DNA of 36,175 bases, taken from a bacterium. GTDB lineage: Bacteria; Cyanobacteriota; Vampirovibrionia; Gastranaerophilales; Gastranaerophilaceae. Positions 1-36,175 of this stretch are shown here, one piece after another; positions within the stretch are counted from its first letter, which is position 1; each line of letters opens with the position of its first letter. The notes beneath the pieces were generated by a model. That model was not told the origin of the DNA. It made no database searches and saw only the letters and a list, made by a program, of their open reading frames with translations. A program made the position numbers and the translations under genes. The stretch is from the NCBI GenBank assembly GCA_017505585.1, contig JAFVOZ010000024.1:1-36175 (forward strand), in the 5' to 3' direction.

Positions 1-297
1 CCGGTTATAAGTCCTGATTTGGCATCTATTGCAATTGTTCCGATTTGTCCTCATACATTAAATGCTCGCCCGATTGTGGTTGGTGCAGATGAGAAAATAA
101 AAATAAAATGCGCGGATTGTGCTCATGCTGAATATAAACTCACTGCAGACGGGCAAGAAGAAGCAACTGCGGATTCCGAAATTGAAATTTCAAGAAGTAA
201 AACAAATGCAAAAATGCTTTTGCTTTCAGAAAGTGAAAATAATTTCTATACAATTTTGAGAGAAAAATTTGGCTGGGGAGTTGCTCCAAAAAAATGA
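1..297 (+). CDS. nadK: NAD kinase, C-terminal part (cut by window start)
   Basis: The gene is open from base 1, so only about the last 98 codons are present. It starts in the conserved GGPVISPDL-type region and continues with VPICPHTLNARPIVV, which matches the late NAD kinase motif (TPICPHTLxxRPxV) that shapes the substrate pocket. NAD kinase phosphorylates NAD to NADP in the cytoplasm. The apparent TTG at 19 is internal and is not a start. Its TGA stop overlaps the recN ATG in an ATGA, so the two genes are very likely translationally coupled; nadK-recN adjacency is known in other bacteria. Confidence 0.9.
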   Translation, partial: PVISPDLASIAIVPICPHTLNARPIVVGADEKIKIKCADCAHAEYKLTADGQEEATADSEIEISRSKTNAKMLLLSESENNFYTILREKFGWGVAPKK

Positions 298-1940
298 TAA
301 GTTCAATTTTTATAAAAAACTTTATTTTAATTGATGAGTTAAATATTGTATTTGATTCAGGTTTCAACGCAATTTGCGGTGAAACAGGGGCTGGCAAAAG
401 CATTATTTTGCGTGCTATTGCAACCGTTCTTGGCGAAAAAGCAACAAAAGATGTGATAAAATTCGGCGCAGATAAAAGTTTGATTGAAATTACATTTTCT
501 GCTATCGGGAAACTCGAAGTTGAAGAGGGAGAAGAAATTGAAGTCTATGAAGATGAAATAGTTATTTCAAGAGAAATTCTTCAAAGCTCAAGTAAATTCA
601 GGGTTAACGGGGTTTTGGTGAACGCTGATTATGTAAAAAATCTTGCCCAAAAATTGATTGATATTCATTCCCAACATCAAACTTATGCTTTTTTGCAAAA
701 AAAATATCACATAAATTTTTTAGATGAATATATTGCGGGAAACTCGGCTGAATATAAAGCAAAACTTGAAGATTTTTCAGCTTCTTTTGCAGAATATAAA
801 AAAGTTGTTGAAAAAATTGCCTCAATTGAATCTGAAAATGCGGAAAACATCAGAAAAATTGAGTTTTTAAAATTTGAAATAGATGAAATTGAGCGTCTTG
901 CACTTGGCGAGAGCGAGGAAGAAGAATTGAATTCCGAGCTCGAGGTGCTATCCAACATTCAGACTCTTAAAGAAGCAAGTTACGGGGCGTATTATGCATT
1001 GAATGGCGAGGATAACTCAATTATCTCGGCTCTTTATAAAATTGAAGATTTGATTTCACAAATAACATCTAAAGATAAATCGGAACTTGAATTTGTTGAT
1101 AATTTTTATTCTGGCAGAGAGTATTTAAAAACTTGTGCAGATGAGCTTTCTTATTACTCTGAAAGTTTAAAAGATGACCCACAAAGGCTTGATGAAATAA
1201 ACGAAAGATTATCCGAAATTGAAAAATTGAAAAGAAAATATGGAAATAATTTGTTTGAAGCACTTGAAAATTTCAAAGGTGAACTTGAAACACTGGAAGG
1301 TGCTACATTCGAGCTTTCTGAACTTCAAACACGTGAAACATTTTTAAAAGATAAAACACAAGAATTATCTCAATATTTAACAGATAAAAGAACGCTTTGG
1401 GCTGAGAATTTATCAGAACAAATTGTTGAAAATTTAAGAAATTTAGAGTTACTGCATGCGCAATTTAAAATTTCTGTAAGCCCTTGTGCGATGAACAAAA
1501 ACGGAATTGATGATGTTGAGTTTTTGATGAGTGCAAACGCCAATGTTCCGCTTTCTCCAATTCAAAAAACGGCATCAGGTGGTGAATTATCGAGAATTAT
1601 GCTTGCAATTAAAACCGTATTTTCAGGTGCGGGCAATCTTCAAACCATGATTTTTGATGAAATTGATACGGGAATTTCGGGCAAAACTTCGCAAGCGGTT
1701 GCAGCAACAATTGAAAAGCTTTCAGATTCAGTGCAAATTTTGGCAATTACACACCAGCCAATAATTGCCTCACGTGCAGGCAATATTTACTGGGTGGAAA
1801 AAACTCAAAACGAAACAGGTGCCCGTGTTTCAGTTGTTAAAACTCCAAAAGAAAATTCAGAAAAACTTCTTGCGCAGTTGGCTTCGGGAATTGTTACTCA
1901 AACTTCGATAGATTTTGCAAAAGATTTACTAAATAATTAA
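294..1940 (+). CDS. recN: DNA repair protein RecN
   Basis: 548 aa, the usual RecN length. RecN is an SMC-like ATPase that acts at DNA double-strand breaks. Visible motifs: an N-terminal Walker A (GETGAGKS, about residues 29-36), a long Glu/Lys/Leu-rich coiled-coil middle (about 150-370), then the ABC signature region (ASGGELSRIMLA), Walker B (MIFDEIDTGISG) and the late ITHQPIIASRA histidine switch. The ATG overlaps the nadK stop by 4 bp (ATGA); a GGGGAG about 13 nt upstream is too far for a strong ribosome site, consistent with coupling. The TAA overlaps the stop of convergent ftsY at 1937-1940 (TTAA), leaving no room for a terminator between them. Confidence 0.96.
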   Translation: MISSIFIKNFILIDELNIVFDSGFNAICGETGAGKSIILRAIATVLGEKATKDVIKFGADKSLIEITFSAIGKLEVEEGEEIEVYEDEIVISREILQSSSKFRVNGVLVNADYVKNLAQKLIDIHSQHQTYAFLQKKYHINFLDEYIAGNSAEYKAKLEDFSASFAEYKKVVEKIASIESENAENIRKIEFLKFEIDEIERLALGESEEEELNSELEVLSNIQTLKEASYGAYYALNGEDNSIISALYKIEDLISQITSKDKSELEFVDNFYSGREYLKTCADELSYYSESLKDDPQRLDEINERLSEIEKLKRKYGNNLFEALENFKGELETLEGATFELSELQTRETFLKDKTQELSQYLTDKRTLWAENLSEQIVENLRNLELLHAQFKISVSPCAMNKNGIDDVEFLMSANANVPLSPIQKTASGGELSRIMLAIKTVFSGAGNLQTMIFDEIDTGISGKTSQAVAATIEKLSDSVQILAITHQPIIASRAGNIYWVEKTQNETGARVSVVKTPKENSEKLLAQLASGIVTQTSIDFAKDLLNN

Positions 1941-2857
1941 GCGAAAATTTTTTCAATAAATTCTTTGGAGTCGAAATCTCTGATGTCGTCTATTTTTTCG
2001 CCAACGCCAATTAGTTTTGTCGGAATGTGGTAATCGTGTGCGATTGCAAAAATGATACCGCCTTTGGCAGAACCGTCTAATTTTGTAACGGCACAACATG
2101 TTACATCAACTGCTTCCGTGAACACTTTTGCTTGCGAAAGTCCATTTTGACCAAGGTTGGCATCAAGCACTAAAATGTTTTCATTGATACAATCAGGTGC
2201 AAGCTTTGCTATAACAGATTTATTCTTTTTTAGTTCTTCAATCAAGTTAAATTTATTTTGAAGTCTTCCTGCGGTATCTATTAAAAGGACATTATATCCT
2301 TCCTTTTGTGCTTTTTCGAGTCCTTCGTAAATAACGGCAGATGAATCAATTCTATCTTTACGTACAATATCGACTCCTGCTCTTTGTGCCCAAATATCAA
2401 GTTGTTCTTCTGCAGCTGCTCTAAATGTATCACCTGCTGCAATTAAAACTTTTTTACCTTCATTTTTTAGTTTGTTTGCAAGTTTTCCGATAAGAGTTGT
2501 TTTTCCTGCGCCGTTTATGCCAACTATAAAATAAACATTTAATTTATTTGCGTCATATTTTAACTGCGCTTCCGCACTATCTTTCAAAGTGTTTTCAAAT
2601 TCATTCTTGAGGAAATCAACCAATTTCGATGAAGTGATTTTATTTTTTCTTATTTTTTCAACAATATCAACTGCAAGCTCAACCCCAATATCAGCCCGAA
2701 TAAGGTTAGATTCAATATCTTCAAGCTCAAATTCATCAAAGGGTTTGTCTTGATTCAAAAAATTAGCAAAACCGGCTAATATTGCATTGCCTGTGTTTTG
2801 AAAAATATTTGTTTTTTGAGTATTTTCTTCGTTGTTTTTTTTGAAAAAATTAAACAT
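1937..2857 (-). CDS. ftsY: Signal recognition particle receptor FtsY
   Basis: 306 aa from the chosen ATG (MFNFFKKN). FtsY is the membrane-docking GTPase that receives SRP-ribosome complexes. Motifs in order: a short charged amphipathic N-terminus, the NG-domain G1 loop (GINGAGKTTLIGKLA), DTFRAAAEEQL (the insertion-box region), DTAGRLQNKFNL (G3) and TKLDGSAKGG (G4 and closing motif). The large acidic A domain of E. coli FtsY is absent, as in many bacteria. The open frame extends to 2872, but the ATG at 2857 gives a typical start; it lies inside the last codons of nusB, so the two are coupled. Its 3' end overlaps recN tail to tail. Confidence 0.95.
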   Translation of the reverse strand: MFNFFKKNNEENTQKTNIFQNTGNAILAGFANFLNQDKPFDEFELEDIESNLIRADIGVELAVDIVEKIRKNKITSSKLVDFLKNEFENTLKDSAEAQLKYDANKLNVYFIVGINGAGKTTLIGKLANKLKNEGKKVLIAAGDTFRAAAEEQLDIWAQRAGVDIVRKDRIDSSAVIYEGLEKAQKEGYNVLLIDTAGRLQNKFNLIEELKKNKSVIAKLAPDCINENILVLDANLGQNGLSQAKVFTEAVDVTCCAVTKLDGSAKGGIIFAIAHDYHIPTKLIGVGEKIDDIRDFDSKEFIEKIFA

Positions 2858-3506
2858 TTTGCATTCCGACAATTTTTGCCAAAATTCCGTTTATGAAAGA
2901 TGAAGAATCATCTGTTGAATATTTTTTCGCAAGTTCGAGTGCTTCATCTATCACAACTTTGTGTGGTGCGTCTTTAATGAACAAAAGCTCCGTGATTGCA
3001 ATTCTTAATATGTTTTTGTCGATTTTAAATATTCTTTCAAATTCCCAACCAATTGCGTATTTTTTAATTAAATCATCAACCGCTTCGGAATTCACTTTAT
3101 ATCTGTGCGCAATTTTCAAGATATATTCTTTTACGTCTTCTCTTGAGCTAAGTGTTGCAATTTCTGCGATTTCAAGTGCGCTTGTAGTTTTTTCAATGGC
3201 AGATAGAATTGTATCGATTCTGCCTTGCATAACATCCGTCATATCAAATTTTACTGGGATATTCTTCGCATCAATTGGTCTTTCAAGATTGTCTGGGTGA
3301 TTTTTTTCATAAGTTTCCAAATAATCTTTTATTTCCAAAAATTCACTTGTAACAATTGAAAGTTCTTCGGTTGCATTATTTGTGAGTGTTCTAACCGATT
3401 TTAAAACAACTTCTTCGAAATCTTCATTAGTGTATTCTTTAATTTGTTTGTCTAATTGCGAAAGTAATATAAGAGCTAATTCTCTTGCTGCACGTCTTGC
3501 CTGCAT
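2850..3506 (-). CDS. nusB: Transcription antitermination factor NusB (long cyanobacterial-type)
   Basis: 218 aa. It begins MQARRAARELALILLSQLD, the classic NusB N-terminal helix, and ends with the conserved second half (DLIKKYAIGWEFERI, then RIAITELLFI, VVIDEALELAKKYS, FINGILAKIV). NusB binds boxA RNA with NusE (S10) in rRNA antitermination. Typical NusB is about 140 aa; the extra 70-80 residues (about 30-110, charged helix-like) match the longer NusB I know from cyanobacteria, which supports the lineage call. A good ribosome site (AAGGA) lies 6 nt before the ATG. It precedes and overlaps ftsY. Confidence 0.9.
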   Translation of the reverse strand: MQARRAARELALILLSQLDKQIKEYTNEDFEEVVLKSVRTLTNNATEELSIVTSEFLEIKDYLETYEKNHPDNLERPIDAKNIPVKFDMTDVMQGRIDTILSAIEKTTSALEIAEIATLSSREDVKEYILKIAHRYKVNSEAVDDLIKKYAIGWEFERIFKIDKNILRIAITELLFIKDAPHKVVIDEALELAKKYSTDDSSSFINGILAKIVGMQNV

Positions 3507-3556
3507 TTTAATTCCTTTTTTGTCTACAAAAATATTATATGCTAAAAATAATTTTA

Positions 3557-3565
3557 TGGCATAAT
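3557..3565 (+). promoter_or_regulatory. Extended -10 promoter for the dehydratase-family gene, leaderless geometry
   Basis: TG at 3557-3558 plus CATAAT at 3560-3565 forms an extended -10 box. It ends exactly 6 nt before the ATG at 3572, so the expected start site falls on or next to the start codon. No convincing -35 box is seen at 17 bp spacing. The AGGAAT between the box and the ATG is too close for normal Shine-Dalgarno use. Confidence 0.4.
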
Positions 3566-3571
3566 AGGAAT

Positions 3572-4708
3572 ATGAAAAAAAATGAAAAAAGAATTAAAGT
3601 TGCATTTCCACACATGGGAAATATTTATGTAGCTTGGGCTTCAGCCCTTAGAATGATTGGCGTTGAGCCGTTTATTCCGCCTTACACAAGCAAAAAAACT
3701 TTGTCGCTTGGTGCAAAAAATTCGCCTGAAGCAATTTGTCTTCCATACAAATTAATTCTTGGTAATTTTATCGAAGCAATTGAGGGTGGGGCAGATTATG
3801 TTGCAATGATCACATCCCCTGGTTGTTGCAGATTGGGCGAATACGGCAAAAGCATAAACAATGCTCTTAAAGACTTAGGTTTAGGAAGCAAATATATTGA
3901 ACTTGCCCTATATGACGGCATTAAAGGAATGTATAATTTCCTTAAAATTTTGCATCCATCAAAAAATCCTATTCCAAAAATTAAAGCGATTTATATGGGG
4001 ATAAGAAAAGTTTTTGCAATGGATGAACTTGCGGATTTTCTCTCATATCACAGAGCTCGCGAAGTTCACTTTGGGGATAGCGAAAGAGCATTCAAAAGAG
4101 GACGCAGATTAATTACAGAAGCAAGAACACTTAAGGAATTAAGAAAAGCTTTAAAACAAGCTTTAAGATACATAAGTGCGGTTGAGATTGATAAAAACAG
4201 AGATGTGCTTCATGTTGATTTAACCGGCGAAATTTATATGGTGCTCGATGAGTTTTCAAACCAAAATATTGAAAGAGAATTGGGAAGAATGGGCGTTCAA
4301 ACAAGAAGAAGCTTAACTGTCAGCGGTTTTTTGAAAGATGCAATCATTCCTAAAATATTTAAAAAGGGCGAAACCCACCTTCAGCGTGCATACAGACTTG
4401 CAAAACCTTATCTTATGAGAGATATTGGTGGTGATTCTTTAGAATGCGTGAGTGATGTTTTATATGCGCAAGAAAAAGGTAAAGACGGCATTATCCACAT
4501 TTCTCCATTTACATGCATGCCAGAGATTATGTCGCAAAATATTTTCCCGAAAATGAGGGAGGATGTTGAACTTCCGATTTTGGCACTCATTATGGATGAG
4601 CAAACTGGAAAAGCCGGTTATATTACAAGAATTGAAGCTTTTGTTGATTTAATGCGTCGCAAAAAAATGAAAAGAGCAATGAAGGAAGCTGAACTTCAAG
4701 CAAAATAA
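3572..4708 (+). CDS. 2-hydroxyacyl-CoA dehydratase / activase-related protein (HgdB-like)
   Basis: 378 aa from the ATG at 3572; the 11 upstream codons open in the same frame are rejected because a promoter-like -10 box covers them. The protein resembles the HgdB/BcrC fold in 'acyl-CoA dehydratase activase-related' proteins: VAFPHMGNIYVAW near the N-terminus, CLPYK (C57), SPGCCRLGEYG (C85, C86), SPFTCMPE (C315) and a closing DEQTGKAGYITRIEAFVDL, the family's typical end. The cysteines probably hold an iron-sulfur cluster. Members are usually large multi-domain proteins or pairs with an ASKHA-fold activase; here only the HgdB-like half is present with no activase beside it. The substrate is unknown; flavin- or radical-type dehydration cannot be assigned from sequence. 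Confidence 0.75.
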   Translation: MKKNEKRIKVAFPHMGNIYVAWASALRMIGVEPFIPPYTSKKTLSLGAKNSPEAICLPYKLILGNFIEAIEGGADYVAMITSPGCCRLGEYGKSINNALKDLGLGSKYIELALYDGIKGMYNFLKILHPSKNPIPKIKAIYMGIRKVFAMDELADFLSYHRAREVHFGDSERAFKRGRRLITEARTLKELRKALKQALRYISAVEIDKNRDVLHVDLTGEIYMVLDEFSNQNIERELGRMGVQTRRSLTVSGFLKDAIIPKIFKKGETHLQRAYRLAKPYLMRDIGGDSLECVSDVLYAQEKGKDGIIHISPFTCMPEIMSQNIFPKMREDVELPILALIMDEQTGKAGYITRIEAFVDLMRRKKMKRAMKEAELQAK

Positions 4709-4741
4709 GTTTTTGTTTCGCGTGTTATTATAAAAGGTACT

Positions 4742-4770
4742 AAAAAAGGGGCTGTTGCCCCTATTTTTTA
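4742..4770. terminator. Rho-independent terminator, bidirectional
   Basis: The stem GGGGC (4748-4752), loop TGTT and GCCCC (4757-4761) are flanked by A6 on the left and a T-rich run on the right. It sits between the 3' ends of the convergent dehydratase-family gene and the 52-aa gene, so it can serve both strands. Confidence 0.85.
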
Positions 4771-4789
4771 GAATTGTTCGAATTAATTT

Positions 4790-4948
4790 TTACATTAAAC
4801 CGAGCATTTTTTTGTACCAACTGAAAGTCTCAAGTTCTAAACCGTTAAAAGTAGTTTTTAGACATTGTTTTTTGAGGTAATTTTGAAATTCATCATTGAA
4901 TTTGGATTTAACGGGTTTAACTTTGATTTTTTCTGCTAAAGTAGACAT
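4790..4948 (-). CDS. Small basic protein of unknown function, 52 aa
   Basis: I do not recognise the family. The frame is open to 5038, but the start is set at the ATG at 4948 because GGAGG lies 5-6 nt upstream. The product starts MSTLAEKIKVKPVKSKF and is Lys-rich in its first half; the second half (NYLKKQCLKTTFNGLELETFSWYKKMLGLM) is more hydrophobic and contains one Cys, one Trp and the C-terminal GLM. No signal peptide or membrane span is evident. It has its own consensus-like promoter, a strong ribosome site and a terminator after the stop, so it appears to be a real monocistronic gene and not a shadow ORF. Confidence 0.65.
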   Translation of the reverse strand: MSTLAEKIKVKPVKSKFNDEFQNYLKKQCLKTTFNGLELETFSWYKKMLGLM

Positions 4949-5000
4949 TTTTTGCCTCCAATTCGCTTTTCCTTCACCTAAGGAGTTTAACCATCGTATG

Positions 5001-5012
5001 ATTATAATAGCA
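5001..5012 (-). promoter_or_regulatory. Extended -10 promoter for the 52-aa gene
   Basis: On the minus strand the sequence reads TGCTATTATAAT. It can be read as an extended -10 (TGC followed by TATTAT) or as a consensus TATAAT three bases later. The -35 region is weak (TATATT at 17 bp). The predicted leader is about 45 nt and includes the GGAGG ribosome site. Confidence 0.5.
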
Positions 5013-5125
5013 TAACTCACAATAATATAAAACCCCAAAAGGATAAATTTTTACTTAAATTTGTTGTTTTTTTGTAAATTTTTGTAACGATTTCAAGTGC
5101 TACTATTGTGTGTAGTTGGAAAAAT

Positions 5126-6079
5126 CTAAAACATTCCTTTTTTTGCAAAAACTATTGTAAGGAACACGGCAGAAATCAGCGAAATTAGCATAACAATTAT
5201 AAAACCAAACGGTTCTGCTGCAAATGGCACTTTCACATTCATACCCCAAAAACTTGCAAGCATAGTTGGAATTGCAAGGATGATTGTAATAGATGTTAAG
5301 AATTTCATACGAACGTTAAGGTTGTTTGAGATGATTGAAGCAAACGCGTCCATCATATTTTCTAAGATGTTTCTGTGCATTTCAACCATCTCAAGTGCTT
5401 GTTTATTTTCAATAATTACGTCTTCGAGTAAATCAAAATCATCTTCGGTAAATTTCAAAAGACCGCCTGCTTGGCCGGAGCGCGCAAGGCGCATAATTTT
5501 TTGTAGCACCATATAATTATCTCGAAGAGCTGTTGTAAAATAAACCAATGATTTTTGCACTTCGAAGAGTTTGAATAGTGCTTTGTTTTTCATTGTTTTT
5601 CTGAGGTCTTCTTCAATTGAATCCGTTTGTTTGTTAATGTAATCTAAATATCTCAAATACATTCTTGTTGCGCGGAATAATATTTGCAACATAAAGCAAG
5701 TTTTATTTTCAGTGTTGAAATATTTTGAAGTTTCTTTGTTAAAACTTTGGATTACAGTGTTTTTATGTGAACAAACAGTAAGGATACTTGTTGGCGTAAA
5801 AATTATACCTAAAGGTAACGTATCAAAAACACCTTCATCTTCCATAGTTGGTACATTTGTGATGACAAGCAAATGCCCGTCTTCAAATTCAATACGGGAA
5901 CGCTCATCCAAGTCGAGAGAATTTCTTAAAAAGCTTTCGTCTAAATCTAAAACAAGGGAAACTTGTTGAATTTCATCGTAAGTAGGATTAATTAAATTAA
6001 ACCAAGAACCACTCAGGGCCTCGTTTATATTTAATTCAACCAATTCTTCGTTACTTGCTGTTTTTAAAATCTCTATCAT
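5126..6079 (-). CDS. corA: Magnesium/cobalt transporter CorA
   Basis: 317 aa, the normal CorA length. The N-terminal two thirds is the cytoplasmic funnel domain, ending in a long helix (LEDVIIENKQALEMVEMHRNI...). The C-terminus carries two membrane segments (about 258-280 and 292-313) with the signature FWGMNVKVPF; the GMN triplet forms the selectivity filter. CorA channels carry Mg2+ (and Co2+) inward as pentamers. A promoter ends 7 nt before the ATG and there is no Shine-Dalgarno, so the mRNA may be leaderless. It is separated from upstream secG by about 60 bp and from the 52-aa gene by about 180 bp. Confidence 0.93.
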   Translation of the reverse strand: MIEILKTASNEELVELNINEALSGSWFNLINPTYDEIQQVSLVLDLDESFLRNSLDLDERSRIEFEDGHLLVITNVPTMEDEGVFDTLPLGIIFTPTSILTVCSHKNTVIQSFNKETSKYFNTENKTCFMLQILFRATRMYLRYLDYINKQTDSIEEDLRKTMKNKALFKLFEVQKSLVYFTTALRDNYMVLQKIMRLARSGQAGGLLKFTEDDFDLLEDVIIENKQALEMVEMHRNILENMMDAFASIISNNLNVRMKFLTSITIILAIPTMLASFWGMNVKVPFAAEPFGFIIVMLISLISAVFLTIVFAKKGMF

Positions 6080-6086
6080 AGTTTTA

Positions 6087-6115
6087 ATTAAACTATTAAT
6101 TTTAGATTTTTACAA
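6087..6115 (-). promoter_or_regulatory. corA promoter, leaderless geometry
   Basis: Minus strand: TTGTAA (6110-6115), 17-bp spacer, TTTAAT (6087-6092), then 7 nt to the corA ATG. The expected transcription start lies at the start codon. Confidence 0.5.
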
Positions 6116-6139
6116 GCATGAATTTTTTATATTTTCGGA

Positions 6140-6364
6140 TTATTTAATAAGACCGTATCCTAAAAGAAGGGTGGTTAAAATAAAAATTCCGCCAACAATG
6201 TATGTTACTTTGTTTAAGCCGTCTTCAGCACTTTTTTGAGAAGTAAAAATTTGGCTGATAGAGCCGATTGATGCAATTCCGTCACCTTTTGGAGAGTGCA
6301 ATAAAACTAGAATGATTAAAAGTATTCCTGAAATTATTTGTACGCCAAAAACGAAATTTACCAC
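6140..6364 (-). CDS. secG: Preprotein translocase subunit SecG
   Basis: 74 aa with two membrane segments (about 3-22 and 52-72) joined by a short loop. The first segment leads into LLHSPKGDGIASIGS, which matches the SecG pattern VLLQxGKGxGLxxxxGG, and a phase with SQIFTSQKSAEDGLNKVTYIVGGIF follows as in SecG. It is part of the SecYEG channel that exports proteins across the inner membrane. A GAGG-containing ribosome site precedes the ATG. It lies about 100 bp downstream of flgC on the same strand, so it may be read from flagellar transcripts or from its own promoter. Confidence 0.88.
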   Translation of the reverse strand: MVNFVFGVQIISGILLIILVLLHSPKGDGIASIGSISQIFTSQKSAEDGLNKVTYIVGGIFILTTLLLGYGLIK

Positions 6365-6461
6365 TTTTTACCTCACTTATTTTATGTTTTTAAACTAACA
6401 CAAAAAAATATCTTAAGCAAATTTTGTGGATAAATAAAATTATGGCTTAAAAAATTATTGT

Positions 6462-6896
6462 TTATGCACCGCCGATTTCAAGTGCTCTTTGGGCCATTGT
6501 TTTTGCCATACTCATAACGGTAATACTTGCTTCATAGGCTCTTTGTGCCATTTTTGCATCTGCAATATCGACAAGTGGGTCAACGTTAGACATTTTGACA
6601 AAACCGTCTTCGTCGGCGTCAGGGTGCCCCGGCATATAAACTTTTTCTTGTGGTGTCGGGTCTTGAACGGTGCCCGTGAAGCTTACTCCGCCGACGATTG
6701 AATTATCTCCGGGGATTGATGTGTTTGTATTCAAAAAAGTTGAAAACGGGTTATCTTCTTCTGCTTTAAGTACGGAGATTTTACGTACGTAATTTGGTGT
6801 ATCAAGGTTTGCTATGTTTTTTGCGCTAATTTCAATTCTTCTGCCGTGAGCATTTAGACCTTGAAGTCCTATTTGCATTGAATTCATTACGCCCAT
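6462..6896 (-). CDS. flgC: Flagellar basal-body rod protein FlgC
   Basis: 144 aa, normal size. The N-terminal flagellar rod motif is present (GLNAHGRRIEISAKNIANLDTPNYVRK; the ANxxTP signature), followed by a middle domain with MPGHPDADEDGFVKMSNVDP, which is characteristic of FlgC, and a C-terminal amphipathic helix (AQRAYEASITVMSMAKTMAQRALEIG). FlgC is a proximal rod subunit exported by the flagellar type III system, with no cleavable signal. AAGGAG lies 7 nt before the first ATG. It follows flgB by 11 bp in one operon. Confidence 0.95.
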   Translation of the reverse strand: MGVMNSMQIGLQGLNAHGRRIEISAKNIANLDTPNYVRKISVLKAEEDNPFSTFLNTNTSIPGDNSIVGGVSFTGTVQDPTPQEKVYMPGHPDADEDGFVKMSNVDPLVDIADAKMAQRAYEASITVMSMAKTMAQRALEIGGA

Positions 6897-6907
6897 TTAT
6901 TTTCTCC

Positions 6908-7258
6908 TTAAGCTTGTCCTACGTTGATTACGGTTTTAAGTTTTGTAATTGTACTGTTCATTTCTTTACTTGCAATCGAATAAAGAATATAGTTTTGTTG
7001 CATATCGGCAATTTCTTCGGCAGCGTTTACTGCTTCTCCTGTTTCCGTTGAATATGGAATCGGGCCGAATTTTTCATTAATTTTTGATTCGAGTGGCGAA
7101 GCGTTTGTTCCCAGATATTCAGAAAAACTCATTGTTTTTCGGACATAACCAGGGGTGTCCATATTCGCAATGTTGCTTGCAATTAATTGTTGCTTATGGG
7201 ATAGCATATCCATTACTTTTGCGGAGCTATCCAATACTCCAAATGCTTTAAGTGTCAT
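6908..7258 (-). CDS. flgB: Flagellar basal-body rod protein FlgB
   Basis: 116 aa. The N-terminal rod motif is clear (LSHKQQLIASNIANMDTPGYVRKTMSF), and the C-terminal helix (ADMQQNYILYSIASKEMNSTITKLKTVIN) matches FlgB. It is slightly short but complete. FlgB is the most proximal rod subunit, next to the MS ring/FliE. It starts 4 bp after the preceding FlgG-type gene stops and is followed by flgC, the standard flgB-flgC order. Confidence 0.94.
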   Translation of the reverse strand: MTLKAFGVLDSSAKVMDMLSHKQQLIASNIANMDTPGYVRKTMSFSEYLGTNASPLESKINEKFGPIPYSTETGEAVNAAEEIADMQQNYILYSIASKEMNSTITKLKTVINVGQA

Positions 7259-7262
7259 CTAT

Positions 7263-7976
7263 CTAACTCCCGATTTGTATTGATTTTTCGTATAGTGAAT
7301 CTATTGCTTGTATTAATTTTGTTTGCGCTGTCATTTGAGCATTAACGCGCAAAACGTCGGTTACTTCTCTGAACATATCAACGTTGGAGCGTTCAGTTCC
7401 GTATTGAGCAATTTTTTTAGTATCTTTTTCAAGCATTGCTTCGCCGGATTCTTCAGTTGTTGTATATCTATTACCGCCAACTTCTTTTAAACCTTCTGGG
7501 TTGTTGAATGTGACAAGCGGAATTGTGCCTTGATATTCAGGTGTGGATGTTTTTGTTTTGTATGTGTAAACATCGCCATTGTTTTTGATTTCAATTCTCG
7601 CGCTGTTTGGGTCAATTTTTATGCCGCCGCCAACCAAATCACCTGAAAGGGTTTTGATGTAACCTTCTTTATCTGTCGTGAAGTGTCCGTCACGTGTGTA
7701 ATAAATATTCCCTTCAACGCTTGTGATTGGAATATAGCCTGCGCCGTTTACCGCAACATCCAGCGGATTTTGAGTTCTTTGAATGCCGCCTTGAGCTGTG
7801 TTTGTTCTGAGTGCGCCTCTTGTGTAGCCTTCAACAGTCATAATTTCTTCAAAAGATACGCTTTTGTATGCTGTTGTGTTCATATTTGCAAAGTTTTGGG
7901 AATGATAACCCAATTTTTCAAATTGAGTCAGAGCATTTGATGTGGATTTTCTTATAATGCCTTGAAAATTAGCCAT
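7263..7976 (-). CDS. Flagellar rod/hook-basal-body protein, FlgF/FlgG family (copy 2)
   Basis: 237 aa. The N-terminus has the rod motif (KLGYHSQNFANMNTTAYKSVSFEEIM), the centre has the FlgE/F/G signature (NPLDVAVNGAGYIPI...YTRDGHFTTDKEGYIKT), and the C-terminus the usual ERSNVDMFREVTDVLRVNAQMTAQTKLIQAIDSLYEKSIQI. The DxSNVxxxxE C-terminal motif and size fit FlgG (distal rod) or FlgF. Its paralogue lies just upstream, so one of the pair is probably FlgG and the other FlgF; I cannot decide which. The pair shares an operon with flgB and flgC. Confidence 0.88.
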   Translation of the reverse strand: MANFQGIIRKSTSNALTQFEKLGYHSQNFANMNTTAYKSVSFEEIMTVEGYTRGALRTNTAQGGIQRTQNPLDVAVNGAGYIPITSVEGNIYYTRDGHFTTDKEGYIKTLSGDLVGGGIKIDPNSARIEIKNNGDVYTYKTKTSTPEYQGTIPLVTFNNPEGLKEVGGNRYTTTEESGEAMLEKDTKKIAQYGTERSNVDMFREVTDVLRVNAQMTAQTKLIQAIDSLYEKSIQIGS

Positions 7977-7983
7977 ATTTCAC

Positions 7984-8679
7984 CTAACTTCCTAATTGTT
8001 GTATTACTCTTGATAAATTGTTGCTTTGCAGATTATACATTTGCAAATTTGCTTCGAAGTTTCTTCTGTAAGGAAGAATTGCCATAATTTCTCTTGGCAG
8101 GTCAACGTTTGAGGCTTCTAAGTGTTGTTGAACAACATGAACTTCTGCTGCCCTTTCGCCTGTTTTCGAAACAATTCCGAATGTTGCAACGGGCACCATT
8201 TTATTTATTGACCTATCCAACATGGTGATATCACCCGCTTTGTTAACTTTGATATCGCTAAGTTTCTCGGGGAAAAATGGGAGTGTTATTTTAAGCCCGT
8301 TGTCTGAAATCACGTCTTCTCCAAGCAAGTTTTGAAGTTCGCCATTTTTTCCGATTTGAAATCTGCCGTCGCGAGTGAGCTTAATTGAGCCATCAGCTGC
8401 TTGAACTTGAAAATACCCTTTTTCACGAAGCGCAAAATCAAGCGGGTTATCTGTGTTTGCAATACGACCCACTGTATCATCTGTAGTTTTTGAAAGTGCT
8501 TGCGAACCAAGATACTCTGCAAAAGATGATATAACTGCTTCTTTTCTTTGGTAGCCAATTTTATCAAAACCTTGCAAGTTTTCGCCCGCAATAGCATAAA
8601 CATTCGCCGCAAGATGCATTGCACGAATTGAATCTACAAGACCGCCTTTGTTGTAACTTACATTACCTTTTATATTCAT
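7984..8679 (-). CDS. Flagellar rod/hook-basal-body protein, FlgF/FlgG family (copy 1)
   Basis: 231 aa. It carries the same architecture as its neighbour: the N-terminal motif is weakened (NVYAIAGENLQGFDKIGYQRKE), and the central signature is clear (NPLDFALREKGYFQVQA...LTRDGRFQIGKNGELQN). The C-terminus reads LEASNVDLPREIMAILPYRRNFEANLQMYNLQSNNLSRVIQQLG, close to the FlgF/FlgG end. GGTAAAT precedes the ATG. It begins the four-gene rod set (this gene, copy 2, flgB, flgC). It starts with MNIKGNVSYNKGG, unlike textbook FlgG (MIRSLWTAATGM), so lineage-specific divergence is marked. Confidence 0.85.
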   Translation of the reverse strand: MNIKGNVSYNKGGLVDSIRAMHLAANVYAIAGENLQGFDKIGYQRKEAVISSFAEYLGSQALSKTTDDTVGRIANTDNPLDFALREKGYFQVQAADGSIKLTRDGRFQIGKNGELQNLLGEDVISDNGLKITLPFFPEKLSDIKVNKAGDITMLDRSINKMVPVATFGIVSKTGERAAEVHVVQQHLEASNVDLPREIMAILPYRRNFEANLQMYNLQSNNLSRVIQQLGS

Positions 8680-8693
8680 ATTTACCTTTTAAG

Positions 8694-8699
8694 ATTATA
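8694..8699 (-). promoter_or_regulatory. Possible -10 box before the flagellar rod genes
   Basis: A TATAAT on the minus strand ends 14 nt before the ATG at 8679. No good -35 box is found at 16-18 bp. A TTGACT sits 27 bp upstream, too far, and a CCGATATT between them only vaguely recalls a sigma-28 -10 box without a partner. Confidence 0.3.
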
Positions 8700-8761
8700 G
8701 TAATCCTCAATATCGGTCGACATATAAGTCAAACTCTTAATGGAGAGTGGAAAAATATAGG

Positions 8762-9733
8762 CTAATTGGTTGAGTTTGCTTTATCCATTTCGAATATTAA
8801 TCTTATTAATGAATAAATTGCAAAAAGCAAATATGAATTAATGTTGTCTTCGGTTGAAATTTGAACGGAAGTTTTTTCAGTTTTTTCAGGGCTTTGTTTG
8901 ATATCTTCTTTGAGAATAGTGTTCGTCATATTCAGCTTTTTGGTTTTTTCAGCAAACAATTTTTCAAACTCACTTAAAGGGAAGGAATTGTTGGCATAAA
9001 TTAGTGTTGTAAGCGAAGATGATGTATATTCAAGAATTGCTCTGATTGCGCCCCAAGTTTTTGTGGTGATTGTAATTGTTGCGGATTGCGTTTCAGAATC
9101 TTCTCCTCTGCCTGCTTCTTTTTTCTTTTCAAAATCAATTTCGAAATTCAAATTTTCGCCTGTTTTTGTGTTGAGAGGCAACCAAGGAAGGTAATAAATT
9201 ACAAAAGTTTTTAAAATTTGATTTGTATCCGCTGAAAAATTAGCATTAAGAGTTGTAATTATATTTAAAATATCTTTTAATTCTTTTTGGGAAGATAAGT
9301 TGCCGTCGCGAGCGAAACTTGTCATTAAATCCATTATTTTTTTGGTTGCAAGGGAGGTGTTTTCATTCAAAAGTTTCAAAATTTCCGCTATTTGAACGGA
9401 TGTTTGGCTGTTTATATTTTTCCCTGCTTTTTCTGCTGTGCCTGTTTTTGCAAGTATTTCCATATTCAAAAATTCTTCCAACTCGCTTGGAAGATATAAA
9501 AATTCTCTTAGCATTTTCATTTTGTCGCCTTCGCCCATATAAGGTGCATCTGATAACACGTAAAAAGGCATTGCGCCATATTGGGCAACATTTGGCACGG
9601 GGCGGGGCGAGGCAAAATTTGCTCCTTGGGGATTAACGGAGCTTTCTTTTGCGGCTTGTGTGCTTGCTGCCTGAGTGTTCATCATCTGTCTTGCTGCAAA
9701 ATTATTTAAAAAATTGAGCGGGTTAAAATTCAT
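8762..9733 (-). CDS. Unknown protein of the flagellar cluster, possibly FliK-like
   Basis: 323 aa; I do not recognise it firmly. Residues 1-60 are Ala/Gln/Asn-rich and look disordered (MMNTQAASTQAAK). A helical middle (about 75-180) follows, then a compact region (about 185-265) with LPWLPLNTKTGENLNFEIDF, ATITITTKTWGAIRAIL and LSEFEKLFAEKTKKLNM. That beta-rich strand set followed by a helix recalls the C-terminal domain of the hook-length protein FliK (an L-P-x-x-L/G-x-beta-beta pattern), but the match is by eye only. The C-terminus (296-318) is hydrophobic. It sits directly upstream of the rod genes, on the same strand. No Shine-Dalgarno; a promoter abuts the ATG. Confidence 0.6.
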   Translation of the reverse strand: MNFNPLNFLNNFAARQMMNTQAASTQAAKESSVNPQGANFASPRPVPNVAQYGAMPFYVLSDAPYMGEGDKMKMLREFLYLPSELEEFLNMEILAKTGTAEKAGKNINSQTSVQIAEILKLLNENTSLATKKIMDLMTSFARDGNLSSQKELKDILNIITTLNANFSADTNQILKTFVIYYLPWLPLNTKTGENLNFEIDFEKKKEAGRGEDSETQSATITITTKTWGAIRAILEYTSSSLTTLIYANNSFPLSEFEKLFAEKTKKLNMTNTILKEDIKQSPEKTEKTSVQISTEDNINSYLLFAIYSLIRLIFEMDKANSTN

Positions 9734-9739
9734 ATTAAA

Positions 9740-9767
9740 ATTATAATATTTAATATCGAGTTTTCAA
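9740..9767 (-). promoter_or_regulatory. Strong sigma-70-type promoter, leaderless geometry
   Basis: Minus strand: TTGAAA (9762-9767), 16-bp spacer, TATAAT (9740-9745), then exactly 6 nt to the ATG at 9733. The predicted +1 is the A of the ATG. It fills almost the entire 34-bp gap after prmC. Confidence 0.6.
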
Positions 9768-10619
9768 CTAAATTTGCGCTTGTATAACTCTTGCGATTCC
9801 TGCAAGGTCAATAGTTATTTCGATATTTTTATATCCGTTCATTTTAAATAATTCTTCAACATCTTTGCTTTGGTTTATTCCGAGCTCAAAAAGCATAAAA
9901 CCGCCTTTTTTAAGGTAATTTTTGCCTTCTGTTATTATTTTTTCATAAAATTCAATGCCTTTATCGTCATTTGTGAAAAGTGCGGTTTCAGGTTCAAACA
10001 TAACAACTTCAGACTGCATTTCGCTTTTCATTTTTTTTGGAATATAAGGCGGATTCGAGATAATAATATCGAATTTTTCTTTGATATTTGAAAACAAGTC
10101 GGATTTTCTAAATATTGCAATATTTGATTCTAAATATTTTTGAGCGTTTTCAATTGCAGTGGTAAGTGCTTTAGTTGAAATATCCACCCCTAAAATCTCA
10201 ACTTTTTTTTGAAATTTATGTGCTAAAACGATTGGGATAATTCCTGTGCCCGTGCCTATATCCAGAATTTTTGTTTTTTCTTGTGTATTTAATTTTTCTA
10301 TGATTTTTTCTGCTTCCAAAACAAGTAATTCCGTTTCATCTCTTGGAATTAAAGTGTTTTCATTAACATTAAAAACAAGATTCATAAATTCGCATTTGCC
10401 AATAATATATTGAATTGGAGCTTTGGTTTCAGCTCTTTTTCGGGCAAGCAAGATAAGTTCTTTGGCATTATCTTCTTCAAGCTCTTTGTCAAGTGCTATA
10501 TCTTCTGTGGTAATGCCCGCGCTAAGGCGCAAAATAAGCTTTGCTTCTGCTTCGAATTCTTCAATTTGAGCTTCGTTTAATATGTTTTTGATTTCTTTAA
10601 ACAGATTTATTATCTTCAT
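9768..10619 (-). CDS. prmC: Peptide chain release factor glutamine methyltransferase PrmC
   Basis: 283 aa from the ATG at 10619; GAAGG lies 5 nt upstream, so the TTG at 10631 is rejected. PrmC methylates the GGQ glutamine of release factors RF1/RF2 using S-adenosylmethionine. Motifs: PIQYIIGKCEFMNLVFNVNENTLIPRDETELLV (the entry to the SAM domain), ILDIGTGTGIIPIVLA (motif I), and IISNPPYIPKKMKSEM with the catalytic NPPY. It overlaps the end of the upstream unknown gene (stop at 10597) by 23 bp, so the two are coupled. Confidence 0.93.
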   Translation of the reverse strand: MKIINLFKEIKNILNEAQIEEFEAEAKLILRLSAGITTEDIALDKELEEDNAKELILLARKRAETKAPIQYIIGKCEFMNLVFNVNENTLIPRDETELLVLEAEKIIEKLNTQEKTKILDIGTGTGIIPIVLAHKFQKKVEILGVDISTKALTTAIENAQKYLESNIAIFRKSDLFSNIKEKFDIIISNPPYIPKKMKSEMQSEVVMFEPETALFTNDDKGIEFYEKIITEGKNYLKKGGFMLFELGINQSKDVEELFKMNGYKNIEITIDLAGIARVIQAQI

Positions 10620-11099
10620 TTTTACCTTCAATAATTTCCATAATTATATTTCTTAAATCCCACCTTGATAAGCCCTCGAGAGATTTTTCTTCAAGCTTAT
10701 GGGCGCGAACAAGCCCTTTATAATATTTGATTTGTTTTGGAGTGGGTTTAGAGTTTTGCATTTTTTTAATTTGCGCTTTTTTTCTTTGTTCTTTTGCAAA
10801 TTCTTTTTGTTTGTCAATGTAAGGTTGTTGTTTTTCTATAAAATCAAGATGATATTTAACCCTATCAATAAATTTTTCAATATCTTTTAAAAATTTTTCA
10901 TCATTAATATTTTCAATCACAAAATGAAAATGTGTTTGAGAGATTTTATCGTAGTACATTTCATCATCTAAAAAATCAGCCAAAATTTTTGCCGTATCTT
11001 CTTCTTTTTTCTTTTTGGTGAGTGCTTGAAGATGTGAATAAGAGAAGACTTTTGCCTTGGTGTTAAATTTTGGAATAATATTTTTTTTAGATTATACAT
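10597..11099 (-). CDS. Unknown charged protein with an apparent frameshift at an A8 tract
   Basis: The continuous part runs from the codon after the MFS stop (TCT at 11091) to 10597 and contains no credible start: TTG (10983) and ATG (10959) lack ribosome sites. The ATG at 11099-11097, 3 nt after GAAGG and overlapping the MFS stop, lies in another frame. It joins this frame if one base is inserted or the ribosome slips -1 in the A8 run (11081-11088). The joined product would be 167 aa (MYNLKKNIIPKFNTKAKVFSY...). The middle is Lys-rich and coiled (about 70-120). The end (PTPKQIKYYKGLVRAHKLEE, then LSRWDLRNIIMEII) resembles the short 'TxKQxxYxxxL ... LSxxEAxxxI' module found in diverse small proteins. 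No function can be assigned. It precedes and overlaps prmC. Confidence 0.55.
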
Positions 11100-12261
11100 T
11101 TACCTTCTTTAATTTTTTGTCTATTAAAAGCATTATAACAGTAATTAAAATAACAAATGGCACGAGAATTTCAAGGCTTATTTTCTCCATTAAAATTCCG
11201 ATAAGTGCAGGGAATGTGCAAACGCCGACTCCTGCAAAACCAATTTGCACGCCACAGAGTGTGTCAAAAATGTTTTCTCCAAACCTTTTGGCTGTTGCAT
11301 TCATCATACAAGGAAATATTCCTGCAATTCCGAAGCCATATATGATAAGTGCTGCTGCATTTAGATAAAAATTATGTGGGATAAGAAGGAGCAACGAACA
11401 AAGGGCAATCAGCAGGCTTCCTGTGATAATTTTTTCTGCTTGTATTTTTGCACTCACAAAGCCCATTAAAAATCTGCCAATTGCGAATGAACTCCAGTAA
11501 ATTGAAACAAGGAGTCCAGAAGTTGTAAGGTCATAATTTCTTGAATTTACAAAAACGCTTGCAATCCAAAGCCCAATTCCAACTTCAAGTGCCGCATATA
11601 AAAAGAAAAACAAAACATTTAAGATGGGGCGAAGCGTTAAAAGCTCTTTAAATTTTGCGGTATGGTTTGAACTTGTTTTTGCGTCTTCGTTTCGATTTTC
11701 GCAAAGTAGTTTTTTTGTAAATATAAAAATAATAAAAAGTAAGAGCAACAAGCTTGCTACGGCCATATAACCTACGCGCCAATTTGATGTCAGATTATTT
11801 GCACATGTAACAATATACGCCCCTGCTGCTGCGCCCAACCCCCAACTTGCATGAAGCCAATTAAGATGTTTTGCGCTAAAGTTTTTAGAAGCAAAATTAT
11901 TAAGAGAAGCATCTACGCAACCTGCGCCCAAGCCCATAGGTAAGCAGAAAAATAATATCATATTCCAGCTTTTTGCAAACCCAAAACCAAAGAGAGCAAT
12001 TGCAATTAAGGCGGTTGAGAATATTAAAATAGTGTTTGTTGTAAATTTTCTTATAAAAAATGGGCTTAAAAAACTCGAGATGATTGTGCAGGTTGTGACA
12101 AACATCATAATGGTGCCTGCTTGCGAGAGCCCTTTATCAAATGTTTCCCGCATTGAAACCCAAGATATTCCAAGAATTTGGTCCGGCAGACCAATTGATA
12201 TAAAACCCAAATATAAAACAAGCAAAGTTAAGTTTAAAAGTTTGTTTTTCATAAAATTCAT
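11092..12261 (-). CDS. Major facilitator superfamily transporter
   Basis: 389 aa from the ATG at 12261 (MNFMKNKL), 5 nt after AAGG; other ATGs at 12264 and 12252 are possible. About 12 hydrophobic segments span the length. The N-terminal half has LYLGFISIGLPDQILG and GLGAGCVDASLNNFAS...LNWLHASWGLGAAAGAY, a pattern I associate with the FucP/YfkL-type sugar or small-molecule MFS proteins, with charged loop residues at the domain junction (about 185-215). The substrate cannot be told. Its TAA (11092-11094) is overlapped by the ATG of the next gene, so it heads an operon with the unknown gene and prmC. The gene is divergent from the gene at 12360. Confidence 0.88.
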   Translation of the reverse strand: MNFMKNKLLNLTLLVLYLGFISIGLPDQILGISWVSMRETFDKGLSQAGTIMMFVTTCTIISSFLSPFFIRKFTTNTILIFSTALIAIALFGFGFAKSWNMILFFCLPMGLGAGCVDASLNNFASKNFSAKHLNWLHASWGLGAAAGAYIVTCANNLTSNWRVGYMAVASLLLLLFIIFIFTKKLLCENRNEDAKTSSNHTAKFKELLTLRPILNVLFFFLYAALEVGIGLWIASVFVNSRNYDLTTSGLLVSIYWSSFAIGRFLMGFVSAKIQAEKIITGSLLIALCSLLLLIPHNFYLNAAALIIYGFGIAGIFPCMMNATAKRFGENIFDTLCGVQIGFAGVGVCTFPALIGILMEKISLEILVPFVILITVIMLLIDKKLKKVNV

Positions 12262-12323
12262 CATAACCTTAAATGTAATTATTTCAAAATGTAACAAAAT
12301 TTGTTAAGTAAATTGTAAAGTTT

Positions 12324-12352
12324 TTGTATTTTTCTTAACACTCGGTTATCAT
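12324..12352 (+). promoter_or_regulatory. Promoter for the unknown-obg pair, leaderless geometry
   Basis: TTGTAT (12324-12329), 17-bp spacer, TATCAT (12347-12352), then 7 nt to the ATG at 12360. No Shine-Dalgarno is present in that gap. Confidence 0.5.
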
Positions 12353-12359
12353 TTAAATC

Positions 12360-12935
12360 ATGAGTGGTGTTAGTGAATTGGAAAAGATTTTTAGTTTTTT
12401 GGAATTAGAGTTAAGTTCCGATGGACTTCGTTTCTTTTTCAATATAAAGAAGTGCTATGAGCGCGATTTAACACTATTTCGTGATTTTATAATTGACTAT
12501 CTTAACTTGCAAACAGATAATGTAATTTCGACAAATGACGATTTATACAAATGTTTTGTAAAATATTATTCTCAAATTTCACTTTTTCAGGATGAAGATG
12601 AATTTTTGGAACAATTTGCACGTTACGCAAAATATTATATTATGCTAAGCTATGAATATATCAAAAACGATGATTTCAAACATTGGATTTCGATAATTAA
12701 TGCTTACCGCGGTAAAGTTGCATATCCTTTCTTAATGGAACTTCTTGATGATTTTGAAAACGGAAGAATAACAAAAGAAGATTTGAACCAAATGGCACTT
12801 ATGGTAGTTAACTTACTCAGAAATTCAAAGCTTGAAGAATCGGAGCTTAGAAAAGAATTTGCACATCTTGGCTTAAGGGTAAATAAAATGCTAAGCTCAA
12901 AGGACAGAGAAGGGCAAATAGAAAAGGTCAGTTAA
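12360..12935 (+). CDS. Unknown acidic alpha-helical protein upstream of obg
   Basis: 191 aa; family not recognised. It is soluble, acidic and mostly helical, with many aromatic residues (FFNIKKCYERDL, FARYAKYYIMLSYEY). The stretch IINAYRGKVAYPFLMELLDDFENGRIT...LNQMALMVVNLL resembles the helical repeat seen next to DUF262-type domains, but the catalytic N-terminal part of those proteins is missing, so this is only a weak hint. The ATG is preceded by a -10 box 7 nt away and no ribosome site. Its TAA is directly followed by the TTG start of obg (zero spacing), so the two are co-translated; a ribosome-related role is possible from context only. Confidence 0.6.
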   Translation: MSGVSELEKIFSFLELELSSDGLRFFFNIKKCYERDLTLFRDFIIDYLNLQTDNVISTNDDLYKCFVKYYSQISLFQDEDEFLEQFARYAKYYIMLSYEYIKNDDFKHWISIINAYRGKVAYPFLMELLDDFENGRITKEDLNQMALMVVNLLRNSKLEESELRKEFAHLGLRVNKMLSSKDREGQIEKVS

Positions 12936-14216
12936 TTGGTACAATTCATAGATAGCGCGAAGATTAAGGTTCAGTCAGGAAGAGGCGGCAACGGCGCAGT
13001 TGCTTGGAGAAGGGAAAAATATGTAGACAAAGGCGGCCCTGCAGGCGGTGACGGTGGACGCGGCGGTGATGTCTATTTTATTGGTGATGAAGGTCTTTCA
13101 ACTCTTTTAGACTTCAAATTTCAATCTGTTTTCAAGGCAGAAAACGGAGAAAACGGAAGAAGCAAGAATTGCCATGGCGCACTTGGCGAAGATTTAATTA
13201 TTAAGGTTCCTGTTGGTGTAATTGTAAAAGATTTAAAAACAGGAAAAATAATTGCAGATATCAAAGAGCATGAACAAAAAGTTTTAATCGCAAAAGGTGG
13301 CAGAGGTGGTCGTGGAAATGCCAGATTTGCCACACCTCAAAAAAGAGCACCACAGTTTTGCGAACCAGGGGAGCCTCCTGTTATTCGCGAATTATTGCTC
13401 GAATTAAAACTTATTGCGGACATTGGGCTTCTTGGCATGCCAAACGCAGGAAAATCTACTTTTATAAGTGTTGTGTCTCAAGCAAGGCCAAAAGTTGCGG
13501 ATTATCCATTCACAACCCTTGTCCCAAATCTCGGTACAGTGAAAAAACCGACAGGCGACGCTTTTGTGCTTGCTGATATTCCTGGACTTATTGAGGGAGC
13601 ATCAGAGGGCGTTGGCCTTGGATTTGAATTTTTAAGGCATGTTCAAAGATGTAAGTTTTTATTGCATATTTTAGATATCACAGATGAAAAATATGAAGAA
13701 AACTATATAAAAATAAATAATGAACTTAAAAAATATGATGAAGAGCTTGCAGGCAGATATCAGGTTCTTGTTTTAAACAAAGCTGACGCCATGCCTGATG
13801 AGCAAATCGAAGAAGCAAAAGAAAAAATGAGAAAATACAATTCGGATATTTTTGTAATATCTGCTATTGCAAAAAGTGGCATTCAAGAGCTTCTGAATCA
13901 TATTTACATAAAAATTGATGAAATACCTTCTCCTATTGTAGAGGTGGAACTGGATGAAGATACAGGCGTTGCGGACAATGATGATAGCGATTATACAATT
14001 ATGCAAGTTTCAAAAAATTGCTATGCAATTGATGGCGGCAAAATAAGAAGGCTTGCAGGAGTCACCGATATCAGAAATTCCGCACAAGTTATCAGGCTTA
14101 AAAATATCCTTGATGCTATGGGTGTTTTTACAAAACTTAAAAAAATGGGAATTGAAGACGGGGACACGATAATCTGCTCCCATTTGGAATTTGAATACAT
14201 GAGCGATTACTACTAA
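12936..14216 (+). CDS. obg: GTPase Obg (ObgE/CgtA)
   Basis: 426 aa, starting at TTG (12936) right after the upstream stop; AAAAGG lies 8 nt before it. Obg is an essential ribosome-associated GTPase involved in 50S assembly and stress control. Domain order: the glycine-rich Obg fold (QSGRGGNGAVAWRREKYVDKGGP, GGDGGRGGDV; residues 1-158), the G domain (GMPNAGKST at about 165, DIPGLIEGA, LNKAD), then the C-terminal OCT domain (about 350-426; CYAIDGGKIRRLAGVTDIRN...MGIEDGDTIICSHLEFEYMSD). The OCT domain is present in the long Obg form known from Firmicutes and others but lacking in E. coli, where a different tail is found. Confidence 0.96.
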   Translation: MVQFIDSAKIKVQSGRGGNGAVAWRREKYVDKGGPAGGDGGRGGDVYFIGDEGLSTLLDFKFQSVFKAENGENGRSKNCHGALGEDLIIKVPVGVIVKDLKTGKIIADIKEHEQKVLIAKGGRGGRGNARFATPQKRAPQFCEPGEPPVIRELLLELKLIADIGLLGMPNAGKSTFISVVSQARPKVADYPFTTLVPNLGTVKKPTGDAFVLADIPGLIEGASEGVGLGFEFLRHVQRCKFLLHILDITDEKYEENYIKINNELKKYDEELAGRYQVLVLNKADAMPDEQIEEAKEKMRKYNSDIFVISAIAKSGIQELLNHIYIKIDEIPSPIVEVELDEDTGVADNDDSDYTIMQVSKNCYAIDGGKIRRLAGVTDIRNSAQVIRLKNILDAMGVFTKLKKMGIEDGDTIICSHLEFEYMSDYY

Positions 14217-14267
14217 TGCATTATTTTGATGTTTTTTTATACATTAAATGCTGTATTTGTAAGTTTT

Positions 14268-14295
14268 TTGCTAATTGAAATTTATATTGTATAAT
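14268..14295 (+). promoter_or_regulatory. Promoter of the pilus operon
   Basis: TTGCTA (14268-14273), 16-bp spacer, TATAAT (14290-14295). It gives a leader of about 40 nt to the ATG at 14343, in the 126-bp gap after obg. I see no repeat or operator in this gap. Confidence 0.55.
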
Positions 14296-14342
14296 AGAAT
14301 TAATATATGGGGCTCTTATTACGTAATAAATGGAATTAGTCA

Positions 14343-15989
14343 ATGTTTTTTGAGGAAGAAACTAAAGATACACACGGGAATATGGACGATTACGACTTGG
14401 ATATAGAACAAGGCGAATCTGTTAGCTGGGATAAACTTCTTGATGATAAAGATGATCTTGATGAACCTGCTGATTTGGAAACCAAAAAAAATCCCGATGA
14501 TGAAGATATCACGGATAAACTTTTGAACATGGATGATGATTCTTTCGATGCTTTTGTTGTGAAACAGCAGCAAGCTGCAGCAGATAATCCCGAAGGGGCT
14601 TCAAGAGTTGCAAATGAAGTGGATTTTGATGAATTTTTGTTAGACGATCTTGAAGAAGAAACCGAAGACGCTCTTAAAAAAGCGGTTAAGCATGATTTAG
14701 CTTCGGATAACACCTATGCCCCAGAAGTTGTTCAAGAAGAAGATTTTGAAGAAGATGAAGATACGTTTGATTTCATCCAAGAAGAAGATGATGTCCAACC
14801 TGCTGCGCCTGCGGTGCAAACTGAATCTCAAAATATTCAACAAGAAATAGCGCAAATTAATGATTTAGATGAGGAAGAGGAGCCTGCTCTTCAATATGTT
14901 CAAGCTGAAGAAAAAGGATATGAAGTAGAAACCGCGGAAGCTTTTGTTGACGAAGAAGAAGATTTTAATCCTGATCAATTCGCAGAAGCAACACCTGATG
15001 TTCCTGCTTTAGCCGGCAAACCTCAAGCTCAAACGGATGTAAATTATAATCGTCCTGAAACGCCTCGAGCTGCAAATGGAAACTTCACACAAAGACAACA
15101 AGAAAACGTGCCCAAAAAACAGAATTCTTCTATGATGACAATTTTGCTCGCTCTTGCATTGCTTGCAGGGGGCGGCTATTATGCATATACAACTTATGGT
15201 GATCAATTGAATCTTGGTGGCACAAGTGAAGAAGCAACGATGGAAGTTGCGCAAGATGAATCACTGGCTGGGGCACCTCAGGGTGATACTTCAGCCGTTC
15301 CTGCGCCACCTGCGGACGCAAGCGATGTGCCAATGCCACCTGCAGAAGTTGGTGATGTCCCTGCACCACCTGTTGAAGCTGGTGCACCGAGTGCTGAGGG
15401 TAAGCCAAATGCAGATGTTAAACCGCCTGCGGATACTCAAGCAACTAAAAGCGTTTCTAAAGCAATCGAGCAAGGAAGAACAAAAATTTCAAAAGATAAA
15501 ACTGAAGATAAAACTAAAACAAGTATTCAAGTTGTCACAACAGGCAGGTTAAATCCATTTGTTCCTGTGGGTAATTTGAATAACATCGGTTTTATAACAT
15601 CTCCAAAAATTGATATTTTGCCACCATCAGAAACTTTGGCTGAACCTGATCCATTGCTTGATAAACTTATGAGTATTAAAGTTTCAGGAATTTTGTATGA
15701 CGGAGTAAATTCTTCTGCTGTAATCAACCTTGGCGGCGTGGATTACTTTGTTCAAAAAGGCGACAAAATTGACAGTTTCACGGTTGTTGATATTACAAAA
15801 ACAACAGTTGCGATTAAAGAAAAGAACAATATTTTCTCTGCTTCAATCGGTCAAACTTTTACAGGAACTGAAATTATTAAAGGTCAAACACAAATTCAAA
15901 GACAAAACAATACGGTTGTAAGGCAATATACGACCGCGTCAGATATTAACATCAATACAAACAACAATAATAATAACAACAATCGATAA
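14343..15989 (+). CDS. Pilus assembly protein, PilP/GspC-like, with acidic cytoplasmic domain
   Basis: 548 aa. Residues 1-215 are extremely Asp/Glu-rich and probably disordered, then VPALAGKPQAQ (220-230), one membrane segment (about 264-283), a periplasmic Pro/Ala linker with three imperfect VPxPPxxxxD repeats (about 319-347), GRLNPFVPV (401-409; the RxPF motif typical of PilP), and a small beta domain (about 440-505: IKVSGILYDGVNSSAVINLGG...YFVQKGDKID...VAIKEKNNIFSASIG) like the HR domain of PilP/GspC that contacts the secretin. It ends in poly-Asn. In PilP/GspC proteins this domain couples inner membrane to the secretin. It lies 20 bp upstream of the secretin gene. The ATG has no clear ribosome site; a second ATG at 14382 is possible. 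Confidence 0.78.
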   Translation: MFFEEETKDTHGNMDDYDLDIEQGESVSWDKLLDDKDDLDEPADLETKKNPDDEDITDKLLNMDDDSFDAFVVKQQQAAADNPEGASRVANEVDFDEFLLDDLEEETEDALKKAVKHDLASDNTYAPEVVQEEDFEEDEDTFDFIQEEDDVQPAAPAVQTESQNIQQEIAQINDLDEEEEPALQYVQAEEKGYEVETAEAFVDEEEDFNPDQFAEATPDVPALAGKPQAQTDVNYNRPETPRAANGNFTQRQQENVPKKQNSSMMTILLALALLAGGGYYAYTTYGDQLNLGGTSEEATMEVAQDESLAGAPQGDTSAVPAPPADASDVPMPPAEVGDVPAPPVEAGAPSAEGKPNADVKPPADTQATKSVSKAIEQGRTKISKDKTEDKTKTSIQVVTTGRLNPFVPVGNLNNIGFITSPKIDILPPSETLAEPDPLLDKLMSIKVSGILYDGVNSSAVINLGGVDYFVQKGDKIDSFTVVDITKTTVAIKEKNNIFSASIGQTFTGTEIIKGQTQIQRQNNTVVRQYTTASDININTNNNNNNNNR

Positions 15990-16009
15990 ATTGAAATCAG
16001 GAGTTTAAT

Positions 16010-18010
16010 ATGTTTTCGTTAACAAAAAATACTACTTTAAGAAAAATAATGGCATCAGGGATATTGGTTGCGTTTACATCCCTATCAGCAAGTGCCATTA
16101 ATAATGTTAAACTGAAAGACAGTGTTCCGACAAGTTTATCAGGTTCTGCAAAAGTAGAAACTATGAGAATTAACTCAAGTGCATATATCACCCAATCTAA
16201 TCAAAAGATTAGTCTTTCTTTGAGAGATAGTGATGTTAAACAAGTGCTTAGAATGTTTGCGACAAAAGCGCAAATGAACATAATCTTCCATGATTCTGTT
16301 AACGGTAAAATCACTCTTGATTTGGTTGAAATTCCGATTAATGAGGCGTTTGAGCTTGTATTAGATACAATGGGGCTCACATACTTTAAAGACGGTAAGA
16401 CAATTGTTGTTGCAAAAAATGACTCGAACGCTGAAATCTCAGTTGCAAAAAGAAACTTAACAACAATTCCAGTGAAATACGTAAATGCAATCGATGTTGC
16501 AAACTTTTTGAACAAAAACGTGTTTGGTGCAAAAATGATGGGCCTTTCAACAGGCGAAATTGTTACTGTGAATAGCATTTCAAACGAATTAATTATTTTT
16601 GGTTCAGAAGCTGATATAGATGCTGCTAATAAAATTATAGAAAAATTTGATAAAAAACAGCCAATGACAACATTTGTTGTTAACCACACAACTCCAAAAG
16701 AAATGGCTGAGTTGATATGCAGTGCGTTTTACTCTCAAGGAACAAGCGGTGGCGGTTCAGGCTCAGGCGGAGGTTCTTTAGGAGGCTTTGGAGGCGGTCT
16801 GGGTTCAGGCTCTGGTTCATCTGGTAGCTTAGGTTCGCCATCCGGTAGTACAGGTTCTCCATTAGGTGGTAGTGCAACGGGCTTTGCAGGGTCAGCAGGT
16901 AGCAGCTCAGGCTCAGGCGGCGGCGCAGGTTCTTCTGTAACTGATGTTCAATTGGGCGGTGGTACAGTTGCTTGTACGGTAGAAAACTCTAATGTTACCT
17001 CTGAACATGTTGCTTTCGGTGCGTTTAAAACAAGAGTTGTGTATTTCCCTCAATTAGGTACTATAAGTATTTATGGTGCATCTGATGAGCAAATTGCTGT
17101 GATTTCAGATTTCATCAAAGATAATGATAAAAAACAATTAATGGCTTATCTTGAAATGAGCATTTTAGAACTCAATGAAGCAGGCTCTAAGCAATTTAAT
17201 ACAGCTTGGCAAGCGACAACTCCATTTACAAGTTTCGCATTTGATGGTGAAAAGTTTCAAATGGGTACACAAGCCACAGCAGCAACTTCTGTTTTGATAA
17301 ATGGTGGAACTGCTGCAGCAAGTTGGGTTGACGATATAAAGCCGATTTTCGGTGTTGATAAAGGTTCTTATGTTTATAAAAACGGAAAGATATTACCAAC
17401 AGAAAATTCTTATTACCCGGGTTTACAATTGATGCTTACGGCAATACTTCAAAACGGGAACGGAAGATCACTTGCAAATCCAAAGATGATGATTACCAAT
17501 GGGCAAAAAACGGTTCTTGATATGACATCTGATTATATTGAATCAGTTGATGCAGAATTACAAGATAACCAAATGTCAAGTGGCGGTGCTTTGGTTGAAA
17601 GAACTCTTAATATTGAAAGTGATTTGGGCTTAAAGGTTGAGCTTATGCCTTTTATTACGCCTGACGGATATGTTAACTTCAATATTCGCCCGTCATATTC
17701 AACAATTAAAGAGCAACCGGAATATGATTTAACAGGAACAAATAAGCTTGAAATTGCTGCTACTCTTTTGCAAAGAAGAAATATTGAACTTAATAACTTA
17801 AGGGTAAAAGATGGTGAAACTCTTGTTATTGCAGGTCTTATTAATGAAACTGAAGCCCAAAAGGTAAACAAAGTTCCTTTCTTTGGTGATTTACCTATTA
17901 TAGGTTTTATGTTTAGAAATTCTAGTAATACAAAGACTAAATCAGAACTAGTTATTATGCTCACGCCACATATTGTATATGATGACGATGATGTTCCCGC
18001 TAATCTATAA
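16010..18010 (+). CDS. Secretin of a type IV pilus/type II secretion system (PilQ/GspD)
   Basis: 666 aa; AGGAG lies 6 nt before the ATG. A signal peptide (about 1-29, LVAFTSLSASA) directs export. A STN/N0-like domain follows (about 65-135: VKQVLRMFATKAQMNIIFHDSVNGKITLDLVEIP), then an N1-type domain (about 150-235). A Gly/Ser-rich insert (about 244-310) precedes the C-terminal secretin channel (about 350-660), with NGRSLANPKMMITNGQKTVLD, TLVIAGLINETEAQKVNKVPFFGDLPIIGFMFRN and SELVIMLTPHIV as family signatures. It forms the outer-membrane pore for pilus or pseudopilus. Located between the PilP-like protein and the ATPase. Confidence 0.95.
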   Translation: MFSLTKNTTLRKIMASGILVAFTSLSASAINNVKLKDSVPTSLSGSAKVETMRINSSAYITQSNQKISLSLRDSDVKQVLRMFATKAQMNIIFHDSVNGKITLDLVEIPINEAFELVLDTMGLTYFKDGKTIVVAKNDSNAEISVAKRNLTTIPVKYVNAIDVANFLNKNVFGAKMMGLSTGEIVTVNSISNELIIFGSEADIDAANKIIEKFDKKQPMTTFVVNHTTPKEMAELICSAFYSQGTSGGGSGSGGGSLGGFGGGLGSGSGSSGSLGSPSGSTGSPLGGSATGFAGSAGSSSGSGGGAGSSVTDVQLGGGTVACTVENSNVTSEHVAFGAFKTRVVYFPQLGTISIYGASDEQIAVISDFIKDNDKKQLMAYLEMSILELNEAGSKQFNTAWQATTPFTSFAFDGEKFQMGTQATAATSVLINGGTAAASWVDDIKPIFGVDKGSYVYKNGKILPTENSYYPGLQLMLTAILQNGNGRSLANPKMMITNGQKTVLDMTSDYIESVDAELQDNQMSSGGALVERTLNIESDLGLKVELMPFITPDGYVNFNIRPSYSTIKEQPEYDLTGTNKLEIAATLLQRRNIELNNLRVKDGETLVIAGLINETEAQKVNKVPFFGDLPIIGFMFRNSSNTKTKSELVIMLTPHIVYDDDDVPANL

Positions 18011-18021
18011 TCACAATTTAT

Positions 18022-20337
18022 ATGTCGAATGAATCACTCCAAAAATTAATAAAAAATGTAAATTTTGATTATGCTTCAAAGTTTGACAAAAAGACAATGG
18101 CTGCATTGTCTTTTTTGCCTGTCAAAATGAAGGGTGATACACTATATCTTGCAATTGCTGAAAATTCAAATAAAAAAGAGATAACAAATTATGCTGCACC
18201 TTTAGTAAATGCAAAAATAGGTTTTGTTGTTCTTCCTGATTTTGAGGATTTTGCAAAACTCTACAATGAACATTTGGCTGAACTTAACCCTGTTCAGGAA
18301 TCTGACAAAACGCATGATACAGCACAAGTTGTAATTCCTGAGCAAAGTGAGGATGATGAAATATCTCTTGAAGGTGACGATGATTTGATTGACCTTGATG
18401 AGGATACTGTTGTTGAGCTTAATCAAGAAGAACATTTTCAAGTGGTTGAAAAGAAAGAAATAAAAAAGGAGCAAGCTGAGCCAATAGTTCAGCAAGAACC
18501 AGAGCAAAGTTTTGCCGAAACTAAACCTCAAGTTCCTGCTCTTCAAAATAAACCTAAAGCAGCATCAGGTCATGTTAACAAAATTGCTGGTTCTGTTAAA
18601 AATGCAGGTGGAAAAAAACTCGGTGAAATTTTAATCGAAAGCGGTTTAATTACAGAAACTCAGCTTTCAATGGCACTTGTTGAAGCAAAAGCCTTAGATG
18701 TTCCTTTGGGTTCTGCACTTGTTAAATTAAATTATGTATCAATTGAGGATTTGAAAGATGCTTTGAGCATACAACAAGGTGTTCAAATGGCAACTTCAGA
18801 AGAAATTAAAGCGGAAGGTGATAATTCTTCTGCAATTTTGCCTGAAGTATTTATCAAAACAAACAAAGTTATACCAATTTCTTCAAAAAATAATAAACTT
18901 GTTATTGGTATGGTGAACCCAGGTGATACAGCGACAATTAATGAAGTTGTGTATTTGACCGGTATGGCACCTACCGTTATGATGATTACTCACTTTGAGT
19001 TTGAAAAATATATTGAACAATTTTATGGCTCAAGCTCAAAGAATGCGGCATCTGAAATTTTGGCGCAAATTAACACTGCTGAAGAAGAAATTGAACCAGA
19101 AGATAACCTTTTTGATCAAGTTAGCAAAGATATTGAAGACGCAACGGGTGTTGTTCCAAAAATTGTAAATAAAATTGTAACAATGGGTATTGATCAAAAA
19201 GCGAGCGATATTCACATTGAGCCGCGCTTTGATGGTTATGTTGTCAGATTCCGTTGTGACGGTATCTTAAAAGAAGTTATGAGAATTCCTGAGCAAATCA
19301 GAAAAAGTCTTGTTTCTCGTTTCAAAGTTATGTCCAGAATGAATATTGCAGAGCACAGGCGTCCTCAAGACGGTAACTTTGGTATTAAGTATAATAATAA
19401 AAAATATGATTTCCGTATCAACACTTTGCCTGTTGACGGCAAAGAAAAAGTTGTAATAAGAATTTTGGCTCCGGCCGCTTCATTGTCTGCAACAAAAACA
19501 GAAATTAATATTCCGGGGATGCTCCCTCAGCAGCTTCAACTTGTAAAGGATATGGTGACAGCTCCAAACGGAATTATTTTGACATCAGGTCCTACGGGTT
19601 CAGGTAAAACAACAACCCTTTATTCATTGATTAAAGCACTAAACGATGTAACCGTTAATATTACAACGATTGAAGACCCTGTCGAAATCAGACTTGAAGG
19701 TATTAACCAATCTGCAACAAACGCAAAGGCTGGTATCACATTTGCGGCTTGTATGAGAGCTATATTGAGACAAGACCCTGATATTATCCTTGTCGGCGAA
19801 ATCCGTGACTTTGAAACATTGGAAACGGCAATTTCAGCCGCTCTTACTGGTCACTTAGTGTTAAGTACAGTCCACACAAACTCCGCAGCTGCAACAGTTA
19901 CAAGGCTTATTGAAATGGGCGCTAAAGATTATCTCGTTTCTTCAACATTAACAGGTGTGCTTGCACAAAGGCTTGTAAGAAAACTTTGTCCACACTGTAA
20001 AGTACCATATAAACCAACGTTGGAAGAGGCTAAAAAGATTTTGCGCGATCCTAAAAGAGCAGAAGAGTTTACGCAAAACACAATCTATGGCCCAGGCGGA
20101 TGCGATCAATGTCAAAATTCAGGATATGCAGGCAGGCTTGGCTTATATGAAGTTATGGCAATTAATAAACAAATTCGTAAGTTAATTGCACAAAAAGCTC
20201 ATGATATTGAAATTGAAGAATACGCAGTTAATGAAAACGGAATGTTAACTCTTCAAGAAAGTTGTATTTCGCACATTAAAAGCGGCTTAACTTCAATAGA
20301 TGAATTTGTCCGTGTTCTTGGTCTTGCAACAGATTAG
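18022..20337 (+). CDS. Type IV pilus/type II secretion assembly ATPase (PilB/GspE)
   Basis: 771 aa, longer than most PilB (about 570). Residues 1-90 look like a degenerate MshEN-type domain; 95-165 is an acidic linker; VPALQNKPKA is at 171-180; a full MshEN domain (about 197-335; KKLGEILIESGLITETQLSMAL, then LPEVFIKTNKVIPIS) is of the kind that binds cyclic di-GMP in relatives. The ATPase core has Walker A GPTGSGKT (523-530), the Asp box TTIEDPVE, Walker B region ILVGEIRD and His box TGHLVLSTVHTN. A zinc tetracysteine is present (C656, C659, C694, C697), typical of PilB/GspE and not PilT. It powers extension. No ribosome site; a TATAAT overlaps the secretin stop. Confidence 0.94.
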   Translation: MSNESLQKLIKNVNFDYASKFDKKTMAALSFLPVKMKGDTLYLAIAENSNKKEITNYAAPLVNAKIGFVVLPDFEDFAKLYNEHLAELNPVQESDKTHDTAQVVIPEQSEDDEISLEGDDDLIDLDEDTVVELNQEEHFQVVEKKEIKKEQAEPIVQQEPEQSFAETKPQVPALQNKPKAASGHVNKIAGSVKNAGGKKLGEILIESGLITETQLSMALVEAKALDVPLGSALVKLNYVSIEDLKDALSIQQGVQMATSEEIKAEGDNSSAILPEVFIKTNKVIPISSKNNKLVIGMVNPGDTATINEVVYLTGMAPTVMMITHFEFEKYIEQFYGSSSKNAASEILAQINTAEEEIEPEDNLFDQVSKDIEDATGVVPKIVNKIVTMGIDQKASDIHIEPRFDGYVVRFRCDGILKEVMRIPEQIRKSLVSRFKVMSRMNIAEHRRPQDGNFGIKYNNKKYDFRINTLPVDGKEKVVIRILAPAASLSATKTEINIPGMLPQQLQLVKDMVTAPNGIILTSGPTGSGKTTTLYSLIKALNDVTVNITTIEDPVEIRLEGINQSATNAKAGITFAACMRAILRQDPDIILVGEIRDFETLETAISAALTGHLVLSTVHTNSAAATVTRLIEMGAKDYLVSSTLTGVLAQRLVRKLCPHCKVPYKPTLEEAKKILRDPKRAEEFTQNTIYGPGGCDQCQNSGYAGRLGLYEVMAINKQIRKLIAQKAHDIEIEEYAVNENGMLTLQESCISHIKSGLTSIDEFVRVLGLATD

Positions 20338-20345
20338 AGGTAAAA

Positions 20346-21566
20346 ATGCCAATATACGAATATACAGCGTTTAAAAATAAAACACAGCTTGTTCAAGATA
20401 AAATTGAGGCTGATAACTTGCAACACGCAAGAGCTCTTTTGATGAGGCAAGGGCTTGTGGCTTCAAAAATCAAAGAATACGGTCTTGATGAATCAAGAAA
20501 AGCGGCGCCTAAAAAAGCAAGAGTTGGGCATATGCCGGCACTTTCTTTGAAAGATAAAATCGATTTTACAACAAGTTTGCAGATGTTATCTGCAACAGGT
20601 ATTCCGATTATTGAAACACTTGCGTTCGTTGAAAACAATGCTGATTCAAACTCTGTTCGAAAATGCGCAATGGAGCTCAGGAAGCAAATCATTGGGGGTT
20701 CTTCCTTTGCAGAAACACTTTCAAAACACGTAAACGTTTTCGGTCGTGTATATGTCGGTCTTGTTGCAGCCGGCGAAGATTCAGGTGAAATGGATAAAAC
20801 TTTATTCAGAATGCTCGAACTTTTGAAAAAACAAGATGCTATCAAAAGTAAAATTTCAGGTGCAATGGTTTATCCTTGTGTAATTTTATCTTTTGCGTTT
20901 ATTGTAAGTTGTGTCCTCCTTGGTTTTGTATTCCCTGCATTTGAAGAAATGTTTATAAACCTTGGTAAACCACTTCCGTTAATTACTCAAATGTGTATTA
21001 ACGCAGGTAAATTTATTAAGAATTATTGGTATGTTGTAATACTTGGCACAATCGCCTTTGTTATTGCTTTTATTGCAATTATGAGGAACACTGTTACTCG
21101 TTCTTATGTTGATATGTTCTTGCTCAAAATTCCTGTAATTAATACAATGCTTAAGTTTTCGAACTTTTCAAACTTTTTGTCCGTAATGCAGGTTGCATAC
21201 GATGCAGGTATTCCGATTGTTGACTGTTTATATCTTGCAAACTTAACAATTGAAATTCTTGTTTTAAGAAGGTCACTGGATACAGCATCTGATTCAATCA
21301 GACAAGGTGCACAATTATCAACAGCCCTCAAAAAGACAGGTGAAGTTCCGAACATGATTGTATTTATGATTCAAACAGGTGAACAATCAGGTCGTTTGGG
21401 CGATTTGTTGACGCACGCTATCTACTTTATCGATAAACGCCTTGATGACACTATTGATAAATTCACCAAACTTATCGAACCTGTGATGATGCTTGTGATT
21501 GGTGGTTTGGTAATGGTCATGGCACTTGCTCTTTACTTACCGTTATTTGGCGCATATTTGGATTAA
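20346..21566 (+). CDS. Type IV pilus/type II secretion platform protein (PilC/GspF)
   Basis: 406 aa, normal length. It starts MPIYEYTAFKNK..., the usual GspF opening, and has two T2SSF domains (about 68-190 and 270-395; LQMLSATGIPIIETLAFVE and MQVAYDAGIPIVDCLYLAN), each followed by membrane segments (about 170-192, 220-245, 375-400). The motif GEDSGEMDKTLFRMLELLKKQ and its repeat TGEQSGRLGDLLTHAIYFIDKRLDD are typical. It is the inner-membrane platform to which the ATPase docks. AGAGG precedes the ATG by 6 nt, and it starts 8 bp after the ATPase stop. Confidence 0.95.
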   Translation: MPIYEYTAFKNKTQLVQDKIEADNLQHARALLMRQGLVASKIKEYGLDESRKAAPKKARVGHMPALSLKDKIDFTTSLQMLSATGIPIIETLAFVENNADSNSVRKCAMELRKQIIGGSSFAETLSKHVNVFGRVYVGLVAAGEDSGEMDKTLFRMLELLKKQDAIKSKISGAMVYPCVILSFAFIVSCVLLGFVFPAFEEMFINLGKPLPLITQMCINAGKFIKNYWYVVILGTIAFVIAFIAIMRNTVTRSYVDMFLLKIPVINTMLKFSNFSNFLSVMQVAYDAGIPIVDCLYLANLTIEILVLRRSLDTASDSIRQGAQLSTALKKTGEVPNMIVFMIQTGEQSGRLGDLLTHAIYFIDKRLDDTIDKFTKLIEPVMMLVIGGLVMVMALALYLPLFGAYLD

Positions 21567-21618
21567 TCTTTGTTACGTGCAAACAAAAACAGGGTATAAC
21601 AATCAAAAGAGGTGCTTT

Positions 21619-22242
21619 ATGTTTAATAAAAAATCAGCTTTCACGCTTGCAGAAGTTCTTTTAGTGCTTGCAATAATAGGCGTCATTGCAGCGGTCACAA
21701 TTCCTGCAATTATGCAGCAATCAAGCGAAAAGAAATTTGCAGCGTTAGCCAAAAAGACAATGTCTACTCTTCAAAATGCAATTGATCTTAAAATGGCAAC
21801 CGTACCAGTTGGTCCTGGGGATTTGCAAATGGGTCTTCTGGAATGGCTTCTTGACGGCGAAGATGATGGAACAAACACACTAAAAGGTGTTAAGGTAAAT
21901 AACAATTCTTCAACAATTCAGTTTCCTGACGGCGTGATTGTGTATTGGGGAAATGCTTTAAAGTGTACTAATCCCACAACTCCGACTGATAGACTTGGTT
22001 GTAACGGTACGACCTGTGGGTACGAAACAAGTTGTGCCGGTTGGTTTAGAATAGATTTAAATGGTGCAGATCCTCCAACGAAAACAACTTTACAAAATGC
22101 AAATGCTATTGTTTCCGCGCAAGGCACTAAAGGTTATGACCAAATATGGTTGAACGTTAGCAAGGATGGCAAATTACGTATTTATAGCCAAAATCCTGGT
22201 TCGCAGGAAGACATTCGTGCCAAAAAATATCTTGGTTTATAA
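21619..22242 (+). CDS. Type IV pilin-like protein (prepilin)
   Basis: 207 aa from the ATG at 21619; AGAGG lies 6 nt upstream, so the longer frame from 21526 is rejected. The leader MFNKKSA is followed by FTLAEVLLVLAIIGVIAAVTIPAIMQQ, a class III prepilin signal: cleavage after Ala7 would leave Phe1 and Glu5, both needed for pilin assembly. Ala rather than Gly at the cleavage site is notable. The globular part carries four cysteines in CTNPTTPTDRLGCNGTTCGYETSC plus GWFRIDLNG, then a conserved-looking end (KGYDQIWLNVSKDGKLRIY). It could be a major or minor pilin or a pseudopilin. It lies about 50 bp after the platform gene and closes the operon. Confidence 0.85.
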   Translation: MFNKKSAFTLAEVLLVLAIIGVIAAVTIPAIMQQSSEKKFAALAKKTMSTLQNAIDLKMATVPVGPGDLQMGLLEWLLDGEDDGTNTLKGVKVNNNSSTIQFPDGVIVYWGNALKCTNPTTPTDRLGCNGTTCGYETSCAGWFRIDLNGADPPTKTTLQNANAIVSAQGTKGYDQIWLNVSKDGKLRIYSQNPGSQEDIRAKKYLGL

Positions 22243-22282
22243 TTTTTCTTAACAAAAAAGATAGTAAAAATAGCTAAAATTT

Positions 22283-22330
22283 AAAATCGTACATAATGAG
22301 TATATACTCTTTATGTACGATTTTTACATT
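22283..22330 (+). terminator. Terminator of the pilus operon, very long perfect stem
   Basis: AAAATCGTACATAA (22283-22296) pairs perfectly with TTATGTACGATTTT (22311-22324). The 14-nt interior contains the palindrome GAGTATATACTC, so the whole 42-nt block can fold as one hairpin with a single T-T mismatch. A T-rich tail follows. It starts 40 bp after the pilin stop. Confidence 0.8.
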
Positions 22331-22498
22331 TCTTCAATTTTTAAATCAAATAGGCAATTTCTGAAAAGAAAAATTTTTTATTAAAGAGTAAGGAACATCA
22401 AACAAAACAAACTAAAGAAGAATCAAAAAATTCATAAAAAGGAAGAAAAGGAAAAGTTTTAAAATACTCTTAGTAATACAAAATTAGTTTACTCTCTC

Positions 22499-22515
22499 TT
22501 AATATCCTCGTGTTT
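22499..22515. repeat. 17-bp direct repeat, left copy
   Basis: TTAATATCCTCGTGTTT is identical to the sequence at 23257-23273. In the right copy it is the loop and descending arm of a terminator hairpin; here the complementary ascending arm (CACGAGGAT) is missing. Confidence 0.75.
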
Positions 22516-22519
22516 ATTT

Positions 22520-22549
22520 AATGTTTATCGTAAGGTAAACATTTTTTTT
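22520..22549 (+). terminator. AT-rich terminator-like hairpin
   Basis: AATGTTTA (22520-22527) pairs with TAAACATT (22536-22543) over an 8-nt loop and is followed by a run of T. No gene on the plus strand ends here, so it either backs up the pilus-operon terminator or ends an unannotated short transcript. Confidence 0.5.
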
Positions 22550-22710
22550 GCTTTGAAATATGGGCCTTTTAAGAAACTAGGGAAAATAAAAGAAAATGAA
22601 ATTTTGCTCATTTGTGCCAATTCTGTTCCGCTAAAATAATAAATCTTTTTTCTGATGTGTAGGTCGGGTATTGTTCAACAGCATTAAATTAACACAAGTA
22701 AAAGATTTGT

Positions 22711-23202
22711 TTACTTACTAAATTCTTTAATAGATTGAAGTATTTCTGAATAAAGTTTCAATTCCGCTTCATTTAGTGAGTATATTTCTCTTGCCAAATT
22801 TTCTTTCAAAGGGTTTTCGTAGTTTGGAAGATTGCAGCCGAGTTCACTAAATGGGATTTTTAATACTTCAATTAATTTGAAAAATGTTTCAAGGCTTGGC
22901 GTAAAAGAACCTCTTTCGAGTTTTCCGTAGTGTTTTTCTGCAATGCCAATTTTTTCTGCCAATGTTTCTTGTGTTAAATTTGCATTTTTTAACCTGCCTT
23001 TGTTCACTTTTTCTTTTTGTTCAAGCGCCGATGCAAAAAGAAAAAGTGAACCGAAAAAGAAAAACACGGCTTCCGTGGGGTGACCTTGGATTTTAGTGTT
23101 AACTTTGTTTGGCATATTATTTAAAAAGTGGTAAAAGAAAAATAAAAAGATATAAAGATAACCTGTAACTAAACTAATATCCAGCTTGTAAGTTCTGTTC
23201 AT
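22711..23202 (-). CDS. XRE-family helix-turn-helix regulator, N-terminus uncertain
   Basis: The C-terminal half is a clear XRE/Cro-CI helix-turn-helix: RLKNANLTQETLAEKIGIAEKHYGKLERGSFTPSLETFFKLIEVLKI, then a Glu/Leu-rich tail. It probably binds DNA as a repressor. The start is unclear. The frame is open to a GTG at 23250, but that lies inside a terminator hairpin; the ATG at 23202 (used here, 163 aa) adds a hydrophobic stretch (LVTGYLYIFLFFFYHFL) and low-complexity PTEAVFFFFGSLFLF; a GTG at 23007 would give a compact 98-aa regulator. A minus-strand terminator at 23054-23077 and an 18-bp inverted repeat interrupt the longer reading, which favours the short form. None of the starts has a good ribosome site. 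Confidence 0.6.
   Translation of the reverse strand: MNRTYKLDISLVTGYLYIFLFFFYHFLNNMPNKVNTKIQGHPTEAVFFFFGSLFLFASALEQKEKVNKGRLKNANLTQETLAEKIGIAEKHYGKLERGSFTPSLETFFKLIEVLKIPFSELGCNLPNYENPLKENLAREIYSLNEAELKLYSEILQSIKEFSK
23002..23051. repeat. Perfect 18-bp inverted repeat
   Basis: GTTCACTTTTTCTTTTTG (23002-23019) and CAAAAAGAAAAAGTGAAC (23034-23051) are exact reverse complements around a 14-nt loop. It covers the predicted GTG start (23007) of the short HTH form. It may be an operator, an RNA hairpin or a dispersed repeat element. Confidence 0.8.
23054..23077 (-). terminator. Minus-strand terminator inside the long HTH reading frame
   Basis: On the minus strand CACGG-AAG-CCGTG is followed by TTTTTCTTTTTC. 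A transcript entering from the S1-gene side would be expected to stop here, before the HTH coding region. Confidence 0.6.
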
Positions 23203-23242
23203 TAGTTGCGTAAACTTTTTACTCAAACTTATTTCTACAAAC

Positions 23243-23275
23243 AAAAACACGAGGATTTAATATCCTCGTGTTTTT
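23243..23275. terminator. Terminator after the S1-domain gene, bidirectional
   Basis: A 14-bp stem (AAAAACACGAGGAT, 23243-23256, with ATCCTCGTGTTTTT, 23262-23275) and a 5-nt loop TTAAT, with T runs on both strands. It lies about 20 bp after the stop of the minus-strand S1 gene. Confidence 0.85.
23257..23273. repeat. 17-bp direct repeat, right copy
   Basis: This copy is identical to 22499-22515 and forms the loop and one arm of the terminator at 23243-23275. The two copies are 758 bp apart and bracket the HTH gene. Confidence 0.75.
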
Positions 23276-23295
23276 TGAAGTCTTTTTTAAAAGAA

Positions 23296-24354
23296 CTATA
23301 TTCCTTTCATTGAAAGACCGATTCTGTGTTCAGCAGGAGTGAATTTTTTGATTTGAACTTTCACTTCTTGACCAAGGGTAAACATTTCATTTACGTTAAC
23401 TTGTTCATCTGAAATTTCAGCTGATGGAAGTAATGCTTCAACGCCTGGGAAGATGTTGATGAATATACCGAATGAAGTGATTTTGTTTACTGTACCTTCA
23501 ATGATATCGCCTTCTTGGAATTTAGAAGCAATTTCATCCCATGGGTTTGCGCCCATTCTTTTTAATGAAAGTGAAATTCTCTTTAATTGTTCGTCAATTT
23601 TAATAACTTTAACTTCGATTTTTTGACCGAGTGAAACAACGTCGGATGGGTGTTTAATTCTATCCCAAGAAATTTCTGAGATTGGAAGTAAGCCGTCTAC
23701 GCCATTGATGTCAATGAATGCGCCGAAGTCAGCAATTCTAACAACTTCACCTTCGATAGTTTGGTCAACAGCAAGTTTAGAGATAACTTCGTCTGCAACC
23801 ATTTCTCTTTGTTGAGCATAAACTTGTCTTTGAGAAAGGATAAGTTTATTTCTTTTTGGATCAGCTTCAAGAATTTTAACTTCTAATTCTGAATCAATTT
23901 GAGTATCGCCTGCAAGGCCAGCTCTTAATTGTGAAGAAGGAATGAAACCGCGAAGACCGAATACTTCAGCAATTAAGCCACCTTTGACAGATTGAACGAT
24001 AAGAGCCATAACGCTTTCGTTAGCAGCTTTTGCTTCAGAAAGTTTTTGCCAAGCTTGAGCAAACGCAAGTTTTTTAAGTGATAATTCGATAACTTCGTTT
24101 TCTTCTTCGTCTTTTGTGATGTAGAATTCTTTTTCATCCCAAAGTTTGATGAAATCATCAGGATTTTGGTCTTTTGAATTAACTACTTCAGAGTTAGGCA
24201 AGAAAGCTTCTGTTTTTGCGCCGATGTCAACAAGGAAGCCATCTTTTTCACGTTTTACAACAACACCTTTAACGATGTCTGCTACGTTGAGTTTGTAAGT
24301 GTAAGAATTTTCGAGCAACGCTTCGAATTCTTCTTGAGTCATTGTGTTTGTCAT
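23296..24354 (-). CDS. rpsA: Ribosomal protein S1 / S1-domain RNA-binding protein
   Basis: 352 aa from the ATG at 24354; AAAGGAG lies 8 nt before it, so the extension to 24378 is rejected. Four S1 (OB-fold) repeats are visible at about residues 22-90 (ADIVKGVVVKREKDGFLVDIGAKTEAFLP), 105-180 (SVMALIVQSVKGGLIAEVFGLRGFIP), 195-265 (DQTIEGEVVRIADFGAFIDINGVDGLLPISEISW) and 280-350 (GDIIEGTVNKITSFGIFINIFPGVEALLPSAEIS). E. coli S1 has six; 3-4 is usual in cyanobacteria-related and Gram-positive lineages. It binds mRNA on the 30S subunit. It starts 13 bp after ispH, so the pair is an operon, an arrangement (ispH-S1) known elsewhere, sometimes as a fusion. Confidence 0.92.
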   Translation of the reverse strand: MTNTMTQEEFEALLENSYTYKLNVADIVKGVVVKREKDGFLVDIGAKTEAFLPNSEVVNSKDQNPDDFIKLWDEKEFYITKDEEENEVIELSLKKLAFAQAWQKLSEAKAANESVMALIVQSVKGGLIAEVFGLRGFIPSSQLRAGLAGDTQIDSELEVKILEADPKRNKLILSQRQVYAQQREMVADEVISKLAVDQTIEGEVVRIADFGAFIDINGVDGLLPISEISWDRIKHPSDVVSLGQKIEVKVIKIDEQLKRISLSLKRMGANPWDEIASKFQEGDIIEGTVNKITSFGIFINIFPGVEALLPSAEISDEQVNVNEMFTLGQEVKVQIKKFTPAEHRIGLSMKGI

Positions 24355-24367
24355 GTTTTTTTCTCCT

Positions 24368-25252
24368 TTATTTAACACTGTCTATTACTTCATTGATTAT
24401 ATAGTCAGGAGTTGAAGCTCCTGCTGTAATTCCGATGGTTTGCGCATTTTGAATTTCATTTTTAAAGTTTTTTAATTCGCTTGCGTTTTCAATATGGATT
24501 GTTTTTGTGATATCTACTAAAATTTCAGCTAAATGCGTTGTGTTTGCGCTTTTTTTAGAGCCCACCACAATCATCAAATCGCTTTTTTGGGCAACTTCTC
24601 GAGCTTCATTTTGTCTGAGAGTTGTAGAACGGCAAATTGTGTTCGCAATTTTGAGCTCTTTAACAATTGGCGCAAGATATGCCACAATTTCTTGCAAAAA
24701 CTCTGCTCTTTGTGTTGTTTGAACAACAATTCCTACTTTTGATTTTTTCTTAATGGTGTTTTCAATTTCTTTTAATTCTTCAAGATTTTGTGCAACAAAA
24801 ACGTTGTCATCACAAGTGTGGCGTGCGGCATTTGCCCTTATTGCCATAACTTCAGGGTGCGCGCCTTTTCCAAGGATAACAAGAAAATAACCCTCTTGAA
24901 CAAGCTCGATTGCTTTATCTTGAACTTTTTTCACATCAGGACATGTGAGATCAACAAGCTCAAAACCCTTGTTTTTAATTTCTTCAAAAACATCAAAACT
25001 CGCACCATGGCTTCGAACCACGCAATATCCGCAACCTTTTTCAGGTAAGGTTTCAACGGTTTTAATGCCCAAGTCATTAAGTTCTTTAATTACTTGAGAA
25101 TTATGAATAAGCTCGCCCAAAACGCAAATTTCTTTGTCAGGATTTTCCGCTTTTAGTTTTTTTGTTGTTTCAACTGCTCGTTTTACGCCATAGCAAAACC
25201 CGGCATTTGAGGCAAGTATGATATTTTTTGTTTGATGAGTTATATAGCTCAC
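24368..25252 (-). CDS. ispH: 4-hydroxy-3-methylbut-2-enyl diphosphate reductase IspH
   Basis: 294 aa. IspH is the last enzyme of the MEP isoprenoid pathway, a [4Fe-4S] reductase making IPP and DMAPP. Conserved cluster cysteines appear in NAGFCYGVKRAVE (C20), DLTCPDVKKVQ and NTICRSTTLRQNEA. Also visible are GELIHNSQVI, VRSHGA, GKGAHPEVMAI and ITAGASTPDYIINEVI, all family hallmarks. The start is GTG; the only ribosome-like AAAGGG sits 1-2 nt from it, so the start is unusual, but no other start is available before the cluster motif. It is divergent from the aldolase gene over an 81-bp gap with a dyad. Confidence 0.95.
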   Translation of the reverse strand: MSYITHQTKNIILASNAGFCYGVKRAVETTKKLKAENPDKEICVLGELIHNSQVIKELNDLGIKTVETLPEKGCGYCVVRSHGASFDVFEEIKNKGFELVDLTCPDVKKVQDKAIELVQEGYFLVILGKGAHPEVMAIRANAARHTCDDNVFVAQNLEELKEIENTIKKKSKVGIVVQTTQRAEFLQEIVAYLAPIVKELKIANTICRSTTLRQNEAREVAQKSDLMIVVGSKKSANTTHLAEILVDITKTIHIENASELKNFKNEIQNAQTIGITAGASTPDYIINEVIDSVK

Positions 25253-25268
25253 ACCCTTTGTATGAAGT

Positions 25269-25293
25269 CACAAATGAAAATTTGTGCTATATT
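25269..25293 (+). promoter_or_regulatory. Dyad overlapping an extended -10 promoter before the aldolase gene
   Basis: CACAAAT (25269-25275), GAAA, ATTTGTG (25280-25286) form a perfect 7-bp dyad, directly followed by TGC-TATATT (-10 at 25288-25293). The dyad fills the space where RNA polymerase binds between -35 and -10, so it looks like an operator. It also lies in the region that must hold the divergent ispH promoter. Confidence 0.45.
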
Positions 25294-25333
25294 AATTAAA
25301 TCATAAAAAAAATAAGGCGCAAGGCAAAGAATT

Positions 25334-25948
25334 ATGAATAAAAAAGAGGAATTAATTTACTGGGCAAAAAGATTATATTATAGAGGTATGAGTCCTGCCA
25401 CAAGCGGAAATATAAGCGTTTTGGACGAAGACAACAAAATCCTTATCTCGTCTTCCGGTTCTTGCCTTGGTGATTTAGCGGAAACAGATATTGTAACTAT
25501 TGATTTTGAAGGTAATCAATTGTCCAAGGGTAAAAAGCCTTCTGGAGAAAAATATTTGCACAGTGCAATTTATGAAGCGCGAGCAGATGTTGAAGCCGTT
25601 ATCCATTCTCACTGTCCGTATATTACTGCGTTTGCAGTTGCGGGTGTTCCAATTAAAGATGCTATTTTGCCTGAATTTGTATATCAATTCGGAGAAATTC
25701 CGGTCGCAAAATATGCAACACCTTCAAGTTTCGAACTTGTCGATAATTGCCTTGCATATTTTAAAAAAGGGCACAATATTGTTCTTATGAAAAACCATGG
25801 AGTAGTGATTGCAGGTGCTGACCTTAGAACTTGTTTTATGGGCCTGGAATCAGTGAGGGCTTATGCTGAAACATATTTTGGCGCAATGGTTTTGGGTGGC
25901 GTGCAAAAATTAAATGCAAAACAAATTTCGGGAAATAAACAAACTTAA
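25334..25948 (+). CDS. Class II aldolase/adducin-family protein (fuculose-phosphate aldolase-like)
   Basis: 204 aa. The family is zinc-dependent; here the ligands are in HSHCPY (H91, H93) and KNHGVV (H155), and the catalytic glutamate in PSGEKYLH (E72). SPATSGNIS (20-28) and SSSGSCLGDL form the phosphate-binding loops. In related enzymes the reaction is reversible cleavage of a sugar phosphate to DHAP plus an aldehyde (FucA, AraD), or dehydration of methylthioribulose phosphate (MtnB). The exact substrate cannot be told. AAGG is about 10 nt from the ATG. It is followed 11 bp later by the degenerate thiC-like gene, so a shared pathway is likely. Confidence 0.85.
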   Translation: MNKKEELIYWAKRLYYRGMSPATSGNISVLDEDNKILISSSGSCLGDLAETDIVTIDFEGNQLSKGKKPSGEKYLHSAIYEARADVEAVIHSHCPYITAFAVAGVPIKDAILPEFVYQFGEIPVAKYATPSSFELVDNCLAYFKKGHNIVLMKNHGVVIAGADLRTCFMGLESVRAYAETYFGAMVLGGVQKLNAKQISGNKQT

Positions 25949-25959
25949 GGGGTAAATTC

Positions 25960-27036
25960 GTGACAACACAAATTATTGAAGCACAACAAAACATAATTAC
26001 GCCCGAGATGGCAAAAGTTGCCGAACTTGAAGGAATTAATTCTAATGTTTTAAGGCAAAGAGTTGCACAAGGCAAGGTTGTTATTTTTAAAAATAAACTT
26101 AAAAATGTTTTACCAACAGCACTTGGTTGTGGCTTGAGTCCTAAAATTTGCGCTTGCGTTAACAATAATTTTGAGGGTTTTAGTGTAATTGAAGAAACGG
26201 ATAAAATAAAAATTTCTAAAATAGCCGGTGCAAAGATTGCTCTTGATGTTTTGGCAAGTTCTGAATATGGCGAAATGCGAGAAAAAATCACATCCGAATT
26301 TGATATGTTATACGGCGTTAATCAACTTGCGGAATGTGTTTGTGAAACTTCTGAAGCTCTTGAATTGACGACTTCAAAAATCACTGAAAGCATTGAGAGA
26401 TTTTGCGAGCAAGGTGCAGATTTTATAACTCTTTATCCGACAATCACGCAAGAGATTATAAAGCTCTATAAAACAGAGGTTAAAAAGCCAAATTTTATTT
26501 CAAAACCTGTTTCGATTTTTGCAGAATACATTGAAAAAGAAAGCGCAAAAAACCCATACTATGAAGCATTTGATGAAATTTTAGATATTGCAAGAACTTA
26601 TGATGTTGTATTGTCTTTAGCAAGCGTCTTTTCTTTTAATTCACTTTCTGAATTTCCGACAAGAACAAGTTACGCAGAACTTTTAATTTTGAGCGAACTT
26701 GTGCAAAGGGCGCGCGAGGCTGGTGTTCAAATAATGGTTGAAGCAGGAGGCTTTATGCAGCTTGCAGAAATTGAAAAACATATTGAGCTTATCAAAAAAT
26801 TAACTTTTAATTCTCCGCTTGCACTTTCAGGCCCGAAAGTGGCGGAAGATATGCCGGAAATTGAGTTTGTAAATTCTGCAATAGGAGCAGCTGTTGCTAC
26901 AAATGCGGGTTGCGATATGCTTTTTGCGCACGCTTTTGAAGATAATTCCAAAAAGCTGAATGCAAGACAATTAAGAGAAAATGTTTTATCTTTAAAACTC
27001 GCGTGTGAAACTTGTATTCCGCGAGCTGATTTGTAA
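25960..27036 (+). CDS. ThiC-like protein lacking the radical-SAM cluster domain
   Basis: 358 aa from a GTG with AAGGGG 8 nt upstream. The protein tracks ThiC (HMP-phosphate synthase) by eye: ITPEM at 13-17, the GxxxxxKIxAxVNN stretch (58-70, ThiC GRNFLVKINANIG), AGAKIALDVLA, FCEQGADFITLYPTI, then EAFDEILDIARTYDVVLSLAS (ThiC FEEICEIMKAYDVSFSLGD), and NSAIGAAVATNAGCDML (ThiC TSGIGAAMIGWYGTAML). Differences are decisive: GDGLRPG is replaced, the conserved EGPGH becomes EAGGF (261-265), and the protein stops before the C-terminal CxxCxxxxC that holds the ThiC cluster. It thus is a paralogue unlikely to make HMP-P. Cysteine-rich patches remain (C57, C64, C66; C349, C352). Confidence 0.75.
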   Translation: MTTQIIEAQQNIITPEMAKVAELEGINSNVLRQRVAQGKVVIFKNKLKNVLPTALGCGLSPKICACVNNNFEGFSVIEETDKIKISKIAGAKIALDVLASSEYGEMREKITSEFDMLYGVNQLAECVCETSEALELTTSKITESIERFCEQGADFITLYPTITQEIIKLYKTEVKKPNFISKPVSIFAEYIEKESAKNPYYEAFDEILDIARTYDVVLSLASVFSFNSLSEFPTRTSYAELLILSELVQRAREAGVQIMVEAGGFMQLAEIEKHIELIKKLTFNSPLALSGPKVAEDMPEIEFVNSAIGAAVATNAGCDMLFAHAFEDNSKKLNARQLRENVLSLKLACETCIPRADL

Positions 27037-27064
27037 AATATTTCTTTAATATTGCTTAAAAAAT

Positions 27065-27093
27065 TTGTACTTATAATTTTTTGAAGTTATAAT
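27065..27093 (+). promoter_or_regulatory. bamA promoter with very short leader
   Basis: TTGTAC (27065-27070), exact 17-bp spacer, TATAAT (27088-27093). The ATG follows 16 nt after the -10 box, so the leader is about 10 nt with no ribosome site. A second TATAAT at 27072 lacks a -35 partner. Confidence 0.6.
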
Positions 27094-27109
27094 TTTATTA
27101 ACTTTAAAT

Positions 27110-29233
27110 ATGGAATTATTGGGAAAAAAGGTATATAGGTTTTTATTAATTTTCGCTTTGTTAATGTTTCAAATTAACGGAGCATATTCTATTGAAGAAA
27201 ATTTTGTTGAGCCGCAAGAAAACGCACAAACACACCTGGATGAAGTGCAATCAGCGGAAGAAATACAAGCGGAATTTGATAAAATTCAATCCCAATTAGA
27301 AGGTGCTAAAGAGGAAGAAGCAAATCCTTTCGACACTGCAGTGCAAGAGGAAAATCAAGAACTTCAAGCACAAGAAACGGCCCAAGAACAAGTCCAAACG
27401 AAAGAGCCTAAAGCAGTACAAGAAACTCAAGCACAAGAAACCCAAGAAGAACCTAAAGAAGAAAAAAGACCTTTGCTTGCAGGGGAATATTATATTAAAG
27501 AAATCGAAATTTTAGGCAACAATTTGGTTGAAGTAAATTTTCTTAAAAGCCAAATGGAGCTTAAAGAAGGGTATATTTACAACAAAAAAGAAATAGGCAA
27601 AGACCTAAATAATATCTATAAAACAGGCTATTTTACTCAAAAAATTAAAGCTCTCCCAATAAAAATCGATAATGAAAATTTAAAGTTAAGAATTATTGTT
27701 GAAGAAAACCCGCCTGTAACGGGTATCACAATTACTGGCGCAGAAGTGGTTCCTGAGTATGAAGTTCATAGCATTATGAATGAAATTGTGGGGCATCCGC
27801 AAAACATTGAGCTTTTAAACGCCTCTATTGCAAGAGTGCAAGAACTTTATGCGACCAGAGGTTACATTTTAGCGCGTGTCGTTGATGTTTATGATGATCC
27901 GGACGGTGTTGTAAATATTACGATTGATGAAGGTAAAATTGAAGACGTTGTAATTGACGGGTTATCAAAAACAAAAGATTATGTTGTCGCAAGAAATGTG
28001 ATGATGCGCCCTGGCACAGTCTACAATGAAAACATAGCAAGGGCTGACATTGCGCGTTTGCTTGGAACACAAGCTTTTGGCGATGTTCAAAGAGATATCG
28101 CCCTCAACCCTGAAACGGGTCAATATGTTGTGACGGTGAACGTTGAGGAGCAAAGAACAGGCAGAATTTCTTTGGGCGTTGGTATTGATTCGGCTTCAGG
28201 ATTTTTTGGTTCAGTTGGTTTCGGTGAAAATAATTTCAGAGGACTTGGACAAAAACTTAATCTGAATGTTATGGCAGGGACAGGTATTTTAATGTCTGAC
28301 GACAGTGTTATTGACGAGCCAAATATTCAAGCAGAATTAAGCTTTTTAGAACCCCATTTTAAAAATAAAAATAATGCTCTTGGTGTAAGAGCATACATAA
28401 GGCATTTCGGAAGTTACCAAGTTCCGCTTGCAATTGAGCAAAAAATTGGTGCAGAAGTAAATCTTGCTCACCGATTTGTTGCATATAAAAATCTTTCAGG
28501 TTCAATTTCATTTGGCGTTGAAAATGTGAAAATGAAAGAAGGCGATGAAGCTGGAATTAGATATTTATACAATTTACACAGAATACCATGGGTGCACCGT
28601 GAAAGTCAGTTGGATGACGGTTTTTATGTAAAACTTACTCCTGGGCTCACATACGACACAAGGGATAACAAAACAAATGCCAGACGTGGTGTTTATGCAA
28701 ACGTAACTCTTGAAGAAGCAATAAACGTGAGTGGTTTCCATAATTCATACGGCAAATTAACGGGTGGAATTAAAAAGTTCATTCCTGCAGGAAGGAAATC
28801 AAGTGTAGTTCTATCTGCAAGAGGTGGCGGAAAAATCAATGGAAATATGCCTGAATTTGCAGCATATTCTCTTGGTGGTCCTTATTCCCTCAGGGGTTTC
28901 AATATATCTGAAGTCGGGACAGGTAAAGGCTTTATGACGGGTAGCGTTGAATTTAGAACGCCAATTCCCTTTATTGACAGACTTACAACAAATTCATTCT
29001 TAAATAATATCAGACTTGCAGCCTTTGTTGACGCGGGTAAAGTCTTTGGCGGAACACTATCAAATACATTATATGACAAACCAGAATATGCAATTTCTGC
29101 TGGCGTTGGCCTCAGAGTCTTTATTCCTGGAATTGGACCAATTAGCTTAGATTACGGCGTTCCGTTCACCAACACGAGTGGCATAGACAGGAAAAAAGGC
29201 TTCTTTACATTTGGTATGGGTGATATGTACTAA
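27110..29233 (+). CDS. bamA: Outer-membrane assembly protein BamA (Omp85 family)
   Basis: 707 aa. A signal peptide (about 1-27) is followed by a Glu/Gln-rich low-complexity spacer (about 28-125, repeated QAQETxQE-like units), then three POTRA domains (about 127-205, 205-280, 282-355; YYIKEIEILGNN, VTGITITGAEVV, IEDVVIDGLSK). The 16-stranded barrel follows from RTGRISLGVGID, with GFGENNFRGLGQKLNL, GLTYDTRDNKTNARRGVYA, YSLGGPYSLRGFN (the VRGF-like lid) and GPISLDYGVPF. Three POTRAs match the cyanobacterial type (E. coli has five). It inserts beta-barrel proteins into the outer membrane. Its own promoter gives a short leader without Shine-Dalgarno. Confidence 0.94.
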   Translation: MELLGKKVYRFLLIFALLMFQINGAYSIEENFVEPQENAQTHLDEVQSAEEIQAEFDKIQSQLEGAKEEEANPFDTAVQEENQELQAQETAQEQVQTKEPKAVQETQAQETQEEPKEEKRPLLAGEYYIKEIEILGNNLVEVNFLKSQMELKEGYIYNKKEIGKDLNNIYKTGYFTQKIKALPIKIDNENLKLRIIVEENPPVTGITITGAEVVPEYEVHSIMNEIVGHPQNIELLNASIARVQELYATRGYILARVVDVYDDPDGVVNITIDEGKIEDVVIDGLSKTKDYVVARNVMMRPGTVYNENIARADIARLLGTQAFGDVQRDIALNPETGQYVVTVNVEEQRTGRISLGVGIDSASGFFGSVGFGENNFRGLGQKLNLNVMAGTGILMSDDSVIDEPNIQAELSFLEPHFKNKNNALGVRAYIRHFGSYQVPLAIEQKIGAEVNLAHRFVAYKNLSGSISFGVENVKMKEGDEAGIRYLYNLHRIPWVHRESQLDDGFYVKLTPGLTYDTRDNKTNARRGVYANVTLEEAINVSGFHNSYGKLTGGIKKFIPAGRKSSVVLSARGGGKINGNMPEFAAYSLGGPYSLRGFNISEVGTGKGFMTGSVEFRTPIPFIDRLTTNSFLNNIRLAAFVDAGKVFGGTLSNTLYDKPEYAISAGVGLRVFIPGIGPISLDYGVPFTNTSGIDRKKGFFTFGMGDMY

Positions 29234-29258
29234 AACTTAACGGTTTTAGTGAATTGAC

Positions 29259-29288
29259 TTGCGTAAAATACCCATGCAATGCTAAAAT
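29259..29288 (+). promoter_or_regulatory. Promoter of the DXS-like gene
   Basis: TTGCGT (29259-29264), 18-bp spacer, TAAAAT (29283-29288) with TGC just before it (an extended -10). The leader is about 15 nt and contains AAGGAAGG. Confidence 0.45.
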
Positions 29289-29309
29289 CTTTATGTAAGG
29301 AAGGTTTTT

Positions 29310-31073
29310 ATGCAAATTATAGATAAACTAAATTCATTGGAAGATTTAAAGGGTTTTACTTGCGAAGAATTAGAAATTTTAGCTGGTGAAATGCGCTCGT
29401 TAATTATCAAAAAAGTAAACACAATAGGCGGGCACTTAGCTCCTAATTTAGGTTTTGTTGAGCCAACAATTGCGCTTCATAAAGTTTTCAATTCGCCTGT
29501 TGATAAATTTGTTTTCGATGTTTCTCATCAATGTTATCCGCACAAAATTTTAACAGGCAGAAAAGAATATTATCTAAACCCAGAAAAATATCTTGAGATT
29601 TCAGGTTACACTAATCCTGAAGAATCCCCTCATGACACTTTTGTTATAGGTCACACTTCAACTTCGGTAAGTCTTGCATGCGGAATTGCAAAAGCTAGAG
29701 ATTTGAAGGGCGAAAATTTCAATGTTGTGGCAATTATCGGCGACGGTTCACTATCAGGTGGCGAAGCTTATGAAGGTTTAAATAATGCCGCAGTTTTGGG
29801 CACAAATTTCATTGTTATTGTAAACGATAATGAAATGTCAATTGCGGAAAACCAAGGCGGTTTATATGAAAACCTGAGATTGCTTAGAGAAACAGAAGGA
29901 AAAGCCGAGCTTAATTTCTTTAAGAGTTTGGGTTTTGAATATTACTATGTCTCTGACGGCAATAATTTATCTCAAATGATTGAAGCACTGGAAAAGGTAA
30001 AGGATACAAATTGTCCGACTGTTGTGCATATTAAAACACAAAAAGGAAAAGGCTTGAAAGCGGCAGAAAATAATAAAGAACTTTGTCATTGGATTGTGCC
30101 AAATTTATTGGATGAAAATAACGAGATAGCCCAAGTGCAAAACACTTCTTGCCCTGAAACTTATACAACAATCACAAACGATTTTCTTCTTAAAAAAATT
30201 AACCAAGATAAAACGGTTCTTGCAATTAACCCTGCAACTCCTGGGGCTGTTGGACTTACTCCCGATATCAGAGAAAAGTTCGGAGTAAATTTTGTGGATA
30301 CGGGAATTGCCGAAGAACACGCCGTTGCTTATGCTTCAGCGATTGCAAAAAATGGCGGGAACCCATATTTGCTTATCATAAGTTCGTTTTTACAAAGAAC
30401 TTATGACCAACTTTCGCAAGATTTAGCATTAAATAATTCACCTATGACAATTCTTGTAAATTGGGGTGCAATTCAGGCAAACGACATGACTCACCTTGGC
30501 TGTTTTGATATCCCAATTATCTCGAATATTCCAAATATTGTTTATTTGGCACCTGCGACTAAAGAAGAATATTTGAAAATGCTTGAATTTTCTTATACTA
30601 ATAAAAAATTTCCACTTGCAATCAGAGTTCCTTTTATGAACCCTGTGACCTCGGGCAAATCTGATGACACGGATTATTCAATTTTGAATAAATTTAAAGT
30701 AACTCAAAAAGGTTCTGATGTGGCACTTATTGGTGTTGGTAGTTTTTACCATTTGGCACTTGATGTGGCAAATGCTCTTAAGGCCGAAGGAATAAATGCA
30801 ACTGTTATCAATCCGTTATTTATCTCGGGGCTTGATGAAGAACTTCTAAACTCCCTAAAAGAAAACCATAAGCTTGTTGTAACTTTAGAAGACGGCGTGC
30901 TTGACGGCGGGTTCGGGCAAAAAGTGGCAAGTTTCTTTGGAAACTCTGATGTAAAAGTTCTAAACTACGGGGCTGAAAAAGAGTTTCCGGACAGGGTTCC
31001 GCTTGCCAAGCTATATGAAAAATATCGCTTAAAACAAGAAATGATATTGTCAGATATTAAAGAAATTTTATAA
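29310..31073 (+). CDS. 1-deoxy-D-xylulose-5-phosphate synthase-like ThDP enzyme
   Basis: 587 aa, shorter than classical DXS (about 620). The ThDP-binding motif is GDGSLSGGEA...NDNEMSI (144-177), with GGHLAPNLG, DVSHQCYPHKILTGR and GHTSTSV also typical of DXS, and the catalytic GIAEEHA. However, the DXS motif DRAGLVGxDGPTHHG is here NWGAIQANDMTHLG, and AVRYPRG is AIRVPFMN, so the arginines that bind the glyceraldehyde-phosphate phosphate are lost. A DXS-like group with these features (WGA...MTHLG...ISNIPN) is, as I recall it, common in Firmicutes, where it is usually labelled DXS. Function is thus uncertain: DXS proper or a paralogue. AAGGAAGG precedes the ATG by 5 nt. Confidence 0.75.
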   Translation: MQIIDKLNSLEDLKGFTCEELEILAGEMRSLIIKKVNTIGGHLAPNLGFVEPTIALHKVFNSPVDKFVFDVSHQCYPHKILTGRKEYYLNPEKYLEISGYTNPEESPHDTFVIGHTSTSVSLACGIAKARDLKGENFNVVAIIGDGSLSGGEAYEGLNNAAVLGTNFIVIVNDNEMSIAENQGGLYENLRLLRETEGKAELNFFKSLGFEYYYVSDGNNLSQMIEALEKVKDTNCPTVVHIKTQKGKGLKAAENNKELCHWIVPNLLDENNEIAQVQNTSCPETYTTITNDFLLKKINQDKTVLAINPATPGAVGLTPDIREKFGVNFVDTGIAEEHAVAYASAIAKNGGNPYLLIISSFLQRTYDQLSQDLALNNSPMTILVNWGAIQANDMTHLGCFDIPIISNIPNIVYLAPATKEEYLKMLEFSYTNKKFPLAIRVPFMNPVTSGKSDDTDYSILNKFKVTQKGSDVALIGVGSFYHLALDVANALKAEGINATVINPLFISGLDEELLNSLKENHKLVVTLEDGVLDGGFGQKVASFFGNSDVKVLNYGAEKEFPDRVPLAKLYEKYRLKQEMILSDIKEIL

Positions 31074-31086
31074 AATGAGGACGACT

Positions 31087-32115
31087 ATGAAAATTAATGC
31101 TATTAGAAATTTAAGTTTTCAAAAAAGAGTTCAGGGCTCTGAAACAAATCCTATCCAGCCGTCTAAAATAAAAATGGCAGAAGCAATCAATGAAGAAAAT
31201 GCACTTCTTCCTAAAGTTGAATTAGCAAAAGAAATCGACGGATTATTTGGAACCGTAAAAAACATGCGAGTAACATCCGAAGGCATTGTTGATGGTGTTC
31301 AGGGTGAAATTGAAGATATCACAAGAACTTACAAATCTGAAGTAAGAGAAGCACTAAAGCTGTTCAGGGAAGCAGGCGACAGAGCAGAAGTTGATAAATA
31401 CGGCACAAAAACAATTAAAGAATTCAACGAAAATAACGAACCAAAACGTACTTTATCGCTTCAAGCAAATGGTAATTTAACGATTGAAGATTTTGAAAAT
31501 AACGTTGTGGTTAAAGCACAAAACCACGAACTTTTATCTGTTGCAAAAAATGAAGAAAATACGGAAGAAGGTAAAAAATATTCATTTTTTATTGAGTATG
31601 AAAACGGAGCACCACATTCTTATGTGACAAATTATTCAGAAACTTCTGACGGAAAAATAACTGCAGATAAGAAATTTGAATTTACTCGCGGGATAACTTC
31701 TCCTTTAAGATACAGGGAAAATTTCCAATCCGAAGGAGATACTTCAAGTGCGGATAAGCAAGTTCAATTTAAATATGGCGGAATGAACACCCATGATTTT
31801 TTAACCAGAGGTATTTTGTTCAGGTGGGCTGATTTAATTCGTGAATATGACGAAAATATAAATTATGGCAAAGATTTTTGGACAATAGACAAAGCAGTTA
31901 CATTTGTTGACGGCGATTTGGAAAAATATGCCGAAAATACAATGCATGTTATGGGTGGTGGAGAAAAAGCCGATAGGCAAATTCTCTTTAAAGATAACAA
32001 GCCTGCTTTGTATTTTGATACGGTTGCAAAACCACCACAAGGGTTGCGAACTGTCGAAAAAACATATGCCTTGGAAGATGGCGAGTGGGTTCCTTCTAAA
32101 AAATGGCACACATAG
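31087..32115 (+). CDS. Unknown protein with MKIN...SFQK leader
   Basis: 342 aa from the ATG at 31087, with GAGGA 5 nt upstream; the ATG at 31075 is 12 bp too early for it. It begins MKINAIRNLSFQKRVQG. This N-terminal pattern (MKIN, polar residues, then SFxx) is one I recall on many hypothetical proteins of gut Melainabacteria; I infer a lineage-specific tag. The rest is soluble, charged and beta-rich, with repeated short motifs such as KRTLSLQANGNLTIEDF, KQVQFKYGG, DRQILFKDNKPALYF that could be tandem beta-hairpins of about 40-50 residues (a YD-like or 'antitoxin repeat'-like look, unproven). It carries no signal peptide or membrane segment. It lies 13 bp after the DXS-like gene and has its own terminator. 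Confidence 0.7.
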   Translation: MKINAIRNLSFQKRVQGSETNPIQPSKIKMAEAINEENALLPKVELAKEIDGLFGTVKNMRVTSEGIVDGVQGEIEDITRTYKSEVREALKLFREAGDRAEVDKYGTKTIKEFNENNEPKRTLSLQANGNLTIEDFENNVVVKAQNHELLSVAKNEENTEEGKKYSFFIEYENGAPHSYVTNYSETSDGKITADKKFEFTRGITSPLRYRENFQSEGDTSSADKQVQFKYGGMNTHDFLTRGILFRWADLIREYDENINYGKDFWTIDKAVTFVDGDLEKYAENTMHVMGGGEKADRQILFKDNKPALYFDTVAKPPQGLRTVEKTYALEDGEWVPSKKWHT

Positions 32116-32128
32116 TTTAAGAATTAAA

Positions 32129-32160
32129 AAAGCGGGTTTAAAAAACCCGCTTTAATTTTT
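32129..32160. terminator. Bidirectional terminator between convergent genes
   Basis: AAAGCGGGTTT (32129-32139) pairs with AAACCCGCTTT (32143-32153) over a 3-nt loop, with A-rich left and T-rich right flanks. It serves the MKIN-leader gene on the plus strand and gatA on the minus strand. Confidence 0.9.
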
Positions 32161-32172
32161 CAATTTGTGTAA

Positions 32173-33633
32173 TTATATATTTGCTTGAACTTTATGAAAT
32201 TCAGTTTCTCTTTCGAAGTTGTATGCTGTTCTGAATAAAAGTTCTTCTTGCATTTGGTTTGTGATTAATTGTCCACCGATTGGCATATTATCTTCATCGT
32301 AACCAATTGGCATACTAAGTGCCGGTGCACCAATTAAGTTAGCGCAAATTGTGCCGATGTCAGTTAAATACATTGCAAGCGGGTCTTCGTTTCTTGAGCC
32401 TAAATCAAATGCAGTTGTTGGGCAAGTTGGTCCGAATAATGCATCAACTTCTTTGAATGCTTCTGCAAAATCTTGAGCAACAAGCCTTCTCATTTGTTGG
32501 GCTTTTTTATAATATGCATCGTAATAACCGCTTGATAATGCATAAGTTCCGAGCATTATACGTCTCTTAACTTCATCGCCAAAACCTTCAGCTCTTGATT
32601 TTGAATACATTTCTAAAAGATTTTTAGCGTTTGCCGTTCTGTGACCATATCTAACGCCGTCAAATCTTGCTAAGTTTGAACTACATTCAGCAGTTGCCAA
32701 AATGTAATAAATTCCAATCGAATGTTTAAGGTTTGGAAGTGAAATTTCTTTAATTTCAGCTCCTGCATTTTCGTAAACCTTGATTGCATCTTCAATTGAT
32801 TTTTTAACTGAATCGGCAATACCTTCACCCATAAGCTCTTTGATGACGCCGATTTTTGTGCCTTTAATATCGTTTTTTAATGTTTTGGTTGGTGAGCCTA
32901 CTTCTGCTTTAATTGAAGTGGAATCGTGCATGTCCCAACCTGCTATGATTTCATATAATGAAGCACAGTCTTCAACGCATCTTCCAAAAGGACCGATTTG
33001 ATCAAGGGATGATGCAAAGGCAATTAGGCCATAGCGAGAAACCCTTCCGTATGTTGGTTTCATTCCCACGATGCCACAGAAACTTGCTGGAAGTCTGATA
33101 CTTCCGCCTGTGTCTGAACCTAATGCCAAGCTTGATTCAAAAGCCGCAACACTTGCAGCTGAACCGCCTGATGAGCCACCAGGAACTTTGTTTAAGTTGT
33201 GTGGATTGTGGACAATTTTAAATGCAGAGTTTTCATTACTTGAACCCATTGCAAATTCGTCCATATTTGCTTTCCCTGTGATTGGGATTAAGTTTTCATT
33301 TATTTTATCAACAACTGTTGCGTTATATGGTGAAACAAAGTTTTCTAAAATTTTAGAAGAAGCAGTTGTTTTTGAACCTTTTAAGTTCATATTGTCTTTT
33401 AGTGCGAGCGGAATGCCTGCAAAAAGCGGCAACTCTTCGCCTTTAGATACTTTTTCGTCAACTTTTTTTGCTGTTTCGTAAGCGAAATCTTCTGTTAATG
33501 AATTAAATGCGCCAATTTTTTCATCAACTTTTTTGATTTGTTCATAAGTTAAATCTAAAAGTTCAACCGCTGAAACCTCTTTATTTTTGATAGCTTCAAA
33601 TTGTTCTGTTGCTGTTTTTCTTAAGATACTCAT
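32173..33633 (-). CDS. gatA: Asp-tRNA(Asn)/Glu-tRNA(Gln) amidotransferase subunit A
   Basis: 486 aa, normal GatA length. The amidase signature is clear: KDNMNLKGSKTTASSKIL with the catalytic Lys, NMDEFAMGSSNENSAF, GGSSGGSAASVAA with the catalytic Ser pair, and SDTGGSIRLPASFCG. It releases ammonia from glutamine for transamidation of misacylated tRNA with GatB and GatC, neither of which is adjacent here. The presence of GatA implies that the cell charges tRNA(Gln) and/or tRNA(Asn) indirectly. GAGGGG lies 6 nt before the ATG. It is divergent from yraN with a 32-bp gap. Confidence 0.96.
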   Translation of the reverse strand: MSILRKTATEQFEAIKNKEVSAVELLDLTYEQIKKVDEKIGAFNSLTEDFAYETAKKVDEKVSKGEELPLFAGIPLALKDNMNLKGSKTTASSKILENFVSPYNATVVDKINENLIPITGKANMDEFAMGSSNENSAFKIVHNPHNLNKVPGGSSGGSAASVAAFESSLALGSDTGGSIRLPASFCGIVGMKPTYGRVSRYGLIAFASSLDQIGPFGRCVEDCASLYEIIAGWDMHDSTSIKAEVGSPTKTLKNDIKGTKIGVIKELMGEGIADSVKKSIEDAIKVYENAGAEIKEISLPNLKHSIGIYYILATAECSSNLARFDGVRYGHRTANAKNLLEMYSKSRAEGFGDEVKRRIMLGTYALSSGYYDAYYKKAQQMRRLVAQDFAEAFKEVDALFGPTCPTTAFDLGSRNEDPLAMYLTDIGTICANLIGAPALSMPIGYDEDNMPIGGQLITNQMQEELLFRTAYNFERETEFHKVQANI

Positions 33634-33650
33634 TATATCCCCTCAATATG

Positions 33651-33659
33651 TGTTATGAT
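33651..33659 (+). promoter_or_regulatory. Extended -10 for yraN, leaderless geometry
   Basis: TGTTATGAT: TG at 33651-33652, -10 TATGAT at 33654-33659. The box ends 6 nt before the yraN ATG. A -35 is not evident, which an extended -10 can tolerate. Confidence 0.4.
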
Positions 33660-33665
33660 TATTAT

Positions 33666-34022
33666 ATGCAAAACAATCTAAAAGGTAAACAAGGAGAAAA
33701 AATAGCTGCAGGCTATCTGCAATCAAAAGGATATGAAATTTTGGAAACTAATTTCAGGTATTCCCGAATTGCAGAAATTGATATTATTGCAAAACAAGGA
33801 AAAACCCTTGTGTTTGTTGAGGTTAAAACAAGAACAAGTGAATTTTTTGGCTCTGGCGCTGAAGCAGTTGACAGCAGAAAATTGGCGAATATTTATGCAG
33901 CTCTTCAGTATTATATTCATAAGAAAAAAATGCAAAACTTAAAACCAAGAATTGATGTCGTTTCAATTCTTTTGGATAAAAATTCGTTTTCAATAAACCA
34001 TATAGAAAATGTTGAAATTTAA
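33666..34022 (+). CDS. yraN: UPF0102 family protein YraN (endonuclease-like fold)
   Basis: 118 aa from the ATG at 33666 (MQNNLKGKQGEKIAAGYL); the longer frame from 33609 overlaps gatA and is rejected. YraN has the restriction-endonuclease-like fold: GKQGEKIAAGYLQSKGYEIL, NFRYSRIAEIDIIAKQGKTLVFVEVKTRTS (the E-x-D-(x)n-E-V-K catalytic pattern) and a C-terminal RKLANIYAALQYYI...PRIDVVSILL. It is widespread but its role is unsettled; links to DNA uptake and repair are proposed. The ATG has a -10 box 6 nt away and no ribosome site. Its stop abuts the convergent YvyF-like gene. Confidence 0.88.
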   Translation: MQNNLKGKQGEKIAAGYLQSKGYEILETNFRYSRIAEIDIIAKQGKTLVFVEVKTRTSEFFGSGAEAVDSRKLANIYAALQYYIHKKKMQNLKPRIDVVSILLDKNSFSINHIENVEI

Positions 34023-34487
34023 TTAGATTTCGTAGTTTTGGATAAAACCGTATCTGCTTTCGTTTGTGAAATGCACGGATGTTTTTCTTACTTTTAAATC
34101 TGCTTTTTGTGCGGCTTTGAACGAGGCGTTAATTTCGCCTTTTTTGGTAAATTTGTTTAAACAGTTTTGGCAAACAAAGCTTGGTTTTTGGTCGCATTCA
34201 AATTCTGTGCCGCAAAAACTGCATTTAATGGTGATTTGATCCATAACACCAAATAATCTGCCGATTTCAAAAAGGTGTTTAACTTCATCTTCGGGCAAAT
34301 TTGTTCCTTTGACAATTTCATCAAAACCGACTTTTGATTTACCGGTGCCGTGAATATAACTTTTGATTTTATCTGTTTCTTTGACCTCTTCTTTATAGCA
34401 GTTATCGCAAATATCTCTGTTGCCGCTCTTAACAAAGAGCGCGCCGCATTTTTTACAATTTACAAGTTGTGCTTGTTGTTGGGACAT
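34023..34487 (-). CDS. Zinc-ribbon protein, YvyF-like flagellar-operon protein
   Basis: 154 aa with two zinc ribbons: C11/C14 and C27/C30 (CKKCGALFVKSGNRDICDNC), and C89/C92 with C106/C109 (CSFCGTEFECDQKPSFVCQNC). Between them is a helix-turn-helix-like segment (VGFDEIVKGTNLPEDEVKHLFEIGRL). The first half matches the YvyF/'TIGR03826' pattern of flagellar-operon proteins, in which a zinc ribbon is followed by an MerR-like helix. The role is presumably regulatory or in assembly. It follows hisB on the same strand by about 20 bp. AGG is 12 nt before the ATG, a weak site. Confidence 0.65.
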   Translation of the reverse strand: MSQQQAQLVNCKKCGALFVKSGNRDICDNCYKEEVKETDKIKSYIHGTGKSKVGFDEIVKGTNLPEDEVKHLFEIGRLFGVMDQITIKCSFCGTEFECDQKPSFVCQNCLNKFTKKGEINASFKAAQKADLKVRKTSVHFTNESRYGFIQNYEI

Positions 34488-34509
34488 ATTTGATTTTACC
34501 TATTTTGAA

Positions 34510-35094
34510 TTATAAAACACCTTTAGTGGAAGGAATTTCGTCTTTTTTGTTTTCATCAATTGAACAGGCTTCTTTAAGACTCCTTGCGAATGCCTTGAAC
34601 ACGGCTTCAATTAAATGGTGCGGGTCGTAGCCTGCAAGTTTTTTAATATGAAGTGTAATTTTTGCTGCATGCGCAAAGCTTTCAAAGAAGTGATAAAGCA
34701 AAACTGTTTCAAAATCACTTGTTTTTTCTTGAACAATGTCAATATCAAAGTTAAGATAAGCCCTTCCTGAAATATCGAGCGCGCAAAGCACCATGGCGTC
34801 ATCCATCGGAAGAATTGTACTTGCATATCTTTTTATTCCTCTTTTGTCACCCAGTGCTTCACAAAGTGCTTCACCGAGCGTAATTGCAGTGTCTTCAATC
34901 AAGTGATGTTCGTCACCATCCAGAGAATTTGCATCAAGCTTAATTTTGAAGCCGCTATGTTTTGCAAGTTGCTCTAACATATGTGAAAAGAATTTATTAG
35001 AGCAAGAAATTGAACTTTCGTTACTTTCGTCTAAATTAATTTCAACATTAATTGAAGTTTCTTTTGTTTCTCTTTTTTTTGAAATTTCTCTCAT
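34510..35094 (-). CDS. hisB: Imidazoleglycerol-phosphate dehydratase
   Basis: 194 aa, a stand-alone enzyme. It dehydrates imidazole glycerol phosphate to imidazole acetol phosphate, a step of histidine synthesis. Motifs: FFSHMLEQLAKHSGF, DGDEHHLIEDTAITLG (metal-binding HHLxED), FFESFAHAAKITLHI, GYDPHHLIEAVFKAFARSL (second HHxxE) and the C-terminal STKGVL. Unlike E. coli HisB it carries no phosphatase domain; a HAD domain occurs instead on the upstream HisC, whose TGA overlaps this ATG (ATGA), so the two are coupled. Confidence 0.95.
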   Translation of the reverse strand: MREISKKRETKETSINVEINLDESNESSISCSNKFFSHMLEQLAKHSGFKIKLDANSLDGDEHHLIEDTAITLGEALCEALGDKRGIKRYASTILPMDDAMVLCALDISGRAYLNFDIDIVQEKTSDFETVLLYHFFESFAHAAKITLHIKKLAGYDPHHLIEAVFKAFARSLKEACSIDENKKDEIPSTKGVL

Positions 35095-36175
35095 GAAAAC
35101 CTACTGATATTTCTAATAACTTTTGTAGCACCTTCTTTTTTCAAATCTCTTTTTAAAATCCAAGATTTATCTTGTGGCGGAAGAACGCCAATTCCTTTTG
35201 CACCTGCAAGACGAGCACAAATCATATCATCTTTGGTGTCACCAAAATAAATTATTTCATTGCAGAGCGAATTTGCTCTAATTTTTTGCAAACCTAAAGG
35301 ATTTGGCTTTTGCTTGTCATCAGGAAGCGAATTTTTTGTGATTATAATATTGAAAAAGTCGATGATACCATACTTTTTAAGCGAATAAAGAGCTTCTTCT
35401 TCAGGACGCCCTGTAAAAACACATAAATCATATTTTTGGCTTAATTTTTCAATAAATTCTTTTGTGCATAAAATTTCTTCATTATCTATTAAGCCCATTG
35501 AACCATCAGGTTGTGGTGAGAAGAAGTTTTCTTGAAAGCATCTTACAATTTCTTCAAAATCAACATTTAAACCTTCTTGTTTGAGTAAAAATTGAGTAAG
35601 AGCCCAATCGCAATTTAGACCGCCATAATTTTTTGCATCTTGAATATCTTTTTCAGATATAGTTTTTCCTGAAAAATGCTTAAATGTGGCTTGAATTGCC
35701 GCTCTATATGAGTTTCTAACATCAAATAGTACCCCGTCCATATCAAAAACAAGCATATCTCTTGGAGAGAGCACTTTGAGCAGGGTTTTCAAATCGCGTG
35801 AATTTGGAATTGTAATTCTAAAGCAGTTTTTGAGGCGCAAATCATTAAACTTTTTAATTTTGATTTTATTTGCATAAAGCTTCTTATACATAAAATCAGC
35901 CTTATCGCCCATATCACAAAGAATAAAATTACCTTCGCTCCTGTAAACCTTAAAGCCTGCATTTTCAAGTGCCAAAGTTAAAATTCTTTTATTTTTAATT
36001 GTTTCGGTTTTGATTTTCTTTAAATGTTTTTTATCATCAAGCGCTGCAAGACCAGCAAGCACCGCCATTGTGTTTACTGAATATGGCGAGATGATTTTCT
36101 TCAAATTTAAAATATTTTCTTGTTTGGTTAAGATATAGCCAAGTCTGAGCCCAGCAAGCGCATAGTCTTTAGAAA
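35091..36175 (-). CDS. HisC-HAD fusion: histidinol-phosphate aminotransferase with C-terminal phosphatase (5' end beyond window)
   Basis: At least 360 residues; the reading frame is open to the window edge, so the TTG at 36104 is not the start. The first visible codons (SKDYALAGLRLGYILTKQEN) contain the aminotransferase PLP lysine motif SKxxxLAGLRxGY of HisC; the C-terminal aminotransferase part runs about 135 residues. A HAD domain follows: DMLVFDMDGVLFDV (motif I DxD), FTGRPEEEAL (motif II), QKPNPLGLQ (motif III Lys) and YFGDTKDDMICARLAG (motif IV). The domain may be the histidinol-phosphate phosphatase needed for this pathway. The stop overlaps the hisB ATG. Confidence 0.82.
   Translation of the reverse strand, partial: SKDYALAGLRLGYILTKQENILNLKKIISPYSVNTMAVLAGLAALDDKKHLKKIKTETIKNKRILTLALENAGFKVYRSEGNFILCDMGDKADFMYKKLYANKIKIKKFNDLRLKNCFRITIPNSRDLKTLLKVLSPRDMLVFDMDGVLFDVRNSYRAAIQATFKHFSGKTISEKDIQDAKNYGGLNCDWALTQFLLKQEGLNVDFEEIVRCFQENFFSPQPDGSMGLIDNEEILCTKEFIEKLSQKYDLCVFTGRPEEEALYSLKKYGIIDFFNIIITKNSLPDDKQKPNPLGLQKIRANSLCNEIIYFGDTKDDMICARLAGAKGIGVLPPQDKSWILKRDLKKEGATKVIRNISRFS

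Follow-up and report, generated by a model that had tools for sequence, protein, structure and literature searches.

The peptide shared by a PilP-like protein and the assembly ATPase of one pilus gene cluster in a gut bacterium is, on balance, probably a segment, limited to one genus, of two disordered acidic spacers that change quickly, and it would act as a flexible tether and not as a conserved docking site. This reading draws on the absence of the peptide and of its core from other genera, the loss of its KPxA half from both proteins of the only congener, the predicted disorder of both stretches, and a match that goes beyond composition under a weighted score. Because relatives outside the genus lack the peptide, an odd shared spacer is likelier than a proven docking site, and the shared VPAL peptide as it stands is a lineage oddity. 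Attention shifts to a conserved N-terminal motif in the tail of the PilP-like protein and to the membrane-anchored PilP variant itself.

The window (36,175 nucleotides, contig JAFVOZ010000024.1) belongs to a 1.22-Mb assembly that is 73% complete, and all genes discussed lie on its forward strand. The product of 14343..15989 (548 aa) is a membrane-anchored PilP/GspC-HR protein, comprising an acidic tail (residues 1-262, inferred to be cytoplasmic), a membrane helix (263-285), a linker, and a PilP/GspC-HR beta domain (437-501). It had no family match in Pfam (E 0.001) or in NCBIfam (E 0.01); the fold was assigned from its AlphaFold model. In a Foldseek search of the PDB, the 12 best matches (probability 0.92-1.00) were all PilP/GspC-HR entries or pilus and secretion assemblies (3jc8, 4av2, 6hcg; chain identity not stated for 3jc8 and 4av2), headed by 3oss_C (TMt 0.82, E 3e-3), and these folds identify the HR/PilP beta domain; no match fell below E 0.001, the query being mostly disordered. 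On reading, the translation shows neither an N-terminal signal peptide nor a cysteine for a lipoprotein anchor, which is replaced by the single helix 263-285. Directly 3' lies a PilQ-like secretin (16010..18010; Pfam Secretin E 2.5e-35, with STN and Secretin_N), followed by the ATPase (18022..20337), a PilC/GspF-like inner-membrane platform protein (20346..21566; T2SSF E 1.5e-42), and a prepilin-like protein with an N-terminal methylation motif (21616..22242; N_methyl E 1.7e-5). No match to a PilM-like protein or to PilN was found in the genome, which tells little given the completeness of the assembly.

The ATPase (771 aa) consists of an N-terminal alpha/beta domain (1-90), a disordered acidic linker (91-186), an MshEN region from about residue 199 (PF05157, E 2.6e-13), and a T2SSE motor (375-764; PF00437, E 3.3e-124). 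This combination of motor and MshEN region is that of a PilB-type assembly ATPase, and we name the protein PilB-like: its best NCBIfam family is TIGR02538 (E 1e-164), at 549 bits against an equivalog cut-off of 676, the c-di-GMP motif NF053729 scores above its cut-off, and a model of residues 1-363 matches the N-terminal domains of MshE, PilB, and PilF in Foldseek. Residues 1-91 and 267-340 showed no sequence match that would indicate an internal repeat of the N-terminal domain.

The first-pass annotation had described one motif in both proteins, and this holds: VPALAGKPQA occupies residues 220-229 of the PilP-like protein and VPALQNKPKA residues 171-180 of the ATPase. The identity reaches further upstream than described, giving FAExxPxVPALxxKPxA with 11 of 17 residues identical between FAEATPDVPALAGKPQA (PilP-like 213-229; 14979..15029) and FAETKPQVPALQNKPKA (ATPase 164-180; 18511..18561), and then stops, as none of 13 further aligned residues (7 before, 6 after) is identical. 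An acidic region does precede each motif, Asp and Glu making up 31% of the PilP-like tail and 21% of the 80 residues preceding the N1 region of the ATPase. The placement ahead of the membrane span and of the MshEN domain was also correctly described, but not as "just before" the span: 33 residues separate the PilP-like motif from the predicted helix, and the c-di-GMP/MshEN region at 199 follows the end of the ATPase motif by some 19 residues. Both stretches are predicted to be disordered (pLDDT by tens 45 in the PilP-like protein and 33-36 in the ATPase).

The similarity is probably too high for chance. Its composition-weighted ungapped score of 39.0 was reached by none of 5000 shuffles (maximum 30.3), and fitting a Gumbel distribution to 5000 more yields p 7e-6, or roughly 3e-3 after multiplication by the 435 protein pairs of the window. 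Among these pairs it ranks second (38.3), behind two flagellar FlgE/F/G-type paralogues (51.0) and 10 units ahead of the third (27.8). The VPALxxKP pattern, searched at the DNA level throughout the assembly, occurs at these two genes only, as against a mean of 0.00 in window shuffles. The weighted score was chosen after the match had been seen. Its null is perhaps slightly liberal, since in 4 of 19 other long-tail genomes the best peptide pair is reached by fewer than 5% of shuffles. Plain BLOSUM62 gives credit to runs of acid against acid, and under it the observed score is equalled or exceeded in 51 of 5000 shuffles. A coincidental 17-residue match between two acidic Pro/Ala/Glu-rich spacers, noticed among the many windows and protein pairs read, is unlikely by the weighted score, the Gumbel estimate, and the pair ranking; it is favoured by the BLOSUM62 result, by p values that are window-based and leave selection across the whole scan uncorrected, and by codon usage that fits an independent origin (the same codon at 7 of the 11 identical residues, where independent choice expects 4.9, sd 1.6). 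The low-complexity chance match that had been allowed for at the outset is borne out in its expectation of non-conservation, but, the BLOSUM62 result apart, the match does not look like plain coincidence.

The same DNA bears on a duplicated linker, the other origin suggested at first. The match is real and may stem from such a linker, but only 34 of the 51 bases are identical, which argues against a fresh DNA copy. A recent transfer of sequence from one gene to the other in this genome, by duplication or gene conversion, would agree with their position in one cluster, the shared stretches lying 3.5 kb apart, and with identical codons over VPA and KP; it is made very improbable by synonymous differences at F, A, L, and the last A, and by the complete lack of identity in the 13 flanking residues.

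We compared 123 genomes carrying both genes, 121 of them from other genera. These were drawn from 133 genomes with a PilP-like match, 10 of which were excluded because the genes were on different contigs or the ATPase was cut or missing (G005, G019, G054, G067, G084, G090, G094, G110, G121, G125). A shared docking motif should be conserved among orthologues, and this one is conserved in neither protein: VPALxxKPxA is found in one PilP-like protein and one ATPase of the 123, both from the window genome, and the core AExxPx[VL]P in two of each, from the two members of one genus. The common docking partner proposed in the first-pass annotation is accordingly not supported. Outside the genus, all 121 pairs lack both the full motif and the core, the 18 with long tails among them; when PilP-like relatives from other genera were aligned (37 proteins), none had the motif, most being gapped over most of the stretch and L154 filling much of it. 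At the DNA level, VPALxxKP matches in 18 of 146 family genomes (twice in the window genome), which is background, as the pattern read backwards matches in 22 of 146 by our own count. The looser AExxPx[VL]P pattern occurs at four places in each of the two congeneric genomes, two of the four being these genes. Another place in the window genome is a hexapeptide-repeat enzyme, read as LpxA-like.

The sole congener found (G001; 72% identical in the PilP-like protein, 88% in the ATPase) has lost the KPxA half and retains AExxPx[VL]P alone in each protein, with Ile as the next residue in each case; the window genome has Ala there in both. Two patterns from the PilP-like N-terminal peptide, used to find more congeners, led to one locus, JAFQLC010000018.1 (goat caecum), which we take to be the congener itself, and with two species only, conservation at the genus level is hardly probed. 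Two observations count against spacer drift. In the PilP-like core QFAExTPDVP, 9 of 10 residues are retained amid diverged flanks (12/30 before, 2/10 directly after at 222-231, and 14/30 in 232-261), which looks like constraint, and the parallel Ala/Ile change would be rare under drift. Both would suit a genus-specific short linear motif, by which tail and linker bind the same cytoplasmic partner through AExxPx[VL]P, either competing for it or being bridged by it; one such partner would be the PilM-like portion of a PilM-PilN fusion. All four proteins of the two species carry the core, members of the family encode a long PilN-containing protein in which one region weakly resembles PilM, and passages of a study in Thermus describe PilM as the platform contact of the motor (PMC6325625). 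We nevertheless regard such a motif as possible but doubtful: the ATPase core keeps 5 of 10 residues, hardly more than the linker before it (33/75; at 173-182, 1/10), other long-tail genera lack it, and the tail-linker match within the congener is not beyond chance, its best weighted score, which belongs to a different peptide, being reached by 311 of 1000 shuffles, and its best BLOSUM62 score, core included, by 2598 of 5000. Across species, BLOSUM62 scores were equalled by 3602 of 5000 shuffles (window-genome PilP-like protein against congener ATPase) and by 200 of 5000 (the reverse pair, where the best match is another peptide).

For the spacer reading, we propose that one spacer connects the acidic tail with the membrane helix, and the other the N-terminal domain of the ATPase with MshEN. 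Both proteins probably carried the core already before the two known species diverged; the KPxA half is seen, among the genomes examined, in the window genome only. The shared stretch would most likely have arisen when a few dozen bases were copied or converted, or else by convergence between spacers rich in Pro and Ala, and have drifted since.

Long acidic regions co-occur in both proteins in six genera. PilP-like tail length correlates with total ATPase length (rho 0.77, 103 of 123 genomes) and by genus (rho 0.69, 26 genera, 87 of 123 genomes usable, no tree correction). The first ATG in each open frame was used as the start; 20 of 123 PilP-like proteins then lack a clear membrane helix and were left out of the lengths, and the N terminus may be wrongly placed in some cases. 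The correlation is explained by relatedness, since it falls to r 0.09 in independent contrasts computed on a FastTree of the ATPase, and we rejected repeated coevolution of the lengths as evidence. Matched tail-linker pairs outscore mismatched ones (permutation p 0.0013 in 20 genomes, 0.0016 in another run, 0.024 without the window genome). With shuffling within genera (p 0.13 and 0.24), where few members give little power, a pair-specific signal is unclear, and the excess fits genus-level composition.

Residues 1-48 of the PilP-like protein (14343..14486, including W29-D-K-L-L) are, on sequence grounds, a better candidate docking segment than the shared peptide: all 48 are identical in the congener, and every one of the 20 long-tail genomes has W[DE]x[LIV][LV] within residues 19-34. 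Any docking by the tail would more likely involve this segment. A wider scheme for the six genera is rather improbable: the PilP-like protein would be a trans-envelope coupler, with its periplasmic HR domain on the secretin and its long cytoplasmic tail (W[DE]x[LIV][LV], and F[DE]xF in four genera) docking either to the motor or to the PilM-like domain, AExxPx[VL]P being an extra site in this genus on tail and motor, both engaging one partner and changing together. If the tail docks on the motor side, secretin alignment would be linked directly to ATPase control in the pilus machine.

Compared with known systems, the beta domain resembles PilP of type IVa pili (2ivw, 2y4y, 2lc4), and its gene likewise directly precedes the secretin gene. 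Passages of PMC3724824 describe PilP as an inner-membrane lipoprotein and, in Myxococcus, report its interaction with PilQ, whereas here a membrane helix is preceded by a 262-residue acidic tail. The ATPase shares its T2SSE motor and MshEN region with PilB, MshE, and Thermus PilF, but differs in the 96-residue disordered acidic linker between its N-terminal alpha/beta domain and MshEN. GspC of type II secretion, the best fold match (3oss_C, TMt 0.82), has one membrane helix ahead of its HR domain and a short cytoplasmic N terminus, whereas the tail here is long and acidic and the neighbours of its gene include a PilB-like ATPase.

Two peptides of the form VPALxxKPxA, from which the first-pass annotation had suggested a common docking partner or a duplicated linker, are present at residues 220-229 of the PilP-like protein (548 aa, 14343-15989, + strand) and 171-180 of the PilB-like ATPase (771 aa, 18022-20337, + strand). 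The similarity begins seven residues upstream of this motif: FAEATPDVPALAGKPQA (PilP-like 213-229) and FAETKPQVPALQNKPKA (ATPase 164-180) are identical at 11 of 17 positions; beyond this stretch, none of the 13 further aligned residues compared is identical. Using a composition-weighted ungapped score, chosen post hoc when the match had already been seen, the pair reaches 39.0, compared to a maximum of 30.3 in 5000 shuffles of both regions, and fitting a Gumbel distribution to 5000 further shuffles gives p 7e-6, uncorrected for scan-wide selection. With ordinary BLOSUM62, 51 of 5000 shuffles equal or exceed the observed score, because acid-acid runs inflate the null. Among 435 pairs of window proteins, this one scores 38.3 and takes second place; two flagellar FlgE/F/G-type paralogues score higher (51.0), and third place goes to a pair with 27.8. 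In 4 of the 19 other family genomes with a long acidic PilP-like tail, an unrelated best peptide pair is reached by fewer than 5% of shuffles (9, 13, 21, and 37 per 1000 in G038, G061, G144, and G132, respectively). The match is real, odd, restricted to the genus, and located in disordered spacers.

Both genes could be read in 123 genomes of the family, from 146 searched and 133 with a PilP-like match. VPALxxKPxA is not conserved in these orthologues: it occurs in 1 of 123 PilP-like proteins and 1 of 123 ATPases, both from the genome under study, and common docking through a conserved motif is not supported. The core AExxPx[VL]P is found in 2 of 123 for each protein, the second case being the one congener that was found, another species of the same genus (72% identity for the PilP-like protein, 88% for the ATPase). 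The PilP-like core keeps 9 of 10 residues in the congener (12 of the preceding 30; 14 in residues 232-261), and the ATPase core keeps 5 of 10 (33 of 75 in the linker upstream); of the ten residues directly downstream of the core, the two proteins retain 2 and 1, respectively. The residue that follows the core Pro differs in the same way in both proteins, with Ala in the genome under study but Ile in the congener. This is the strongest hint that the two changed jointly, and it fits a possible alternative, in which the peptide is a genus-specific motif. Nevertheless, the congener's own tail-linker similarity lies within shuffles by both scores (2598 of 5000 as good with BLOSUM62; 311 of 1000 with the composition-weighted score, where the best peptide is a different one). 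The peptide is most likely a shared spacer. Neither the shared motif nor an acidic PilP tail is reported in the titles and abstract openings listed on Gastranaerophilales, PilM/PilN/PilP, and type IV pili.

The acidic half of the first-pass claim recurs in related genera, whereas the VPAL half does not. Twenty genomes from six genera (g1, g3, g22, g27, g37, g38) have a long, acidic PilP-like tail (median 168 residues, 30% D/E) and ATPase linker (median 102, 31% D/E), except that six linkers, from g22 and g27, are 24-81 residues long and that of G129 (g27) is low in acid (14% D/E). In the 103 other genomes, the same rules, unreliable for some of them, give medians of 22 and 3 residues. The joint presence of long tail and linker probably reflects relatedness rather than repeated coevolution, because the 20 genomes adjoin one another in the tip order of the ATPase FastTree and independent contrasts leave no correlation between tail and ATPase length (r 0.09).

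Both motifs fall within regions unstructured in the AlphaFold models, namely PilP-like 121-260 (pLDDT 39-49 by tens) and ATPase 91-186 (32-46). The PilP-like protein is predicted to have a membrane helix (263-285) and a beta domain (437-501), and its 12 best PDB matches are PilP or GspC-HR structures or pilus/secretion assemblies (best E 3e-3). Its C terminus closes with an asparagine run (NTNNNNNNNNR, 15954-15986) that is absent from the congener. The N-terminal part of the ATPase matches domains of MshE, Xanthomonas PilB, Thermus PilF, and XpsE. Ahead of the acidic linker, residues 1-90 (18022-18291) are predicted to form an ordered alpha/beta domain with a helix-strand order like that of the MshEN domain's second half, to which it shows no sequence match (Pfam MshEN only E 0.14). 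Residues 199-251 (18616-18774) match the NCBIfam c-di-GMP motif model NF053729 above cut-off (50 vs 38 bits), suggesting that the motor may respond to c-di-GMP.

These genes belong to a pilus cluster (14343-22242, + strand) that also encodes a secretin, a PilC/GspF-like platform protein, and a prepilin-like protein, on contig 11 of 99 of a 1.22 Mb assembly (completeness 73%). The secretin (16010-18010) has a long Gly/Ser-rich stretch between its Secretin_N and secretin domains (residues about 243-312). The same genome encodes two neighbouring flagellar FlgE/F/G-type rod proteins (7263-8679, - strand). For a termite relative of Gastranaerophilales, PMC5877343 reports pilA, pilB, pilC, pilT, and pilD.

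Another part of the PilP-like tail, residues 1-48 (14343-14486), is identical in the congener. W[DE]x[LIV][LV] occurs at residues 19-34 in all 20 long-tail genomes, and F[DE]xF further along in 12 of them, from four genera; both patterns were chosen post hoc from alignments. An alternative wording of the N-terminal pattern is found in 18 of 20 long-tail genomes vs 1 of 103 others. In the window protein, this region includes a helix predicted with low confidence (29-37; pLDDT 51-57 by tens). Judged from sequence, the N-terminal segment is a better candidate for docking than the VPAL peptide.

A PilN-domain open frame, mostly of 540-640 residues, occurs elsewhere in the genome in 91 of 146 family genomes (83 above cut-off), and PilM_2 matches in 5 of 146, none above cut-off. 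A 574-residue protein of G121 (L213:1113-2837, + strand) combines PilM_2, under cut-off, and PilN. The congener's 587-residue protein (L211:2442-4205, - strand) has a weak PilN match (E 0.013), and we infer that it includes a PilM part; a 563-residue open frame (L214:1945-3636, - strand) has a PilN match from the genome search only. All three, at loci read from relatives, lie apart from the pilus cluster seen in the window, and their architecture is GspL-like. In the two loci scanned, the PilN-type frame is followed by a gene with weak, sub-threshold similarity to PilO (E 0.04-0.05). No PilM/PilN-type protein was found in the 73% complete window genome. A PilM/PilN-like protein is a possible partner of the PilP-like tail; in Thermus, according to PMC6325625, PilM connects the motor PilF with the PilMNO platform.
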